Part shown: positions 1 through 64,000 of the stretch, in pieces
Position numbering within the stretch: position 1 is the stretch's first letter
Layout: every line of letters begins with the position of its first letter
Virus record (IMG/VR): IMGVR_UViG_3300010413_000020
Coordinates: 1-64,000 of that record
From: a virus
DNA length: 64,000 bases
Direction: 5' to 3' (one strand)
Notes under the pieces: model-generated
The model's input: only the letters and a program-made list of their open reading frames with translations
Database searches by the model: none
What the model was told of the DNA's origin: nothing
Made by a program: the position numbers and the translations under genes

Positions 1-10
1 GTCCGCACCC

Positions 11-46
11 GGCCATGTAATCTTCCCTCGGTTCATGGCCTTTTTT
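11..46 (+). terminator. Rho-independent terminator
   Basis: A 7-bp inverted repeat (GGCCATG at 11-17, CATGGCC at 34-40) is followed directly by six T. It would end a plus-strand transcript entering from the left of the window. The ten bases before it cannot be assigned to a gene. Confidence 0.75.
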
Positions 47-299
47 ATTGGGGGTGATGTATCCGGCCTAATAATTCTGCAAGAGGGTCAACTACTACAT
101 CCGAAATAGCCTCATTTGCTTCCAAAGGTAATTCTTTAAGTCGATCTATTAATTCGAGACTTTTCTCTTGTATAGCTTTTGGGTCACTAATCCCTTCTCG
201 TATTAATTGTGCGCCAATCCCAGCTATTTTTAACAGATAAAGTGTGTCCTCTACTCCTTGGTTAAAGGAGCGTTGATTAGGCAATGTTGTGTGAACCAT
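45..299 (-). CDS. Small hypothetical protein
   Basis: A protein of about 84 residues, mostly helical and leucine-rich, with an acidic C-terminal half. No family is recognised. The ATG at 299 is preferred because AGGTGAG lies a few bases upstream; an in-frame ATG at 326 and TTG at 332 have no clear ribosome binding site. It overlaps the end of the upstream minus-strand gene by about 49 bases, more than is usual here, so the true start may be further in. It is the last gene of a two-gene minus-strand unit running toward the left edge. Confidence 0.55.
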   Translation of the reverse strand: MVHTTLPNQRSFNQGVEDTLYLLKIAGIGAQLIREGISDPKAIQEKSLELIDRLKELPLEANEAISDVVVDPLAELLGRIHHPQ

Positions 300-814
300 A
301 ATCTCACCTGTGATTTTATCATCCATGTCCAAAGATAGTTCGGACCTGTCATTTGTTCAATGTAAAAATCGAGTTTAGGTTTTCGGCCTAATTCCAACCA
401 AGTATACCAGGAGACTCGATAGGCTTCTCGTTCAAATTTCCATCTGAAATAAGCAAAACCAATTGGTAATGGAATGAAGAGATAGAGTATCGAGAATAAA
501 AGAATTCCCACAGTAGGACAAGAAGGACACAGACTCAGTGCTTGTTTGACATGTTTAATTTCATGATTTAAAACTACATAATCTCCTTCATCTACTTTAT
601 TTATATTCCATCCAAAAGGGTAGTAAATTGTCCTTCCTAAAGTTGTTGTGTAATTCGTTAGGAAAGTATTCATTTTTCCAAAAGTTACTATTTTGAGGAA
701 TTTGTCGATGATAAGCCATAACCACTTGAGTTCTTTATCTTTACTGGTTACTCTTACCCCATATTTTTTATGTGCTTTGCTTAATGTATTTTCGAAACGT
801 GTTGTGATAGACAT
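251..814 (-). CDS. Membrane-associated HExxH metallopeptidase-like protein
   Basis: 187 residues. The centre carries H-E-I-K-H-V-K-Q, an HExxH zinc-peptidase motif, followed by a hydrophobic stretch of about 25 residues (LLFSILYLFIPLPIGF) and then F-E-R-E-A-Y, which could supply a third zinc-ligand glutamate. This arrangement resembles small phage and bacterial HExxH proteins of unknown role. The ATG at 814 has AAAAAGGAG upstream; a longer reading to 937 has no start signal and would run into the divergent NUDIX gene. A TATAAT-like box lies 25-30 bases upstream. Peptidase activity is inferred from the motif only; loss of activity or a structural role is possible. Confidence 0.6.
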   Translation of the reverse strand: MSITTRFENTLSKAHKKYGVRVTSKDKELKWLWLIIDKFLKIVTFGKMNTFLTNYTTTLGRTIYYPFGWNINKVDEGDYVVLNHEIKHVKQALSLCPSCPTVGILLFSILYLFIPLPIGFAYFRWKFEREAYRVSWYTWLELGRKPKLDFYIEQMTGPNYLWTWMIKSQVRLWFTQHCLINAPLTKE

Positions 815-838
815 CGTTAATCTCCTTTTTGTGTATAA

Positions 839-867
839 ATTATAGGCTTTGTCTATGGTATGAGAAA
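839..867 (-). promoter_or_regulatory. Candidate minus-strand promoter
   Basis: Read on the minus strand, CCTATAAT occurs with its TATAAT at 844-839, upstream of the AAGGAG and ATG of the HExxH gene. The -35 position reads TTTCTC, a weak match. The same CCTATAAT octamer occurs near 6401, upstream of another minus-strand gene. Confidence 0.4.
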
Positions 868-897
868 GAAGACAACGATTTGTAAAGGAGAACTTTG

Positions 898-1533
898 ATG
901 GATAAAATGGACGAACAGGTTTTAGTATTTCCTGCATGTTACCAACAGCATTTAATCGGGCTTCCTGGTTTAGTCGCCAATAAGGATGAACCAGGAAATT
1001 GGGAAGCTTTCGTTAAAGAAATTGCCCCTCATTTAAGATTTATGCGTAGAGGTGATGTAGAAGAAGACCCCACAATAAATCAGGTTATACCTTATGTTGT
1101 AATACATGATGGTAATCAGAAAATTCTTGTGTACAACCGTGGGAGCAAAGGAGGTGAGCCCCGATTGTCCGACAAGTGGAGCATTGGTTTTGGAGGACAT
1201 ATCAATATTGAAGATATGCCTGGGTGTAAAGCAGAGGCGGACATTATTCTAGTAGCGGGCACTAGAGAAGTAATGGAAGAATTGGAAGGGGCTAGTCCTG
1301 AGACAATGGACGATACTCTACAATTTTTAGGTTTTTTATTTATGGATAAAACTCCCGTAGATGCTGTACATTTTGGAGTAGTTTTATCTGTAGAGTGTTA
1401 TCAACCTGAGAGGTTAAAACCAACTGACGAAGCCACTCAACTTGTTTGGGAAAAACCGGAAGATTTAACAGAATACCAATTGGAAAATTGGTCAACAATG
1501 GTGCGAGATAAACTTTTACTAGGAGGAAAGTAA
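898..1533 (+). CDS. NUDIX hydrolase-family protein
   Basis: 211 residues. A NUDIX-type box is visible around residues 97-130: G-F-G-G-H, then G-T-R-E-V-M-E-E-L, matching the R-E-x-x-E-E core that binds the metal in nucleoside-diphosphate-X hydrolases. The spacing between the glycine part and REVMEE is longer than the canonical GX5EX7REUXEEXGU, so it is a divergent member. The substrate is unknown; nucleotide pool cleaning or NAD/ADP-ribose hydrolysis would be typical. Start ATG at 898 has AAAGGAG at 884-890. The stop overlaps the start of the following DHH gene (TAATG), so the two are translationally coupled. Confidence 0.75.
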   Translation: MDKMDEQVLVFPACYQQHLIGLPGLVANKDEPGNWEAFVKEIAPHLRFMRRGDVEEDPTINQVIPYVVIHDGNQKILVYNRGSKGGEPRLSDKWSIGFGGHINIEDMPGCKAEADIILVAGTREVMEELEGASPETMDDTLQFLGFLFMDKTPVDAVHFGVVLSVECYQPERLKPTDEATQLVWEKPEDLTEYQLENWSTMVRDKLLLGGK

Positions 1534-2504
1534 TGCACAAAATTTTGTATCATATGGACCCCGATGGATATGCTTCAGGGGCTATCGTGGCAACTACTTT
1601 AATACGTCATGATATTCCGGAGGAAATGATAGAATTTCATCCCATTAATTACGGGATGGAACTTCCAGAAATTGATTATGATAGTGACCTAGTTTACATG
1701 GTCGATTTTTCATTACAGCCTGACAGTGTAATGAAGGAATTCTGTGATAAGTTAGGTGAACGCTTAGTCTGGATTGACCATCATGACACTGCTATTGCTG
1801 TAGAATCGGAATATGGTTTGCAAGGCGTCCGGGGATTAAGGGCTGTTACCTTCCGGGATTTAGGCCAAGTGGATGATGATCGGAAGGTTGCGGGATGCGA
1901 ACTTACTTGGCGGTATTTCTTTGAAGAAAAAATTCCTGAATTCTTAGAGCTCATCGGAGAGTGGGATACCTGGCGTTGGAAGGATATGGAGTTTTCACAT
2001 GCGCCTCTTATGATATTCTTCCTAAAGAGTGGGGACTACAGTCCGAAACGAAACTTCAACTGGTGGCAGACGCATATCAATCTGGCATTGGAATTTCCCG
2101 AAAGTGCAGAGACGTTGCTCCATGACGATTGGCTTCCTAAAGGTAGCGCTCTTAAGGATTATCAGAAATCCCAAGACAAAGGTTTGATGTTTTCCAAAGC
2201 TTTTGAGTGCAAATTCGCGGGGCTATCCGCTATTGTGGTAAATCAAATTGGGAATTCGGAGATGTTTCAGGAATTATATGACCCAAAGAAACATGACTTA
2301 ATGGTCGGCTTCCAACTGATTAAAGGCCGCTATTGGACTGTCAGTTTATATTCCGCGACTACCGACCGAATTCATTGTGGTGAACTGGCAAAAAAATTGG
2401 GGAATATGGGACCAAGACCTTCTGGTGGAGGACATGCAGGAGCCGCAGGATTTCAAACGGATTGGGATTACCTTTGGTCACTAATTACTCTTATTGAAGA
2501 GTAA
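1533..2504 (+). CDS. DHH-family phosphoesterase (NrnA/NrnB-like)
   Basis: 323 residues. Motifs in order: H-M-D-P-D-G near the N-terminus (first metal-binding motif), V-D-F (second), W-I-D-H-H-D (the DHH signature) and R-P-S-G-G-G-H-A-G-A-A-G-F near the C-terminus (DHHA1 GGGHxxAAG substrate-binding motif). This is the domain order of bacterial nano-RNases and cyclic-dinucleotide phosphodiesterases of the NrnA/NrnB type, which degrade di- to short oligonucleotides. In a phage it could recycle nanoRNA or pApA/pGpG-type signals; which substrate it uses is not visible. It is coupled to the preceding NUDIX gene and followed by a terminator. Confidence 0.85.
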   Translation: MHKILYHMDPDGYASGAIVATTLIRHDIPEEMIEFHPINYGMELPEIDYDSDLVYMVDFSLQPDSVMKEFCDKLGERLVWIDHHDTAIAVESEYGLQGVRGLRAVTFRDLGQVDDDRKVAGCELTWRYFFEEKIPEFLELIGEWDTWRWKDMEFSHAPLMIFFLKSGDYSPKRNFNWWQTHINLALEFPESAETLLHDDWLPKGSALKDYQKSQDKGLMFSKAFECKFAGLSAIVVNQIGNSEMFQELYDPKKHDLMVGFQLIKGRYWTVSLYSATTDRIHCGELAKKLGNMGPRPSGGGHAGAAGFQTDWDYLWSLITLIEE

Positions 2505-2508
2505 GGAT

Positions 2509-2534
2509 AAGAGGGTCGCAAGGCCCTCTTTTTT
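2509..2534 (+). terminator. Rho-independent terminator after NUDIX-DHH unit
   Basis: AAGAGGG (2509-2515) pairs with CCCTCTT (2524-2530), followed by a run of T to 2534. It lies between the convergent DHH gene and the minus-strand membrane protein gene. Confidence 0.85.
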
Positions 2535-2889
2535 ACCTTCGAGATTCTATTTCGCTAGTGGGCTCTGTAGAGGTGAATTTTCCCTTAACAAATCCGGCGA
2601 CATTTCCAACCATAGCAAAACCGCGGACAGCGATATCTGCTGCTGCTTGTTTCCCGAGGTAATACATCGTACTTACGCCCATCATAAAGACAAGGCCGAC
2701 CATAAAACTGGCAAGTGGCCAGCCCAGATTAGGCTGGGTTATCAGGGCCGTTATCCCCAGTGCTGTCATGAATATCTGTTGGATCAGCCACGCTTTGAAC
2801 TTTTTGCTCTGCATTGCTGTTTTTTCCGCTCGGGTCAGCATTTCCTTGCGGTGTTCCATTGTCTTCAGTTCTTTTTCCTCCGTTGTCAT
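2533..2889 (-). CDS. Small membrane protein, holin candidate
   Basis: 118 residues starting at an ATG at 2889 preceded by AAGGAGG. The N-terminal 40 residues are charged and helical (MTTEEKELK...). Two hydrophobic segments follow: one around IFMTALGITALI and one around PLASFMVGLVFMMGVSTMYY. A short polar C-terminus ends in ESRR. Two closely spaced membrane segments and small size fit a class II-like holin, but no family is recognised and an anchoring role is equally possible. Its first 160 or so bases overlap the end of the upstream 306-residue gene in another frame. Confidence 0.6.
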   Translation of the reverse strand: MTTEEKELKTMEHRKEMLTRAEKTAMQSKKFKAWLIQQIFMTALGITALITQPNLGWPLASFMVGLVFMMGVSTMYYLGKQAAADIAVRGFAMVGNVAGFVKGKFTSTEPTSEIESRR

Positions 2890-3649
2890 CTTTTTTTCCT
2901 CCTTGTTTTTGTCTCTCAAAAACTAACTTAGTCGTTTCTTGCCGAGTTTTGCGGATTGATGTTGCTCCTCTACATTCTTCACATCGTAATTCCAAGAGTT
3001 CGATTATTCCTTCCTCTTCATTAATCTGATATGAGAATTTTTCCGGAGCTAAACCATACGTTTTTACTGCGTGTTCCCATCGTTGATTTAACGCAGCCTG
3101 GGCTTTGGCAGTACAATCGGCCATTTCTTCTTTTAAACGCGCAGCTCTTTCTGTCTGCTCTTTTATTGTATTATGGAGTTCGAGCAATTTTTCATCTTGG
3201 TCAAAAAGACAGACAGTTCGTTTGCGTAATTGCTTTTTGCAATAACGGTTAGAGCGAATAGAAATGACGAGACCTTTCAGGAGGGTTTCTTCTGCCAGGG
3301 TGTCTTCAATGTCCTCAGATAACATGATAGCTTTCATTAAATCCTGCAGTTTTTTTGATTCTGCGGGTATAGGACAGTCTGTCAATGTCCGGAGTATTTG
3401 GATTCCCGCATCACCTTCAGGTAGTGGATTTTGCTGTTGCCTAGCAGCAGCACGCTGTGCGTGTTGAATGCCGGGTTGATGTAAAGCTCCTGGCATTATA
3501 GGAGCTGTGAGGCCGGTAGCTGCTACTCCTGGAGGAGGCGCTTGTCCTTCTGGTACTGCAATAACACCTGGAGGCATTTGTCCACTGCCTGCGAGTGCAC
3601 TCCTAATTTGTTTTACTAGTTCGGGGGAAAGATTTAGTGGATTTCCCAT
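2729..3649 (-). CDS. Hypothetical protein, Pro/Gly-rich N-terminus and coiled coil
   Basis: 306 residues. The first 90 are rich in Gly, Pro, Ala and Gln and probably disordered. Residues about 140-200 form a charged coiled-coil-like helix. Near residue 225 is C-E-E-C, half of a zinc ribbon without an obvious partner. The last 60 residues (after K-Q-G-G-K-K-D-D) are low-complexity Gly/Asn/Asp and coincide with the DNA overprinted by the downstream membrane protein. Start ATG at 3649 has TTGGAGG upstream. No function assigned; it sits in a minus-strand run with dNMP kinase. Confidence 0.6.
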   Translation of the reverse strand: MGNPLNLSPELVKQIRSALAGSGQMPPGVIAVPEGQAPPPGVAATGLTAPIMPGALHQPGIQHAQRAAARQQQNPLPEGDAGIQILRTLTDCPIPAESKKLQDLMKAIMLSEDIEDTLAEETLLKGLVISIRSNRYCKKQLRKRTVCLFDQDEKLLELHNTIKEQTERAARLKEEMADCTAKAQAALNQRWEHAVKTYGLAPEKFSYQINEEEGIIELLELRCEECRGATSIRKTRQETTKLVFERQKQGGKKDDNGGKRTEDNGTPQGNADPSGKNSNAEQKVQSVADPTDIHDSTGDNGPDNPA

Positions 3650-4097
3650 TGCTTTTTACCTCCAAGCTTTCTAGACAAACTTTCTCATAAAGAAAAAAGT
3701 TTGCTGCAGTTTTAGGGCCTATGGGGATTGTTGCCAGAACCTTATAGAATTTATCCGAAATGGTTTGGGGTTCCCCTATAACTTTGTAACCCATCCATCC
3801 AAAAAATTGAACAAAAATAACTGAATTAAATGCAAATTGTTGTGCGCAGATTCGAATAATGTCTTTTTCTTTAATAGCGGTATTTGAAGCTAAACGTGTA
3901 GCCGAATATTTACGGGATACATTCGTTATTGGATAGAGACTTGTAAGGGCTCCAATATGTTTATTGGATTTATACACACTTAAGACGGTTGATGCTCCAA
4001 CTATTTGACCTTCGGGATATTCGACTATTTGCCGGTCTTTGGGGTCATCCGGGAGAAGGTTCTCGAGTATGTTACTTCTTTCTTGTAAAGGAAGCAT
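3603..4097 (-). CDS. Hypothetical protein
   Basis: 164 residues with a mixed alpha/beta appearance, a few aromatic-rich stretches (F-V-Q-F-F-G-W-M-G-Y) and a basic C-terminal tail. No motif is recognised. The start overlaps the stop of dNMP kinase (ATAATG) with no strong ribosome binding site, so it is probably translated by coupling. Its end overlaps the start of the downstream 306-residue gene by 47 bases. Confidence 0.6.
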   Translation of the reverse strand: MLPLQERSNILENLLPDDPKDRQIVEYPEGQIVGASTVLSVYKSNKHIGALTSLYPITNVSRKYSATRLASNTAIKEKDIIRICAQQFAFNSVIFVQFFGWMGYKVIGEPQTISDKFYKVLATIPIGPKTAANFFLYEKVCLESLEVKSNGKSTKSFPRTSKTN

Positions 4098-4690
4098 TAT
4101 TTTATCCAGAGGCGGGGAATACGTAGATGCAATTCGTCTGCAAACGAAAGCATTGTGTCATTATTTGACAAGGTGAATGTAATATCCCTGGGGTTAATTA
4201 AATCTACAGACGTTTCGCTAGGATGATTTTGTACTTCTTTGGTCTCATGAGCAGAACTACCTTCTCGTAGGATTTTAATTAGAATACCCCCAAGTTCTAG
4301 AATTGCGTCTGCTTCATTAGGAAATCGTACATCAGGAACAACGATTCCAACTGCTTCTCTACATTGATGATCGGTATAGCGCTTAAGGGTGTCTGTTTTA
4401 TTGAAGTGCCATCCGTAAACGCGGCCTCTGAGTTTATTTGCCCAAACATCGGGACGATACTTTCGGGCAAAATCAGTACCCAATTCTTGGAGCATTCGTC
4501 GAACTTCTCCTGTTCGCTTTTCGCTGGGTCCCCAGAGAATGGCATCAGGAAGTTCCTCAAAAATATACTGAAGAGAAGCTTTGAGGGGATCTGCCATGGC
4601 AAAAGAGAGATAACCATGTTCTTCAAAAATACTTGCGGCAGTTCCCTTGCCTGAGTTTAGTTTACCTACGAGTCCTACTATTTTAATCAT
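4097..4690 (-). CDS. Deoxynucleoside monophosphate kinase
   Basis: 197 residues from the ATG at 4690, which has GGAGGAAGG upstream. A P-loop G-K-L-N-S-G-K-G-T lies at residues 8-16. It is followed by F-A-M-A-D-P-L-K, a substrate-binding motif, and V-V-P-D-V-R-F-P-N-E-A-D-A-I, the characteristic motif of phage dNMP kinases (T4 gene 1 type). The enzyme converts dNMPs to dNDPs to feed replication, working with the class II ribonucleotide reductase at 38.3-41.0 kb. Longer in-frame readings upstream lack a ribosome binding site and would overlap the previous gene. Confidence 0.85.
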   Translation of the reverse strand: MIKIVGLVGKLNSGKGTAASIFEEHGYLSFAMADPLKASLQYIFEELPDAILWGPSEKRTGEVRRMLQELGTDFARKYRPDVWANKLRGRVYGWHFNKTDTLKRYTDHQCREAVGIVVPDVRFPNEADAILELGGILIKILREGSSAHETKEVQNHPSETSVDLINPRDITFTLSNNDTMLSFADELHLRIPRLWIK

Positions 4691-4976
4691 TGTCACCTTC
4701 CTCCTCATCGATGTCCGCAGTAAGGTCTTCGGAAACATTTTGTTGAACAGCGGCATCAAGAGGAATGAGAAGGAAACGTCGATTATTTTGTTTAGTGGCT
4801 ATTACGGGAATTTTAATACGATCCGTACCTAAGTCAATTGCTAATTTCTCTTCTTGAGAAACTTTGATGTTGTCTACCCAGACACCATCTGTGAGTAGGA
4901 GAGTGCCAGTATTGAGCGTAATATACCCCACAATACTTTCTTTCTTTTCCAAAAAAATAGCTCTTCCGTCTTCCAT
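4683..4976 (-). CDS. Small hypothetical acidic protein
   Basis: 97 residues, predicted mostly beta (G-Y-I-T-L-N-T-G-T-L-L-L-T-D-G-V-W-V), with a strongly acidic C-terminus ending D-E-E-E-G-D-N-D. Start ATG at 4976 has AAAGGAG upstream. The stop overlaps the dNMP kinase start, so it leads that unit. The beta pattern recalls small Sm-like or SH3-like phage proteins, but this is only an impression. Confidence 0.65.
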   Translation of the reverse strand: MEDGRAIFLEKKESIVGYITLNTGTLLLTDGVWVDNIKVSQEEKLAIDLGTDRIKIPVIATKQNNRRFLLIPLDAAVQQNVSEDLTADIDEEEGDND

Positions 4977-5032
4977 GGGTTTCTCCTTTGTTATTAACGT
5001 ACATTAACAAACTTTAATAGACAAGGGAAAGC

Positions 5033-5067
5033 AAAAAAATTCTGTAGGTGTATTTACAGAATTTTTG
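5033..5067 (-). terminator. Bidirectional terminator-like hairpin
   Basis: ATTCTGTA and TACAGAAT form an 8-bp stem (extended by flanking A/T) with a loop of about 8 bases. There are long A runs on the left and T runs on the right, so it could end transcripts in either direction. On the minus strand it follows the transglycosylase gene and the structured RNA region. Confidence 0.65.
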
Positions 5068-5093
5068 TTGGAATGTTCACTACCTTGTTTTAT

Positions 5094-5451
5094 GGGGCTG
5101 CCACCCCAGAGGCTGTCGGTCGAGGGGTATGTTTTGTGCGAAGCACAAGTTTAAGAGCCTAGCGTAGCGCTAGATTTACGTTGTAAATAAATCGTAGTGA
5201 CAATGTTGGCTTGGGGACCGGGATCGGGCCCAGTTTTCCTTCTTCTTGGTCTGAAAGACCAAAGTGAAAGATACTGGCGTAACGCCAGAGTACTTTAGTA
5301 AAGTAATCCCAACAAAGATTGCTATTAGCTGATTTCCGGCGAGCTCTTCCCTCGAGCTCCGCCCGGATGCGTGTCCCTCCGCCCGAAGGGCGAGAGGATA
5401 AGAATCTGTCGTAACGACAGTACTCTCAGTATTTGAAAGATTCCTAATAGC
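5094..5451. ncRNA. Structured RNA candidate, about 360 nt
   Basis: This gene-free stretch of about 480 bases is packed with perfect short hairpins, most with 3-base loops: 5094-5107 (GGGG/CCCC), 5134-5148 (TTGTGC-GAA-GCACAA), 5159-5173 (CTAGCG-TAG-CGCTAG), 5174-5188 (ATTTAC-GTT-GTAAAT), 5246-5262 (7 bp, GAA loop), 5274-5288 (CTGGCG-TAA-CGCCAG), 5291-5305, 5380-5392 (CGCCC-GAA-GGGCG) and 5406-5420 (CTGTCG-TAA-CGACAG). Long-range stems enclose groups of them: TGTTGG 5204-5209 with CCAACA 5309-5314, and GCTATTAG 5321-5328 with CTAATAGC 5444-5451. No coding frame is convincing. The strand is not settled: flanking genes are minus, but the loop types match those of the plus-oriented RNA at 53 kb. 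No known family is recognised. Confidence 0.75.
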
Positions 5452-5456
5452 ATGTT

Positions 5457-6338
5457 TTATATTTTCAATTCTCCAAAAATTGGAATTGATCTTCTCAATA
5501 TTTTTAATCGGTAGTTAGGATGTTTCTGAGAACCCGGCCAATATAAAGAGGGTTGTTTGGTGTTATATATTTTTCCTCTATATGCCATTTCATCAAAAAC
5601 TTTCTGGACTCCTGGAACTACTGTAAGATATGAAGCAACTTCATTCCATTCAGTGTATCCCTTCCCGAGTCGTTTTACTATTTGGCCCACACCTAAATCG
5701 GCTAGCCGTCCGCGGAATGCAGGATGTTCAACTACTTTTTTGATTTCATCTAACGAGTGGCTTATGTGGTTAGGTGGACGTGTTAGTATTTTCTTTTTAT
5801 ACGCAAATTTACGAGGATGAAGCCCTATCGCACATCTATCAAAACGTGATTCTGAAATCATAAGTCCTACAGCTTCACGTATTGGAACACGTACATATTT
5901 ACCGGAACGCAATTTATATTCGGTTTTTTTATGAGCATTATTAATAGCTACAGCCCATTCTAGCGCAGCGTTGTGTATTTCTTCATTAGATTGATAGCGT
6001 TCTCCACACTCCCACCAAATCCCATGTTGGTTTTTCTTTACTAAATTGAAAATACCTTGGGCTAAGGTTATGTCTTTATCTCTATAAAGTGGTGCTTCTT
6101 CTTGTGGAGATTCCTCTGGTTGTTGTGATATTTCTGTTTTTTCCTCCTTTGATTCCAGGGTTGGTCGTTCTATTTCTTCCGGTGGCCCCGCATCTACATT
6201 CGGTATGTCCCCTACCCCCGCATCAATTTGGGGTAGAACTGTCGGGTCACTTGTTACAACCGGTTGTGGGTGTGCACACTTTAATAAAAGGAATAGACCG
6301 CCGAAACACATTAACAGATATTTGACTTTACCTACCAT
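5457..6338 (-). CDS. Lysozyme-like lytic transglycosylase, membrane-anchored
   Basis: 293 residues. The N-terminus is a signal anchor (K-V-K-Y-L-L-M-C-F-G-G-L-F-L-L-L-K-C), perhaps a lipoprotein signal although the residue before the Cys is Lys, not Gly/Ala. A Pro/Glu-rich linker covers residues about 25-85. The C-terminal domain carries G-L-M-I-S-E-S-R-F-D, matching the catalytic Glu-Ser of SLT transglycosylases, and later D-L-G-V-G-Q-I, like the G-x-x-Q-I motif of that fold. It likely cleaves peptidoglycan for lysis or entry. Start ATG at 6338 has AAGGAGG. It is followed on the same strand by the structured RNA region and a terminator. Confidence 0.7.
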   Translation of the reverse strand: MVGKVKYLLMCFGGLFLLLKCAHPQPVVTSDPTVLPQIDAGVGDIPNVDAGPPEEIERPTLESKEEKTEISQQPEESPQEEAPLYRDKDITLAQGIFNLVKKNQHGIWWECGERYQSNEEIHNAALEWAVAINNAHKKTEYKLRSGKYVRVPIREAVGLMISESRFDRCAIGLHPRKFAYKKKILTRPPNHISHSLDEIKKVVEHPAFRGRLADLGVGQIVKRLGKGYTEWNEVASYLTVVPGVQKVFDEMAYRGKIYNTKQPSLYWPGSQKHPNYRLKILRRSIPIFGELKI

Positions 6339-6400
6339 GTAACCTCCTTTTTATCGAGCAATTAACTCTACCCCCGACTCGATATTTTAGGTGTATTGGA

Positions 6401-6429
6401 ATTATAGGATAGGAATGTGTTTTTGACTA
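6401..6429 (-). promoter_or_regulatory. Candidate promoter for the transglycosylase gene
   Basis: On the minus strand CCTATAAT (TATAAT at 6406-6401) lies about 60 bases upstream of the ATG at 6338. TAGTCA sits 17 bases further upstream as a possible -35 (4 of 6 matches to TTGACA). Confidence 0.45.
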
Positions 6430-6432
6430 GTT

Positions 6433-6795
6433 TTAGGGCTTATCTTTATTTTCGATGAACCATTCGAAAACTTTTTTGCATTGTTCATCATAGCGTTCTG
6501 GCCCACCTAACTCTTCTGGATAGAAGAATTTCATATTGAGATTTTCCAAATAGGTTGCAGCTATTAATTCTTCATGAGTAAGGCCGTGATCCGTAGCATA
6601 TGCCTTGTGAAATTCGTTAAAGGCATGAGCTGCTTTCCCTATTCGAAGCCATGCGGCTTCTTCGCTATGTTCTACAAAGCGCTCTTGCTGTCCTTCGAAT
6701 GTTTTTCCTTTGTGGACAGTATCAGGAGTTATTTCCTGCATATTACCTTCTTTATCAGGCATCTGAATTCGGGAAGTTCGTCGTCCATTACTCAT
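6433..6795 (-). CDS. Hypothetical protein
   Basis: 120 residues. A polar N-terminus is followed by a helical region (residues about 40-120) rich in Glu, His and aromatic residues (A-A-H-A-F-N-E-F-H-K-A-Y). No family is recognised. Start ATG at 6795 has AAAGGAG upstream. It overlaps the start region of its neighbour by 8 bases, in a run of five small minus-strand genes. Confidence 0.6.
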   Translation of the reverse strand: MSNGRRTSRIQMPDKEGNMQEITPDTVHKGKTFEGQQERFVEHSEEAAWLRIGKAAHAFNEFHKAYATDHGLTHEELIAATYLENLNMKFFYPEELGGPERYDEQCKKVFEWFIENKDKP

Positions 6796-7054
6796 TTGAT
6801 TTCTCCTTTGCTGATGTACAGTGCGGGATTATCTGATCCTCATGTACTAAAAAGATAATGTGACGTCCAAAGGGTAATTCTTTTACTTTTGCTTTTGGGG
6901 GATATACATGTTTTCCTGGTTTATTACTTGCATAAACCGTTTGGGCTAAGCAGTGTCCCCGTTTTAATTTTTTGAATCCTCCTTCTTTGGTTCGTAAGGG
7001 TTTACGAATAGCATGATATAAAATACAATTACCGCATTTGATAGTATTTGACAT
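6788..7054 (-). CDS. Small Cys-containing protein, possible zinc binder
   Basis: 88 residues. Cysteines occur as C-G-N-C at residues 7-10, G-H-C near 35 and P-H-C near 79, a possible four-ligand zinc site. The middle is basic. No family is recognised. The start follows the stop of the upstream gene immediately, with GAGG as ribosome binding site. Confidence 0.6.
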   Translation of the reverse strand: MSNTIKCGNCILYHAIRKPLRTKEGGFKKLKRGHCLAQTVYASNKPGKHVYPPKAKVKELPFGRHIIFLVHEDQIIPHCTSAKEKSNE

Positions 7055-7525
7055 TTAGGACCTCACTATGATCTTGGCTTTGTATTTGGCCAAAACGGTT
7101 TTGCTCGGAACATTAAGTAGTGCATGCGCCAATCTACGGTATGCTCCGTCTTCATTGTCAGGGGATGAACCTACATATATAATTAAGTGACCTACCGGGG
7201 TAGGTAATATCATTTCGTTTTCGTTTACGACAAATTCTTTATTTTTAGGAATTAGGCGTATTCCTTGTTGTTCCATTTCATCGCTAAATTTTTCATTTAT
7301 TTCTTTTACAATTGTACCTAGGCGTTCAGGTATTTTTTCAAATTCAATATCATCTAACTGGAGAATGTAAGACCCTCCGTCTAACCTAAAACTTGTACCA
7401 GCTCCTTCTGATAATCCTAGTTCTTCCGCGAGTGTTATCTTATCCCAAGCCCAACCCGTTTGTTGTGATTTAGGTGGCTTTTTAGGAGGTGGGGCAAACG
7501 GATTAAAAATTCCTTCTTTTGTCAT
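7055..7525 (-). CDS. Hypothetical protein
   Basis: 156 residues from the ATG at 7525 (AAGGG upstream); a longer reading to 7555 overlaps the preceding gene. The N-terminus is proline- and lysine-rich (F-A-P-P-P-K-K-P-P-K). The rest looks alpha/beta, with R-L-D-G-G-S-Y-I-L-Q-L-D-D and G-H-L-I-I-Y-V-G-S-S-P-D. No family is recognised. Confidence 0.55.
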   Translation of the reverse strand: MTKEGIFNPFAPPPKKPPKSQQTGWAWDKITLAEELGLSEGAGTSFRLDGGSYILQLDDIEFEKIPERLGTIVKEINEKFSDEMEQQGIRLIPKNKEFVVNENEMILPTPVGHLIIYVGSSPDNEDGAYRRLAHALLNVPSKTVLAKYKAKIIVRS

Positions 7526-7526
7526 T

Positions 7527-7757
7527 CTATAAACCCTTTTTAAGTAAGGGATCATGACAGTCGATATGTACTAATTCATATTCAGGGTAAAGATGAACTC
7601 CCGTTTCTCTTAAATTATCTGGATTAGGTCCTACCATCGCTACAATATTAGCGATACAGACTCGATGACCTGGGCCTAAAGGCCGACGACATTTTCCACA
7701 TGTATTGGTATCAACATGTGGATGTGCGTCTTCTGCTTGGAATTGGTCCCATGCCAT
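7527..7757 (-). CDS. Small zinc-binding protein
   Basis: 76 residues. C-G-K-C-R-R-P-L-G-P-G-H-R-V-C in the first half and H-I-D-C near the C-terminus give a treble-clef or LIM-like ligand set (C-x2-C, H/C, H-x2-C). Start ATG at 7757 has GAGGAG upstream. It may mediate protein or nucleic-acid contacts. Confidence 0.65.
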   Translation of the reverse strand: MAWDQFQAEDAHPHVDTNTCGKCRRPLGPGHRVCIANIVAMVGPNPDNLRETGVHLYPEYELVHIDCHDPLLKKGL

Positions 7758-8140
7758 TATCGAACTCCTCTCAACCAGTCTTCCAACGCTCTTTTGGCAG
7801 CAGTTAAAAGCCAGTGGGTTTTTGTTGTGCGATGAGGAATAACGAATTTTTTTCTTTTCAAAGAAGGTTTGACAATTAAGTTTATTAAAGGGGGACTTTC
7901 CGGGTGGATATAACGTTTAATGAGGAGTTTTTCGATAGTACGATTACACGCGGTATTAACTGTTGTTTGTAAATCCGTTCCTTTAACGATAACGACTGCA
8001 GGCATGTTTTCCTTCATATACGGAAGGGTTAAACCTTTTTTAGGAAAGTCTGGGGAACGGAATTGAAACCAAGATACTGCGGCTACAAAAATATCCTTAT
8101 TGGATTCTTTTGTTACAGCAATTCCGGTTTCGATAAGCAT
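7757..8140 (-). CDS. Hypothetical basic protein
   Basis: 127 residues if the ATG at 8140 is used. A longer reading to 8209 (150 residues) would run through one strand of the long inverted repeat at 8183-8195, and neither start has a clear ribosome binding site. The protein is beta-rich in its first half and strongly basic around S-L-K-R-K-K-F-V. No family is recognised. It overlaps the next gene by one base. Confidence 0.55.
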   Translation of the reverse strand: MLIETGIAVTKESNKDIFVAAVSWFQFRSPDFPKKGLTLPYMKENMPAVVIVKGTDLQTTVNTACNRTIEKLLIKRYIHPESPPLINLIVKPSLKRKKFVIPHRTTKTHWLLTAAKRALEDWLRGVR

Positions 8141-8182
8141 AAAAGTAGTTTTGACGTTAACAATCGTTAATGTCAAGAGAAA

Positions 8183-8321
8183 CCGCTCACACTTACTGTG
8201 AGAGGACATTGTTAGCTGATCAGATGGCCTCCCATGTCAGTGGTAGGGCGTAGCCCTGGCACCACTGCTGTTCAGGTACTGTAGTTGCTACAGAGTCCAG
8301 CGTAGTTCTAAGTGTGAGCGG
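8183..8321. ncRNA. Structured RNA candidate, about 140 nt
   Basis: A perfect 13-bp inverted repeat (CCGCTCACACTTA at 8183-8195, TAAGTGTGAGCGG at 8309-8321) encloses three smaller elements: GACAT...ATGTC; AGTGGT...ACCACT around GGGC-GTA-GCCC; and CTGTAG-TTG-CTACAG. This is a closed multi-branch fold lying between two minus-strand genes. It contains CACTGCTGT at 8263-8271, the same nine bases as the linker of the 53-kb repeat RNA. The strand is not certain. It could be a stand-alone RNA or a leader element of the gene at 7757-8140. Confidence 0.65.
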
Positions 8322-8326
8322 AATCT

Positions 8327-8488
8327 CTAGTCTATTTTCTTTCCGAGGTCACGAAGATATTTTTTTGTGAACCGAACTTGTTGTCCACAGTATTTGCAGG
8401 TTCCCTTCTCACCGATTTTTGCAACAATTTTGCCATCGCATTTTGGGTTGGTGCAAAGAATGACTTTAGTTCCTGTTGGGCGTGCCAT
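8327..8488 (-). CDS. Zinc-ribbon mini-protein
   Basis: 53 residues, ATG at 8488 with AAGGAG upstream and TAG at 8329-8327. The order is M-A-R-P-T-G, then C-T-N-P-K-C, then C-K-Y-C-G, then a basic C-terminal helix. This is a single two-knuckle zinc ribbon (C-x4-C ... C-x2-C), typical of small phage nucleic-acid-binding proteins. It lies between the DinG-like helicase and the 140-nt structured element. Confidence 0.75.
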   Translation of the reverse strand: MARPTGTKVILCTNPKCDGKIVAKIGEKGTCKYCGQQVRFTKKYLRDLGKKID

Positions 8489-8512
8489 AATATATCTCCT
8501 TGTTAATGCCTG

Positions 8513-10678
8513 TTAAGAGGCTTTAAAGAACCTATTAACAAACCTTTGCAAGATTGTAAAGTCATCCGTGATTTTTCGATAACCGAGAGTATCGAGTAAT
8601 TTCTTTCCGTAACCCATTCGCTTTTTGTCTTTATCTTGTTCTATTTTATTCATGCGAGCAGCGTGGGTACCTTCATTAGATGTTCCCGTCCAGACGCGAG
8701 TGTCAAGAATAGCTACAAATCCGCGGTCGCTTTGGGTTCGTATTAACCTACCTACACCTTGTTTCATATCAAATATCATGCTGGGTACCATGACTTGCAT
8801 AAATGACTCTTTTCCCGCCACTTCACAAAGTGCTGCTACGATTGGATCTTTAGGATTTGGAAAAGGCAATTTGGGAATAATAACTAATTTTAAACGATCC
8901 CCTGCGACATCAACTCCTTCCCAAAATGATTTTAATCCGAAGAGGACGCTATGTTCATTCGCTAGATATTCATCAAGAGCTGCGGTAGCTTCTCCTTCTT
9001 GAATAATCAGTCTTACTCCTAAATTGGACCAAACTTCTGGGCCTAACTCTGCGAGCACTTCATTCATGTCTGCTTTAGCAGAAAAGAGGACGAATGCGTC
9101 TCCGTTAGTTGCTCCAACAAGTTGCGCAATCTCATTTGAAATTTCTACAATCCATTGTCTTCGTCTCTCGGGCAATCCCTGATGTGCCGGTAGTGGTAAA
9201 TGTCGCGGCAAATACATAATGGCTTGGTTATCCATATCGAATGGCGACGGATATATTTTTTCAACAATGAGTTCGGGTGTGGCTTTTGCAGTTAAACCCT
9301 GCTGCTTACCAATTCCAAATTTATTTTTAGTATAGGAAAAATCTGTGCCCATAGCGAGAGTGGCAGACATAATAATTTTATGGGATATAGTATTCAAGTT
9401 AGGTCCAATGAAATCACCAATATTAAGTGGTTGAACTTTCATTCCTTGTTCATCCATTGTGGTGATAAAAGAGGTTGCGCTTCCCGCGGAAATGCTAGCG
9501 GAAATACGTTCTGCAAAAGATGTGAGTTGTTCATATTTTTTCTGTAGGCGATTCATTCGACTTAGAATTACTACCAATTCATCAGAGGAGTACATGTCGG
9601 ATATTTCAACATTTCCATTAAAACTGTCGTCCAGGAAATCTTTGACTTCACCCATATTGAGCTTGTTGGTTTCAAGCAGGTTTGTAGCACGCCCATAAAA
9701 TTGATTAAGTTCAGAAACTATATTTGTGGGAGAAATTTTACCTGTATCATCTGAAACTTCGCGAGCTTTACGATGTAATTGTTCGTAAGTTTGTTTGAGT
9801 TCATCTAGAGCATTATTAGTACCTTTGGCGGTTGTATGTCCTAAATCGTCAATTAAGCTTCGGAGCATGTCATCCTTTTGAAATGTATTGCGCAGGCGTT
9901 CCAGGCCCTTGAATGTTACTTCATGGGCATATGCGGAGCGATAAGCTTCTGGTGCTTGATGTGCTTCATCGATGATAAGCAAATTGTACGGTCCTAATAG
10001 GGTGCCGGGATTTAGCCGCATATCTAGAGCTAGCAAGTGATGATTAGTGATGACCAAGTTATCATTTTTAGGTGTGGGTTTGCATATTCCTGCAAATTCG
10101 CAATTTTTGAGCACACAATTATCCACAGAAATTTGCGACCACCACCAAGGATAAGACCCTTTCCATTTAGCTACGTCCGCGGGATGTCCCTCAATTCGGG
10201 CTTGATTAATAAACTGAGCATAGTCATTCCGATATTCTGAGGGGACAGCTTTGACTAATCTCCAACAACCATAATTTGCTTTACCTTTATAAACACTGAA
10301 TCTAACTTTACGTCCCATTTTTTCAATAAGAAAGGGAACATCTTTATTCGCTAATTGATCCTGCAATGTTTTCTTGGCTGTTGCAATGATGATACGTTTA
10401 TTTTCTGCCAATAGGGAAGGGATAAGATAGGCAAAACTTTTGCCGATTCCTGTTCCTCCTTCGGCCAGTAAAACTCCTCCGGCTTCAGTATTCAAAATAG
10501 TTTCTACATCTTCACCTAAAGCAATTTGTGTTGGACGAATTTCTTTGTTGATTCCAAATTTTCCATGTTCCAAAATATCGCGTACTTGAGGTGTTAAAGG
10601 AGAACCGCACATGGCGCAATTAATTAGGTTTGGGGCTTTATTATATGGAATCAGTATGGCGCACTTTGGACAACGCAT
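8513..10678 (-). CDS. DinG/XPD-like superfamily 2 DNA helicase
   Basis: 721 residues. Residues 3-24 form a zinc ribbon (C-P-K-C, C-A-M-C). Walker A G-G-T-G-I-G-K-S lies at 74-81 and the DEAH box in L-L-I-I-D-E-A-H-Q. Between them are four cysteines (Y-G-C-W; N-C-V-L-K-N-C; G-I-C) expected to bind a 4Fe-4S cluster as in DinG and XPD. Motif VI reads Q-G-V-G-R-L-I-R-T. The family unwinds DNA 5'-3' and can resolve R-loops. The added N-terminal zinc ribbon is unusual for bacterial DinG. It overlaps the end of the uracil-DNA glycosylase gene, so both are probably co-expressed. Confidence 0.9.
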   Translation of the reverse strand: MRCPKCAILIPYNKAPNLINCAMCGSPLTPQVRDILEHGKFGINKEIRPTQIALGEDVETILNTEAGGVLLAEGGTGIGKSFAYLIPSLLAENKRIIIATAKKTLQDQLANKDVPFLIEKMGRKVRFSVYKGKANYGCWRLVKAVPSEYRNDYAQFINQARIEGHPADVAKWKGSYPWWWSQISVDNCVLKNCEFAGICKPTPKNDNLVITNHHLLALDMRLNPGTLLGPYNLLIIDEAHQAPEAYRSAYAHEVTFKGLERLRNTFQKDDMLRSLIDDLGHTTAKGTNNALDELKQTYEQLHRKAREVSDDTGKISPTNIVSELNQFYGRATNLLETNKLNMGEVKDFLDDSFNGNVEISDMYSSDELVVILSRMNRLQKKYEQLTSFAERISASISAGSATSFITTMDEQGMKVQPLNIGDFIGPNLNTISHKIIMSATLAMGTDFSYTKNKFGIGKQQGLTAKATPELIVEKIYPSPFDMDNQAIMYLPRHLPLPAHQGLPERRRQWIVEISNEIAQLVGATNGDAFVLFSAKADMNEVLAELGPEVWSNLGVRLIIQEGEATAALDEYLANEHSVLFGLKSFWEGVDVAGDRLKLVIIPKLPFPNPKDPIVAALCEVAGKESFMQVMVPSMIFDMKQGVGRLIRTQSDRGFVAILDTRVWTGTSNEGTHAARMNKIEQDKDKKRMGYGKKLLDTLGYRKITDDFTILQRFVNRFFKAS

Positions 10679-11244
10679 TTGGGTTTCGCTCCTTTCGAAA
10701 TACGCAAGGCATTTCGGATGTGATTAGTGAAAGCTTTTTCTAGCTCTCCTCCTCGGTTTCTGCCCAGATAGGCAGGATGGCAAGATAGAATAGCATAAAA
10801 TTTTCCTGTCTTGATGATTTTCCCCATATTTTTCAAAACACTTATCTTGGTTGGGGATTCGTTTAAAATAAATGCTTGGGCATAGCGACCGAAAGCCACT
10901 ATTACCTTAGGCTGTACAACGTTTAATTGAGTTATGAGAAATGGCTTACAGTTAGAGATTTCCTCTATTGTGGGATCTCTATTCTCGGGAGGACGACATT
11001 TTAAAACGTTCAATATATGATAATCTTTATTTCGTTGGAGGCGTGCTTTGAAGGCTGCGGCTTCGAGGATATCTCCAGCCATCCCATAGAAGGGGATACC
11101 TGTTTCATCTTCTCTACGACCAGGAGCTTCTCCAAGGAAAACAATAGGACAGGGAACCGGTCCTTCACCGATAACTACGTTTGTTCGGTGTTGCGCCAAT
11201 TCGGCGCATTTTTTGCATCTCTCTATTTTAGCGGTGAGTTTCAT
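10651..11244 (-). CDS. Family 4-type uracil-DNA glycosylase (4Fe-4S)
   Basis: 197 residues. Iron-sulfur ligands C10, C13, C83 and C99 are in the expected spacing. Motif 1 reads G-E-A-P-G-R-R-E-D, followed by G-x-P-F-Y-G-M-A-G. L-K-C-R-P-P-E-N-R precedes the second cysteine pair, and S-C-H-P-A-Y-L is the C-terminal catalytic-loop motif. The enzyme removes uracil from DNA in base-excision repair. Its presence argues against uracil-substituted phage DNA. A second UDG-like domain is fused to the DNA polymerase of this phage. It heads the minus-strand unit with the DinG-like helicase. Confidence 0.9.
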   Translation of the reverse strand: MKLTAKIERCKKCAELAQHRTNVVIGEGPVPCPIVFLGEAPGRREDETGIPFYGMAGDILEAAAFKARLQRNKDYHILNVLKCRPPENRDPTIEEISNCKPFLITQLNVVQPKVIVAFGRYAQAFILNESPTKISVLKNMGKIIKTGKFYAILSCHPAYLGRNRGGELEKAFTNHIRNALRISKGAKPKCVVQSAPY

Positions 11245-11335
11245 CTGTGAGCCCTTTCGTTTTACTGGTGATACGCCTTCCTTATACCAGCCTTTTTGTG
11301 TATAGTCGGATTAACAGACCATAAGGAGGTTAGTT

Positions 11336-11968
11336 ATGACAGATCGTATGAAACCCACAGAGGCCCCGCTGATTGGGGATTTCCAAGGACCCCAAGGGAA
11401 TAAACCTCGGCAGTCCCGCGAGATTGAAAATTTGGAGGATTTACAACGTAATGTATTAGAAAAGGATACGGAGAGTAAACCTGAACTTCCTAAAAAAGCT
11501 CCTAAAGATCCAGTGCAAGCGTATAAAGAGCAACTAAAAGAAAATGGCCTTACGATAGAAAAGGCTCGAATTATTCGGGACAACATGCTTTTTAATCATT
11601 TCCATGAAGAAACTTACATGTTGGGAAATAAGTTACCGGTGGTTCTTCGAACCAGAGTATACGGAGATGCTCAGCGAGCTATGCGAAGATTAGAGGTAGA
11701 GGCTCCGTCTTATGCTATGGCTATTAATGATTTAGTGGCGCACTGTAATATGGCGGCTTCTTTAAGTAAGTATGGGGATACAACTTTCAAACTATATACC
11801 CCTAAAGATAAGGCTTCAGATGAAGATATTGAAAAATCATTTGAAGAGCGTTCAAAGTTTTTAGTTCAACTACCGACTACTCTTTTAGACCGTATTATGC
11901 AGTATGCCGAAAAATTTGATTTGATGATTGCTGCTGTTTTTGCTGACGGGGCCCCCGAGGATTTTTAA
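11336..11968 (+). CDS. Tail assembly chaperone, upstream frame (gpG-like)
   Basis: 210 residues, start ATG with AAGGAGGT upstream. The N-terminus is polar and disordered; the rest is helical (E-R-S-K-F-L-V-Q-L-P-T-T-L-L-D-R-I). It is assigned from position: it directly precedes the tape measure gene and ends in GAT-TTT-TAA, where a -1 slip would continue into a second open frame. This is the arrangement of the lambda G/GT chaperones, which coat the tape measure during tail assembly. Sequence similarity to known chaperones was not recognised, so the assignment rests on context. Confidence 0.6.
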   Translation: MTDRMKPTEAPLIGDFQGPQGNKPRQSREIENLEDLQRNVLEKDTESKPELPKKAPKDPVQAYKEQLKENGLTIEKARIIRDNMLFNHFHEETYMLGNKLPVVLRTRVYGDAQRAMRRLEVEAPSYAMAINDLVAHCNMAASLSKYGDTTFKLYTPKDKASDEDIEKSFEERSKFLVQLPTTLLDRIMQYAEKFDLMIAAVFADGAPEDF

Positions 11969-12333
11969 CGACGGCAGCGGGACAAGTTAGAGCATATTGT
12001 TTGCTATATGGAATCCCGCTGCCACAGATAGGTACTTTTGAATTTTATATTCTTCTTGAGAGCATTAAACGTAAGAAACGCGAAAAGGCAGCATTTGCTA
12101 AACTCATTACAGAGTTAGCTATCGAAAGTGGATTAGTACAACGGGAAGCAGCAACACTATTACTTATAGAATACGAAGAAGAATTACACCAATTCAAGTA
12201 TAATTACAAATATGTACCTGTAGGACGACGTTTGAAAACTGTAGAAAAAGAGAGGGAGACTGCGGATTTACAGATACTCAAAAAAGTTTCTGGTCTCACC
12301 GTGAAAGATAACGATGCCGGACGACCAAAATAA
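11965..12333 (+). CDS. Tail assembly chaperone, -1 frame extension (gpT-like)
   Basis: An open frame, -1 relative to the upstream gene, runs from 11947 to 12333. It has no ATG or ribosome binding site at its beginning, so it is probably read only after a -1 slip at T-TTT-TAA (11962-11968), where tRNA-Phe re-pairs perfectly while the stop codon occupies the A site. Across the junction the product would read ...E-D-F-L-T-T-A-A-G-Q-V-R. The remainder is a charged helical domain (L-E-S-I-K-R-K-K-R-E-K-A-A-F-A-K-L). It overlaps the tape measure start by 20 bases. Confidence 0.6.
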   Translation, partial: LTTAAGQVRAYCLLYGIPLPQIGTFEFYILLESIKRKKREKAAFAKLITELAIESGLVQREAATLLLIEYEEELHQFKYNYKYVPVGRRLKTVEKERETADLQILKKVSGLTVKDNDAGRPK

Positions 12334-15300
12334 TTATAATCCTATGCAGGCAAATTTGGGTCTTATACCTAACCAGGGACCTATCGGGATGCCGACACCT
12401 TCTCCTGCAGATACTGCATTACGTCTTACTGAACAGGCAAATGCACAACTAGAACATGCTCGTTCTATGACCGCTGCTGCGTCTGCTTTTGGTGAACAGT
12501 TTCGTCAACAGTTTCAAATGATACAACGACAACAGTCGATGTCACCCTATGCTGCACAAATGTTGGCACAAAATATGCCAGGAACTCCGCAATATCGAGG
12601 GGGAATGTTACCATCACCTTTAACGATGACTCCTGCTACAACAGGGGTTTTTCGACCTCCACCGCAAGCCCCAACATTTGCGCCTGTTCCTCCAATGTAT
12701 GTTCCTCGATTTGATACTCCTATAACGCCCCGAATGCCGCGTCCAATGTTTCGTTCTCCTTATGAGCAAGAAATGGAAGCTCAGGATGTTCGAGCAGATC
12801 GTTGGGCAGCGGGAGGGGCGCAGATACCTAACTTTGCAGCGCAAGCAGCGACTATCGCAGGAGGTGCCTGGGCGGGACGGCATCTTATGGGGCGTATGGG
12901 ATTAGGTGGTCGTTGGGGTGGTTTAGCGGGTTTGGCTCTTGGAGCGGCAGGAACAATGGCTGCGGGTATCCCGGAAGCTGTGGGCAATATTGCCAACTTT
13001 GCTATGCGGCCTTTTAGGGAACGACAGGAGATGGGGGCTGCAATGCAGCGAATGTCTCGTGATTGGGTTGTTACGGGACCACAGTTACATCCTTTAGGCC
13101 GAGGATTAACGCGAGAAGCTGCAGTTGAATTCGGAGGAGCGGTACGGAATCTTGCGGGGGACCAAGGGTTTCAACAACAAACTGGAGAAATGTTCAATCG
13201 TCAGGATTTGATGAACATTACGCGGCAAGGAGGACGTGCAGGTCTTTTCGATATGGCACAGTCAGTTCCTCAGATTCAAAATCAACTTCGACAAACGGCT
13301 ATAACTATCCGACAGTTTATGGAACTGACAAATGACCCCGATGTTTCTAATGTCATTCGGCAGATGGGACAGTTGCGCCAATTCGGTATGACGCAGCAGG
13401 AAATGTTAACCGCAGCTCAAGGAATGCGTACTTTTGCGCGGGCCGCAGGAACTACTATTGGTGGAATCCAACAAATTGGGGGATTACCGGGAGCGATGAC
13501 ATTTCAACAAGCAGGACTTACTCCTGGAACAGGTTTTCAGTATGGTAATTTTGCTGCAGCATCTGCTCGACAACTTGTAGCGGCTGGCGGGGTTAATCCT
13601 CGTCAATTGGCTTTATTAGGAGGAGTTCAAGGAATTGCTCAGCGAGATATTCAAGCCCAGGCAGCGTTAGGTTCTATGCCGTTGTACGGTGCTGCTATGG
13701 CGCAATATGGACCGCAAGGTTGGGGGGTGAACACGGGCGCGGTAGGACAACGTGGAGGTGGTGCTTTTGGAATGGTTCAGGGCGCGATTGGTGCTATGAA
13801 TCAAGCAATGCAACAAGGAGGACTCGGGGCACTTGCTTCATTCCCGTTGTCTCAACGAGAAATTCAGGATGAAGCACTTTCTAGAATGACTCCTCAACAG
13901 CAGATGGCGCAACGTTTTCAGATGGCAATGACAACGGGTCAACAATTGGGACTTCGTGGTCGTGGCGGATTTGCTGCGGGAGCTCGTATTCTTTTTGGTG
14001 ATGAAGTTGCTACTCAGATGATGCATCAAGCGGAGAGTCCCGGATTCTGGAGAGGTCAACGTCAAATAATTCAGCGACAACAACAAGAATTAGCATTTCA
14101 ACAACGTCAACAGATGTTGGCAGCTGCTCCTTTCTTAGGAGGTATTCCTAGAGATATTGCTGCAGCTACTGGGATTACAGGTGCGGCACGAGGAATTGGG
14201 CGTGCTTTTGAAGATATGCGCGAAGGAATAGGAGAGGCAGGAGCTGCAGTAGGTGGTGTTGTTGGAGAAATAGGGGGATTATATCGGGAATGGGAGGCGG
14301 GGCAACGAGGAGTAATGCGGCGGGAACTTACATCTGGAGCAGGAGGGCCTGCTGCGGGAGTTCGAGCGCGAGCAGAAGGTGGAGGTAATTTCAGAGATTT
14401 AGTTAAGGCGCAGCAGCGCGGAGAATTTTGGAGTGATAAAGGAGCTCAAAGTCTTGATACATCCGCGCAAGCTTTAATGAATGCTGTTAATCTTAAAGAG
14501 CGGGGAGTACCGGGAGCGGTAGCTGCAATGGGTGGGCCTTTCGAAATATTAGGAACAACAATGCCCGAAACCGGAGCGATGATTAGTTCTTATGCTCGCT
14601 ATACGGCGGATGAACAAGAGAAGCGAAATGTTTTGCGCGGGTATATTACTGAAGCTTCTAGGACTCTCAATATCATCGATGAATCCAAAGTAATTGGCGG
14701 GCGCGAAGAGAATGTCGCTAAAGTAGAAACGGCTATTGAAAAAGCTCTTGGGTCAAAATCAGGAATTAAAGGATACGACGTTATTAGAGCTGCGGGAAGA
14801 AAACTCGATGAGATGGTATACAATCGAGGAAAATACGGAGAGAACATAACACAAGCGGATAGACATCGAGCAATAATAGAAGGAATAATGGAAGCTTCGG
14901 GAGGAAAAGTAGATATAAAAAGGGCTAGACAATTAGCTGCTAAAATAGGTTCTCAGCCCCATTTATTGCATGACATGGAAGTTCAGGTAACTCATTATGC
15001 TCGGCAGGATGCGTTAGACCCTTCTTTATACGTTGGACAGGAAGAGGATCATAGGGCGTCTGTATTTAAACAAATAACTAAAGCAACAAATCAGCGTGTT
15101 GAGTCTCTCCAAAATCAAATAGAAACGATGGAAGAGAAGTTGGATCTTGATCCTTTTATGGGGTATTACAGCGAAGAAGAAGAGAAAATTCAGAAATTAG
15201 CAGCGGGATGGGGAGGTAAAGGTACGGCAATTCGTGCTATGGCATTATTAGCTGAGACTGGAGATATGACGGCAGAAGAACGGCGTGCTAATCAGAAAAA

Positions 15301-15988
15301 GTGGAGAGCAGTAGCCGACAAATATAAGTTGACCAGTAAAGAACGCCGAGATGCGGAGAATGAAGCTCGACAATTCGCTGCAAAAAATACTGATATTGCC
15401 GATAGATTACGAGAAGCCGCAAAAGCGGGTACCGTACAACAATTAGAAAGATACGGTATAACTCAGCAAGAAATAGGAATTCAGTCTGCTTTTTCTAGTA
15501 AAGGTTTTATGGGAGAATTTGCTCCTTATTCTGAAAAACTTCCTGGATTTATGGCTACTGCAACAGAGCCAGGTGCCGTATCCGCAAGGTCAATTGCACA
15601 ACAATTTACGGACCCTGAGTTAGCAGAGATGGCAAGAACTGGAGGAGCAAAAGGTCGGCGTTGGGCCGCTATTTTTAGAAAAGCTAAGGGAACTGGGGAG
15701 GAAGCTACCAAAGCGCAAGAACTTATTACTCGAGAAGCTGCACGACAAAGTGAGATTAGTGAAAAAGGGGTGGAAGAAGCAGCAGCGATGACTTCTGAAG
15801 AAAGAATAGAGAAGTGGCAAGGAGGTAAAGGCAAAGGACTTGCCGCCTCTGATCGCGCTATGGCCGATATGCAAGCTGTATTTTCTGAATTTGGTACGGC
15901 AGTACAAGTTTTCGCTCAAGGGTCTCAACGATTACAGCAGGCTATGAATTCTGAGATGGCTAATAATCTCGCCAAAGGAGGCACCTAA
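12314..15988 (+). CDS. Tail tape measure protein
   Basis: 1224 residues, the expected position and size for the ruler that sets tail length. The N-terminal 150 residues are Gln/Pro/Met-rich and low in complexity. A Gly/Ala-rich hydrophobic segment around residues 175-225 could span the membrane during DNA ejection. Long Gln/Ala/Arg-rich helices follow, then a charged coiled-coil C-terminal half rich in Glu and Lys. The preceding chaperone pair and following tail genes support the call. By the usual rule of about 1.5 angstrom per residue the tail would be roughly 180 nm. Confidence 0.8.
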   Translation: MPDDQNNYNPMQANLGLIPNQGPIGMPTPSPADTALRLTEQANAQLEHARSMTAAASAFGEQFRQQFQMIQRQQSMSPYAAQMLAQNMPGTPQYRGGMLPSPLTMTPATTGVFRPPPQAPTFAPVPPMYVPRFDTPITPRMPRPMFRSPYEQEMEAQDVRADRWAAGGAQIPNFAAQAATIAGGAWAGRHLMGRMGLGGRWGGLAGLALGAAGTMAAGIPEAVGNIANFAMRPFRERQEMGAAMQRMSRDWVVTGPQLHPLGRGLTREAAVEFGGAVRNLAGDQGFQQQTGEMFNRQDLMNITRQGGRAGLFDMAQSVPQIQNQLRQTAITIRQFMELTNDPDVSNVIRQMGQLRQFGMTQQEMLTAAQGMRTFARAAGTTIGGIQQIGGLPGAMTFQQAGLTPGTGFQYGNFAAASARQLVAAGGVNPRQLALLGGVQGIAQRDIQAQAALGSMPLYGAAMAQYGPQGWGVNTGAVGQRGGGAFGMVQGAIGAMNQAMQQGGLGALASFPLSQREIQDEALSRMTPQQQMAQRFQMAMTTGQQLGLRGRGGFAAGARILFGDEVATQMMHQAESPGFWRGQRQIIQRQQQELAFQQRQQMLAAAPFLGGIPRDIAAATGITGAARGIGRAFEDMREGIGEAGAAVGGVVGEIGGLYREWEAGQRGVMRRELTSGAGGPAAGVRARAEGGGNFRDLVKAQQRGEFWSDKGAQSLDTSAQALMNAVNLKERGVPGAVAAMGGPFEILGTTMPETGAMISSYARYTADEQEKRNVLRGYITEASRTLNIIDESKVIGGREENVAKVETAIEKALGSKSGIKGYDVIRAAGRKLDEMVYNRGKYGENITQADRHRAIIEGIMEASGGKVDIKRARQLAAKIGSQPHLLHDMEVQVTHYARQDALDPSLYVGQEEDHRASVFKQITKATNQRVESLQNQIETMEEKLDLDPFMGYYSEEEEKIQKLAAGWGGKGTAIRAMALLAETGDMTAEERRANQKKWRAVADKYKLTSKERRDAENEARQFAAKNTDIADRLREAAKAGTVQQLERYGITQQEIGIQSAFSSKGFMGEFAPYSEKLPGFMATATEPGAVSARSIAQQFTDPELAEMARTGGAKGRRWAAIFRKAKGTGEEATKAQELITREAARQSEISEKGVEEAAAMTSEERIEKWQGGKGKGLAASDRAMADMQAVFSEFGTAVQVFAQGSQRLQQAMNSEMANNLAKGGT

Positions 15989-16200
15989 TGGTTGATACTC
16001 GTTTGCGATACACGTTACCTCGAGCTGAAAATTTCTTGAGCATCGTAGCAATAAATATTATTAGCAATCTGATTAATACGAATGAAGGAAAAATTACAGT
16101 GGCTCCGCTAGTTCAAAGGGCTTATAGTATTGTAAATGAAACAGGTGTAATCCCTTACAAGGATTATCTGGCTGATGTAGAGTTTTTACCGGAGCAGTAG
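15988..16200 (+). CDS. Small tail-region hypothetical protein
   Basis: 70 residues, overlapping the tape measure stop (TAATG) with AAAGGAGG upstream. Mainly helical (F-L-S-I-V-A-I-N-I-I-S-N-L-I) with an acidic end. No family is recognised; its position suggests a minor tail component. Confidence 0.65.
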   Translation: MVDTRLRYTLPRAENFLSIVAINIISNLINTNEGKITVAPLVQRAYSIVNETGVIPYKDYLADVEFLPEQ

Positions 16201-17121
16201 ATGGCGAGTCAACCGGGTTTAGGAATTTCAGATAGATTTATCGAGTATATGCTCGATGGGGCTATGTACGGTGCTTCTCGTGGTCGTTTACAAAATGCTT
16301 ATGGAGTACATTCGGCTTGGCCTTTTATGTCTCCTAAATACGCTAAACATAAAGCTGGCAGAAATCATGAATTCGAAGATACGATGGCCCGGATGTTCAT
16401 CCAGGTTCCCCCTGATTTATACACAAAGTTCCTCGCATCCCTAGAAGATCCCGAAACTGAAAAAATTGCGAAAATTTTGACTGGTGACGATATTAAACAA
16501 GGAGGAGTCGGTTATTTAGATTTCTTTCTTCAAAATGCTACACATTCTTTTAATGAGAAAGTACAGGTAGTTGAAACTCTGTCTGATAGCTATGTAGCAT
16601 TTTTCTTTGGGCATAGTGCCCCCATTTTTAGTTACCAAGGAACCTTAATGAATACGTATCAGGATGATTGGACGATGCGTATGTTTCGTATTTTTCGTGA
16701 TCTGGGAAGAGGAACACAATTAGCTAAACGTGGTTTTGTATTGCGTTTGCGTTATGATTCCATGATTGTTTCTGGGGCTATGGTTAATTTTCAATGGAGT
16801 TTACAAGCAGGACAAGAGATAGCGTGTCCATTTTCGTTTAATTTGTTAGTTAAAAACATTCAGATAATTTACGGTGGATTAGCTCAACCTACAGATCTGA
16901 TAAATGAAAAACATTTTGCTCCTGAAGGATTTCATTTAGAAGATACAGGACAAACAAATAATCCTGCTTCGCAAACTTATTTAGGTTCTCCCCCTGGGTC
17001 TCCTGAAGGAGTCTCGGAAGCCACGTCGGAAGGTGAAATCGGTGCAGGGGGCGTAGATATTGATACAGATATAGATGCTACAGGAACTTATTATGAAGAC
17101 CCTGATAGAGATGAAGATTAG
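16201..17121 (+). CDS. Putative tail/baseplate structural protein
   Basis: 306 residues, starting directly after the previous stop. The core (residues about 110-230) looks like a beta-sandwich with alternating hydrophobic residues and R-D-L-G-R-G-T-Q-L-A, reminiscent of tail-tube initiator or hub-adaptor proteins of myophages. The last 55 residues are Gly/Pro/acidic and disordered. Named from position between the tape measure and fibre genes; no precise family is claimed. Confidence 0.5.
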   Translation: MASQPGLGISDRFIEYMLDGAMYGASRGRLQNAYGVHSAWPFMSPKYAKHKAGRNHEFEDTMARMFIQVPPDLYTKFLASLEDPETEKIAKILTGDDIKQGGVGYLDFFLQNATHSFNEKVQVVETLSDSYVAFFFGHSAPIFSYQGTLMNTYQDDWTMRMFRIFRDLGRGTQLAKRGFVLRLRYDSMIVSGAMVNFQWSLQAGQEIACPFSFNLLVKNIQIIYGGLAQPTDLINEKHFAPEGFHLEDTGQTNNPASQTYLGSPPGSPEGVSEATSEGEIGAGGVDIDTDIDATGTYYEDPDRDED

Positions 17122-17156
17122 CAGCCTTTACTGAAAAAAGACATTGGAGGATTTGA

Positions 17157-20100
17157 ATGTCTGCACTTTTCAAAATAGACCAATCGGGATTACCCGCAGG
17201 AATTTACGGGCGAGCTCGTCAAGATTTATCAATCGGAAGTACCATAACTTTTACTGCGGAAGATGCGAGCCCTCCAATTTTTACCTATTTATGGGAACTG
17301 ATTAGTGAACCTCCGGGTTCTACGGTTGTAGTAGGTACTCCAACTGCTCAGAGTTGTACGGTCACATTATCTGAAACCGGTGGCTATCTTATGCGGCTTA
17401 CTGTGGATGCAGGGTTACCTAGTGAAGATATCCAGGTTTTATATTTTGGTGTTGCTCTTGCGGGTAGTGGTCTTTGTATCCCAGCTTTCAACGAAACTTA
17501 TTTCGACAATAGTCAGCCTCCATATACGGGAGAGCGTGGATATGAAGAAAAACTGACAAACTGGATTAAATGGGTTGATGGAAATTCAGGAAAAGGAATT
17601 CGGAAACCCAAAGTCATCGATATAGTAGATTGTACCCAACCACCACCGACTGAAAACGATGGCGATAGGTACATACTGGATAATACTCTTGGAACTATCG
17701 ATGCAGGGTGGGATGGCGGTGACCGAACCAACATCATGCAGTACGACCTCGCTACCGATACTTGGAGTGCCGAGGTACCTGAAGAGGGTTGGAGATGTCT
17801 TGTTGATGCCTTAAATACCGACGCCGTATTTGTTGACGATCCTCCTACAGCGGCTTATTGGGAAGTTCAACCGATAGCTTCCAATCTATGGACAACCGCT
17901 GCGGGAACCAGCGCGATAAAACGAACAGATAATACAACGGGCACTGCCGCGGGGGATTACGCTGTAAATGCCGGATGGGGTGGACAAGCGGATGCGGATT
18001 ATTCTTTTCATGGTGGCAATAGTTGTATAATAGATAGTGGGTCTATTAATACCGCAGTCTTTGGATATAATAACATCCTTGGCGGAGTAATTGGTTCTCC
18101 TAATAGCATAATTACCGGTCGAAATAATATTGTTAGTGGTGCTGACGATCACGGCACGCCTAGAGGAGATAATGCTGTATTCGGTTCGGACAATGACGTA
18201 CTTGAAGGAGGGAATGTTGTTGGAGGGTCTCAGAATATAGCTCGTCAGGGATACGTTGCAGTCTTTGGTTATGGCAACAATGTTCAAAGTAATTGTTCTC
18301 TTGTTGGTGGTATTTTCAATGATGTAGATGGATATGACAATTTTGTAGCCGGTGATGGTAATGAGGTGTACTCAGCACAGTGTGGAGCTATTGGTGCATT
18401 TAATGTTATAAACGCATCTTGCGATAAGTCTTTTGTTGGTGGTTCGGAAAATATACTAGGCAATTCTGTAGCATCTGAATATTCATTTGTATACGGTAGA
18501 AACAATGATGTTGATGCAGATTCAGTTGGACTTGCTGGATTTAATGTAGTGATCGCCAGGTCGTGTAATGTAGATGGTGACTACAATGCAGTATTTGGAT
18601 ACAATCATACAGTTCCGTCTGATTATTCCGCAGTATTTGGTTATCAGAATTCGCTGACAAAAGATCCAGTAACATTGCTTGGAGGAAGCGTTGTTGGTGG
18701 TCGGAGCAATACTGTTACTGGTGATTACAATACGGTTGTTGGATACAATAACAGTGTTGGGCAGACGACTCCCGGTTTAGGTTTATTTGTTGGAGGGCAA
18801 AGCAATATCGTTAATGGCGTTTTGGCCAAGGGAGAATACAAGGGATGGACCTTTGTTATGGGCCAAGGCAATGATGTATCGATGAATGAAGGAATTGTCG
18901 CGGGGTCTAGCAATATAGTGTGGTCAACTAACCCTGTCAGAAACACAGCGGTATTTGGAACGAGTAATTGGGTTGGGGCTTATTCAGATCCGGCAGGAAA
19001 TTGCATCGTTGCGGGTGAGCAGAATGACATTGACGGCATGTATAATTCTGTCTTTGGGTATGCGAATTTAGTGGTCGGATATTGGAATGGCAATCTGGTT
19101 GGTGGTGAATATAACGAGGTAAATGGAAACGACAACTTAGTCGGTGGTGTAAGCAATTCTGTTACGTTGTCGTCTAATATAGTTGCTGGTAGTTACAATG
19201 ATGTAGATGGTGATTGGTGCGCTGTTTTTGGGTCTGGAAATACGGCTGGAGGTGCAGGAGCAACAGGATATTCTGTAATCGCTGGATCTGGAAATACCTG
19301 GGGCACGTATTACAGCGTAGTGTTCGGGGAAAGCAATACGATAGGAGCAACGTATCTTTCAGGGCATTCGTTGGTGCATGGCTACAATAACAGCGTTGAG
19401 GGCGATTCTGTAAATGAGTACGGATACAATTACGTCTTTGGAAATTCCCATGACGTTGATGGCGATTACAACGCAGTTTTTGGGTATAGTCACGATGTAA
19501 ATAATAATTATTGTGCTGTATTTGGAAATGACCATACGATTGGAGCTACGATTGCTTCTGTTGGTTCTGTGGTTGGTGGGTATAGCCATGATGTAGATGG
19601 AGGATTTGGACCAGGAGTGCATGGTTATAACACTGTTTTTGGGTATGACCACAACATAGATGGAGATATGAATGGTGTATTCGGTAGGTCACATACGATA
19701 ATTGGTCATTCCAATCTAGTTGGTGGTTCGACTCATACGATTTCTGGAGTTGTACATCTTTGTGTTATTGGAGGTGAACTACACACGATCAATACAGGGT
19801 CATTACGCTCTGCTATTTTTGGAAGTCAAAATACGATTGGTGCGACATATGGAAGTCCAGCATCGTTGATCGCTGGTGGTTTCAATACAGTAGATGGGAG
19901 TTCTAGTATTGTTGGATACAACTGTGTAGTTGCCTATGCAGCCGACGTTGATGGCGATTACAACGCAGTGTTTGGAAGTGATCAGACGGTTGCTGGCGAT
20001 TACAATGCCGTATTTGGATATAGTCATGTTGTGCCAGTAGATGCATCGGCGGTATTTGGATACGATCATACATTGGCTTCAGGATCGGACTACTGTCTTG

Positions 20101-22844
20101 TCGGCGGTCAGAGTCATACGGTTGGGGCGACGGTTCTAAGCGCACATTCAATAGTTGTTGGCTGGGGCCATGCTGTCAATGGCTACGATGATAACAAGGG
20201 TGGTTTCTTCGGATACAATGCTGTTTTTGGAGAGACGCATAACATTACTGGAAAAGGAAACGTTGTTGGCGGTGGTAATAACTATATAGGCCCTGGTGGT
20301 CCAGCAATAAACACTAATTATAATGCAGTCTTCGGTGCTAATCATGTGATATATGACTCTGGTCTTAATTTGGTTTCAGGCCAGAGCAATTATGTTAACT
20401 CTAATTTCAATGTCGTTGGAGGCCAAGATCAAAATATTTATGTAGGATCTGATTGGTGTGTTCTTGGAGGCTACGGACATATAGTAGGCAATACTTATGG
20501 TAGTAACTATTCATTGGTTGCAGGGTCATTAAATTCAGTAGATGGAAGTTCGAGTGAAATTGGATTCAATTGCGTAGTTGGAGACTCTTGTAATATAGAT
20601 GGAGATTACAATGCAGTGTTTGGCCTTGGGCATACGGTAGCTTCTAGTTATAACCTTGTAAGTGGAAATCCGCACACTATTTATGCAGATTCAGACTATT
20701 GTGTAGTTGGAGGATATGGACACACAATAGGATTGACAGATGAATCTCCCTATTCAGCGGTGTTTGGTCAAAGTCATTCTGTGGATGGCGCTCCAGGTGG
20801 AACAAATGGCCATAGTATCGTGGCTGGACAATTTCATGTTGTAAGTGGATTTTGTGAGGCTGTCTTTGGTGGGTACAATACAGTAGGCTCCGCTGGTGGT
20901 GAGACATATAATATTGTTGCTGGTAGTGACCATACTGTTGTTGGTGAATGGAATGCAGTATTCGGATATCTCCAAGAAGTTTATAAACAAGGCAATGCTG
21001 TTTTTGGAAGTACTAATTATGTTAATAGTTTTCACAATGTTGTAGGAGGAGAAGGACAAACTATCAATTTAGATAGTGATTACTGTGTTGTTGGTGGTTA
21101 TGGACACACTATAGGAGCTACGACTGAGTGCTCATATTCGGCAGTGTTTGGTGAAAGTAATGTTGTTGATGGTGGAGGTACAAGTCGTTCACATAATATA
21201 GTTGCTGGTGAAACACACGATGTAGACATAAGCCATAGTGCAGTCTTTGGCCTAACGAATACTGTTTTGGGTACAACTAGTGGTGCAGTAATTGTGGCTG
21301 GAGAATTGAATTCCGTAACTGGTGATTACAATGCAGTTTTTGGACTAAGCAATACAATAGGTGCAGAGTGGTCTGTAGCTTCTGGTAATTCTAATAATAT
21401 TTATGGAGGTTCTGATTATTGTGCAGTTTTCGGAGATAACAATGGGATAGGGTTCCTCTATGATAGCCCGCATACGGCTGTTTTTGGAGATTCCAATGGT
21501 GTGGATGGAAGCGTAGCGAATGAGATTGGTTGCAATGTTGTTGGTGGGTACTACAATTCGATTGGGGCTGACTATAGTGCAGTTTTTGGGTATGCGAATA
21601 CTTTGCACAGTGACTATAGTTTTGTAGCTGGGGGCTCGAATAGTATTGGAGTAACTATAGATGCGCCATACAGTGTTGTCTTTGGACAGAATAATACTGT
21701 CAATGGGTTCAATTATTTAGGAACCGATTATGGTCATAGCTTAGTTCATGGTGCGTTAAATTCTGTTACTAGTTTTGGGTCGATTGTGATTGGTCAACAG
21801 AACACAATTTCAGCTTCTTACACGTCAACTTTCACGGCTGTCTTTGGATACCAGAATACTGTTGGAGTAAATGCAGATAGTAACTATTCAATAGTTGCGG
21901 GATTTAGTCATGATGTAGATGGAAAATATTGTGCAGTTTTTGGAGTTAATAATGTTGTTCTTGGAGATTGGAATCTAATTGGAGGAAATGCTAATGGCAT
22001 TACTGGCGGTAGAAATGTTTTTGGAGGTCTGAATAGTTCAGTAGTTGGTGATTACAATGTTGGTGGTGGTGAAAGTCAAGATGTGACAGGTGGGCATAAT
22101 ATTGTTGCTGGATATGCACATGATGTAGCTAGTGATTATTGTGCTATATTTGGAAATTATAATGTTGTTGGTGCAACCTATGGAAGTCACATGTCTTTGG
22201 TTGCTGGGTATTGGAATACTGTAGATGGGTCTTCATCTGCAATTGGGCGCAACTGTGTAGTTGGAGAACAATGTAATGTAGATGGGGATTACAACGCTGT
22301 TTTTGGATATGGTCATTCGGCAGTAGAGTCGTATGCTCTTGTTTATGGGAAAAGCGCAAAAGCCAATTGGTTTGGTCAGATGGCATTTTCGGGATTTGCC
22401 CCCTCTACATCTTATCCTGGTGAGTCTCAGAACAATCTCTTCTCTGCGTCATGTGAATGCCTTGGAGATCCGGCTGCATTTACACAATTGTATCCCGATG
22501 GTCACGGCGGTTCTAAAGATTTGTTGATGCAGGTCGATGGATCGTATTATTTCCATTTTGCGGTATTGGCCAGAAAGAAAGGCCAGGGAGCAACAGAGCA
22601 AACGGCGTCATGGTATGGAAGAGTCATGGCGCAGCGCGATAGCGGAGGATCTGGTCTTGTTGCAAGCGCATCTGTTACTCCAGATTTTGCAACTAGCAAT
22701 GGTGATGAATCGAGTTGGGGTTTTCAGGTGTCAGTTGATGGAAGTCACAATATAGTATTTGAAGGCAAGGGTTCGGCAGATGCCACGAATCCTACTTATT
22801 TTCAGTTGATGGTTTGGGGTCCAAATGTTAATACTACTAATTAA
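17157..22844 (+). CDS. Giant beta-repeat tail fibre / adhesin-like protein
   Basis: 1895 residues, start ATG with TTGGAGG upstream. Residues about 20-105 look like an Ig/PKD-like domain (F-T-Y-L-W-E-L-I-S-E-P-P-G-S). From about 285 to 1735 the chain is built of short repeats of roughly 14-16 residues with the pattern Y-N-A-V-F-G-x-x-N-x-V-x-G or S-x-V-A-G-x-x-N-x-V. This resembles the left-handed beta-roll of YadA/Hep_Hag trimeric adhesin heads. The last 150 residues (from about 1740) are a distinct non-repeat domain, probably the receptor-binding or trimerisation tip. It is likely a host-recognition fibre at the tail end, and by far the longest gene in the window. Confidence 0.75.
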   Translation: MSALFKIDQSGLPAGIYGRARQDLSIGSTITFTAEDASPPIFTYLWELISEPPGSTVVVGTPTAQSCTVTLSETGGYLMRLTVDAGLPSEDIQVLYFGVALAGSGLCIPAFNETYFDNSQPPYTGERGYEEKLTNWIKWVDGNSGKGIRKPKVIDIVDCTQPPPTENDGDRYILDNTLGTIDAGWDGGDRTNIMQYDLATDTWSAEVPEEGWRCLVDALNTDAVFVDDPPTAAYWEVQPIASNLWTTAAGTSAIKRTDNTTGTAAGDYAVNAGWGGQADADYSFHGGNSCIIDSGSINTAVFGYNNILGGVIGSPNSIITGRNNIVSGADDHGTPRGDNAVFGSDNDVLEGGNVVGGSQNIARQGYVAVFGYGNNVQSNCSLVGGIFNDVDGYDNFVAGDGNEVYSAQCGAIGAFNVINASCDKSFVGGSENILGNSVASEYSFVYGRNNDVDADSVGLAGFNVVIARSCNVDGDYNAVFGYNHTVPSDYSAVFGYQNSLTKDPVTLLGGSVVGGRSNTVTGDYNTVVGYNNSVGQTTPGLGLFVGGQSNIVNGVLAKGEYKGWTFVMGQGNDVSMNEGIVAGSSNIVWSTNPVRNTAVFGTSNWVGAYSDPAGNCIVAGEQNDIDGMYNSVFGYANLVVGYWNGNLVGGEYNEVNGNDNLVGGVSNSVTLSSNIVAGSYNDVDGDWCAVFGSGNTAGGAGATGYSVIAGSGNTWGTYYSVVFGESNTIGATYLSGHSLVHGYNNSVEGDSVNEYGYNYVFGNSHDVDGDYNAVFGYSHDVNNNYCAVFGNDHTIGATIASVGSVVGGYSHDVDGGFGPGVHGYNTVFGYDHNIDGDMNGVFGRSHTIIGHSNLVGGSTHTISGVVHLCVIGGELHTINTGSLRSAIFGSQNTIGATYGSPASLIAGGFNTVDGSSSIVGYNCVVAYAADVDGDYNAVFGSDQTVAGDYNAVFGYSHVVPVDASAVFGYDHTLASGSDYCLVGGQSHTVGATVLSAHSIVVGWGHAVNGYDDNKGGFFGYNAVFGETHNITGKGNVVGGGNNYIGPGGPAINTNYNAVFGANHVIYDSGLNLVSGQSNYVNSNFNVVGGQDQNIYVGSDWCVLGGYGHIVGNTYGSNYSLVAGSLNSVDGSSSEIGFNCVVGDSCNIDGDYNAVFGLGHTVASSYNLVSGNPHTIYADSDYCVVGGYGHTIGLTDESPYSAVFGQSHSVDGAPGGTNGHSIVAGQFHVVSGFCEAVFGGYNTVGSAGGETYNIVAGSDHTVVGEWNAVFGYLQEVYKQGNAVFGSTNYVNSFHNVVGGEGQTINLDSDYCVVGGYGHTIGATTECSYSAVFGESNVVDGGGTSRSHNIVAGETHDVDISHSAVFGLTNTVLGTTSGAVIVAGELNSVTGDYNAVFGLSNTIGAEWSVASGNSNNIYGGSDYCAVFGDNNGIGFLYDSPHTAVFGDSNGVDGSVANEIGCNVVGGYYNSIGADYSAVFGYANTLHSDYSFVAGGSNSIGVTIDAPYSVVFGQNNTVNGFNYLGTDYGHSLVHGALNSVTSFGSIVIGQQNTISASYTSTFTAVFGYQNTVGVNADSNYSIVAGFSHDVDGKYCAVFGVNNVVLGDWNLIGGNANGITGGRNVFGGLNSSVVGDYNVGGGESQDVTGGHNIVAGYAHDVASDYCAIFGNYNVVGATYGSHMSLVAGYWNTVDGSSSAIGRNCVVGEQCNVDGDYNAVFGYGHSAVESYALVYGKSAKANWFGQMAFSGFAPSTSYPGESQNNLFSASCECLGDPAAFTQLYPDGHGGSKDLLMQVDGSYYFHFAVLARKKGQGATEQTASWYGRVMAQRDSGGSGLVASASVTPDFATSNGDESSWGFQVSVDGSHNIVFEGKGSADATNPTYFQLMVWGPNVNTTN
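18000..22350 (+). repeat. Coding tandem repeats of the fibre gene
   Basis: Units of about 42-48 bases encode the A-V-F-G / V-V-G-G / N-x-V-D-G beta-strand repeats; recurrent DNA words are variants of GATTACAATGCAGT and TTTGGATA. Copies have diverged at synonymous and surface positions, so the array is old rather than freshly expanded. It gives raw material for homologous slippage and fibre length change. Confidence 0.7.
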
Positions 22845-22897
22845 CAATTCAAATAGCGTTCATTATAGTAATGGGCGCGAGACAAAGGAGTAAGGAC

Positions 22898-23227
22898 ATG
22901 GGTTTTCAAATTGCAACGACGACAGCAACAGACACGTCGTACGCTAGTGCGTACTACAAAATTCGAGATGTCCATTACGACCTGAGCAAGAAAAGATGTA
23001 CGTTTTCTCTGGAGGCGTACAAGGACAAGACTGCTCGGGACGATGGAAAAGCTCAAATACGCGGGGTGCCGACGCCAATGCGATTCTCGGTAACCGGAGA
23101 TGACTTCGACACGTACTTTGGAGATACTGTTCTAGACGATGATGGAAAGAATCTCTGGAAACAGTGTTACGAGTATGCGCGAGCACAAGCTGCTTATTCG
23201 GGTGCTACTGACGTGGACCCGGATTAG
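22898..23227 (+). CDS. Hypothetical tail-region protein
   Basis: 109 residues from the ATG at 22898 (AAAGGAG upstream); an in-frame ATG at 22871 has no ribosome binding site. Contains Y-Y-K-I-R-D-V-H-Y-D and S-L-E-A-Y-K-D-K-T-A-R, beta-rich, with an acidic end. Follows the fibre gene and may be a small fibre or baseplate accessory protein; no family is recognised. Confidence 0.6.
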   Translation: MGFQIATTTATDTSYASAYYKIRDVHYDLSKKRCTFSLEAYKDKTARDDGKAQIRGVPTPMRFSVTGDDFDTYFGDTVLDDDGKNLWKQCYEYARAQAAYSGATDVDPD

Positions 23228-23268
23228 TAAATGAAGAAGTGTAACTAAAGGAGCAGAAAGGAAGAAAA

Positions 23269-23853
23269 ATGACTATAACCCACGCAAAAATTTTACAGTT
23301 GAACCGAGTACTTCGAGATTTAAGTACTTCGATAGAGAAGAAGTACGTCAAATTACATTATGCCTTAGGCCGTAATTTGGCGTACCTCGAACCCATTCTT
23401 AAAGTGGTAGGGGATCTTCAGTCCCCTGATCCAGAGTACAGCAAATATGAGGATGAGAGGCGAAAGCTCTTAAACAAGTTTGCGAGAAAAGATGAGAAGA
23501 AGCGTCCTATTAAAAAAGAAATCCCTTTACCGAGTGGAGCGGTCAATCAAGAGTTCGATATTGAAGACCAGGATGCTTTCGATGCTGCGCTCAAAGAATT
23601 AGACGAAAAAGAAGAGTTTGCCAAAATTGTTGAGGACGAAAAAGATCGAGTTAAACAATTTAATGAACTCATGAAAGCGGAAGTAGAACTGGATAAGGTT
23701 TACGTTATCAAGATGAGTAAATGTAAACCCCAGAATGCATTTGATGGTATTCAAATGCATTTACTGTTGGAATGCGGGATTCTTGAATGGGATATAGCTG
23801 ACGATGACGATTCGTGGGCGGAAATCCCAGAAATAACCAAGGTAGCATCATAA
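23269..23853 (+). CDS. Hypothetical coiled-coil protein
   Basis: 194 residues, largely helical and highly charged, with a central Lys/Glu-rich segment (D-E-K-K-R-P-I-K-K-E) and an acidic C-terminus (D-D-D-D-S-W). No family is recognised. It lies in the tail block between the fibre and hub genes. Confidence 0.6.
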   Translation: MTITHAKILQLNRVLRDLSTSIEKKYVKLHYALGRNLAYLEPILKVVGDLQSPDPEYSKYEDERRKLLNKFARKDEKKRPIKKEIPLPSGAVNQEFDIEDQDAFDAALKELDEKEEFAKIVEDEKDRVKQFNELMKAEVELDKVYVIKMSKCKPQNAFDGIQMHLLLECGILEWDIADDDDSWAEIPEITKVAS

Positions 23854-23879
23854 ATGTTGCCGAGGGAGGAGCGACCTGA

Positions 23880-24347
23880 ATGGCATATCGTGGTGGATAT
23901 GGAGTTATTGCGCATGGACGTTCCCAGTTTGGAGCTGCCGCTAGTGGGATAGAACCGCGGTTTAAACGGGTTTCCTCTCCCTACGATGGACAGATTAAGG
24001 TCCCGCGTCCTTTTATTTGGCCTACTTTTGAAATTTATTTTTTCAGTAGTTCATTTGATTTCCATGAAGGTCCACCCGAAGGTTTTGATTTTGAAGTCAG
24101 TGAAAATGGGGGGACTGACTTTCTTTCCGTTTTTGATTTAGCCTCTCCCTATAGTATTGATTGGCGACTCAAAGACGGTCAAACGGTATGGGTCAAAATA
24201 CAAAAACTAACCGGTAAATGGCCGGAAGGTTCGGAGATAATTATCCGTAGCACAATGCATGACGAATTCGGACAGGAAGTGACTAAAGAAGTACCCGTTT
24301 TGTGGACCGACCCCGATTCTTTTCCATATGGCCCAGGAGCTCCCTAA
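23880..24347 (+). CDS. Hypothetical tail/baseplate protein
   Basis: 155 residues, start ATG with GGGAGGAG upstream. A beta-rich protein with an aromatic stretch (W-P-T-F-E-I-Y-F-F-S-S-S-F-D-F) and a jelly-roll-like pattern. The stop overlaps the next start (TAATG). Probably a structural tail component by position. Confidence 0.55.
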   Translation: MAYRGGYGVIAHGRSQFGAAASGIEPRFKRVSSPYDGQIKVPRPFIWPTFEIYFFSSSFDFHEGPPEGFDFEVSENGGTDFLSVFDLASPYSIDWRLKDGQTVWVKIQKLTGKWPEGSEIIIRSTMHDEFGQEVTKEVPVLWTDPDSFPYGPGAP

Positions 24348-24850
24348 TGCCTTTTGATTGGCACTTTTTCACCGAAGGTCGTCCCCCAGGACCAATAGGT
24401 CGTAGATGTCATCGAGGCCCGATGATTGATGTGGAAGTTGTGATGTCGCGGCCTTTTACCTATATGATTCCGTATAATACATTACGGAAACGGCTTCTCG
24501 ACCATATTGTGGATACGGAACTGGTTGCTGTTCAGACCCGTGAGGTGGTCTTACGGTCTCTCAACACGGAACTTGGACCTATGTTTTTGCGTTTGGCTCC
24601 TAGAAAAAAGGGATTACAAGTTCCTATTTGTGAAAAACGAAATAGTATAGATATTGAAAAAGACCTGGAATATCTCAATCCTTTTTATTTGAATGCTGCA
24701 CAACAATTATTTGATTATGGTTTGCCACAACAACAAATAACCCTTCTTGTGGCGGCTTTAAAGTCTAATAGTCCTATTCTTCGAGTAGCGGGAAAGTGTG
24801 CGGTTATTCTGATAGCTGCGTTTACGGAGATGGACTATCACAATGGGTGA
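24347..24850 (+). CDS. Hypothetical tail/baseplate protein
   Basis: 167 residues from the ATG at 24347, which overlaps the preceding stop; a longer reading to 24302 has no start signal. Helical C-terminal half, L-V-A-A-L-K-S-N-S-P-I-L-R. No family is recognised. It overlaps the next gene by 8 bases. Confidence 0.55.
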   Translation: MPFDWHFFTEGRPPGPIGRRCHRGPMIDVEVVMSRPFTYMIPYNTLRKRLLDHIVDTELVAVQTREVVLRSLNTELGPMFLRLAPRKKGLQVPICEKRNSIDIEKDLEYLNPFYLNAAQQLFDYGLPQQQITLLVAALKSNSPILRVAGKCAVILIAAFTEMDYHNG

Positions 24851-27263
24851 TTACACTGTAAATGAGTTTAAACAGGCAGCCTTCCTGGTTTATATAAATG
24901 GTCTCGAGATTCCCATAATCAGTGCAGTAGCGCAGTATGGTATCTGGACGATGCCTACGTTAACTATCGATTTGGTCCCCCATCCTATGCTTACACGAGT
25001 AGGCAGTGAAGATCGTTTACAGGTTGCAGTTTTTTACTTGGATTTTCACTGGGACCCCGAAAATCCACAATTTTGTCTTTTAGGCGAATTCGAAGTTGTT
25101 GGGTGGGGATACACCAATTTAGGTGACGGGCAGAGAAGTATTCAACTTCAGTGTGTTTCACATATTCAAATTTTTGAGCAACTTCATTTTTATTATATTT
25201 CGGGATTAGAAGATATTACTACTTCTTGTGGTGGTAGTATTAAAACAGATACAAGTACCGTTACGCAGACTAAAGTACTGTATCCTGCTTCACTATTTAT
25301 CGAAGGGTTAACGTCACCATCTTCGGTTGAAGTCGATAGTCCAGGAGGTGAAACGGTAAACGCTTCAACGGATAATTATATTAAACGTCCTATCGATTTT
25401 GTAACTAATATTTTTAGAGCACTTTTGCGTCCCGTTGATACTGTCAAAAAAGATCCATATAGTGTAGATGCAAGCTCTGAATTTATACCTCAAGCTTCTT
25501 CCGCGGTTCCTGGAAAGAATTTTTTTGCTAGATGGCTCAATATGACCGGTTTTCATAGGCGTTGGGCAGCTCTACCATTTATGGAAGATAATCCACGAGA
25601 TGGGTGTTTTCCTTTAGTTAAGGCAGTACAGGATACAAATACCTTACCCGCGTTGCAACAACAGATTGGACAAAGTGTAGGTAATTCGGGAAGTGCATGG
25701 CAATTACTCCAACAGGTTTTGGGGTATATGTATATGGAAATAGGAATGATTCCTTGTCCACCTGCCGTGGTGACTGCTAAGAAAACCGGAAAAATAGAAG
25801 GGAAAGGAACACCTACAAAAAATAAATTTCAATCTTTGGTTTCATTCTTTGTAAAACCGCAGTGTATGTTTGCATTACCCCCCGTCTGTAACGTGGTGTT
25901 TCCTTCGATGGTCTCTAATTATTCTTTCAGGGAGACTTTTATTACACAACCTACTCGCATTTATTTGGGAGAAGCGTTTATTTCAAATGTTCTTAAACAA
26001 GCTAATTACAATATGTCTGCTATCTTGAGTGATTTATTGACCACCGGATTTCCTCCTGAAGTTAGAGCTCGAATGCAACAACTTAATTTGGCACAGCAGG
26101 CTAGTCACAAAAACTTTTTATTATTCCCTGAAGAATTTTTTAAAGGTCCGGTTTCTAAACGGTTAAATGCTCCGCCATGGATGTGGATGTTGGCCCAACA
26201 AGAAGCGGCGTTTATGAATAAAGAAAATCTTAAAAAAGAAGAGGATCAGGCGCTATTAGAAGACTTAGAAAAATTTGCAGGAACTGAGGCGGCAGGCCCC
26301 TTAGGCAAGTTATTTGATATGTATGCTGAGTATGAGTATTTTCGTTCTCGGTATGCTGAACGAAGTGGGGGTGTAACCCTCGCCTGGAATCCGTATATCG
26401 TTCCGGGATTTCCTTTAGCGGTGTTTGATGACCGGAGTTTTAGCTTAGATAGTATGGGATATGTAAACCAACTAACTTTATCCATGGCTTCAGGTAATCC
26501 TCCGCATATGTCTACAAGTGTTGGACTTTCTTTTTTAAGAACAATGCATGAATTTTTAGGTCTTCTTGACAGTGGAAGCGGTTCTGTGACTAATGAGAAT
26601 GCCAGTAATTTTGATATATCCCCGATAGAAATTATTCCTGATGTCAGTGAGGCTTTTCAAAAGACTCAGAATGCACATACTTTATACAAAGGGTTGTTTT
26701 TTCGAAACGAACCTATGAATAAATCTGCCGTTTTTAATTGGCGAGATATGCTGGAAGTACGGAATCTGGATAATCAAGTATTAGATATAACTAAAAAATA
26801 TGGAGAATGGGACCCCTTTGTTAAATTGACGCCTAAAGCAGAATTTAATAGTTTATTCGAGAGTTACGATTCGGGGATGCGTTATGCATCTCGTCCTGTG
26901 TGTACTCTAAAAGAATATATCGAAACTTGGCATGGGAAATCCTTAGATTCTCTATTGGCTGCAGGTACCGTGCGGGGTGAATATAGATCTTTTTATAGTC
27001 CTGCAAGTGACCGCGGCAATAATAAGGGTGCAATTTTTTGGGGGAGAATTTATAAACTGAAACAGGGTCCGGGCACTGACCCCGGTCCTTCTGTAACTAA
27101 TTTGGGAGGTCCCCCGTCATACCTGCGGGAGGGGGATGATAAGTGGGTAACGGTGGATGCTTCGACTGGAATGCCACAAACTCGCCAAGATTGGGATGCA
27201 ATTTTAGAAGAATATCGTAAAATTATAAGAAGTGAAGAAGGAAAGTTGAGTCCACAATCATGA
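24843..27263 (+). CDS. Putative baseplate hub protein
   Basis: 806 residues. The N-terminal 120 residues look like a hub barrel domain: V-Y-I-N-G-L-E-I-P, then L-G-E-F-E-V-V-G-W-G-Y. An alpha/beta region follows, with a charged helix (K-E-E-D-Q-A-L-L-E-D-L-E-K-F). A large central hub of this size before amidase, gp25 and J proteins is the usual place of gp27/gpD-like components. The name rests on context and fold impression. It overlaps both neighbours by 4-8 bases. Confidence 0.5.
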   Translation: MGDYTVNEFKQAAFLVYINGLEIPIISAVAQYGIWTMPTLTIDLVPHPMLTRVGSEDRLQVAVFYLDFHWDPENPQFCLLGEFEVVGWGYTNLGDGQRSIQLQCVSHIQIFEQLHFYYISGLEDITTSCGGSIKTDTSTVTQTKVLYPASLFIEGLTSPSSVEVDSPGGETVNASTDNYIKRPIDFVTNIFRALLRPVDTVKKDPYSVDASSEFIPQASSAVPGKNFFARWLNMTGFHRRWAALPFMEDNPRDGCFPLVKAVQDTNTLPALQQQIGQSVGNSGSAWQLLQQVLGYMYMEIGMIPCPPAVVTAKKTGKIEGKGTPTKNKFQSLVSFFVKPQCMFALPPVCNVVFPSMVSNYSFRETFITQPTRIYLGEAFISNVLKQANYNMSAILSDLLTTGFPPEVRARMQQLNLAQQASHKNFLLFPEEFFKGPVSKRLNAPPWMWMLAQQEAAFMNKENLKKEEDQALLEDLEKFAGTEAAGPLGKLFDMYAEYEYFRSRYAERSGGVTLAWNPYIVPGFPLAVFDDRSFSLDSMGYVNQLTLSMASGNPPHMSTSVGLSFLRTMHEFLGLLDSGSGSVTNENASNFDISPIEIIPDVSEAFQKTQNAHTLYKGLFFRNEPMNKSAVFNWRDMLEVRNLDNQVLDITKKYGEWDPFVKLTPKAEFNSLFESYDSGMRYASRPVCTLKEYIETWHGKSLDSLLAAGTVRGEYRSFYSPASDRGNNKGAIFWGRIYKLKQGPGTDPGPSVTNLGGPPSYLREGDDKWVTVDASTGMPQTRQDWDAILEEYRKIIRSEEGKLSPQS

Positions 27264-27964
27264 CGATGGAAACACGCCAACAACAAGATTTAGAACTCTG
27301 GAAAGAGTGGCGAAAAGATAATAGTCCTACTACGCTGAATAAGTTAATGAATCGATTAAACCCTTTGATTCATCGGGAAGTAAATAAATGGCAATATACC
27401 GTTCCTCCTGCGGCACTAGTTTCTAAAGGGCGAATTCTTACGGTTGAAGCATTAAAATCATATGACCCTAATAAGGGAGCTGCCATAGGTACTCACGTAA
27501 CAAGTCGTCTTCGAAAGTTATCTCGTTTCGCTTATCCGTTTCAAAATGTTGCAAGGATGCCAGAAAATAAGCAGTTACTTTATAATACTTTTGAAGGAGC
27601 GCGTACTCGTCTTTATGATAATTTGGGACGGGAACCCACGGTAGACGAGATTTCTGATGAATTAGCCTGGACTCCTAAAAAAGTTCAGGATTTTCAAAAG
27701 TCTTTTGGGCGAAGAGAATTAGTCGAATCGGAAGGGGCATTTCAAGACGAACATTCTGACGAAGCACCACTTGTGGATTTTTATTATCATGGATTGTCTC
27801 CTGAAGATAAACTTCTTTTTCAGGATATAACAGGGTATGGTGGCACCAAACCGTTAAATAATGATGAACTGCGTCGAAAATACAAATACACACAAGGACA
27901 ATTGAGTTATAAAAAACGTAAATTTACTGAGCAAATACAGGTAATACAAACAGGTAGAATTTAA
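27260..27964 (+). CDS. Sigma-70-like factor embedded in the tail cluster
   Basis: 234 residues, ATGA overlap with the hub gene. Region 2-like features: L-N-P-L-I-H-R-E-V-N-K-W, then L-T-V-E-A-L-K-S-Y-D-P-N-K-G and T-H-V-T-S-R-L-R-K-L-S-R. These are followed by a region 3-like segment L-G-R-E-P-T-V-D-E-I-S-D-E-L-A-W, the signature of sigma factors. The C-terminal 60 residues contain a helix-turn-helix-like L-N-N-D-E-L-R-R-K-Y-K-Y-T region that may replace region 4. It could redirect host RNA polymerase, or act in the virion. Conserved region 2.3/2.4 aromatics are reduced, so promoter melting ability is uncertain. Confidence 0.7.
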   Translation: MTMETRQQQDLELWKEWRKDNSPTTLNKLMNRLNPLIHREVNKWQYTVPPAALVSKGRILTVEALKSYDPNKGAAIGTHVTSRLRKLSRFAYPFQNVARMPENKQLLYNTFEGARTRLYDNLGREPTVDEISDELAWTPKKVQDFQKSFGRRELVESEGAFQDEHSDEAPLVDFYYHGLSPEDKLLFQDITGYGGTKPLNNDELRRKYKYTQGQLSYKKRKFTEQIQVIQTGRI

Positions 27965-29385
27965 TGGGTAAAGGGTTAACCGAGGAACAGAAGGCAACAT
28001 ATAATCAGTTACAAGAACTGATGCCTACCGATTTGATTCCTGGATATACGGTAGCCGATGCGGGGAATCTCGATCCTGAGTCCGCATTTCTTAAGGGGAT
28101 GAAAAAATTCTCTGAGGAATTGGGAAAAAATGCGTATGCTTATTACAATTTCGATATCAGTAAGCGAGGAATAAAGCGTACTCGGCGCGTCTCTAAAAAA
28201 ATTTTAAGCGCCGAAGGTTTTCCTCCTTGGGTAAATGTTACATATGCCTACCCGGCTCCTCGTTCTTTCCATTCTTGGTTAAACGGTGATCGACCTGTAA
28301 AACATTTTATTTTCCACTCTTTTGGACATGGTTGGATGGCTTCTTGGTCTGCCAAATCTAAATCATGGGTAGGTTGGATGAATAGTAAGAAGAATGGCAG
28401 AGGTGTAGAGGCATATGAATTTGAAGGACGCACTGTTTATATTTGTAAGGGTTCTGATCCGGAAACATTAGCTCACTTCCAAAGATTTAGTGCGGGATTA
28501 GGAACTGCTTTAGCGTTTACATCAGGTGTAGCCCCTAATTTTTTCATTGACCGTGCGGGCAATTTAGTCGTTATCGGAAACTGTAATGATATACAGATTG
28601 CCTCGAATAGATTGGACCGTTTTGGTGTATCCGTAGAACTAGAAGAAGCATTTTATGTTGAACAGGATACATCTGGGTCAGCGAATAAAGCTAAATTCGA
28701 TGGAGGTGGTAATCCTAGAGGGATTGGAGGACCAAACAGTAATATTAAATATTTTACCTATTCCCCCCAACAGTTATTTACTTTAAGTATTATTTGTAAA
28801 AAACTCGAGTCAGTTTATGAACCCTTGAGGGAAAGGAATGTTGTTTTTGTAGATCGTACTGCTACTTGGCAAAATACTCCTCCAGGGTATGCAATGCATG
28901 ATTTTATTAGCCAGGGGGTAGATAAAAAAACGGGCAGACCTAAAGGACATTTTGATATTTCACCCCAGTTTAAAACTCAAGAGCTTTGGGATGCATTTTT
29001 TAGGTTAGTAGACAGCCATCATCATATTGATTCAAATAATACCTTTAGACCTCCTCAACGATATCAGGATATGGGCGAATCTTATACTACTAAACCATTA
29101 GCTGAGGATACCCTTACAGCAATGACTGAACGGTTATTACAAGAAGCTAAGGATCAAGGTTTCGCCTCTGAACGTGCGAATAATTTGATTAACGCGGATA
29201 AAAATTCTCAAAATACTTCAACGGGAACTGCGGCAGCTAAGGAGTCATTACGATTATCTCAGCAGGTTGCTAATACTACAAATTTGGCGCAACAAACACA
29301 AGAAATTCCTGTTAGTCTTCCGGATGTAGATAATTTAGAAGAAGACGAGAGGGGCCAACAGGTGGGTTCTGATGATGTGTGGTAA
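27964..29385 (+). CDS. N-acetylmuramoyl-L-alanine amidase-like baseplate protein
   Basis: 473 residues. An amidase_2-like core is visible: H-F-I-F-H-S-F-G-H (first zinc histidine), N-F-F-I-D-R-A-G-N-L-V-V (typical D-x-x-G strand), G-V-S-V-E-L-E-E-A-F and G-H-F-D-I-S-P-Q-F (second ligand region, like H-x-D-P). About 100 residues precede the domain and about 120 low-complexity residues follow. Expected to cut the amide bond between muramic acid and the stem peptide, locally during infection given its place between hub and gp25-like genes. Ligand replacement in some positions makes activity uncertain. Confidence 0.65.
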   Translation: MGKGLTEEQKATYNQLQELMPTDLIPGYTVADAGNLDPESAFLKGMKKFSEELGKNAYAYYNFDISKRGIKRTRRVSKKILSAEGFPPWVNVTYAYPAPRSFHSWLNGDRPVKHFIFHSFGHGWMASWSAKSKSWVGWMNSKKNGRGVEAYEFEGRTVYICKGSDPETLAHFQRFSAGLGTALAFTSGVAPNFFIDRAGNLVVIGNCNDIQIASNRLDRFGVSVELEEAFYVEQDTSGSANKAKFDGGGNPRGIGGPNSNIKYFTYSPQQLFTLSIICKKLESVYEPLRERNVVFVDRTATWQNTPPGYAMHDFISQGVDKKTGRPKGHFDISPQFKTQELWDAFFRLVDSHHHIDSNNTFRPPQRYQDMGESYTTKPLAEDTLTAMTERLLQEAKDQGFASERANNLINADKNSQNTSTGTAAAKESLRLSQQVANTTNLAQQTQEIPVSLPDVDNLEEDERGQQVGSDDVW

Positions 29386-29387
29386 TA

Positions 29388-29822
29388 ATGGCAAAATATG
29401 ATGTACATTTTCAGCCGGTTCCTGCGAGTGAAGTTAAAGGTTTCAAGTGCTTTGAATTTGGATTTGAAGCAGCTTTAAAAGTTAGTGGGCCGCAAGCTCT
29501 CGTGAATCGATGGGTTAAAACCTTAATGACGCCTAAGGGGAGTGACCCTTTAGACCCAACTTATGGTACAGTCTTTGGAAGATTGGTTGGATCGAATATA
29601 CCGGGAGTTAACACTGATATACAAGATTTAGTTAGTATAGCGGTGGATGACGCTAACGAACAAGTTCGGCAACAAGATGTTGCGGGATTTTTCCCGGATA
29701 ATGAACGATTATTAAGTGCAGAGATAATTGATTTTGTAGAAGGGGCTGATGGTTTTGAGGTTTGGGTTAGAATAAAAAACATGGCGGAGGAAGCTATTAC
29801 GTTCCGTCTGGTTAACGTGTAG
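29388..29822 (+). CDS. gp25-like baseplate wedge protein
   Basis: 144 residues from the ATG at 29388. It matches the gpW/gp25 lysozyme-like wedge family in size and pattern: a segment near residue 45 with P-K-G-S-D-P-L-D-P-T-Y-G, the conserved loop of this family, then an acidic helix and two C-terminal beta strands (G-F-E-V-W-V-R-I; I-T-F-R-L-V). It is directly followed by the baseplate J gene, as usual in contractile-tail clusters. Confidence 0.75.
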   Translation: MAKYDVHFQPVPASEVKGFKCFEFGFEAALKVSGPQALVNRWVKTLMTPKGSDPLDPTYGTVFGRLVGSNIPGVNTDIQDLVSIAVDDANEQVRQQDVAGFFPDNERLLSAEIIDFVEGADGFEVWVRIKNMAEEAITFRLVNV

Positions 29823-29831
29823 GAAAACAAG

Positions 29832-31985
29832 ATGCCTGACTATGTAATAACACAAAAGGATCTCCGTGATGCTGAAGCTTTCTTAGTTGAATTTCAGTCT
29901 GAGAAAGTACCTGAAGCTAACCTTGAAAAGGGTGGGGCAGTAAGAGATATTCTTATTAAAGGGTTTACTTACCTCTACGCATTCTTGCGTGGAGAAATAG
30001 ATCGAGTGGCGGCTCGTCAGTCTCTTATTCGGATACAAGAGGACCTTACTGATGATGATGATATTGCACAAGCTGTAGATGAAATTCTTTCGAATTGGTT
30101 TATTACGCGAAAGGGCGGGCAAAAAGCTAGGATAACAGCAAGGTTACATTTTAACGAAAAAAGAGATATTAGTATTCCACTTTCTTCACGTTTTTGGAGG
30201 ACTAACGCAATCGTATTTTATGTGGATGCTGAAATTGATCCGTACGTGATTCCCGAGAGTTCGATGTTGCCTGTCTTTGACAGTTCGGGAACTGTTATTG
30301 ATTATGTAATAGATGTCCCCATGATAGCCGCGCTTAATGGGGAAGGCTATAATATCGAACCAGGTAAGTTCGTGCGTATTCAAGTTCCGGGCGGTCTTCC
30401 ATTTTTTAGTTATGCCGAGAATACTGAAACGTCTAGCGGTGGAAAAAATATTGAGAGTACTAGCGAATTAATCGAGCGGGCGGATACTGCTATTGCTGTT
30501 CGCAATTTGATTAACAATCGGTCATGTGACGCTACGTTACAGGAAGAGTTTCCGGAAATCATTGATACGCTTACCATCGGTATGGGGGAGGCGGAAATGG
30601 TTCGTGACCGCCGAACAGAAATTGCTAAACATATACGTTTACATACTGGAGGACATTACGACACTTATGTAGGGCTAGATCTAGTTACTGTAGAAGAAAA
30701 TCTCACAATAGGTGGTTTCTTTTACCGTCCGGATAATATCATAAATGTTTTTAGAGACCCGCTACTCACCTATGGTGATGGTACACCGGGATCAGGGCAG
30801 ACTTTTACATCCTTGGGTGTTGAAGCAGGACATATTTTATACTTGCGAGATGGTATTATCGGAGCACCTCGAGGATTTGTTATTGTTAACGTAGATGATC
30901 ATGAACTTCACGTTAGTGAGTATACTCCCTTTGTAGAAGCGACGGATGAAAAAGACCCTACTGAAAACGCCGTATTGTACTCAATTGGGTGGTACGGTCC
31001 CGACTTTGAAGATATTCCTTTTGCTCCTGGTATTTATTCTCGCACAGCACAGCAGAGCACTGATCCAGACTATGAAGCGGTTCCTTGGGGTACCTCAAGA
31101 AGGATTCAACAGCCGGGTAAAGTTGTTTTAAGCGGCAAACCCGTACAAGATATATCTTGGGTTGAACTCACTGACCCGGATGGCTCTATGTCAAGTCTTA
31201 CAGACCCATCCACAGGTACTATTATTTTTCAAAGTAGAGTTAATTATCCTCCGTCAGAGCAGGCTGACCCCGCCTATACTGAATATCAATTCTCTGTATT
31301 GAATCCTGAAAAGTCGCAGTCAATGGAGGCGGTTAATATTATTGATGTCGGATATACTCACACTCTTCCCAACCCTCCGGGTGTACCAAATCATGGGGTT
31401 TTCGATGGGAAAAACCTACGTGTCGTATATTCGACGCTTAGAGGATTTAGTAATATACATGATTACGTTGTAAATCGAACCCATCGGGTTGCAGCGGCCA
31501 ATCATCTGTTGCGGGCCCGACACCCTATTTGGATTGAAATACATTTGCCCTATCGTATGTCAGATGTTGCTACAGGAAGTTTAGATGAAGACGCTGCGGC
31601 TATTGCGTTAGCCAATTATATTAACAATTTTAATCCTAATGATACTTTGGATTTATCGGACATCCAGACATCATTTCGGGTTTCTAATCCTGAAGTTGGG
31701 GCTTCATTTCCTCCTGAAATTCATTACTATCTTCAAGCTCCGGATGGGCAAATAGTTGAATTTTCAACTAATGATATAATTTCAATTTTTATGTCAGACA
31801 CAAATTCTGTTAGTTTGGAGAACAGCGCGGATATTACACCGCCACCGGATTTAATACAGCGAGGTATTACACAAATAATTACAAAAGAAGACTTGGCTGA
31901 TTGGTTCAATTATGTGGGTATTTCTAATAGAACAGTACAGTATCGAGCTACCCAGGAACTTATAACGTTTGTATTGAGGAATTAA
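29832..31985 (+). CDS. Baseplate J-like (gp6-type) wedge protein
   Basis: 717 residues. N-terminal helical domain; a central part with S-S-G-G-K-N-I-E-S-T-S-E-L-I-E-R-A-D-T-A-I, typical of the baseplate J family; and a C-terminal domain with L-D-E-D-A-A-A-I-A-L-A-N-Y-I-N. Adjacent gp25-like protein confirms the wedge module. The middle 250 residues are an insertion relative to small P2-type J proteins, as in larger myophages. Confidence 0.8.
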   Translation: MPDYVITQKDLRDAEAFLVEFQSEKVPEANLEKGGAVRDILIKGFTYLYAFLRGEIDRVAARQSLIRIQEDLTDDDDIAQAVDEILSNWFITRKGGQKARITARLHFNEKRDISIPLSSRFWRTNAIVFYVDAEIDPYVIPESSMLPVFDSSGTVIDYVIDVPMIAALNGEGYNIEPGKFVRIQVPGGLPFFSYAENTETSSGGKNIESTSELIERADTAIAVRNLINNRSCDATLQEEFPEIIDTLTIGMGEAEMVRDRRTEIAKHIRLHTGGHYDTYVGLDLVTVEENLTIGGFFYRPDNIINVFRDPLLTYGDGTPGSGQTFTSLGVEAGHILYLRDGIIGAPRGFVIVNVDDHELHVSEYTPFVEATDEKDPTENAVLYSIGWYGPDFEDIPFAPGIYSRTAQQSTDPDYEAVPWGTSRRIQQPGKVVLSGKPVQDISWVELTDPDGSMSSLTDPSTGTIIFQSRVNYPPSEQADPAYTEYQFSVLNPEKSQSMEAVNIIDVGYTHTLPNPPGVPNHGVFDGKNLRVVYSTLRGFSNIHDYVVNRTHRVAAANHLLRARHPIWIEIHLPYRMSDVATGSLDEDAAAIALANYINNFNPNDTLDLSDIQTSFRVSNPEVGASFPPEIHYYLQAPDGQIVEFSTNDIISIFMSDTNSVSLENSADITPPPDLIQRGITQIITKEDLADWFNYVGISNRTVQYRATQELITFVLRN

Positions 31986-31986
31986 A

Positions 31987-32373
31987 ATGCCACTCGATAT
32001 CGGAGATAAACATTCTACTCTTTTTCGAGGATTGTCCGGATTTTGGCAAAAGTTTTTTAAGGACGCTCCCGATATTGAGGCCTATTACCAGGCGGCAGAA
32101 ATTTATCTTGGTCAGGCATATTTGGATCTCTTAGGGGCAATACTTAATATCGGAGTTGTTGATACTCCTATTTTCAACAAAGAATATTGGAAACTTTTTG
32201 TTATTAAAGAGAATGAAGTCAATTTCAAACAGGGTATTACCCTTGCTGATGATAGATATATTTATGATATGCCGGGGGATATTGTTATAATACTATTTTT
32301 GAACCTGAAGTATTACTTGAACGGGGTAAGAACTTTGATGTTGAAGATAATGACGGGTACATTAGGTTTGTAG
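31987..32373 (+). CDS. N-terminal fragment of broken tail protein
   Basis: 128 codons. The first 100 residues are plausible (F-W-Q-K-F-F-K-D-A-P-D-I-E-A-Y-Y, as at the start of many long-tail baseplate proteins). The last 30 (I-I-L-F-L-N-L-K-Y-Y-L-N) are out-of-frame readthrough past the shift. See the parent entry covering 31987-33459. Confidence 0.6.
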   Translation: MPLDIGDKHSTLFRGLSGFWQKFFKDAPDIEAYYQAAEIYLGQAYLDLLGAILNIGVVDTPIFNKEYWKLFVIKENEVNFKQGITLADDRYIYDMPGDIVIILFLNLKYYLNGVRTLMLKIMTGTLGL

Positions 32374-32429
32374 ATGACCCATTTAAGGGAGTACAAGACA
32401 TTGAGGGTAACTGGTTACCTACGCCAGGA

Positions 32430-33425
32430 GTGGCTTGGAGAAGTGTACGAATACAGGTAGGCAATCAATTTACTGATACGGAAAAAACAGGGTCATGGGA
32501 AGATGATTTAGGAATTCGTCGAGGGGATGACCTTCGTATTTTAGCACACCAAGGAACACTTTTACGAGAAGGTTTTAGTGGACAGCCAACTGAAGGATCT
32601 TTCAATTTTTTAGGTCCTGGTAGTTATACGTTCACAGCTACTGATGTTGGTGTCTGTAGCCCCGGAGATGTTATACGTGTCTATAATACTCCATCTCCTG
32701 AAGAGCAGTTTAACGGATATTATATTGTAAAAGAAATTTTATCCCCAAATCAGGTTAGTCTGGAAGATACTGCGTTTATTCCTTGGGTGCCCAGTTTGAT
32801 TGGACTGAATTGGAGACAGTACCGTTCTATATACTTTGATGAAACTTTTAAAGATTATGAGGTAGAATATTTTGAGAATGGGCAAATCGTTGGACCTGCA
32901 GATAATCCTATTCCCTTAGAGTTTGGTTCACCCCTTGTTTATGCAATCGTGAGAGATGTAGCGAATCCAGATGTTATAGGATACCCGGTTAACTATACTG
33001 CTACTGCTCCTTATCCAAGCACGGATTTGGGTGTAAAACATATTATTCCTGGTTCTGTAACTGTTTTTGCGTACAACGCATTAGGCATAACGGTAGAAGA
33101 GGGTGTTGATTACACTATCGATTATTGGCGTGGAATACTTTATCAAATTTCAGATTGGAATGTCATTAGTTCTTTAGGCACTTGTAGTTTTCAATACCGC
33201 CAAGAAGTCATGTTGGCTGCTGGAGGAATTCCTACAGAAAAAACTACAGGACTTGTTAAACAAGTTTCTTATTGGGTGCCTGAAGTTTTAGTTGATCGCT
33301 TCACCCTCTGGTATGATTACGGTTCTCTATTGAATCGTTTTGAATCGTTTCGATGCATCTTCGGAGCATTATCGTGCATTTCTTCGAGGGATTATGCACC
33401 TATACATGATGGGTCCAATTCTTGA
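32430..33425 (+). CDS. Middle fragment of broken tail protein
   Basis: 331 codons if a GTG at 32430 is taken, but coding in this frame is clear from about 32287 without any start codon, so it continues the preceding fragment. Beta-rich (G-S-Y-T-F-T-A-T-D-V-G-V). The last 25 codons follow the 10-bp duplication and look non-coding (C-I-F-G-A-L-S-C-I-S-S). See the parent entry. Confidence 0.6.
   Translation: MAWRSVRIQVGNQFTDTEKTGSWEDDLGIRRGDDLRILAHQGTLLREGFSGQPTEGSFNFLGPGSYTFTATDVGVCSPGDVIRVYNTPSPEEQFNGYYIVKEILSPNQVSLEDTAFIPWVPSLIGLNWRQYRSIYFDETFKDYEVEYFENGQIVGPADNPIPLEFGSPLVYAIVRDVANPDVIGYPVNYTATAPYPSTDLGVKHIIPGSVTVFAYNALGITVEEGVDYTIDYWRGILYQISDWNVISSLGTCSFQYRQEVMLAAGGIPTEKTTGLVKQVSYWVPEVLVDRFTLWYDYGSLLNRFESFRCIFGALSCISSRDYAPIHDGSNS
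33331..33350 (+). repeat. Exact 10-bp tandem duplication causing frameshift
   Basis: TGAATCGTTT occurs twice head to tail. One copy gives an uninterrupted reading into the restored frame; two copies lead to a stop at 33423-33425. Confidence 0.85.
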
Positions 33426-33445
33426 AAGAATAGAGTCTGCGCTTA

Positions 33446-34924
33446 ATGTCGCCGCTTAAACTTGAAGGGGAAATACTTCAAGGATATGATGATGGGATCG
33501 TTGCAGAAGGTTCAGATGGTACGCTGGACGAAGTCGCGGTTACTTTCAACACTCCCTCTTATGTCTTCAGTGAACAAGATGTTGGTGGTTACATAGTCTT
33601 TCCTGATCCGTTAAGCGATATCAACAAAGGTAAATTCCGTATTCTAGAAGTCATCGATTCGAATACGGTATTGTTGGAAACTGAATTTGGATTTGTTTCG
33701 GAAACGCCGATTGATTGGATACTTACACACACTTATGAGAAGGTTGTAACAACAGATAAACGGACATATACATATCCCTTTTACGTTCCTATTCGCTCGG
33801 ATGTTCAAGATTCTGCTAATTTTGGAACATTAACATTCGAAGCGTTTGAACCCTTAACTATAGCCTTCACAGTTACCGATTATTTAGAAGACCCCCATTG
33901 GTGGCATAACAAACATATTCCTTCCATTTTATGGAAAGAGACTGTGGATGGGGACACTACGCCATCTTCGGCGTCGTTGGCACGTAGGTTAGCTACGACT
34001 CAGCTTTATGAAAACGTCATCGGCCCTGATGACGATTTAAAAATTGGTGACCCTGGATTTTTTATCGGGGCAGACGATGATGGAAATGTATTGACGCCTA
34101 CTCAGACACATGGCCCAAATATAGGTTCTCCTGCGCCTATATATCGACATACCGCAGCTTTTATTTTGTTCGACCGCTATGTCAAATTGCACATGTTTTT
34201 CATTGAGATACACGAAGACTTGGAACTGACCCGACAGTTCAAGGATGATTTGGAAGAACTAGTTCTCGTTGCTAAACCCTCTTACACATATCCCTTTGTG
34301 GAGAGCAATGAGGCTTTTCTGGACGAAATAGAACTCCATTTTGGCGGGGACGAAGATGGAAAATCTGATAGTTTAGTTTTAGCCAACAACGAATTGGTTA
34401 TTGGTGATTCCGCCTTTCCTTGGAGTATAGGAGATTATTACAAGTACGATATTTCTGTTCCTATTACTGTTCCTGGAGCTCCTGATCCTGTAACAGCAGG
34501 TTACTTTTTCACACTTCCGTTACCTAATCCTACAGATAGACCCCTGACGGTTAATATCAATGCTACTGTGGGGGGAAAACCAGTTTTAGAGGGGCGTGAT
34601 TACACTGTAAACTGGCTTAAGAGTTCTCCCAATGCCTGGAGGGTAACTGCGCTAACGGATTGGGATTCTGTTAGTCCATTGACTGTGACGATAGAATTGG
34701 CCGAGGTCGATAACGTTTCGTTAACTCCTATCCCGGACACTGTAATAGGTTGGACTCCCATTTTTATAGGCGGACTCAATCCTTTCTACATTCGTAATGG
34801 GGCGTTGGACCCAGATTCTCCTACATATGCCGCAGATTGGGCAGCAGTGAGAACGGAAAATATTGACCGTCCTTTAGAGCTTAAGATAGACATCGGAGGG
34901 GGACTACCCTATACTTATCCATAA
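33446..34924 (+). CDS. Putative baseplate/tail structural protein
   Basis: 492 residues, beginning with the ATG that overlaps the restored end of the preceding gene. Beta-rich with repeated Asp/Gly turns; contains P-H-W-W-H-N-K-H-I-P and G-D-E-D-G-K-S-D. It shares style (Y-T-V-N-W-L, R-D-Y-T) with the preceding protein (V-D-Y-T-I-D-Y-W), hinting at a common domain. Function is inferred from position only. Confidence 0.55.
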   Translation: MSPLKLEGEILQGYDDGIVAEGSDGTLDEVAVTFNTPSYVFSEQDVGGYIVFPDPLSDINKGKFRILEVIDSNTVLLETEFGFVSETPIDWILTHTYEKVVTTDKRTYTYPFYVPIRSDVQDSANFGTLTFEAFEPLTIAFTVTDYLEDPHWWHNKHIPSILWKETVDGDTTPSSASLARRLATTQLYENVIGPDDDLKIGDPGFFIGADDDGNVLTPTQTHGPNIGSPAPIYRHTAAFILFDRYVKLHMFFIEIHEDLELTRQFKDDLEELVLVAKPSYTYPFVESNEAFLDEIELHFGGDEDGKSDSLVLANNELVIGDSAFPWSIGDYYKYDISVPITVPGAPDPVTAGYFFTLPLPNPTDRPLTVNINATVGGKPVLEGRDYTVNWLKSSPNAWRVTALTDWDSVSPLTVTIELAEVDNVSLTPIPDTVIGWTPIFIGGLNPFYIRNGALDPDSPTYAADWAAVRTENIDRPLELKIDIGGGLPYTYP

Positions 34925-34961
34925 ACGTGGGACAAGTATTAGTAGATGAAAGAGGCAGTAG

Positions 34962-35525
34962 ATGAATTCTAATATGGGTTTTAAAGATTCTCTCGAATTG
35001 TTCGGGATTTTCGATATGAAAGTCTACGATATTCGCGACGGTAAACGTAAACGAATTCGTCATATACATAAACGCAATCAGATAACAAATCAGGGTCGGG
35101 AAGTTTTGTTAGACCTTATGCGTCCTGAAACTAATAATCCTGGAGATCCTGGAAGTTTACAGGAACAGAGTAAGATTTGGTCGTTGAGTGTGGGAACCAA
35201 TGATACTCCTCCAACGATTAACGACGATGATACAACGATGGTTCAGGTTTGGAAGTCTGCTTTTGTTCCTTTTTCTGAATGTCAAGTGATTGCAACCCCT
35301 CCTAATTTATTTTTACTTCAGATTGGTAAGACTCTTCCGCAGACTTCAGCGGTTGGTTCTACGTTAACTGAGGCGGGAGTTTTTACTAGAGGTGATGACG
35401 ACGACCCGGATGTAGCATCAGGGCGGAGGTTATATGCTCGTCAAATTTATCCTCCAATAATAAAAACAGTTACGATGACAATCGAATACGATTGGAAATT
35501 AGGTATCACGATTCAGGGTTCATAG
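34962..35525 (+). CDS. Tail fibre/wedge-associated hypothetical protein
   Basis: 187 residues. The pattern N-Q-G-R-E-V-L-L-D-L-M-R-P, then I-W-S-L-S-V-G-T-N-D-T-P-P and T-L-T-E-A-G-V-F-T, is common in small phage fibre-connector proteins that begin with a free-standing helix and continue as a beta domain. Start ATG at 34962 (AGAGGCAG upstream). Confidence 0.6.
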   Translation: MNSNMGFKDSLELFGIFDMKVYDIRDGKRKRIRHIHKRNQITNQGREVLLDLMRPETNNPGDPGSLQEQSKIWSLSVGTNDTPPTINDDDTTMVQVWKSAFVPFSECQVIATPPNLFLLQIGKTLPQTSAVGSTLTEAGVFTRGDDDDPDVASGRRLYARQIYPPIIKTVTMTIEYDWKLGITIQGS

Positions 35526-35536
35526 GAGAAAGTTCG

Positions 35537-36142
35537 ATGGCAAAACAACGAATAGATTTTGAACATGGCGGACCAATAACTGGTGACTCTGGAGAACGAG
35601 GTGATACCGCAATAGGCGAAGATTCTATTAAGCCCACTAACGACGGCGAAAGTGCTGTTGCATCTAATTTCAATCGTCCTGGTGAAAATGTGCGGCAACG
35701 TACCGAGAGATTACGTGACGCCGGGGAAAATCAAATGTACCTCCAGGACCAAATGAAATGGATTATTACGGCAGGGCGGGCGGATGGTTATGCCAACGGT
35801 GAACCGATTCCTGGAGTAGAAAATTGGGACCCGATGACTGGTATTTTTGAAATTACCGAGAATTTGGTTCTCCAACCATTGAATACCCCTAAAGAAGATT
35901 TGCAGGAGACAAAAGAGTGGACCTTTACCGGGACTCCTGATGCTGTGGTTTCAGTTAAACCGCTTTTAGATGGAGTTGATGCTTATAAATCTAAAAGAGC
36001 GTATAACCACGCTAATCTTCTTCAGGTGGTATGGTTGGAGGCTGATCCCGGTGATTTGTCTGGGGCGGTCGTAGCGGGTTACTGTGATGTAACAGTAGAG
36101 ATGATGGACAAACTCAAGTTTCTCATATTCAGACGGCATTGA
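35537..36142 (+). CDS. Fibre protein, N-terminal part before a frame change
   Basis: 201 codons from the ATG at 35537 (AGGAGAAAG upstream). Gly/Asp-rich N-terminus, then R-Q-R-T-E-R-L-R-D-A and a helical segment, as in fibre attachment domains. After about 36100 the frame reads M-M-D-K-L-K-F-L-I-F-R-R-H, which looks non-coding. The -1 frame continues smoothly as D-D-G-Q-T-Q-V-S-H-I-Q-T-A-L-N into the next gene. The intact product would be one fibre protein of about 680 residues. Confidence 0.6.
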   Translation: MAKQRIDFEHGGPITGDSGERGDTAIGEDSIKPTNDGESAVASNFNRPGENVRQRTERLRDAGENQMYLQDQMKWIITAGRADGYANGEPIPGVENWDPMTGIFEITENLVLQPLNTPKEDLQETKEWTFTGTPDAVVSVKPLLDGVDAYKSKRAYNHANLLQVVWLEADPGDLSGAVVAGYCDVTVEMMDKLKFLIFRRH

Positions 36143-37593
36143 ATGCCGTTGATGCCATTCTTTTAGAACCTAACGGAATTCAACAGAGTGTTACGGGAGA
36201 TTTATCGGTACAGATTGATTACTCTGCTGATGTTGATCCTAAAGAATATGAATTTTCTGGAACATTTGAACGAGAACTTCATTATATGACTCCAGCATTG
36301 TTTGCTGATTTCTTTTTGGTTCCGGCGAATGCTCTTGATGATGGTGACACTCTGGCCATTTGGTTTGAAGAATTTATTGACGATGGGACGATGGACCCAC
36401 CTACGGGGCGTAGACAAGCTATTCCTTCTAATTCAAATACAACAGTGGGCACTGGCGTTGGAGAACTCTTCAAAACAACTCTTTATCCTGAACGCATACC
36501 TCTTGCTATTCCTCTTTGTAAACGCATTGGAGATTACCTCTTTTGGATAGATGGTACAGTTATTAGTCCTGATCAGACAGAACCTGTACCGTTTGGGATA
36601 AACGGGGCAACTCTTTATGATTTGCCCGTTCCTATTACGGGAGAGTGGTTTGATGTAGGAAGTCCTCCTGCGTGGGTACCTGCGTCAATTACTGAATCTT
36701 TTGACAATATAATCAACGATCTTGCTACAGCTACATCTCCACTTTCTGGAGCTGATTTAATAGGAAAAAAAGAACTTACTTCGGGTTCAGGCGATGAATC
36801 AGCTAATCCTTTATGGTTTGGTGGTGAATACAGCATTGGTGATTGGTTGGATGCTATGCTTGCTATTCTTAATAAAAAACCATCACTTACTGGAAGCGCT
36901 GAAAGTATACATAATATTTGGAACTTTTTAACAAAGATTAAATTATCAGGAGCTAATGCTGCTTTTATCGAAGGAGCAGATGCGGATACCTGGACGGGGG
37001 ATACTGTTAAATTATTTGAGTCTCTTCCATTCGGAGGTAGCGGTGTTGCTATTAGGGTTTATTATTCCGAACATGGTATTAAACTTTGTATAAACTGTAG
37101 TTTTAATGGAGCAACCGGACAGTATACACGAGATGTTGCCAGTCCCTATAGGTCTATGGTTATTGAGATCACTGATCGTCATATTTATTTTAGAAACAAG
37201 CACTATGCTGAAGCAAGTCCTTGGACCGATGCGAATTGGACAACATATTTAAATTGGGATTCTTTTGAGAGTCATGCTTATTTCAGTAATGAAGGAGATG
37301 CTTCAGATTATGTTAGGGCAGGACTATTTGGAAAAGAATATCATGGTAGTGCGAGTGTATACCTCTATGATGGGGAAGCTGTAACTTGGCATTCTCGTAT
37401 TGGGGATATTGTTGATACGGATGTTTATGCGTATGAAGATGATAATACAAATTGGGATACTTCAGGTACTGCTACGGTGAATTTAGACCATGTAGATCCC
37501 TGGGGTTGTTGGATTTCTGGGCATAGTAATGCCGTAGGTGCTTATCTGATTGCACAATGGGTAGGTTGGATTGAAGTATTTGTAAATGTCTAG
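36139..37593 (+). CDS. Fibre protein, C-terminal part
   Basis: 484 codons counted from a TTG at 36139, but the frame is open and coding-like from about 36100, so this continues the preceding gene after a -1 change. Beta-rich with A-V-D-A-I-L-L-E-P-N-G, W-T-G-D-T-V-K-L-F-E and a C-terminal domain rich in Trp and Tyr (W-G-C-W-I-S-G-H), likely the tip of a tail fibre. Position at the end of the tail block supports a host-contact role. Confidence 0.6.
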   Translation: MNAVDAILLEPNGIQQSVTGDLSVQIDYSADVDPKEYEFSGTFERELHYMTPALFADFFLVPANALDDGDTLAIWFEEFIDDGTMDPPTGRRQAIPSNSNTTVGTGVGELFKTTLYPERIPLAIPLCKRIGDYLFWIDGTVISPDQTEPVPFGINGATLYDLPVPITGEWFDVGSPPAWVPASITESFDNIINDLATATSPLSGADLIGKKELTSGSGDESANPLWFGGEYSIGDWLDAMLAILNKKPSLTGSAESIHNIWNFLTKIKLSGANAAFIEGADADTWTGDTVKLFESLPFGGSGVAIRVYYSEHGIKLCINCSFNGATGQYTRDVASPYRSMVIEITDRHIYFRNKHYAEASPWTDANWTTYLNWDSFESHAYFSNEGDASDYVRAGLFGKEYHGSASVYLYDGEAVTWHSRIGDIVDTDVYAYEDDNTNWDTSGTATVNLDHVDPWGCWISGHSNAVGAYLIAQWVGWIEVFVNV

Positions 37594-37602
37594 GAGGATA
37601 AC

Positions 37603-38031
37603 ATGCCTATATATTCGATAAATGAAACGCAAGTAGTTGTAGATTGCGACGGTTGTAGGCGTCGGGAATACACAGAAATACGCCAAACCTATGCTATTGC
37701 AGATATACGAATTTACGCAGGTAAAGGAAACGATGCCAAGGTATACATGAAGTTTCCGCCTTGTCCACAATGTGGAGGGACTATGTTTTGTCAACCACCT
37801 CCGGAAACAGATTCTGTAGTTGCGCACATTAAAAGATGTTTGGCAGCTAAATTAGTAAGAGATAATTTGGTAAATTACGATTTAGAGGCTACGCAAGACC
37901 AGATAGACGAAGACGATGCTAAACTTGCTGCAAATGTTAGTTCTCTCAATTCATTTTATACCAACAAAGGGAACTCTACGCTTACAAATGAATTTAATGG
38001 AACCAACTCCTTAGATATTTCCAACGGCTAA
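37603..38031 (+). CDS. Zinc-ribbon protein at end of tail block
   Basis: 142 residues, AGGAGG upstream. C-D-G-C near residue 15 and C-P-Q-C near 54 form a zinc ribbon; C-terminal half helical then Asn/Ser-rich. Could be a small structural or regulatory protein. Last plus-strand gene before a convergent minus-strand unit. Confidence 0.65.
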   Translation: MPIYSINETQVVVDCDGCRRREYTEIRQTYAIADIRIYAGKGNDAKVYMKFPPCPQCGGTMFCQPPPETDSVVAHIKRCLAAKLVRDNLVNYDLEATQDQIDEDDAKLAANVSSLNSFYTNKGNSTLTNEFNGTNSLDISNG

Positions 38032-38034
38032 TCA

Positions 38035-38060
38035 AAATAAAACCCCCAGTTTCCTGGGGG
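38035..38060 (-). terminator. Terminator for the RNR-containing minus-strand unit
   Basis: On the minus strand CCCCCAGG-AAA-CTGGGGG is followed by TTTTATTTT. It lies just after the small zinc protein gene at 38068. Confidence 0.8.
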
Positions 38061-38067
38061 CCTCCTC

Positions 38068-38277
38068 CTACAGAGGAGTATCTAATCCAGACATTTCTAC
38101 AGGGAAGAATTGACCATCCTCTCCACGTTTGAAGAGGACGCGTACGGCGGGTGCGTTTCCGATGCAGACATCACAGAATCCTCCGGCAGGATTACCCCGA
38201 TGGGTAAATTCTAAGGAATCGGGACCTATGTCGTTATTACAGTCTTCGTTTGAACATTTATTGGGGTCTTTGCTCAT
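38068..38277 (-). CDS. Small zinc-ribbon protein
   Basis: 69 residues from the ATG at 38277 with TTAGGAG upstream; a longer reading to 38334 overlaps the ribonucleotide reductase gene. C-S-N-E-D-C and C-D-V-C form a four-cysteine zinc site. Last gene of the unit. Confidence 0.65.
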   Translation of the reverse strand: MSKDPNKCSNEDCNNDIGPDSLEFTHRGNPAGGFCDVCIGNAPAVRVLFKRGEDGQFFPVEMSGLDTPL

Positions 38278-38285
38278 GGTTTCTC

Positions 38286-40958
38286 CTAACTGCATACTCC
38301 GCTCGAGTACGCACAGTTGCTGCAGAAATAGCAAGCTCCTGCTTTACGTAATAGCTCGCCGCATTCTGGACAGGGGTTAGCGTTAATATCAAACGTTCCT
38401 TTATCGGGAGGAATTGAATCAGAACTAGTGATTATAGCCAGTCCATCTTTCTTTTTGCCGTCTAAATATCTCTTTCTAAGCCATTTAGCGATGTAATCTA
38501 ATAACGAACTCGCAGTATGGATGTCTCTTTGATTGGTGAGACCCGATGGTTCAAACTTGGTTCCTTCCATGTCAGACAGAAGTACTTCCAAAGGAACTCC
38601 ATATTGCAAAGATTTGGAAAATTGTTTGAAGAAACTGTCTAAAAGTCCATGAACGGTTGCTCCCGGATTTGCGACTCGAACGAATACTTCAATTAGTTCA
38701 CCTGTTTCTTCATCATATCCAGGATGAATAAATCCTTCAGTGCTTCCTATGGCAAATTTATGTCTACGGGCGGGCAAGTCGTTGGCGGGTTTATTACGTG
38801 TTGGCGCTTGTTTTTCTTTAGCTCGGATTTGCGTTTCTTGGACACGGAGGGGTTCACTCATCTTACTACCTTTACGATAAACGGTAATGCATTTGAGTCC
38901 ACTTTCCCAAGCCTGTAAGAAGGTGCGTTCTACGTCTTTAACTGTAGCTTTGTTGGGCATATTAAATGTTTTGGATACTGCTCCAGAAAGAAAGGGTTGA
39001 ACCGCGGCTATCATCTTTATATGTCCTTCGACAGAGATACTCCGTGTTCCTGGATTATACTCATGGTCAGCAGGAATAGCGCAGTCAAAAACAGCTAGAT
39101 GCTCGTCTTTTAATGGGGAACCTCCTTCAACGTGTCCATATATTTTAATATAATCTTCTATTTCCTTGATATCGGATTTGGAATACCCAAGATTTTCAAG
39201 AGCAGTTCTTACTAAAGAGTTGGAGTATTGGAGTTCACCGCCTCCAACTAACTTTTTGAATTTCTGCAATCCTACATCTGGCTCGATTCCGGTAGTGTCG
39301 CAGTCCATCATAAAAGAAATTGTACCGGTTGGAGCGAGTAATGTTACTTGGCAATTCCGAAATCCATGAGCTTTTTCTACTGATTTTCGTCTACCAAATC
39401 CGATTCCCATGACGTCTCGCCAAGTGCTAACTGCGGCACTTTGAATTCCCGCAATATCTTTGGGCACTTCCTTTGCTCGAGTATAATGCCGCGATAACAC
39501 GTTTTCCATGGGCCCCGCATTATCCGCATATTCCGCGAATGGGCCCATTTCTCCGGCCAATTCCATGCTGGTGTGGTACGCTGTAGCAGTCATCAAGCTA
39601 GTAATATTGGCAGCGAGTGTTCTACCGTTATCACTATCGTAAGGAAGACCCCAGGCCATCAACAACCCTCCGAGATTTGCATAACCTAATCCTAACGGTC
39701 TGAATTTGCTGCTGTTTTTCTGGATTGTTTTGGTAGGATATCCTGCTAGGTCTACAATAATATCTTGTGCGATAATGAGTATCCGAACTACGTGTTGAAA
39801 AGTTTCGATGTCGAATTCCCATTTATTAGATGCGAATTTGTAAAGATTGATACTTGCAAGGTTACAGGCGCTGTCGTTTAACCACATGAACTCAGAACAA
39901 GGATTACTTGCCTCGATAACCCCACTATTTGCACAAGTGTTCATCTGATTGATTGTATCATGAAATTGAATACCTGGATCGCCACACCGCCACGCGCACT
40001 TTGCCATTTCATTGAATAGTTCTCGGATAGATATTGTTTTGGAAATTCTGCCGTTTATTCGATTGGTTAATTCCCAATCTATATCTTTACCGTAGTGTAA
40101 TACGTCACGGACTTTTTCCATGAACTTATCAGTGACTCTTATTGAGTTATTTCCACTCTGGTGCTTTGCATGAAGATACGCGCTATCTGGAGCATTAAAT
40201 TCGGCGTTCATTCCTTCCATTACTAACTTTTCAACAATGGCCTCTTCTTCTGCTTTACAACGTATGAATTCCAAAATATCAGGATGGTCTGCGTTTAGTA
40301 TAACCATTCGTGCAGAACGCCGTGTCTTGCCACCAGACATAATAACATTCGCAAAAGAATCATAGCCTTCCATAAATGAGACAGGTCCGGATGCGAAACC
40401 TCCTCCCCTCACACGTTCATGAGAACTGCGTAAATTTGACAGATTGATTCCGCTGCCTGAACCTTCTTTGAAAATCATAGAAGCGATAGTTGCATAATCC
40501 ATAATAGAGTGCATGTTGTCTTCTACTTTGTTAATAAAGCAGGCGGCACATTGCGCTTTTCGATTTCCTGGAACAACGCCCAGGTTAAACCAGACTGGAC
40601 TATTAAACGATGCCATTTGATTAAGTAAGATACAGCGAAGTTCATCTGCGAAAATTTCGGAGTTTAATTCATCGAAATAGCCCTGTGCGCGTCCGGAAAG
40701 ACGTAAGGCTTTTACTACTCGTTCAATTATCTCCTTCAGGCTCGTTTCTTTATCTATGGAATTATGTGCTTCACGAAAATATTTGTTGGCAGTAATTCTT
40801 CGTGCGACTGGGGACCAAGTGGATGGAAATTCGGCTTTGGGACAATAATATGTGACTTCTCCTTTGGTATTGGTAACTTTGATTTCTTCGGTTTCCCACA
40901 CGATATCGTCATATGGGTCCTTTCGTTCGTCTGATAGAACGCGCACAAACTCCAACAT
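38286..40958 (-). CDS. nrdJ: Class II (B12-dependent) ribonucleotide reductase
   Basis: 890 residues. Recognisable motifs: N-S-P-V-W-F-N-L-G near residue 120; G-S-G-S-G-I-N-L-S-N-L-R; N-P-C-S-E-F (active-site N-x-C-x-E); S-A-C-N-L-A-S-I-N-L; L-A-P-T-G-T-I-S phosphate-binding motif. The C-terminus carries C-P-E-C...C-Y-F-C-S-N-C, matching the redox/zinc tail of adenosylcobalamin-dependent NrdJ enzymes. It makes dNTP precursors without oxygen and without a small subunit, from host-supplied B12. Start ATG at 40958 has GAGGAGG upstream. Confidence 0.9.
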   Translation of the reverse strand: MLEFVRVLSDERKDPYDDIVWETEEIKVTNTKGEVTYYCPKAEFPSTWSPVARRITANKYFREAHNSIDKETSLKEIIERVVKALRLSGRAQGYFDELNSEIFADELRCILLNQMASFNSPVWFNLGVVPGNRKAQCAACFINKVEDNMHSIMDYATIASMIFKEGSGSGINLSNLRSSHERVRGGGFASGPVSFMEGYDSFANVIMSGGKTRRSARMVILNADHPDILEFIRCKAEEEAIVEKLVMEGMNAEFNAPDSAYLHAKHQSGNNSIRVTDKFMEKVRDVLHYGKDIDWELTNRINGRISKTISIRELFNEMAKCAWRCGDPGIQFHDTINQMNTCANSGVIEASNPCSEFMWLNDSACNLASINLYKFASNKWEFDIETFQHVVRILIIAQDIIVDLAGYPTKTIQKNSSKFRPLGLGYANLGGLLMAWGLPYDSDNGRTLAANITSLMTATAYHTSMELAGEMGPFAEYADNAGPMENVLSRHYTRAKEVPKDIAGIQSAAVSTWRDVMGIGFGRRKSVEKAHGFRNCQVTLLAPTGTISFMMDCDTTGIEPDVGLQKFKKLVGGGELQYSNSLVRTALENLGYSKSDIKEIEDYIKIYGHVEGGSPLKDEHLAVFDCAIPADHEYNPGTRSISVEGHIKMIAAVQPFLSGAVSKTFNMPNKATVKDVERTFLQAWESGLKCITVYRKGSKMSEPLRVQETQIRAKEKQAPTRNKPANDLPARRHKFAIGSTEGFIHPGYDEETGELIEVFVRVANPGATVHGLLDSFFKQFSKSLQYGVPLEVLLSDMEGTKFEPSGLTNQRDIHTASSLLDYIAKWLRKRYLDGKKKDGLAIITSSDSIPPDKGTFDINANPCPECGELLRKAGACYFCSNCAYSSGVCS

Positions 40959-40968
40959 TCTTACCTCC

Positions 40969-41562
40969 TCAGATATTTAGTTCTCTGCCCCCGCGGGGCG
41001 ATTTGGTTTTCGGTTTAGACATTTCCCTTATACCTTGTATTGCTTCCAATTGTTTACGCGTTAAGGTAATTTTAAAGGGCTCGTCAAGTGCCAGCGCTAG
41101 TTCTGCCAACCATGCGGCGTCAGCTTCGTCCTCTGATAATGGACCCCATAACGGGTAGGCACTTTGTATTAACTTCTCTTTCTTGGCTGAACCATTGCCT
41201 GTAGCAAATTTTTTAAGAGAGGTGGGAGGTATACCTGTTGGTGGGTGTTCCCCTAAGTCTGTTAAGAGAACTTTAAAAACACCGCGTACTTCGCCTAGTT
41301 TATCGGCTTGGTTTACACTGTAAATAGAGGGGTCTTCTACGGTACTTCCTGCAAGTGGAACATCCCCAAATTCCTTAATAAAATCTTCGGCTTGGTTTCG
41401 TAGATATTGTAAACGCAATGCTTCATCTGTGTTTGCACTGGTTTTGATTAAACGAGTTTTTCGTATCCATAACCCCTCAGGGGGACAACTGATAACAGCA
41501 ATCCCAGTACTTCTGATTGATGGGTCAATCCCCACGTAGTTTCTTGACCTAAATGCTCGCAT
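40969..41562 (-). CDS. RuvC-like Holliday junction resolvase
   Basis: 197 residues. RNase H-fold motifs: Y-V-G-I-D-P-S-I-R-S-T-G near the N-terminus (first catalytic Asp), V-E-D-P-S (Glu-Asp), P-T-S-L-K-K-F-A-T-G-N-G-S-A-K-K-E, and D-E-A-D-A-A-W-L-A (C-terminal Asp pair). These match RuvC and related phage resolvases, which cut four-way junctions before packaging. It lies next to RNR on the minus strand. Confidence 0.85.
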   Translation of the reverse strand: MRAFRSRNYVGIDPSIRSTGIAVISCPPEGLWIRKTRLIKTSANTDEALRLQYLRNQAEDFIKEFGDVPLAGSTVEDPSIYSVNQADKLGEVRGVFKVLLTDLGEHPPTGIPPTSLKKFATGNGSAKKEKLIQSAYPLWGPLSEDEADAAWLAELALALDEPFKITLTRKQLEAIQGIREMSKPKTKSPRGGRELNI

Positions 41563-41603
41563 AGCCTACTATTTTTGACAGACTTCAATCGGAAGGTCAA
41601 CCA

Positions 41604-42269
41604 ATGAGTAATGGACAACTTACTTTAGAATATCAAAAAAATAATGTTCCTTCTGTGGGCTATTTCATGAAGACGATCATGAAAGTTTCAGGTACGGACC
41701 CCGCAGACTTATATGATTGTTTGGTTGTTAATAAAGGTGATGCGGGTACTGATGAAGTAATTGCTCGTGTTGCCACTTTCATAGAGATTTTTTCCTCACC
41801 ATTAGACCTTCTTCCAAATACTGTAAATCTTTTTAGTTCACCGTCGCTTCCTGGAGGTATCGCTCCTGGAGATTTAATTCATTTTGGAGCGGGGGTAGGT
41901 TTAGTGATGCCCCCCATTTGGCAACATATCTATGGGCTGACTTCATTAACCGTTGAAGTGGCTACTGTAATTTCTCCTACGGAAGTTTCTTTGGTTTCTC
42001 CCTGCCCTGCATTTGCCCGGAACATTCCTTTTCAGTATGAAAAAATATCACCTCCGGGAACAACAAATGCTGTTGATGGCTTAGCTAACCGCGATTTTAG
42101 TGGAGTAGTTGGGAGCTTTTTCCGTACCCAGGAGCACGGCGATATGTGGAGCTCATTTGCCGCAGCGGATAATAAATATCAAGCCCTTAGGGCTGAGGCC
42201 CAATCTCTTGTAGATGCCTACAATGAAGATCGTTACAGTGGAGATATAGAGGAGACCTACGAATCATGA
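41604..42269 (+). CDS. Hypothetical, possibly structural protein
   Basis: 221 residues, GGAAGG upstream. Predominantly beta with P-G-D-L-I-H-F-G-A-G-V-G and a helical acidic C-terminus. First of three overlapping plus-strand genes that sit apart from the main tail block. No family is recognised. Confidence 0.6.
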   Translation: MSNGQLTLEYQKNNVPSVGYFMKTIMKVSGTDPADLYDCLVVNKGDAGTDEVIARVATFIEIFSSPLDLLPNTVNLFSSPSLPGGIAPGDLIHFGAGVGLVMPPIWQHIYGLTSLTVEVATVISPTEVSLVSPCPAFARNIPFQYEKISPPGTTNAVDGLANRDFSGVVGSFFRTQEHGDMWSSFAAADNKYQALRAEAQSLVDAYNEDRYSGDIEETYES

Positions 42270-42640
42270 CCGTTAAAATAGAAATACATCAATCCCGTAC
42301 GGTGGTGGCAGGTCCTCTTTATCGAGTTTTTACTGAAGTAGTACATTCGATAGGAATTGACCGAAAGATTTTTGTTTTTAACAAAGATACTGAAGAATTT
42401 TCGCATGTGGCGACTACCTGGGATATGGAAAGTTTGCCAGGGTCTTTAGCCGAAGCGCAAGCAAGTAGTGAAATCGAATATTATCGGGACAACCACTGTA
42501 CCAAGGACTATGAAGATGCGACGGACGCTGCAGCTTTTGCCGTTTATACACGTGGGCGTGTGGAATATTTAGTTAATCAATATGCGGAAATGCAAACCGA
42601 CTTCATAGGTGAAGGCGACTATGAGTATGTGAGCGAGTAA
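42266..42640 (+). CDS. Hypothetical protein, short paralogue
   Basis: 124 residues, ATGA overlap with the preceding gene. The first 75 residues (Y-R-V-F-T-E-V..., I-F-V-F-N-K-D-T-E) resemble those of the next gene (Y-R-L-E-T-S-V..., I-F-V-Y-N-Y-T-V-E), suggesting a tandem duplication. Function unknown. Confidence 0.6.
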   Translation: MTVKIEIHQSRTVVAGPLYRVFTEVVHSIGIDRKIFVFNKDTEEFSHVATTWDMESLPGSLAEAQASSEIEYYRDNHCTKDYEDATDAAAFAVYTRGRVEYLVNQYAEMQTDFIGEGDYEYVSE

Positions 42641-43515
42641 TGGAATTCACCAATATTACACAACAGGGTTACGCATTGAATATTGGGGGTGGTGTAGTTA
42701 AATATCGCTTAGAGACAAGCGTGGATACTGCTGGCGAACTCCCGACAACTCATATTTTTGTATATAACTACACTGTCGAAGATACTCCCGCTTCAGATAC
42801 GTTTGAACGAGTGGCTAGTGTGGCGGATCTTACTGATTTAAAAACAGATAGAGATACGGCTATTGCTAATGGACAGACGGAATATCTCTCTAATTATGTT
42901 GAAGTCCAATACGATAGTTTGGATGTTGCACGACAAGCAAAAACAATGATTGCTTCACGTATCAATGAACTCATTCGTACCTGGATAACTTTTAGGGATG
43001 AGTTTGAAATTGATACTGATGAAATCCAATTCTTTCCGACTTCGACTACCACTGAAGAAGAAGCGCTTAAAGAGGCGTATAAAGAGGCGAAAGACGCACG
43101 CATCGCAAAAGAAGCTGAAGTTACGGCGAAAGAAGCAGAGATTGTCACTGCTGAATCAGAGGCTGAAGCTGCTACGAGTATTATTCAAATTTATGAGGAT
43201 GAAAAAGATTTTTGTGAAGATATACTCAACGGGCAGTTCAATGAGTATGTTAGCAAAATAAGTGTTGAAGGAACGACTGCGGGTTCATATCGTACAGGAA
43301 CACTTGTACCTTCGTTCAACTCTTTCTGTGCTGTCGCGAGTGCTAACTATACGACTTGGATCAACACAAAACAGGCACGAGACCAGAACGTAGCCACGCT
43401 TACAACCGAAAAAATAGCGTTATCCGCGGAGTTGGTTGCTGCACAGGAGGCCGAGGACGCAGCCCTGGCAGCCGTGCTAGCCGTCTGCCCGGACTTCGAC
43501 CCCGCCTCTGTGTGA
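42640..43515 (+). CDS. Hypothetical coiled-coil protein, long paralogue
   Basis: 291 residues. N-terminal 80 residues resemble the preceding gene; residues about 145-190 are a Glu/Lys/Ala coiled coil (E-A-Y-K-E-A-K-D-A-R). It ends in another Ala/Glu-rich helix. Perhaps a fibrous decoration or neck component. Its end abuts the convergent Cys-rich gene at 43517. Confidence 0.6.
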   Translation: MEFTNITQQGYALNIGGGVVKYRLETSVDTAGELPTTHIFVYNYTVEDTPASDTFERVASVADLTDLKTDRDTAIANGQTEYLSNYVEVQYDSLDVARQAKTMIASRINELIRTWITFRDEFEIDTDEIQFFPTSTTTEEEALKEAYKEAKDARIAKEAEVTAKEAEIVTAESEAEAATSIIQIYEDEKDFCEDILNGQFNEYVSKISVEGTTAGSYRTGTLVPSFNSFCAVASANYTTWINTKQARDQNVATLTTEKIALSAELVAAQEAEDAALAAVLAVCPDFDPASV

Positions 43516-43516
43516 T

Positions 43517-44839
43517 TTAATAAGAACGCCTACTTAATCGATGATGTGTGTGAGAAACCCAGTGGAAGTCTTCCCAGTGGTGGTAAACATCTTCCAATGT
43601 TTTTGCTTCTGCGTTAAACCAAGCCGTACCTCTTCCATTACCCAACGAGAAGTTTAGCCGGAGTTCTTCTCGTGCGTAGTAAGTGATTCCTAGAGCGTAG
43701 TATTGAGTACTCCGCCACTTTCCTCGGTGAGTGGGACTGGTCCGATGTCCCGCAAGTTCAATAAGTACCGCTTTCAATTCAGGATTGACAGGAACTCCCT
43801 TATGGGAAGCCTCAATATCTTTTCCGTACTTTTCGATAAAGGTTTTGGCTTCCGCGAAATCAGCAAAGGTTTCTACTCCATTCCAGGGTTTGGTGTGTCG
43901 TACAATTCCGAATTTGAGTTCTTTGCTTTCTACTGCAAAAGTAGTCCAATACTTACAGGAGTTATAACGTTTGTTGAGCTCATAGGCATTGAGTAATAAG
44001 TAGTTCAATTCTGCATCGGTGAATGGAATATGAACTTTATTTAATATCTCAACTACAGCATCCCCCGAACTTATAGGATACGGGCCGGAACACCAACGTC
44101 TTGAATGTTTGTCTCGTTGTCTTAAACAGGTATCTGCTACAAAACATTGAGAGCATACTTCTTTCTCAAACTTGTTAAAACGTTTTCGTTCTTGAATGCC
44201 TTTCTGTATTTGCTGAGACTTGTAATCGATTACTGAAAAGTCATGGTCTTCTGGTAGCCTGAAAGTTTTTCCGAAGTCTTCAGCGAGCGTGAGTCGGGGG
44301 CTAATATAGGTGAATCCTGCAATACGTGAAACACGATTCTTAAGATTCTTGAACGCTTCTCCTATCGTTGCTTCTCCTTCAGTAAGAACTAATTTTTTGA
44401 TAGCACAATCCCTGGGGTTATCTCCTGATTCGAAACAACCCTTACATCCAATAATGGATTTTTGGGGGAGGGTACAACTATAATAGATATCATAAAGATT
44501 GTGTTCCTTGATACCTTCTTTAGGAGAATAAGCTAACACAACTTGTCCTTTCCGCGCTGATTCCAAATCGTGGGCCACACTAGACGCAATTTCACTAGCT
44601 ATTTTCCAACAAAACCCGCCGCTATCTGCGCCAAGCCAGGTATCTCGATAGATTAGGGCTCCTCCTTTCAAAAGATTTTGAAGTTCCGGGTCGTTCATGA
44701 TGAGATGCTGGGTTGCTGGTTCTTCAATTACCGGATCGTTGGAGAGAGAAGTAAATAACATAACGAGAGGGCTGTCTTCATCGACATTGTAGGTATCGGA
44801 AGTTGCGATTGTGAATACCTTATCCGGCGTTTCAGGCAT
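43517..44839 (-). CDS. Cys-rich protein partnered with reverse transcriptase
   Basis: 440 residues from the ATG at 44839 with GGGGAGGAG upstream. Two cysteine clusters: G-C-K-G-C...D-C around residue 135-150 and C-S-Q-C-F-V-A-D-T-C...W-C around 230-250, the second resembling 4Fe-4S or zinc sets of nucleic-acid enzymes. C-terminal region has H-W-E-D-F-H-W-V-S-H-T-H-H near the end. No family is recognised. It overlaps the reverse transcriptase stop by 8 bases, so the two are co-translated and likely work together. Confidence 0.6.
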   Translation of the reverse strand: MPETPDKVFTIATSDTYNVDEDSPLVMLFTSLSNDPVIEEPATQHLIMNDPELQNLLKGGALIYRDTWLGADSGGFCWKIASEIASSVAHDLESARKGQVVLAYSPKEGIKEHNLYDIYYSCTLPQKSIIGCKGCFESGDNPRDCAIKKLVLTEGEATIGEAFKNLKNRVSRIAGFTYISPRLTLAEDFGKTFRLPEDHDFSVIDYKSQQIQKGIQERKRFNKFEKEVCSQCFVADTCLRQRDKHSRRWCSGPYPISSGDAVVEILNKVHIPFTDAELNYLLLNAYELNKRYNSCKYWTTFAVESKELKFGIVRHTKPWNGVETFADFAEAKTFIEKYGKDIEASHKGVPVNPELKAVLIELAGHRTSPTHRGKWRSTQYYALGITYYAREELRLNFSLGNGRGTAWFNAEAKTLEDVYHHWEDFHWVSHTHHRLSRRSY

Positions 44840-46004
44840 GACTCCTCCCCTCATATTGTTCTTTAGCTGCGGTAAACTCCGCTAGTAGTTGTGTTCCTTT
44901 CTGGGGATTTATCTGTCCCATGTAATTTATTTTTCCTCGAAGCCATGTGAGGAGTGCTCCGCCATTTTTCTGTCCCGCTTTAGCTGCTTGTGAATCAAAC
45001 CCGTGGACTAGGCAATTGTGGGTGATCGCTCTTACTTTCCTATATTCCATTGCTGGGATATTCGGCCTTTGGTTGAAAACTGTTCCAAGAAGGAATCTAC
45101 CGTAATAGCCGTGGGCAATCTTAGTTTTACCGGGATTGATACGGTAGCCTGTATTATGTACGATAGATTTGATGTCCTCGATGAACTGAAGAGTTTCGTC
45201 TTTACTGAAAGTACGTCCACACGTGAATGATAGGTCATCACAATAACGGGTATACACCCACTTCTTTGTTCCCTCGAGCTTGTCCTTTTCGTTTCGCTTA
45301 TTCAGGTAAGAAATTATCTTCCCATCGAATAAATCGTTTGCTACGAGATTGCATATTGCACCAGAAGCAGGTGAACCCTGGGGAACTCCGCTCAAGAATT
45401 TAGGTACCCAAGCATCCGGAGATAACTTACTTTTGTGGCGATATTGCGGATTGGGAAAATCTGTAACCGTGAGTAGGTTCGCCAGCAGGCTTGCGACTTC
45501 ATGATTATATCCTATCTTCTTGAAGTAGTTACGTATCATGGCGCGACTGGTGGATGGAAAGAAATCCTTGAGGTCCATGTGCACATATAATCCCTTACGC
45601 GGACAGTCATGCGCTTTTGGGGTTTTGGTTCCGGCATCTTCGCAAATTTTACAAGGAGGAATGTGCTGAAGGACGGCGTGTCTACAGGAAAGACCCTTTC
45701 GATAGGCCGTTACGTGAGCCCCTAATTGGTCTTGTAAAGGAACCAAATATCGGATGTGAAGTTGATGGAGCAATAATTTCATCATGTCATTTGGAGAATG
45801 TAAAATGCGATGTCCTTTCTTCTTTTTAGGTATCTTGAAGATTTCGTACATATCCTTCTTGTTCTCCAACATGTACCACATTACCTTATTGCGAAATCCC
45901 AGACTGAAAGCCAACGAACAATCGTCAAACGCATAGGGCACTTCATCCGGAAGATCAGGAAGCTCAATTACAGCAATTTGTGTTTTATTAAATCCCACAC
46001 TCAT
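44832..46004 (-). CDS. Retron-like reverse transcriptase
   Basis: 390 residues, AGGAGGTGAGG upstream of the ATG. RT motifs: G-L-S-C-R-H-A-V-L-Q-H (retron-type region X), M-D-L-K-D-F-F-P-S (motif A, D144/D147), G-V-P-Q-G-S-P-A-S (motif B), Y-C-D-D at 234-237 (motif C), P-G-K-T-K-I (motif D), L-L-G-T-V-F-N-Q-R-P (motif E). A CxxC...C insertion (C118, C121, C134) sits before motif A. QGSP and the region X pattern place it with retron/group II-type RTs, not with diversity-generating retroelements. No retron msr-msd is evident upstream, where another gene abuts directly. Probably active. Confidence 0.85.
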   Translation of the reverse strand: MSVGFNKTQIAVIELPDLPDEVPYAFDDCSLAFSLGFRNKVMWYMLENKKDMYEIFKIPKKKKGHRILHSPNDMMKLLLHQLHIRYLVPLQDQLGAHVTAYRKGLSCRHAVLQHIPPCKICEDAGTKTPKAHDCPRKGLYVHMDLKDFFPSTSRAMIRNYFKKIGYNHEVASLLANLLTVTDFPNPQYRHKSKLSPDAWVPKFLSGVPQGSPASGAICNLVANDLFDGKIISYLNKRNEKDKLEGTKKWVYTRYCDDLSFTCGRTFSKDETLQFIEDIKSIVHNTGYRINPGKTKIAHGYYGRFLLGTVFNQRPNIPAMEYRKVRAITHNCLVHGFDSQAAKAGQKNGGALLTWLRGKINYMGQINPQKGTQLLAEFTAAKEQYEGRSHA

Positions 46005-46654
46005 GCCTCACCTCCTGCTTCTTCTACTGAACGCTTAGAGTTGTTGTAAAACTCGTTGTCCAATGCCAGTTCAGATTCTGCCTTTGATTTGCAAGTGAAG
46101 GTACCTGGCGTACACTGATTTGAATGATATCCCGGTAGATTTTTGCAAACAGCGCAGAGTACTGGAATAGTCCTGGTCGGAGTATGAAACGCAATTTGCG
46201 GCATCATAACTTTTTCGTTATGCCCTCTTTGAATTGCCCGTGACATAAGATATCCGACTGAAGAGGCGTATGGGTTTTTGAATTTCTTAGCATCTCCATA
46301 CACCGTTCGTACATGAGTAGGCACAACCATTATCCAACCTCTGTGGTTTCGTATGAGTTTCTGGAAGTTGTCTTGGGATGTTCCGGGTGTTCCCTCTCTT
46401 CGCAAATCGTTGCGTTCCACAGATATTTCGCAGAGGTTATCTACGTGTAAGCTATTAAGTGCTTGAAGCAAATCTTTGTCTAACGGCATTGAGAGATAAT
46501 AACGAAATGTCTTTCGAAAAACAGGTGCAAGTTTTTCACGTGCTAGGTACACGCGGTCATATGGAAAGTAATCATAGATAGGGGTCTTTTGGGAATGACG
46601 TAGTTTATGTTGTGCGATTTTCACACAAATAATCTTCTCTCGTCGTTGTGTCAT
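46001..46654 (-). CDS. Hypothetical protein in the reverse transcriptase cassette
   Basis: 217 residues, overlapping the RT start (ATGA). Basic N-terminus, a central helical part, and C-A-V-C...H-x3-C...C near the C-terminus that may bind zinc. Function unknown; conserved spacing with the RT suggests a partner. Confidence 0.6.
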   Translation of the reverse strand: MTQRREKIICVKIAQHKLRHSQKTPIYDYFPYDRVYLAREKLAPVFRKTFRYYLSMPLDKDLLQALNSLHVDNLCEISVERNDLRREGTPGTSQDNFQKLIRNHRGWIMVVPTHVRTVYGDAKKFKNPYASSVGYLMSRAIQRGHNEKVMMPQIAFHTPTRTIPVLCAVCKNLPGYHSNQCTPGTFTCKSKAESELALDNEFYNNSKRSVEEAGGEA

Positions 46655-46670
46655 TTGCTTCTCTCCCTGT

Positions 46671-48341
46671 TTAATCTTTGATCTTTAAAACCCTTGGTTG
46701 CATGTATTCGTTTTCAGTTCCAGTAGATGTGAGTACCCAGATAAGCGGGCATGGAGGTAAATATTCAGGAATGGGTCCGTGTGGCGGGCCAACCGGAGCT
46801 TCCCCGTCCGTTAAGAGAATCGCTAAATCTGGGGGGTCCGTCATAGGATTTTCTTCTCGGTCAGCGTTGGGCATCCAGTCCCCTTCTTCGTCTCTTCCAC
46901 ACATGTATTTGAGGGGTGGCGTAAAGCTTGTGCCACCATAGCCGTAACGATTGATTAATTGATATCTGTCTCTGGCGAATTTTTCAGTATCATCGGGACC
47001 CAGAAGTTTCTCATACTGAATGGCATGGTCGAACATGATGAGACGTATTGTTACTTCGTCTTCCTGGTTCATAATGCCTCGAATTTCGGCCATGAAATCC
47101 AGAAATTCGGATTGACTGACACTGCCGGATGTATCGACCATACACGCGATGTTGAATGCAAAGTTCTTTTGGAATCCGGGATAGGGTTCCATACCTTCGT
47201 CTTCCAGATGGAAGAAACAGGGATTGGGATACGCGGTGCTTTCATCCAATTTGGAAGAAACTTCTGATCGCATCATGTTTTGTAGAACAATCTGCCAGGG
47301 AATTGTAGGCTCCTCGAGTAAATCTTGGATAGCTTCCATGAATTTTCCTGGAACTTTTCCACAACTTTTCTTGGTTTGTTCTACTGCGTTTTTGGTTATC
47401 CTTTTGGCTTCTCTCTTTGCACTATCAATTGCTCGTTCAATCTCGGCGCTGGTCATCTCATCAAAATCTAAATTCCAGGGGACGTTTTGAGGGTTCTGGC
47501 CGCGTACTAGATCTTTAAACCACTCTGGGTAATTATCGTCCAGGCCGTCTGCGGGGGATAATTCTTCTGAATTAGCTCCACCACCTCCTTTGTTGTTATC
47601 CCCTTCTTTGTCACCCTGACCAGATCGATTATTATCCTCTGTATTCTGGGTGGAAGATTTTGAAGAACCATCAGGGGAATCTCCTCTTCCACCTTTGGAA
47701 TTTCCCGATTGGCGGGAGGACCCACCTTGTTGATTGGATTGATTGGCATTACACCCTCCTATCATTGGTATGATTTGTAGATTTGGATTAAATCCGTCTT
47801 TTTGCATATTTTTCATTAATTCATTAAAATAGAACTCGAAGGATTGCCCTGTTGGATAGTTGTATTTCGCTTCTTCCGGCCAAATAAATCTATCTCGATA
47901 CTTCGCAAAATTGGTACGTGGAGTTTCCAGGATAGGACGAACAGCAATGTCGTTTGCTGCCATATCCGCTGCTACATTCATTATGGGTTGTAAACGGGCA
48001 TAACGAATATTATCGTTGAGTTTCAGACGGATGCGCAACATTTTTTCCAGGTGTTGAAGAGCCAAATGCGCGGCTTCATGAACCACTACGAGTAATTGAA
48101 ACGGTCCTTCTTGTTGTACAAACCAGACAGGATGCCAAACCAACATGTACCTGCCGTGATTATCGAGAGTTACTGCTGCCGTAGGTGGCCAAAGGTCTTT
48201 ACGGGGGGCGCGACCACAACCATTAATCATGCGGGCATAGAAGTTACTGCCTCCTCGGGGACTACAGAGCCACTGTAGAGCTCGAGACATTGCTCGGTCT
48301 ATCTCTTCTTCAGAAAACTCTTGTTGTTTTATCTCTTCCAT
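46671..48341 (-). CDS. Metallopeptidase-VWA protein (DUF2201-like)
   Basis: 556 residues. N-terminal half carries V-V-H-E-A-A-H (HExxH at 88-92), the putative metallopeptidase motif of this family. An acidic/Asn/Ser/Gly-rich linker covers residues about 200-260. C-terminal VWA domain has D-T-S-G-S (MIDAS) and later L-T-D-G. Such proteins pair with MoxR-type AAA ATPases; one is encoded 2 kb away. The pair may remodel protein complexes during infection or head/tail maturation. Confidence 0.8.
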   Translation of the reverse strand: MEEIKQQEFSEEEIDRAMSRALQWLCSPRGGSNFYARMINGCGRAPRKDLWPPTAAVTLDNHGRYMLVWHPVWFVQQEGPFQLLVVVHEAAHLALQHLEKMLRIRLKLNDNIRYARLQPIMNVAADMAANDIAVRPILETPRTNFAKYRDRFIWPEEAKYNYPTGQSFEFYFNELMKNMQKDGFNPNLQIIPMIGGCNANQSNQQGGSSRQSGNSKGGRGDSPDGSSKSSTQNTEDNNRSGQGDKEGDNNKGGGGANSEELSPADGLDDNYPEWFKDLVRGQNPQNVPWNLDFDEMTSAEIERAIDSAKREAKRITKNAVEQTKKSCGKVPGKFMEAIQDLLEEPTIPWQIVLQNMMRSEVSSKLDESTAYPNPCFFHLEDEGMEPYPGFQKNFAFNIACMVDTSGSVSQSEFLDFMAEIRGIMNQEDEVTIRLIMFDHAIQYEKLLGPDDTEKFARDRYQLINRYGYGGTSFTPPLKYMCGRDEEGDWMPNADREENPMTDPPDLAILLTDGEAPVGPPHGPIPEYLPPCPLIWVLTSTGTENEYMQPRVLKIKD

Positions 48342-48358
48342 TTATCTTCTCCTCTGTC

Positions 48359-48364
48359 TATAAT
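48359..48364 (+). promoter_or_regulatory. Candidate promoter in divergent region
   Basis: TATAAT at 48359-48364, between the divergent VWA gene and the plus-strand gene starting at 48416. The -35 region is weak. The mirrored strand also contains AATTATAGA, so polarity is uncertain. Confidence 0.3.
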
Positions 48365-48415
48365 TCAATAGGCGTGAGACGAACGCCATAGATACAGGAA
48401 CGTTGAGGTGTTTAT

Positions 48416-49429
48416 ATGACCCAGGTAATTGACCAGACAAATGACCCAGGTTTTTCTACTTTGAGGGTGATCGTGGACCGTTTTCCTCGATTGAGAGAAA
48501 TGGCTAAAACTGCTAACCTCGATCCCTCTGAATTTTCAAATTTACCCGACGAAGCATTTGCATGGCCGGGACAGCGGCGGTTTCCTATACATAATGCGGA
48601 GCATACCGCACTGTCTATGGGTTACAGTAAAGTTGCTCAGAAATTACCATCGGATGTGGCAGAAACGATGGAGAAAGCCGCGTCTCTGCATGGGGTGGAT
48701 ACTGAGGCATTCGAGGAACCGGTTGCAATCGAAAAAGTAGCATCCGACGATGGGCATTATCTCATCCCTGACAAGCGTAGATTTAAGATAGCATCTAAGG
48801 AAGATGTGCCTGTTGCGGAACGGATAATTCATGAAAAATACTCATCCCTCTCGGTCGGAGATAGAACTATTGCTTGTATGCAATTAGTTAAGGTCGCGGA
48901 GGAATACGGGGAGGAGTTACATCCTTCTACCATTAAACTCGCGGGTTTAACAATTACGAGTACTCGTACTATGCGAGATTGGATAGAGGCACGTAAAGAA
49001 GCTTCTCTAAGACTTGGATCTGCGATGGCTCAAGCATTTGAAACGTTAGCTAATCAATTTCAGGATGTAGAACCTTTTATTCATAATCGTGGCGACCAAA
49101 TGAAACTGGCTAGTGCTTTACAGCGCATGGACGAGGCTGCGGGGTTAACTCAATTTTATGGCCGTAAGTTGTTAGACCCTATAGAAACAGTCTTTAACAC
49201 TCCTCATCGTTCCGATAATTTTGTTAAAGTGGGTTCCGCACTTCAGAATAAGGCACTCTTAGCTTCTCTCCCTCTCTCGTTTTGGGAAGACGCGTTAGGA
49301 CCAGAAATTGCTGCCGAGATAGCCCCTAACGGTCAGGTGGATATAACTATGTTGGAGCAGATTCTTCCCACGCTGCCCGCCGATTTAAAATCGGCCTTGG
49401 AAACCCAACTCGCTGCGTATAATCGGTAG
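48416..49429 (+). CDS. Hypothetical protein upstream of terminase
   Basis: 337 residues, helical and acidic/Ala-rich, with W-P-G-Q-R-R-F-P-I-H-N-A-E-H-T near residue 50. Recurrent K-V-A and K-L-A segments resemble processed virion-scaffold or internal head proteins. No family is recognised. Confidence 0.6.
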   Translation: MTQVIDQTNDPGFSTLRVIVDRFPRLREMAKTANLDPSEFSNLPDEAFAWPGQRRFPIHNAEHTALSMGYSKVAQKLPSDVAETMEKAASLHGVDTEAFEEPVAIEKVASDDGHYLIPDKRRFKIASKEDVPVAERIIHEKYSSLSVGDRTIACMQLVKVAEEYGEELHPSTIKLAGLTITSTRTMRDWIEARKEASLRLGSAMAQAFETLANQFQDVEPFIHNRGDQMKLASALQRMDEAAGLTQFYGRKLLDPIETVFNTPHRSDNFVKVGSALQNKALLASLPLSFWEDALGPEIAAEIAPNGQVDITMLEQILPTLPADLKSALETQLAAYNR

Positions 49430-49432
49430 TTT

Positions 49433-50197
49433 ATGGAACAACTTCTGGAAAAATTTGCGGAGCATGTTTCCCATCTTACAAATTACACTGTAAAGACCGC
49501 CCAGAGAGCAGACATAGCACGAAAGTACTTACGCGAAGGGGATGAACGCTCGGCTGCGGCTTTGTTGATGGCCCTGCGTACTCTTCATGGAATTGAGTCA
49601 TTCTATTGGGAACCTGAGACTATTTGGTTGACCCTCGAACGGGATGATCATTTAGACATGGAAGAATTGGGACGTAATAAATTACAAGCGGCTATTACCC
49701 TTATTGTTAATCCTGCATTTTTTTGGGACAATCTCGTATTCCAACGAACGGTTCAGGCACTTAATGGAGAACCCTTTGACCCAGAAGCACTTCAGGAATG
49801 CCATCCAGGATATATGTCTTGGGCAGTTTACGAATCAGGATTGATTCGAGGATTAGACCCTGAGGAACCTGTATCTGCTGAACTGGATGAAGATGTTCAA
49901 CAATACGTAGCAGTCTGTTTGAAGCGTGCAGGTTATGTATATCCTCCTAATCAATTAATCGCTGTTGCTGACAATTTAGAAAAGATTCTTCCTAGAGAGA
50001 CCAAGCCATTTATCGACCAAGTAAAAAAATCATGGGAGCACCTGGACAAGGGAGCCCTCTCGGAACGTACATTCCAAGAGGACCCCCTCGATGTCCAGTT
50101 AGCGCAACTTGCTTCCTGTTACGAATATGTGCGAGAACGCGCCAATGAAATGGCGAGTGAGATTCTTTCGTTAGACCGAGAACTCCTCAACTCCTGA
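49433..50197 (+). CDS. Hypothetical protein upstream of terminase
   Basis: 254 residues, mostly helical and acidic, with A-A-A-L-L-M-A-L-R-T-L-H near residue 45. It follows the previous gene by 3 bases, and the two are likely co-expressed. Its stop overlaps the convergent MoxR gene by 11 bases. Confidence 0.6.
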   Translation: MEQLLEKFAEHVSHLTNYTVKTAQRADIARKYLREGDERSAAALLMALRTLHGIESFYWEPETIWLTLERDDHLDMEELGRNKLQAAITLIVNPAFFWDNLVFQRTVQALNGEPFDPEALQECHPGYMSWAVYESGLIRGLDPEEPVSAELDEDVQQYVAVCLKRAGYVYPPNQLIAVADNLEKILPRETKPFIDQVKKSWEHLDKGALSERTFQEDPLDVQLAQLASCYEYVRERANEMASEILSLDRELLNS

Positions 50198-51407
50198 TTT
50201 TTTCTTCCATTCCGCGATAGTTGTTGTCTATTTCTAACTGAAGATTACACCAACTATCATAGTCTTGGAGTTCTCGCATCAGCGAATTGAGATATTCTTC
50301 CGATTTATTTTCCTCGGCAATAGACCGCATTTGAAAGAGCATTGCTCCGGCCATCTCCAGTGGGTGCAATTCTATGAACTTAAGAAAGTTCTTGGCGGTG
50401 TCTTCTACGTCTGGAGTTGTCGCAAACATCAAACGCAAAACGTTTTGGTCCAAATCAGCCAGGGGTTCATGCATGGCATTATCGACCATTTTCTGTATGG
50501 CGTTTTTGACTTTACTGAATCTACGTAAAACGTCATCCGCACCAATTGTTAAAGAAGAATCTTTAAGATGTGCGGATAATTCCGAGGCCATGGTTACCCC
50601 TATGGATGCGGCGAATCGTTGCATAGCAAATTCGCTATTTAACGGAATACCCTTTGCTTCCATGTTGTAGGAATCTTCGCTGATGGTTTCGATGTTAGCA
50701 GGACAGTTATATTGTTTCTGTTCTTTCAGAGCCTTCCAGTCGTATATGTTGTTTGGTTTAGCTCTAAAGTAATCCAGAATACCAGGATGACAGGCTTTAT
50801 CTTTTGCTGCGCCTTGTCCGAAGAGATGGAATCGTTCAGTAGCAGCGTGTTTCATGAATCCTTTTAAATCCGGCAATACATAAAAGAATTTAACGCGACG
50901 GCGTATCGCCGCTTCATTTTCAATCGAAGTTACATTATATTCCGCGGTTGAGGGATTCATCGTTCCTGCAACAAGACATTGTTTGGGCACCACATAGTTA
51001 AACATGCGCCCGTCTTCCATCATGGTAAAGAATTGATTAATGGCATGTTTGAGCCCGCGGTTGAGCTCATCAAAGAGAATGATTTTCTTTTCATCTCCTT
51101 TAGGAAAGATTTCAGGAACGGCAACTTTGAAAAAGTCTTCAAGGGTACGCACTGGTATGCCGGAACCCATTAGGCCCCAGTGAGCAGTATGAATAGGAAC
51201 GACGGTGTATCCTGTGTCATGCGCTATCTGTGACCAAATCTGTGTTTTGCCTATTCCCGAATCCCCTACCAGGACAATACAGCCCCGTCGTTGGTGAAAT
51301 TCTAAGGACAAGCGAATTTGAGCCGCAGCTTCCGCAAGTGTGACCTGGGGAATGTCGCGCAATTCAGCATACTTAGGAACAACTTTTTCTTCTTCTTTAC
51401 TTGCCAT
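50187..51407 (-). CDS. MoxR-type AAA+ ATPase
   Basis: 406 residues, AAGGAG upstream. Walker A G-D-S-G-I-G-K-T-Q near residue 50, Walker B I-I-L-F-D-E-L-N-R-G near 112, sensor region A-G-T-M-N-P-S, and an arginine-finger region A-A-I-R-R-R-V. This is the MoxR/dynein-like AAA family, partner of VWA proteins such as the one at 46.7-48.3 kb. Likely a chaperone-like ATPase that remodels or assembles phage complexes. Confidence 0.85.
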   Translation of the reverse strand: MASKEEEKVVPKYAELRDIPQVTLAEAAAQIRLSLEFHQRRGCIVLVGDSGIGKTQIWSQIAHDTGYTVVPIHTAHWGLMGSGIPVRTLEDFFKVAVPEIFPKGDEKKIILFDELNRGLKHAINQFFTMMEDGRMFNYVVPKQCLVAGTMNPSTAEYNVTSIENEAAIRRRVKFFYVLPDLKGFMKHAATERFHLFGQGAAKDKACHPGILDYFRAKPNNIYDWKALKEQKQYNCPANIETISEDSYNMEAKGIPLNSEFAMQRFAASIGVTMASELSAHLKDSSLTIGADDVLRRFSKVKNAIQKMVDNAMHEPLADLDQNVLRLMFATTPDVEDTAKNFLKFIELHPLEMAGAMLFQMRSIAEENKSEEYLNSLMRELQDYDSWCNLQLEIDNNYRGMEEKIRS

Positions 51408-51433
51408 GCTTCTCTCCTTGCTTTAACTTTTAT

Positions 51434-53053
51434 ATGATGAAAGGCAATTTACAGCACTTTCGAATGAGTAGTGTCGCACAGGCATGGCTGCGCCTGGACG
51501 GACAACCCTTTCGATTAGATGATTGGCCGATGCACAAAGAGTTCTACGATGGGAGATTCCGCCGTAGTCTTTTTAAAACAAGTCGTCAGGTGGGTAAGAG
51601 CGTCACCATGTGCAACTTCAGTATCATTGAGTGCTCTCTTATACCGCACTTTTCTACAATGTTTGTGGCTCCCACTAAAGAGCATACCGTTAGATTTTCG
51701 AACACACGTTTAGGAAAGATTCTTCGCTACTCACCGGTTATTAACAAAACTTTTTTACGTACTGAGCTCGCTGATCGTGTGTTTCATAAACAATATACTA
51801 ACGGCTCTGAGATGCTGTTGACCTATGGGTCCGATAGTGAGGAGCGGGTTCGTGGACCTTCAACTGACAGAAACATGTACGATGAGGTCCAGGACATGCT
51901 TTATGACCCGGTTATTACTGTTGGTAATGAAACAATGTCCAATTCTCCTCATGCTTTTGAGACTTATGCGGGCACTCCTAAGACTATGGAGAATACCATT
52001 CAGTATCTCTGGGAGATTTCGACGCAGACAGAATGGGTGATGAAATGTGATGCCTGTGGGTCATACCAATTTATAGATAACGAAAAACACTTGGGGAAAT
52101 TAGGGCCGGTCTGTTTGAAATGCAAGTCTTACTTGAATCCTTTCCATGGCACCTGGATTGATATGAATCCTATAGATTACGGTGCAGGGGAAGACGAAGA
52201 CACAAAATTAAAAGGTTTCCACATATCTCAACCCATGATGCCTTTCAATGTTCCAAAGTCGATGGAAGGGCGTGGAGATATGGAAGAAGTCGCTCTCCGG
52301 CGATGGAAACGTATTATTAATAAGTTCGAGGGTACACCTATCTCTGTATTCCGCAACGAGGTTCTCGGCGTTTCCGACGCTATTGGTACCCGCGTTCTTT
52401 CTAAACAAGAGCTCCAGGCTCTTTGTACTCCCCGTGAAATGCAAGATTTCCCTAATGATAAAACACTTGAAGGAATCAGTCTTACCGTAGGTGGTGTGGA
52501 TTGGTCTGGTGGGGGTACTACAGGCGTTTCTCGTACTGTAATATGGATATGGGGTTTTAGACCTACAGACCGAAAACTAGTCTGTCTTCTCTATAAAGTG
52601 CTTGCGGGAATCAATCCAGTGAATGTCATAGACGAAATTGCAAAAATATTTGATGCATATCGTGTACAACTTGTTATTGGAGATGCGGGTGAAGGCCATA
52701 CGGCTAACAATCTTTTGCGAAGCAAAATTGGAATTCACCGAGTACAGCAAGTACAATATGGTGCCCAAAAAAAGGCTATTAACTGGAATGGAGAAGACCG
52801 TTGGATGGCCGACCGTACAACTCTTATCGACAACTATTTCATGGGTTTGAAACGGCAAGAATTTGAATTTGCTACTCGCTCTGAGATGGAAGTTGCCATC
52901 ACCGATATTCTTAACGAGTATGAGGAAATAACTACAGCAGGTCGTCGTGTTTGGCGTCATTCTCCTCAACGTCCAGATGATTGTCTTCATGCAGGACTTT
53001 TTGGTTGGCTTGCCTTTAAAATGGTTATGGGGGATATGAGAATGTATCAGTAA
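51434..53053 (+). CDS. terL: Large terminase subunit (DNA packaging ATPase-nuclease)
   Basis: 539 residues from the ATG at 51434; a TTG-started reading to 51401 is less likely, and no ribosome binding site is obvious for either. Walker A region S-R-Q-V-G-K-S-V, Walker B M-Y-D-E-V-Q-D-M, nuclease motif G-V-D-W-S-G-G-G and later V-I-G-D-A-G-E-G, then a C-terminal D-D-C-L-H-A metal site. C-D-A-C...C-L-K-C around residue 200-225 form a zinc ribbon within the ATPase-nuclease linker. It pumps and cuts phage DNA. Directly followed by the multi-arm RNA. Confidence 0.9.
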   Translation: MMKGNLQHFRMSSVAQAWLRLDGQPFRLDDWPMHKEFYDGRFRRSLFKTSRQVGKSVTMCNFSIIECSLIPHFSTMFVAPTKEHTVRFSNTRLGKILRYSPVINKTFLRTELADRVFHKQYTNGSEMLLTYGSDSEERVRGPSTDRNMYDEVQDMLYDPVITVGNETMSNSPHAFETYAGTPKTMENTIQYLWEISTQTEWVMKCDACGSYQFIDNEKHLGKLGPVCLKCKSYLNPFHGTWIDMNPIDYGAGEDEDTKLKGFHISQPMMPFNVPKSMEGRGDMEEVALRRWKRIINKFEGTPISVFRNEVLGVSDAIGTRVLSKQELQALCTPREMQDFPNDKTLEGISLTVGGVDWSGGGTTGVSRTVIWIWGFRPTDRKLVCLLYKVLAGINPVNVIDEIAKIFDAYRVQLVIGDAGEGHTANNLLRSKIGIHRVQQVQYGAQKKAINWNGEDRWMADRTTLIDNYFMGLKRQEFEFATRSEMEVAITDILNEYEEITTAGRRVWRHSPQRPDDCLHAGLFGWLAFKMVMGDMRMYQ

Positions 53054-53115
53054 CTTTTGTCGCTGTCCGCTTATTTTCCAATGATTGCAGTGGAAAAGAA
53101 GTGTTGTCAGAGTCT

Positions 53116-53142
53116 TTTTGCGAATAATGCCTATTCGCAAAA
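53116..53142 (+). other. 11-bp perfect hairpin at the start of the RNA region
   Basis: TTTTGCGAATA (53116-53126) and TATTCGCAAAA (53132-53142) form a perfect stem with a 5-base loop. It could be a terminator after terminase (only four A/T follow, so weak) or a processing stem of the RNA. Confidence 0.6.
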
Positions 53143-53169
53143 TAGCGCCCTAGCTTGATTGCAAAGAAC

Positions 53170-53184
53170 GGAGCGTAACGCTCC
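53170..53184 (+). other. Bracketing hairpin, left
   Basis: GGAGCG-TAA-CGCTCC. A nearly identical hairpin, GGAGCG-TAT-CGCTCC, occurs at the right end of the array (54128-54142). Confidence 0.75.
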
Positions 53185-53286
53185 AGCGTCTCTAACAGAG
53201 AGAAGCTCCGACAAAAGTCGCTGACCTTCTGGAGAGGGCCCTTTCAGGTCCTCCTGAAGACGGGACCTCGGCAAGAGGACAAACCC

Positions 53287-54039
53287 GGTACTGCTGTCAT
53301 TAGATGGGGCTTTTATCCCCGGCCCGAGTGGCGTGGGCTTCCACGGGGCAGGCGGGCTCGGGGGTAAAAGAACCAGTAATGGCACTGCTGTCTTAACGTC
53401 CTGTTTAGGGTGCTCCTGATAGCCTGCGACTTGAAGAGGCGCGGCTCTCAGGGGCGTCCCTGAACAGGTGGTTCAGGCACTGCTGTCTTAACGGGCCGGA
53501 ACTGGTCAGAACCGTGGGGTGAGCCGTGAGGCGAAACCCCGGTGAGGACCTAGTCCGGCTGTTCAGGCACTGCTGTCTTTAGAATCTAGTGGCCTGCCAA
53601 AGGAAAAGCGAAGCGATCCTTAGGCAGAGCAGACTAGAGACTAAGGCACTGCTGTCTTATTTTCTCAACGCGAAGCCGCCCGGCTGCAGCACACTACTGT
53701 GCGGAAGCCTGGTGCGGCTGAACGGGGAGAAAATAGGCACTGCTGTCTTATGGGGTCCACACCGCGCACTCCTCGGGGCTGCGGTGTGACGCCTAGGCAC
53801 TGCTGTCCTATGCATTTGCCGCGGGCACTGCATGACATTTCCCGTCCAATTGAATGAAATGCCTGCGAGTGCCTCGCGTCGAATGATTGGGCACTGCTGT
53901 CTTGCATACGTTCCCCGTGCGAGGTGTAATGGTAGCCGAAGGGGCCATTATCACCTGCGGGGGAACATATACAGGCACCGTTGACTTTGCTCGGGCCCAT
54001 GTGCCCAACGGCAGTGGGCTCCGTGCAAGGCACTGCTGT
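53287..54039 (+). repeat. Nine-copy GGCACTGCTGTCTTA linker repeat
   Basis: Copies start at 53287 (GGTACTGCTGTCATTA), 53381, 53476, 53566, 53645, 53736, 53796, 53890 and 54029 (ending GTGATC). Spacings are 94, 95, 90, 79, 91, 60, 94 and 139 bases. The core CACTGCTGT is invariant in copies 2-9 and has one change in copy 1 (TACTGCTGT). The intervals share no sequence but share the closing-stem design. Confidence 0.95.
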
Positions 54040-54127
54040 GATCTAGGAGACGAAAGCCACCACCCCGTGGTGAACAAAGTGAACCACTCAGGTGGTGGCG
54101 CGTTTCCTAATCGCGACAATCAGTAAT

Positions 54128-54142
54128 GGAGCGTATCGCTCC
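54128..54142 (+). other. Bracketing hairpin, right
   Basis: GGAGCG-TAT-CGCTCC, mirror of the left bracket with one loop base different. A further hairpin TCTGT...ACAGA follows near 54158-54175. Confidence 0.7.
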
Positions 54143-54207
54143 GACTCCGACAGCGCTCTGTTTTATAATACAGATGGAGTTCCAGTACCAAAAGCTTATA
54201 CCGATAG

Positions 54208-57200
54208 TTAATCGATGTTTGTAAAATCGTAACGAATTTCTTCTTCAATAAAGTCGTAATCTTCTTGATTGAATTCTACAACGGGATGTTCTGACAGGTA
54301 ATGGTCAACAGATTGCAGTTCTCCATAAGAAGGGCCTACTTCTACATCCCAGGCAAAGGGTACAGGAAGCCATGGATATTGCTTAGCCACTCTGCGAACA
54401 CCGTATTCTTTGAAGAAGTCCGGCATTTGTCCAATGTATTTTTTAGGCAGTTCGAAAACGATAGAATCATGTACAGTAATGAGCAGATGTCCTCCCATAT
54501 CGCGAATAGGACCATCTACATCACAGAGAACACCCATCACAATATCTGAACTTGTACTTTGTATTTTGAAGTTAACCGCTTGACGTTCTGCTTTGGCAAC
54601 CATATAGCGAGTCATTCCCTGTAGATCAAGACGTCGTCGGCGTCCGATAAACGTTTCAACTAACCCAAAGTTGTGTACCTGATCTTTTGTAAGTTGAATA
54701 TACTTCGGGATTGTGGGAAACATTCTAAAGAGAACATCGATAATTGCTTGTGCTTGGTCATTGGGAATTCCAACAATAACTGAGATTTTATTTTTACTGG
54801 CTCCATAAAGAATTCCAAAAACCACTCGTTTTACATTCTTACGAAGCTTATCGAGTTGTTTTCCATACCAAGGATCATCCTTCTCTATTTGTTCTCTATT
54901 TTGAAAGTCTTCGTAGGTCCAAGCGTGAACATCATCGATGCCTATTGTATCTAGAACTTTTTGTTTATCGCTTTCGCGTACTCCCTGTAAGACGCTCTTA
55001 GGATTATAAACCATAGAGGAAAAGAAACTATGTGGGTCCATTCCATCATTTAAAGCTCGAATGAGGTTGGGGTCTTTACTGTACGCAGCGTAAACGCGCA
55101 CTTCTGCGGCTTTGGCATCAGCGTTAACAATTAATTGAGTTTCGGGATTAGTGGGAATGAATATCTTTTTGATATTATGTGAACCGATTCGTTTAGGGAT
55201 ATTTTGCATATTTTCATCAGAGGATGATAGCCTTCCCGTTGCGGTTCCTGCTATATGAAAAGATGTGTGCATCTTTCCATCTTCTCGACTCAATGCTCTG
55301 ATGTTTTCTACGAATGTGTTTCGTGCTTTGCTTACTCCTCGGTATTTAAGGAGAGCTTTGGCAAAGGGACAATCTTGTTGTGTTACAAGTCCTCTTAAAA
55401 ATTTAGCGTCAGTTGAAATCTTGCCTGTAGGCGTGTAACTTAATTCTTCTTCAGTCAAATGATTATAAGATATTATCTCGTTAGTTTCGGGATGATAGAA
55501 TCCCGCACCGAATAGAACTTTTCGAAGATGGGCAGTGCTATTAGGATTGAATTGCTCATCGAAGAGATTTGGTGGGATCATTTTAAAGAGATCGATTTTA
55601 AGCATTATAATTGATTCATCCATATCGACGACTAAGTCTTCGATATATTTTTGGTCAACTGCCATACCGTAGAGTTCCATGTCTGCTAATATCTTAGAAG
55701 AAGGAATTAATCGCTCGAACATCAAATCTTTCAATGGGTCTTTGGAAGAACATTCAGGAGTAGCGATATTACGAAAATAAGGACTCTTACTTATCTCTCG
55801 ACGTTGTTTTGCTAAGTGTTTATTCTCTTCTTCAATTCGAGCTCTTTGAATTGTGATAAGTTGTCGAGTAACATCGGCATCTACCGCGCCATATTCATTT
55901 AAGTCCTTTAAGGGAATATTAATAAAACCTTCGTCTTGCGCCAGTTTTTTAGCAGCGCCTTTTTCTTGAGCTGCTTCTTTCAATGCGTCTTTGGTTTCTA
56001 AACTATCCAAAATAGTTTTGAGTTGGTCTTCGTAACCTGAGTATTTTGGAATCATTAATTTAGTTAGGGCTTTCAGGCTATAATAACCACGTTTATCCTC
56101 AGAAATTAAGTGCTCTCCCAACATCGTATCCCATGCAAATCTACGGACTTCCCAACCTTTACGTTGTAATACTTTGAGGTCGAACTTAGCGTTGTGAAAT
56201 CCTTTGGGTTTAGGACATTGGAGTAACTGTGTAATATAAGGATGGACATCTGCCAGACTCCAAGGGGTTTCGGGGTGTTCAATAGGGATAGACGCAGCTT
56301 TGCCTGGTGCCCAAGAAACTACAAGACTTAAGATTTTAAGTTTTTCACGATGAGGATATAGCGTATTGGTTTCAGTATCAATTGCGATGACGTGGTTATC
56401 TGGGTTCTTTCCTGGAGGAGCGTATTCGACAACCATTTCTACGAGTTTACGCACGTCATCCAATTTCTTTGGAAAGATATAATCTTTAATCAATTCACTT
56501 AAGGGCACTTCGGTATTAATAGTTTTTCCATGCTGTTGTTCGTAGACAGCATCCATAAACATTTCTACGTGCTGTTGGAAGATTTTGTAGTATCCGGTTT
56601 TGACCAATAATGCACGTTTAGAAAACGTGGGAAATATAATTACAGGGCGATTACCTAATTTAGTCTCCAGGAATTTGCCTTGGACCGAAGCGTATTTTCC
56701 GATCTTAAGACCGAAAGACTGCACGACTGATGGCCCAAGGGCAAATACCATTATAGGTTGATCGTTATGTTTAGCGTGCTTGAATATTTCATCACGGAAT
56801 TGAAGATAACAACATGAACGCATTCTTTTATTGGGTTTATCCACACTACATCTGACAGACGAAGTGTACCGACCAATAAGATTAGCTGTGCGTTTGTGTG
56901 TGTCTTTATATTTTACGAAAGTATCCAGAATAACTTTTTCAACATCGTATCTCCAAGTAGTGTGATTTTTTACATCAGCTGACGGCCCTGGAAGATAAGG
57001 CGATTCGGTAATGCAGAAATAATCGGCTCCAGTAGGGCCAATGCCCTCTGCATAATGTTCTTTGCGGTAAGCGGGACATTCCGAACACTTAGAACCTTTC
57101 CATGCATTAGGGCCACATAAATTACACTGTAAAAATTCAGTAGAGGTTTCGTTACCATTCGTGGTCACTTGCGTCTTTGGCCTGTTCGGTGGGTTTATCT

Positions 57201-57210
57201 TCGTCGGCAT
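54208..57210 (-). CDS. DNA polymerase A fused to a UDG-like N-terminal domain
   Basis: 1000 residues. N-terminal 230 residues: C29/C32 and C42/C45 pairs, then P-T-G-A-D-Y-F-C-I-T-E-S-P and F-A-L-G-P-S-V-V, resembling a uracil-DNA-glycosylase fold with its cysteine cluster. Next a 3'-5' exonuclease domain with A-I-D-T-E-T-N (ExoI) and F-H-N-A-K-F-D (ExoII). Polymerase domain: N-A-D-A-K-A-A-E-V-R (motif A), F-G-I-L-Y-G (motif B), T-V-H-D-S (motif C). Similar UDG-PolA fusions are, as I recall, known in SPO1-like phages. Replicative polymerase. It starts inside the end of the primase-helicase gene. Confidence 0.85.
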   Translation of the reverse strand: MPTKINPPNRPKTQVTTNGNETSTEFLQCNLCGPNAWKGSKCSECPAYRKEHYAEGIGPTGADYFCITESPYLPGPSADVKNHTTWRYDVEKVILDTFVKYKDTHKRTANLIGRYTSSVRCSVDKPNKRMRSCCYLQFRDEIFKHAKHNDQPIMVFALGPSVVQSFGLKIGKYASVQGKFLETKLGNRPVIIFPTFSKRALLVKTGYYKIFQQHVEMFMDAVYEQQHGKTINTEVPLSELIKDYIFPKKLDDVRKLVEMVVEYAPPGKNPDNHVIAIDTETNTLYPHREKLKILSLVVSWAPGKAASIPIEHPETPWSLADVHPYITQLLQCPKPKGFHNAKFDLKVLQRKGWEVRRFAWDTMLGEHLISEDKRGYYSLKALTKLMIPKYSGYEDQLKTILDSLETKDALKEAAQEKGAAKKLAQDEGFINIPLKDLNEYGAVDADVTRQLITIQRARIEEENKHLAKQRREISKSPYFRNIATPECSSKDPLKDLMFERLIPSSKILADMELYGMAVDQKYIEDLVVDMDESIIMLKIDLFKMIPPNLFDEQFNPNSTAHLRKVLFGAGFYHPETNEIISYNHLTEEELSYTPTGKISTDAKFLRGLVTQQDCPFAKALLKYRGVSKARNTFVENIRALSREDGKMHTSFHIAGTATGRLSSSDENMQNIPKRIGSHNIKKIFIPTNPETQLIVNADAKAAEVRVYAAYSKDPNLIRALNDGMDPHSFFSSMVYNPKSVLQGVRESDKQKVLDTIGIDDVHAWTYEDFQNREQIEKDDPWYGKQLDKLRKNVKRVVFGILYGASKNKISVIVGIPNDQAQAIIDVLFRMFPTIPKYIQLTKDQVHNFGLVETFIGRRRRLDLQGMTRYMVAKAERQAVNFKIQSTSSDIVMGVLCDVDGPIRDMGGHLLITVHDSIVFELPKKYIGQMPDFFKEYGVRRVAKQYPWLPVPFAWDVEVGPSYGELQSVDHYLSEHPVVEFNQEDYDFIEEEIRYDFTNID

Positions 57211-60200
57211 GGGTTCCCTCGCTTACTGTTTCCGCATTTGTTGCCATTCCTTCCTGGGCGGCTTTAACGGTATCGTCGAGTGCTTCTTGGGCGGAATCTA
57301 ACCATTCTTTTGCACGAAAAACGACAACGTCTTGTAGCTTAATACCTGCACCCAGATACGGTCCTACTTTCCGTAAAATATTACTTTGTTGAACTTCTTT
57401 AGGAGATAGGGCGGCACGATGTCGTTCTAATGTATCTCGCAATCTAGAACCGGACATTCCGTAGGTCTTTAATTGAGAAGGGAGCAACCGCGGGACAGCT
57501 TGGTCGAGAAGCATTAAAAGCAATTCTTTCTCCTCATCAAAGTAGATTCCACAGGCGGAGGTATTTATTTCAGCTCGTTTTTCTGGGGATACTAATAGAT
57601 TAGCTACAGAGACATTAATGTTGGTTTCTCTCTGATAAATTACTGGATTATACAACATTGAACCAAGGTAACTCTCGGATTCAGAAATAGTGGTTGCCCG
57701 AAGAATAGTACTCTCATTGCTGATAATATATTTACGAAAGAACGTCTTCCAATCGAGTCCCAACAATTTCATAACTGCAGCAGCACTAAATAATGAAGAT
57801 GCATAACGCCACTCTACGGTAAATGGAAGAGTTGCTTGGAGTTCATGTGCTTCACGTCGAATTTCTTTTTCGTATTGAGCCAGAGTAATTGCGTGCGGGA
57901 ACATCGCAGTTGTGACTTCGTGAGCCATCTCTTCAATGCGTGTTTGTCCAAACTCATGGAGAATGACATTTACGGGATTGTTCTTTCCCTTTATTTTTTT
58001 CATTTCAACCATGAGCATTCTATTGAGATCCTGCGGTCGTTCTGCTCCTTGAATTGCGGCAAAGATGATGGGCATGCGTAATATCGATTCATAGTGAGTA
58101 CCGTCAGGCCGTCCGCGAATACGACGAGTTTCTCCAGAGATAAGACCACGAACCATTTCGAGAATTTTTCTGACTTCTTCACCGGTTCGAGTATTGTTGC
58201 TCTCAAACTCATCGAGAACTGCTAACCGAGAATCGCAATTACACATGCTCGCGACAGATGCTGCTGTGTAATTCTCTGTTCCTTGTGAGGCATACAACAA
58301 TCTAATTCCCGCATAACCAAGACCTGAAAAAGTTGAGAGAAGACTAGTTTTTCCTGAATGGGTATCCCCACTAACAAACAGCATAAGCGGACGTTCAAAT
58401 GCATCCATGATAGGAAAGACAAGCATAAGAGCAGCGAGCAGTTGTGTAGTTACTTCTTGATTCTTGAATTTGTATCCGATGTCATACAAATGAACCAGAT
58501 CGTCATATAACTTCTTTAAATCTGCTTCTTTGCCATCATTAAGTTTTTTAATTGAGAGACCTCCTGGATACCAAGGTTCTTCAACATTGCCTTTAATTCC
58601 TACGTCGAAGATGATGCCGTTTTCAGATGGACCTTCCAACTGTTCATAGGTGACTTTAGGACCGTCTCTTCGGATAGCAAAGACATCAGCCCCGCAAACA
58701 AGATATTCAACCAAAGCTTTGGTTGGAAGTTCAATACAGTGATAACCTTGACGGTATTGGCGTGATGACATGAAATCGGGAGCTCCTCTCGCTAATGTTT
58801 GAATTGCTTCCCGTATGAAATAACCAAGTTGTTTATCCAATTTGTGTCTGACAAGTCCATCTGTCTGTTCGGGCAATTCTAGGAATGAAGGAAAACCTAC
58901 TTTTTCAACAACGAAATCGAATAGAGTTCCTACAATCGGTGCTAGTTCTTGTTTAAGCGATTGTTCACTATCTAGTTTTACACGATTGAAACGTTTATTT
59001 CGTTTATCATATAAAACTAAATAGCGATTGCCTGCGTTAATTTCCGTTCCTACAACGAAGAGTAATTCTCTCAAAGCATCAGTACATCGCATGATGAATC
59101 CATTTTCACTTTCTTCACGCGATGCTATTTGTCGTCGTAGGATGTCGGGGTTTACATTGTATTTAGATGCAACGGCTTCAGAAAAAGCTTCGCATTCCAA
59201 TCGGTCTTTCAAATACTTACCGTGCTCGGCGGCTTTTTCTATGAGATTGCGATAGTCATTTTCCGCTACTGCATCTAACTCTACAGATGCTCTCTCAAAC
59301 GCCCAGTCCCATGCAGTAGTAAAGTTGTCGTTGAATTTATTCCAAATGAATTGAGAAACTTTAGGCTCACCTAATTTAACAATAGCTTCATCTATGTCTT
59401 TACACCCAATCAGGTTATCCCAACCAACGAATACACGAGTTTCTAATTTAACAATTTTCTCTAACCAACTTTGTACGATTTCATTTCCTTTAGCAGATGG
59501 TGCGTCACCAATCAAATAAGCTTTGGAAATCCCCGAGGCTCTAAGAATTGGTTCAATATGCCCGGCTCCCCCCCGACCTCCAACCGAATATAGAGGATAA
59601 CGAGCTCTGCCCGCTTGTGCAAAACGCGCCATTGTAGAGAGAACATCAATTTCTCCTTCAGTTAGATACGCATAATCTACTTCAGCTTTGGGGTCTACAA
59701 AACCACGGTATTGATCCCAACCTAAACCGAAAAGTCCAAGTAAATCTTCAAAGTCGTCGTCGGGAATTGATATTTGTTTGGGTTTGTTGTTATTGGGAGC
59801 CCTTAATTTGAGTCTTCCAATTTCCTTAGGATTAACGTGTAACGGAAATAAAACCGAACCAGCAAAATTGGCATCACGAATATAATTTTTCAAATATTCG
59901 AATGCTGGGTCTGCTAAGTTTTGTGGTTCAGATTTCTTATTCGTTTGATTTTCCCACTGCTTGTGTGCACGCCGGAAACGTTTAATCATTATTTCTTGAA
60001 GTCGTGTGAGTTCAGGCATAATCCCGACAGGTAGGGCATGGAGTACATCCTTGGGAATACTGCGTGCGTTTATTAACCAATCTAATGCCTTTTTTGCTAT
60101 TTGATTTTCTTTCTTATCAGGGTCGGCCAGCGCATCACACATGAAATCGTGTGTTACTCTATAAATTTCCTCCTTCATTTGTAGGTTTCTACGCTGTGCT

Positions 60201-60565
60201 TCCAGTTCTGCTAATGCCTTCTTAGGCAAGAAGTTCATTCCGAACTTTTCTCTGAGATGTTGAAATGCTTCTGCTTCAGAAGCGTCGAGAAAGAGACTAA
60301 GAAGCTCTAGGGGATTGGTAATATAATGACCGCACCCGAAACATTTAGCGTAACCCCTACCGGTATAGATGTAGAATGAAGGGTCTTTGTCATCGTGTTC
60401 GGGGTTAACGCAAAGTCCCTTCAGTATGTCTTTCCCCGCGGGAATAAAGTTATGTGAGCGTTTGTAGTTATTGGCTATGTCTAACCAGTTGTGTGTACCT
60501 ACTTGCGCCCAAATCTTCCATAACTGATCCCTAGTCAGCCCTTTGTTCTTTTTCTTTGTTGCCAT
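57152..60565 (-). CDS. Primase-helicase
   Basis: 1137 residues from the ATG at 60565 (GGATGG upstream; an in-frame start at 60607 is possible). Zinc-binding primase domain: L-C-V-N-P-E-H-D...C-F-G-C-G-H. Toprim-like region: Y-L-T-E-G-E-I-D-V-L, then Y-L-I-G-D-A-P. C-terminal helicase: S-G-D-T-H-S-G-K-T-S (Walker A) and A-V-L-D-E-F-E-S-N (Walker B). Acidic C-terminal tail. It primes and unwinds at the replication fork together with the adjacent polymerase. Confidence 0.85.
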   Translation of the reverse strand: MATKKKNKGLTRDQLWKIWAQVGTHNWLDIANNYKRSHNFIPAGKDILKGLCVNPEHDDKDPSFYIYTGRGYAKCFGCGHYITNPLELLSLFLDASEAEAFQHLREKFGMNFLPKKALAELEAQRRNLQMKEEIYRVTHDFMCDALADPDKKENQIAKKALDWLINARSIPKDVLHALPVGIMPELTRLQEIMIKRFRRAHKQWENQTNKKSEPQNLADPAFEYLKNYIRDANFAGSVLFPLHVNPKEIGRLKLRAPNNNKPKQISIPDDDFEDLLGLFGLGWDQYRGFVDPKAEVDYAYLTEGEIDVLSTMARFAQAGRARYPLYSVGGRGGAGHIEPILRASGISKAYLIGDAPSAKGNEIVQSWLEKIVKLETRVFVGWDNLIGCKDIDEAIVKLGEPKVSQFIWNKFNDNFTTAWDWAFERASVELDAVAENDYRNLIEKAAEHGKYLKDRLECEAFSEAVASKYNVNPDILRRQIASREESENGFIMRCTDALRELLFVVGTEINAGNRYLVLYDKRNKRFNRVKLDSEQSLKQELAPIVGTLFDFVVEKVGFPSFLELPEQTDGLVRHKLDKQLGYFIREAIQTLARGAPDFMSSRQYRQGYHCIELPTKALVEYLVCGADVFAIRRDGPKVTYEQLEGPSENGIIFDVGIKGNVEEPWYPGGLSIKKLNDGKEADLKKLYDDLVHLYDIGYKFKNQEVTTQLLAALMLVFPIMDAFERPLMLFVSGDTHSGKTSLLSTFSGLGYAGIRLLYASQGTENYTAASVASMCNCDSRLAVLDEFESNNTRTGEEVRKILEMVRGLISGETRRIRGRPDGTHYESILRMPIIFAAIQGAERPQDLNRMLMVEMKKIKGKNNPVNVILHEFGQTRIEEMAHEVTTAMFPHAITLAQYEKEIRREAHELQATLPFTVEWRYASSLFSAAAVMKLLGLDWKTFFRKYIISNESTILRATTISESESYLGSMLYNPVIYQRETNINVSVANLLVSPEKRAEINTSACGIYFDEEKELLLMLLDQAVPRLLPSQLKTYGMSGSRLRDTLERHRAALSPKEVQQSNILRKVGPYLGAGIKLQDVVVFRAKEWLDSAQEALDDTVKAAQEGMATNAETVSEGTHADEDKPTEQAKDASDHEW

Positions 60566-61349
60566 TGGTACCATCCGCATGTGCCGGACATATTCGTTGG
60601 TAGTCACACCAACCGCATAGAGGTCCTGGCCGCACCAAACTGTGTTTGTGAGCTTCGACAGTTGCTTCGTTAAGAAATTTTGTTATGTCTTCGAAGATAG
60701 GCTGAACGTCCCTCACGTCCTGCAACTTCTTAACGAATTCTATGGTATCTTCTTTCAAAAAATTAATACCCGTTTGAATGCGTTCCAATTCAGGCAAATG
60801 CGCCTTCAATAGAAGAGTATACGCATTGAACTGGGATTTAAAATAATTTAGAGCTCGGTACTTACCCGTTTTGTGGTCAAGGATTATTGCGTCATTTGTG
60901 CCTTTAAACGTCATATACAAATCAATAACTCCGCGCAAAAACCCATTGTTGTTAAAAAATTCAATAGGATTTCCATCAAAATCTATTCCAAACCGTTGTT
61001 CCATCTTGGGCGCATTAGCATTATGCCGAGTACAATAAGCATTAAACTTCCGCAGGAAATTATAGGCGGCTGGTCTTAATGCCAGAGCTCTTTCTATTTC
61101 ATTGGAAGTTAAATTGAATTCTTCAATTGCAAATTTAAACGCGGCGTCAACGGGGCGACCACAAAGAGCAAACTCTACCGCACGGTGTACTGCTTGTCCT
61201 ATGAGAGCATCAGCATTTGGAGGTAAATCCATCTTCTTTTTGGTGATATATTGAAGATAGAATTTGTGGGGGCACTGCTTGGCGGTATCAGCTTTACTGA
61301 TTGACCAAGGAGCGTGTTCTTTGACAAATGTTGTGGGTTTAATTGTCAT
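60531..61349 (-). CDS. Cas4/RecB-like PD-(D/E)XK nuclease with Fe-S site
   Basis: 272 residues, AGGAG upstream. Q-C-P-H-K-F-Y-L-Q-Y (C26), G-Q-A-V-H (H55), G-V-I-D-L-Y (catalytic Asp), I-I-L-D-H-K-T-G-K (D-x-K), Q-F-N-A-Y, and C-terminal C-G-W-C-D-Y-Q-R-I-C complete the four-cysteine Fe-S set of Cas4/AddB-type exonucleases. Probably makes recombination ends or processes DNA during replication. No CRISPR genes accompany it. Confidence 0.85.
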   Translation of the reverse strand: MTIKPTTFVKEHAPWSISKADTAKQCPHKFYLQYITKKKMDLPPNADALIGQAVHRAVEFALCGRPVDAAFKFAIEEFNLTSNEIERALALRPAAYNFLRKFNAYCTRHNANAPKMEQRFGIDFDGNPIEFFNNNGFLRGVIDLYMTFKGTNDAIILDHKTGKYRALNYFKSQFNAYTLLLKAHLPELERIQTGINFLKEDTIEFVKKLQDVRDVQPIFEDITKFLNEATVEAHKHSLVRPGPLCGWCDYQRICPAHADGTNGNKEKEQRAD

Positions 61350-61378
61350 TGGGTCACTCCTATATAGGGAGGAGAGAA

Positions 61379-61396
61379 AGGGGGATTATTCCCCCT
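61379..61396. terminator. Hairpin between SSB and nuclease genes
   Basis: AGGGGGA and TCCCCCT form a 7-bp stem with a 4-base loop in the 69-base gap. On the minus strand only a short T-rich stretch follows, so it may attenuate transcription or stabilise the upstream message. Confidence 0.45.
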
Positions 61397-61418
61397 AACT
61401 CCCTCGCTATTGTCTTAC

Positions 61419-62462
61419 TTAAACGTTGGCTTCGTCGTCTGGGGCATCTCCCATATCACCGTAATCAGGACCACCTTTTGCGTCGTCCTCGGTGATAAGG
61501 CCTGCCGAACCTCCGCCGTCACCTTCGTTTTTGGGACCACCATTATCATCCAGAGCTTCTTTAGCTTGGCGATAAACAGAGGCTATTCCCGGAATTACAT
61601 GAGTATATTCCAGCATGGAACACATTAGATCACAGAAAGGATGCAGTTCTTCAGGAACAAGTTCTTCCTCGGGCTCAACTACCATCACATACCATCTTCG
61701 ATTTCTGTCGGCAGTGTTAGTCTTGGCTTCTGCAGTTATGCGGTACCATTTAGCCCAGTTATCTGTAGAACGTTTAACAAATTTCAACAATTGCTTTCCT
61801 GCAGGTTCCGAAGTTTTCTGGAAACGCACTAGGACTATATCTTCCAGATTTTTGGAAAGCATGAATGCAACAACATCGTTTGCACACTTTTGTTTTTGTC
61901 CGTCTTTCCAAGGACGATGAGGACAACTTTCGCATTCACCATAAGTCGAACCCATTTTCCTATCCATGCTGTTGCAAATGGGCATGCGCACGCTATCACC
62001 GGCATCTGCATCTCCCCACATAGTTCGACCCGCCCAAAGTGCAACAACCGTACCTTCAAATTCGGGTCCAACATTTTCTTTTGTTGTTAGATAATAATGG
62101 CCAGGTATTTGATTTTCAGGACGATTCGGGTCATTTCCTGTTCCGTGATAAATACGCAATTCAGGAAAGTCCGGACGTCCATCGGCATCGTAAACGCCTT
62201 TTCGTTTACCGGAAGCCCTTCTAATGATTTCGCTGATTCCATCCGCCATTTCATCGGGGAGATCATCTAAAACTTTTTGGAGGTCATGTGATGTTGGGAG
62301 AGCTGACGCTACACGTTCAACATCTTTAGCATAACGTTCCATAAAAAGTTCATTGTTGTATCCCAGCGTAGCTGCAAGAGATGTTTCTTCGGGTTTATCT
62401 AATGCAGTTTCAGTGGATGTAGTTGTTTCTTCCGTATTGGATTTCTCTTTCTTTTGTCCCAT
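61419..62462 (-). CDS. Probable single-stranded DNA-binding protein
   Basis: 347 residues, AAAGGAGG upstream. Thr/Glu-rich N-terminus; central domain with G-E-C-E-S-C-P-H-R-P-W...K-C, a zinc site of the kind seen in phage SSB-like proteins; aromatic-rich beta strands (W-A-K-W-Y-R-I-T). It ends in a long acidic tail (D-Y-G-D-M-G-D-A-P-D-D), the hallmark of replication SSBs such as T4 gp32, T7 gp2.5 and bacterial SSB. First gene of the replication unit. Function inferred from architecture and position. Confidence 0.6.
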   Translation of the reverse strand: MGQKKEKSNTEETTTSTETALDKPEETSLAATLGYNNELFMERYAKDVERVASALPTSHDLQKVLDDLPDEMADGISEIIRRASGKRKGVYDADGRPDFPELRIYHGTGNDPNRPENQIPGHYYLTTKENVGPEFEGTVVALWAGRTMWGDADAGDSVRMPICNSMDRKMGSTYGECESCPHRPWKDGQKQKCANDVVAFMLSKNLEDIVLVRFQKTSEPAGKQLLKFVKRSTDNWAKWYRITAEAKTNTADRNRRWYVMVVEPEEELVPEELHPFCDLMCSMLEYTHVIPGIASVYRQAKEALDDNGGPKNEGDGGGSAGLITEDDAKGGPDYGDMGDAPDDEANV

Positions 62463-62525
62463 AAAAGCCTCCTTTATTGTGTGGGTTTGGGGGGCAAGAG
62501 GAAATACTACGTCAAACTACTTGCG

Positions 62526-62555
62526 TTGTCCATGATTTTTATTTAAATGTAATAT
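62526..62555 (+). promoter_or_regulatory. Candidate promoter for the sigma factor gene
   Basis: TTGTCC at 62526-62531 and TAATAT at 62550-62555 with 18-base spacing, followed by AAAGGAG and the ATG at 62571. A plausible sigma-70 type promoter. Confidence 0.45.
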
Positions 62556-62570
62556 TAAAGGAGATTTACA

Positions 62571-63587
62571 ATGCAGGATTATTTTACCGATAAAATTTAC
62601 CAACTCTATTATGATGAAGTTGGAAAACATCCAATCCTATCACCTACCGAAGAACGGGACTTATTACTTCGCTATCACAATTGTTCAGGTTGCAAACGGC
62701 GATTACCTTCCCGTATTGCAGTTAAGAACTGCCCCGCTTGCGGTACTGTTGTACCTTCCCATATTTCTGGCAAAGATTACACCTGCGAAAATTGTGACCA
62801 CAAGTTTGATACCCATATGGCTCCGCGAATATGCCCATATTGTGGATCTCCTAGAGATTTGGAGGCTCGACAAAAGCTTGTCGAATCTAATCTCCGTTTT
62901 GTCATTCGACGTGCCAAGAGTATCACAACTAAACCAGAACACTTAAGAAAGTTAGTATCTGCGGGCAATGTAGGATTAATGCTTGCAATAGATAAATTCA
63001 GTCTTGAACGTCAGACGCGATTTTTGACTTATGCTGAATGGTGGATACGTAAAGAAATGTTTGATGAAATACATTCATCTAGTTTCATTCACGTACCCAC
63101 ACATCGTCAAAAATCATTACGCCGAGAACAGAAAGAAGGAAAATACATTTGTAAACATTGTGGCCTACGTACTGATGATCCTGACTCACGAGAACATTGG
63201 ACAGGTTGTACTGACATAGACCATGAATTTATTCTTCCATTAAATAATGATTCAGCGGTTTTAAATGATGCAGTTTCATTAGACGATGTTACCTTAGTTG
63301 ATACTTCCAATGTAGAAAATCTTGCAATTGATTCTGACGCACAAGAACATTTACATGCGGCAATACAGGACATGACATTAAGTGAGCGTGATCGATTTAT
63401 TATCATGGGATACTTTAATGTACCACTTCCTGATAGAAAATCGGAACCTAAAAGCTTACATCAATTAGCTGCATTGACTGGAATTACTCCAGAACGCGTC
63501 CGTCAAATCAAAGAAGAAACACTGAAAGTATTGCGAAAAGAATTAAAAAGGCGGGCAATAGAGGGGGTGGATGAAGTTTGTATTTAA
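62571..63587 (+). CDS. Sigma-70-like factor with inserted zinc ribbons
   Basis: 338 residues. Sigma region 1.2/2: Y-L...L-S-P-T-E-E-R-D-L-L-L-R-Y, then V-E-S-N-L-R-F-V-I-R-R-A, G-N-V-G-L-M-L-A-I-D-K-F, F-L-T-Y-A-E-W-W-I-R-K. Region 4: L-S-E-R-D-R-F-I-I-M-G-Y-F and H-Q-L-A-A-L-T-G-I-T-P-E-R-V-R-Q-I. Inserted between 1.2 and 2.1 are two zinc ribbons (C38/C41/C54/C57 and C72/C75/C88/C91); a third candidate (C184/C187/C203, perhaps H199) lies between regions 2 and 4. It likely reprogrammes host RNA polymerase. Confidence 0.9.
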   Translation: MQDYFTDKIYQLYYDEVGKHPILSPTEERDLLLRYHNCSGCKRRLPSRIAVKNCPACGTVVPSHISGKDYTCENCDHKFDTHMAPRICPYCGSPRDLEARQKLVESNLRFVIRRAKSITTKPEHLRKLVSAGNVGLMLAIDKFSLERQTRFLTYAEWWIRKEMFDEIHSSSFIHVPTHRQKSLRREQKEGKYICKHCGLRTDDPDSREHWTGCTDIDHEFILPLNNDSAVLNDAVSLDDVTLVDTSNVENLAIDSDAQEHLHAAIQDMTLSERDRFIIMGYFNVPLPDRKSEPKSLHQLAALTGITPERVRQIKEETLKVLRKELKRRAIEGVDEVCI

Positions 63588-64000
63588 CTACTCTTCGACA
63601 ATAAGGCCGGATGCAATCTCGAAACCTTCGAGAACACCTTGATAGAATTCCCGCTTACGTGAGCTGCTGGTATTTTGAAGTTTTTCTCCATAATATTCCA
63701 TCCACTCTAACGCCTTATCTTTGGAAATCATCTTAACCAGTTTTCGAACGTCTGGGTCAGCATAGTCAGTAATTTGAATTTTTGGTCCTGGTTTCTTTTT
63801 ACTACCGCCGCCAGCTTTGGCTTCTTTCTTCTTACCTTTCTCTGCACTTCCTTTGCTGGCTCCTCCGGCGGTAGGTTTCGGTGCTGCTTTAGCTTTCCGG
63901 TCTACGAAGATATCTATTTTGTCTCCGATGTCTTGGGCAGTCATACCCTGTAGGGCGTATTCCACCATTTTATCGTAGAAGACTTTATCCTCTTCGTAGT
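63588..64000 (-). CDS. Hypothetical protein, 5' truncated by window edge
   Basis: The frame is open to the right edge (Y-E-E-D-K-V-F-Y-D-K before the first ATG at 63968), so the start lies outside. Helical N-terminal part, a Lys/Gly/Ala low-complexity linker, then a helical C-terminal domain (L-V-K-M-I-S-K-D-K-A-L-E-W-M). Convergent with the sigma gene, with no gap. Function unknown. Confidence 0.6.
   Translation of the reverse strand, partial: YEEDKVFYDKMVEYALQGMTAQDIGDKIDIFVDRKAKAAPKPTAGGASKGSAEKGKKKEAKAGGGSKKKPGPKIQITDYADPDVRKLVKMISKDKALEWMEYYGEKLQNTSSSRKREFYQGVLEGFEIASGLIVEE

Follow-up and report, generated by a model that had tools for sequence, protein, structure and literature searches.

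The window, a 64,000-nt stretch of viral DNA (positions 1 to 64,000 of IMG/VR record IMGVR_UViG_3300010413_000020), includes two convergent genes: (i) terL, encoding a GpA-like ATPase (51434-53053, plus strand; Pfam PF05876, 2.5e-15), and (ii) polA, encoding DNA polymerase A (54208-57210, minus strand; Pfam PF00476, 2.2e-73). The intergenic region between them (53053-54189) carries one structured domain twice, as D1 (53053-53218) and D2 (53287-54189), each closed by a covarying helix (P1) and given here without a strand. The element has a GC content of 0.53-0.58 compared to about 0.43, yields no long open reading frame in an ORF scan, and folds with an energy that beats dinucleotide shuffles on the plus (z = -16) and minus (z = -11) strands. 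Genes for a vWA-like DUF2201 protein and an AAA ATPase adjoin terL (46671-51407), and a protein with PHROG matches to two families, one of polymerases and one of reverse transcriptases, is encoded on the minus strand at 44835-46004.

D1 is a descriptor match with a 9-bp P1, in which 53053-53061 (ACTTTTGTC) pairs with 53210-53218 (GACAAAAGT). The GCT at 53062 is followed by two arms, hairpin A (53170-53184), hairpin B (53185-53207), CC and the second strand of the closing helix (P1'). A hairpin region (53219-53286, from the MFE fold) separates D1 from D2. The P1 of D2 pairs GGTACT (53287-53292) with AGTACC (54184-54189) and encloses about ten arms joined by linkers, hairpin A (54127-54143, TGGAGCGTATCGCTCCG, with a UAU triloop) and hairpin B (54143-54183, ACTCC...GGAGT), after which TCC follows.

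The linkers of D2 (GGYACTGCTGTCTTA, GGYACTGCT; no strand assigned) are located at 53287, 53381, 53476, 53566, 53645, 53736, 53796, 53890, 53974 (degenerate) and 54029 (the range ending at 54042). Each approximates a copy of the P1 strand plus GCT/GCU, with hairpin arms between the linkers. When up to two mismatches are allowed, GGCACTGCTGTC occurs 11 times in the window, nine of these in 53287-54040; 2.53 occurrences are expected and no shuffle reaches 11. The linkers are spaced 60-95 nt apart (139 nt across the degenerate copy), and each interval forms a long imperfect hairpin with a closing stem supplied by the motif flanks TGTCTTA/TAAGGCA. Thus, the sequence-only reading of this DNA, which had described nine motif copies at spacings of 60-139 nt and hairpins closed by the motif flanks, is upheld in both respects, while the element turns out to be larger and to comprise two domains; a further part of that reading, that G-U pairs fix the plus strand, does not stand (see below). 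The spacing of the linkers, together with intervals that are hairpins and not unstructured spacers, rules out a CRISPR array, and a tRNA or tmRNA is ruled out by ARAGORN, which predicts 0 genes in the window; the exclusion of a tRNA and that of a CRISPR array agree with what had been read from the sequence.

The arms of this element are replaced, or are gained and lost as linker-plus-arm cassettes. In the relatives L165 and L166, the terL genes are identical at 1585 of 1587 bases, and L166 has exactly one extra linker-plus-arm cassette of 129 nt with the linker GGTACTGCTGTG at either end, which is the product expected of recombination between linkers. When the window is compared to L089, the D1 core (P1, GCT, A, B and CC) is nearly identical and the arms are replaced. 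The linker copies could persist through recombination instead of selection.

A second locus of the window carries an array of three domains (5074-5452, no strand assigned): Da (5074-5202, with a variant junction), Db (5204-5314) and Dc (5320-5452). All three fold accordingly and match the model R1 with E values of 2.6e-8 to 1.8e-9, being themselves members of that model. Membership in the family is assigned by the descriptor for D1, D2 and Dc and by inspection for Db, which has a 5-bp P1. The array directly follows the stop codon of a lytic-transglycosylase-like lipoprotein gene (5457-6338, minus strand; named from a motif only, with no Pfam match) and is adjoined by a terminator-like hairpin with a T-run (5033-5065, minus strand) that is not flagged by the consensus scan; similar terminators abut the arrays of the relatives G004 and G016. 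Beyond the array lies a 97-aa gene (4683-4976, minus strand), which is syntenic in G004, G009 and G016 and has a homologue in G010. The transglycosylase-like gene has homologues in G004, G009 and G016, and the array between the two genes is conserved, with three domains in G004, four in G009 and one in G016. Tandem domains are spaced 9-20 nt apart. Single copies are found in G010 and G017, each no more than about 1 kb from a tRNA gene; the window phage (G000) has no tRNA gene in the rest of its genome either, and tmRNA genes are predicted in L364 and L367.

Two sequence features are noted in the same part of the window. An inverted repeat lies between the 97-aa gene and the array (window 5000-5020, G004 132511-132526 and G009 64822-64837), with the form CGTTAA-N6-TTAACG in G004 and G009 and ATTAA-N6-TTAAT in G000, while the form TTAACA-A-TTTAA occurs once per genome in all three; the repeat is a possible operator or promoter. 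A possible degenerate domain at 8205-8312 includes GCTGATCAG, the hairpin CTGTAGTTGCTACAG and TCC, without a matching P1 (R1 E = 0.19); it is positioned between a 53-aa zinc-ribbon-like ORF and a gene at 7757-8209 and, in the orientation used, is antisense to both.

The second locus bears on one of the roles proposed from the sequence alone, that of a packaging RNA beside the terminase. Every terL-polA copy does adjoin terL, but the second syntenic locus is without a terminase, other copies reside near tRNA genes, and the phi29 pRNA is not matched in the Rfam scan. The element is also missing at terL-polA in several close TerL relatives, in which polA is 3-17 nt from terL, and is thus dispensable there. 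As the link to the terminase is incidental, a packaging function is highly improbable. A role as a sponge or a scaffold, likewise suggested from the sequence, may still apply.

Many TerL relatives carry a homologous folded sequence, with one to several arms, in the terL-polA intergenic region. The 37 domains collected from about 17 related contigs, mostly metagenomic contig fragments, share the layout P1-GCU-[arms]-hairpin A (G-UNN-C triloop)-hairpin B-UCC-P1', in which the number of arms ranges from 1 to 10 and the smallest members are about 110 nt (the L316 domain, 114 nt). Of 43 A-type hairpins in the terL-polA regions, 29 are accompanied by a P1 of this kind, whereas no other tri- or dinucleotide scores above 8. 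The descriptor, derived from the terL-polA set yet able to detect the tandem copies elsewhere, was counted as compact matches (span limited to 300) in 1.07 Mb of phage DNA: GCT gives 23 matches, against a mean of 1.4 and a maximum of 4 for the other 63 trinucleotides, and CC likewise gives 23, against at most 4 for its alternatives. The letter preceding CC did not enter the selection and is U in 33 of the 37 domains, and the triloop is UAA in 20 of 37. All positions of P1 except the invariant inner G-C vary on both sides. Pairing is retained in 96.5% of P1 and A cells (60.1% when shuffled) with a covariation of 0.978 (0.222 when shuffled), counts that are partly circular since P1 and A were picked by complementarity; independent support comes from the descriptor enrichment and the unselected letters. 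Whole-domain MAFFT alignment is too poor for building a covariance model, and R1, which was made from the arrays, recovers the domains it was built from plus a single weak candidate (8232), but no terL-polA domains. Thus, R1 does not by itself join the arrays to the terL-polA domains, and it is the descriptor that connects the two sets.

Several of these phages carry the unit at two or more sites, its junction letters are conserved, and the homologues with covarying stems, on which the sequence-only reading had staked its claim, are found, with P1 and A covarying across domains. These homologues and the lack of an Rfam match support that reading's view of the element as an undescribed, large, multi-arm structured nucleic acid, and the best explanation is a modular structured RNA family encoded by one clade of tailed phages. 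A conserved junction with variable helices, in tandem units 9-20 nt apart, would also be expected of a self-cleaving or self-processing RNA with the tandem domains as released units; however, Rfam has no ribozyme family match and the core has few invariant letters, and such activity is rather improbable.

Because conservation is limited to the pairing and about a dozen letters, a structured RNA family such as this can escape sequence search. A blastn search against phages returns chance-level matches only. A B-hairpin pattern scan gives 44 stretches, with the element in L089 and L100, five others that on reading in full are coding, and a remainder that is mostly isolate-genome prophage records. 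A motif-pair scan of viral contigs gives 81 stretches that are judged to be chance, those with at least three copies being spaced like repeats of coding DNA. The closest isolates by TerL are Salmonella phage Arash (28.6%) and Vibrio phage D181 (28.9%), neither of which has a convincing domain in its first 50 kb, and a scan with the transglycosylase adds no genomes to the three already known. A TerL scan of genome contigs has one match, a contig in an Archaeoglobales MAG with the sequence of L342. L316 (QMZE01000001), a phage relative with a TerL identity of 63%, is binned in an Archaeoglobales MAG. The archaeal binning of a relative may represent a binning error or an unexpected host; the sigma-factor gene of the window phage suggests that its own host is bacterial. 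PolA matches span about 1.8-1.9 kb instead of 1.5 kb in L341, L342, L343, L345, L348 and L351, a length that suggests inteins or other inserts in the polA of several relatives.

The strand of the element is not fixed by its G-U pairs, as had been claimed in favour of the plus strand. In folds restricted to Watson-Crick pairs, G-U outnumbers A-C on the plus strand by 33:16, and by 29:14 when the other strand is folded, and nine of the ten D2 arms fold better on plus. The local DNA is, however, keto-skewed (keto content of the plus strand: 0.55 at the third codon positions of the terL and polA genes, 0.518 in the element), and the composition-controlled z-scores (means of -5.8 and -6.0) have no strand preference. 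Folding energy, keto skew and helix-end mismatches were each tried as strand calls and none is decisive; mismatch counts around Watson-Crick helices are noise. Gene context instead favours the minus strand. The second-locus arrays follow the stop codon of the transglycosylase-like gene on the strand of that gene, and those of G000, G004 and G016 are abutted by intrinsic terminators. In G017, the copy is located directly before GGAGAACAACTATG (GGAG...ATG), which belongs to the next gene, and shares its strand with a tRNA-Lys; the G010 copy shares its strand with a tRNA-Leu. In addition, GGTATAA on the minus strand (TTATACC on plus; 54197-54203) looks like the promoter -10 element of a minus-strand RNA, and GGTA[TA]AA or a near variant is positioned 4-6 nt outside P1 in nine relatives. 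The transcribed strand is thus quite probably the one that encodes polA, the transglycosylase-like gene and the tRNAs (minus here), and an element on this strand would be the 3' UTR of polA.

Since the G-U evidence leaves the strand unfixed, a DNA-level feature, in which folded ssDNA serves as a replication, packaging or recombination site, is also to be weighed. C-GAA-G hairpins are very stable in DNA too, and the linkers resemble recombination points. By contrast, dispersed copies that have the same polarity relative to neighbouring genes and reside near terminators or tRNAs better suit transcripts. The element is likely to be an RNA, as judged from this context, and the ssDNA feature is doubtful.

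How such an RNA might act can be tentatively proposed. The combination of a conserved junction and free helices points to a binding site, the presence of copies at unlinked sites to dosage, and the cassettes to arms whose identity matters little; these hints lead to the guess of a dosage-type binding RNA that works in trans. One partner would bind at the conserved junction and triloop, and this partner would most likely be an RNA-binding protein or a nuclease of the host or the phage, while extra domains and arms would raise valency or protect the transcript, a proposal that would explain why arm sequence is free and pairing is kept. Taken as a whole, a modular RNA family, probably of the minus strand, that binds a partner in trans in a dosage-dependent manner is the tentatively preferred reading. 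The action in trans is guessed from copy number, and the positions are accounted for equally well by a cis role in 3' UTRs. Thus, a close rival, itself possible and given slightly less weight, is a cis-acting 3'-UTR or intergenic element that stabilises the upstream mRNA at its 3' end, marks where processing occurs or insulates converging transcription. Such an element would account for the location between convergent genes at terL-polA, for arrays located directly behind a stop codon and followed by an intrinsic terminator, and for a conserved fold with variable arms, which suits a bulk structural role. Its size is, however, far beyond that need, the conserved junction letters and triloops imply recognition, the close relatives with no element between terL and polA do without it, and the G017 copy precedes a gene.

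A more speculative reading is that the element represents a new class of viral RNA that evolves as a cassette array, in which a conserved junction core is retained and changeable hairpin arms are swapped at repeated linkers. As each linker is a copy of the closing strand, it would provide alternative closure points and allow quick arm variation, which might be a means of evading or titrating a host defence that senses or degrades RNA. The natural deletion and insertion variants, together with a clear core to mutate, render the function directly testable.

Phages have few large structured RNAs, most of them of unknown function. The element is unusual among them in being modular, with a minimal unit of about 110 nt, several sites per genome and an arm cassette that differs between near-identical phages. 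It is undescribed in the papers searched in the open-access literature. As had been supposed from the sequence, it is not GOLLD, ROOL, OLE or HEARO: none of these is matched in the window at the Rfam gathering threshold or in six relatives at E<=2, and Rfam matches in the element region at E<=5 are weak, unrelated and without meaning for the assignment. GOLLD and ROOL form nanocages and, like the element, are large, structured and phage-encoded, with GOLLD ornate and of unknown function and both often found near tRNAs or tRNA islands (PMC12286853). Size, many arms, phage encoding and the position of some copies near tRNAs could thus, by analogy, point to an RNA-only scaffold or multimeric cage. 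Such a cage is unlikely, as Rfam similarity is lacking and members as small as about 110 nt, with 1 to 10 arms, are hard to square with a fixed symmetric assembly. GOLLD is one conserved fold of at least 800 nt and ROOL is one large RNA, whereas the element is a small repeated domain with variable arms and without the fixed layout of one large RNA.

The rnaC and rnaD (species 1 and 2) of phage T4 are likewise small stable phage RNAs (119-139 nt) in a tRNA cluster. To our knowledge, their function is unknown. By inspection of sequence and MFE fold, they have no evident P1-GCU...UCC-P1' layout or hairpin A, and rnaC has a tRNA-like 3' part. The cabRNA of staphylococcal phages is similar to the element as a structured phage RNA associated with terminase genes, but lies inside the terS/terL coding sequence, differs in sequence and has no reported conserved core (PMC10686824). 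The adenovirus VA RNA, a structured viral decoy RNA (PMC6599070), is a functional analogy only. Compared to these systems, the element is a new RNA family whose kind is known and whose cassette architecture is unusual.
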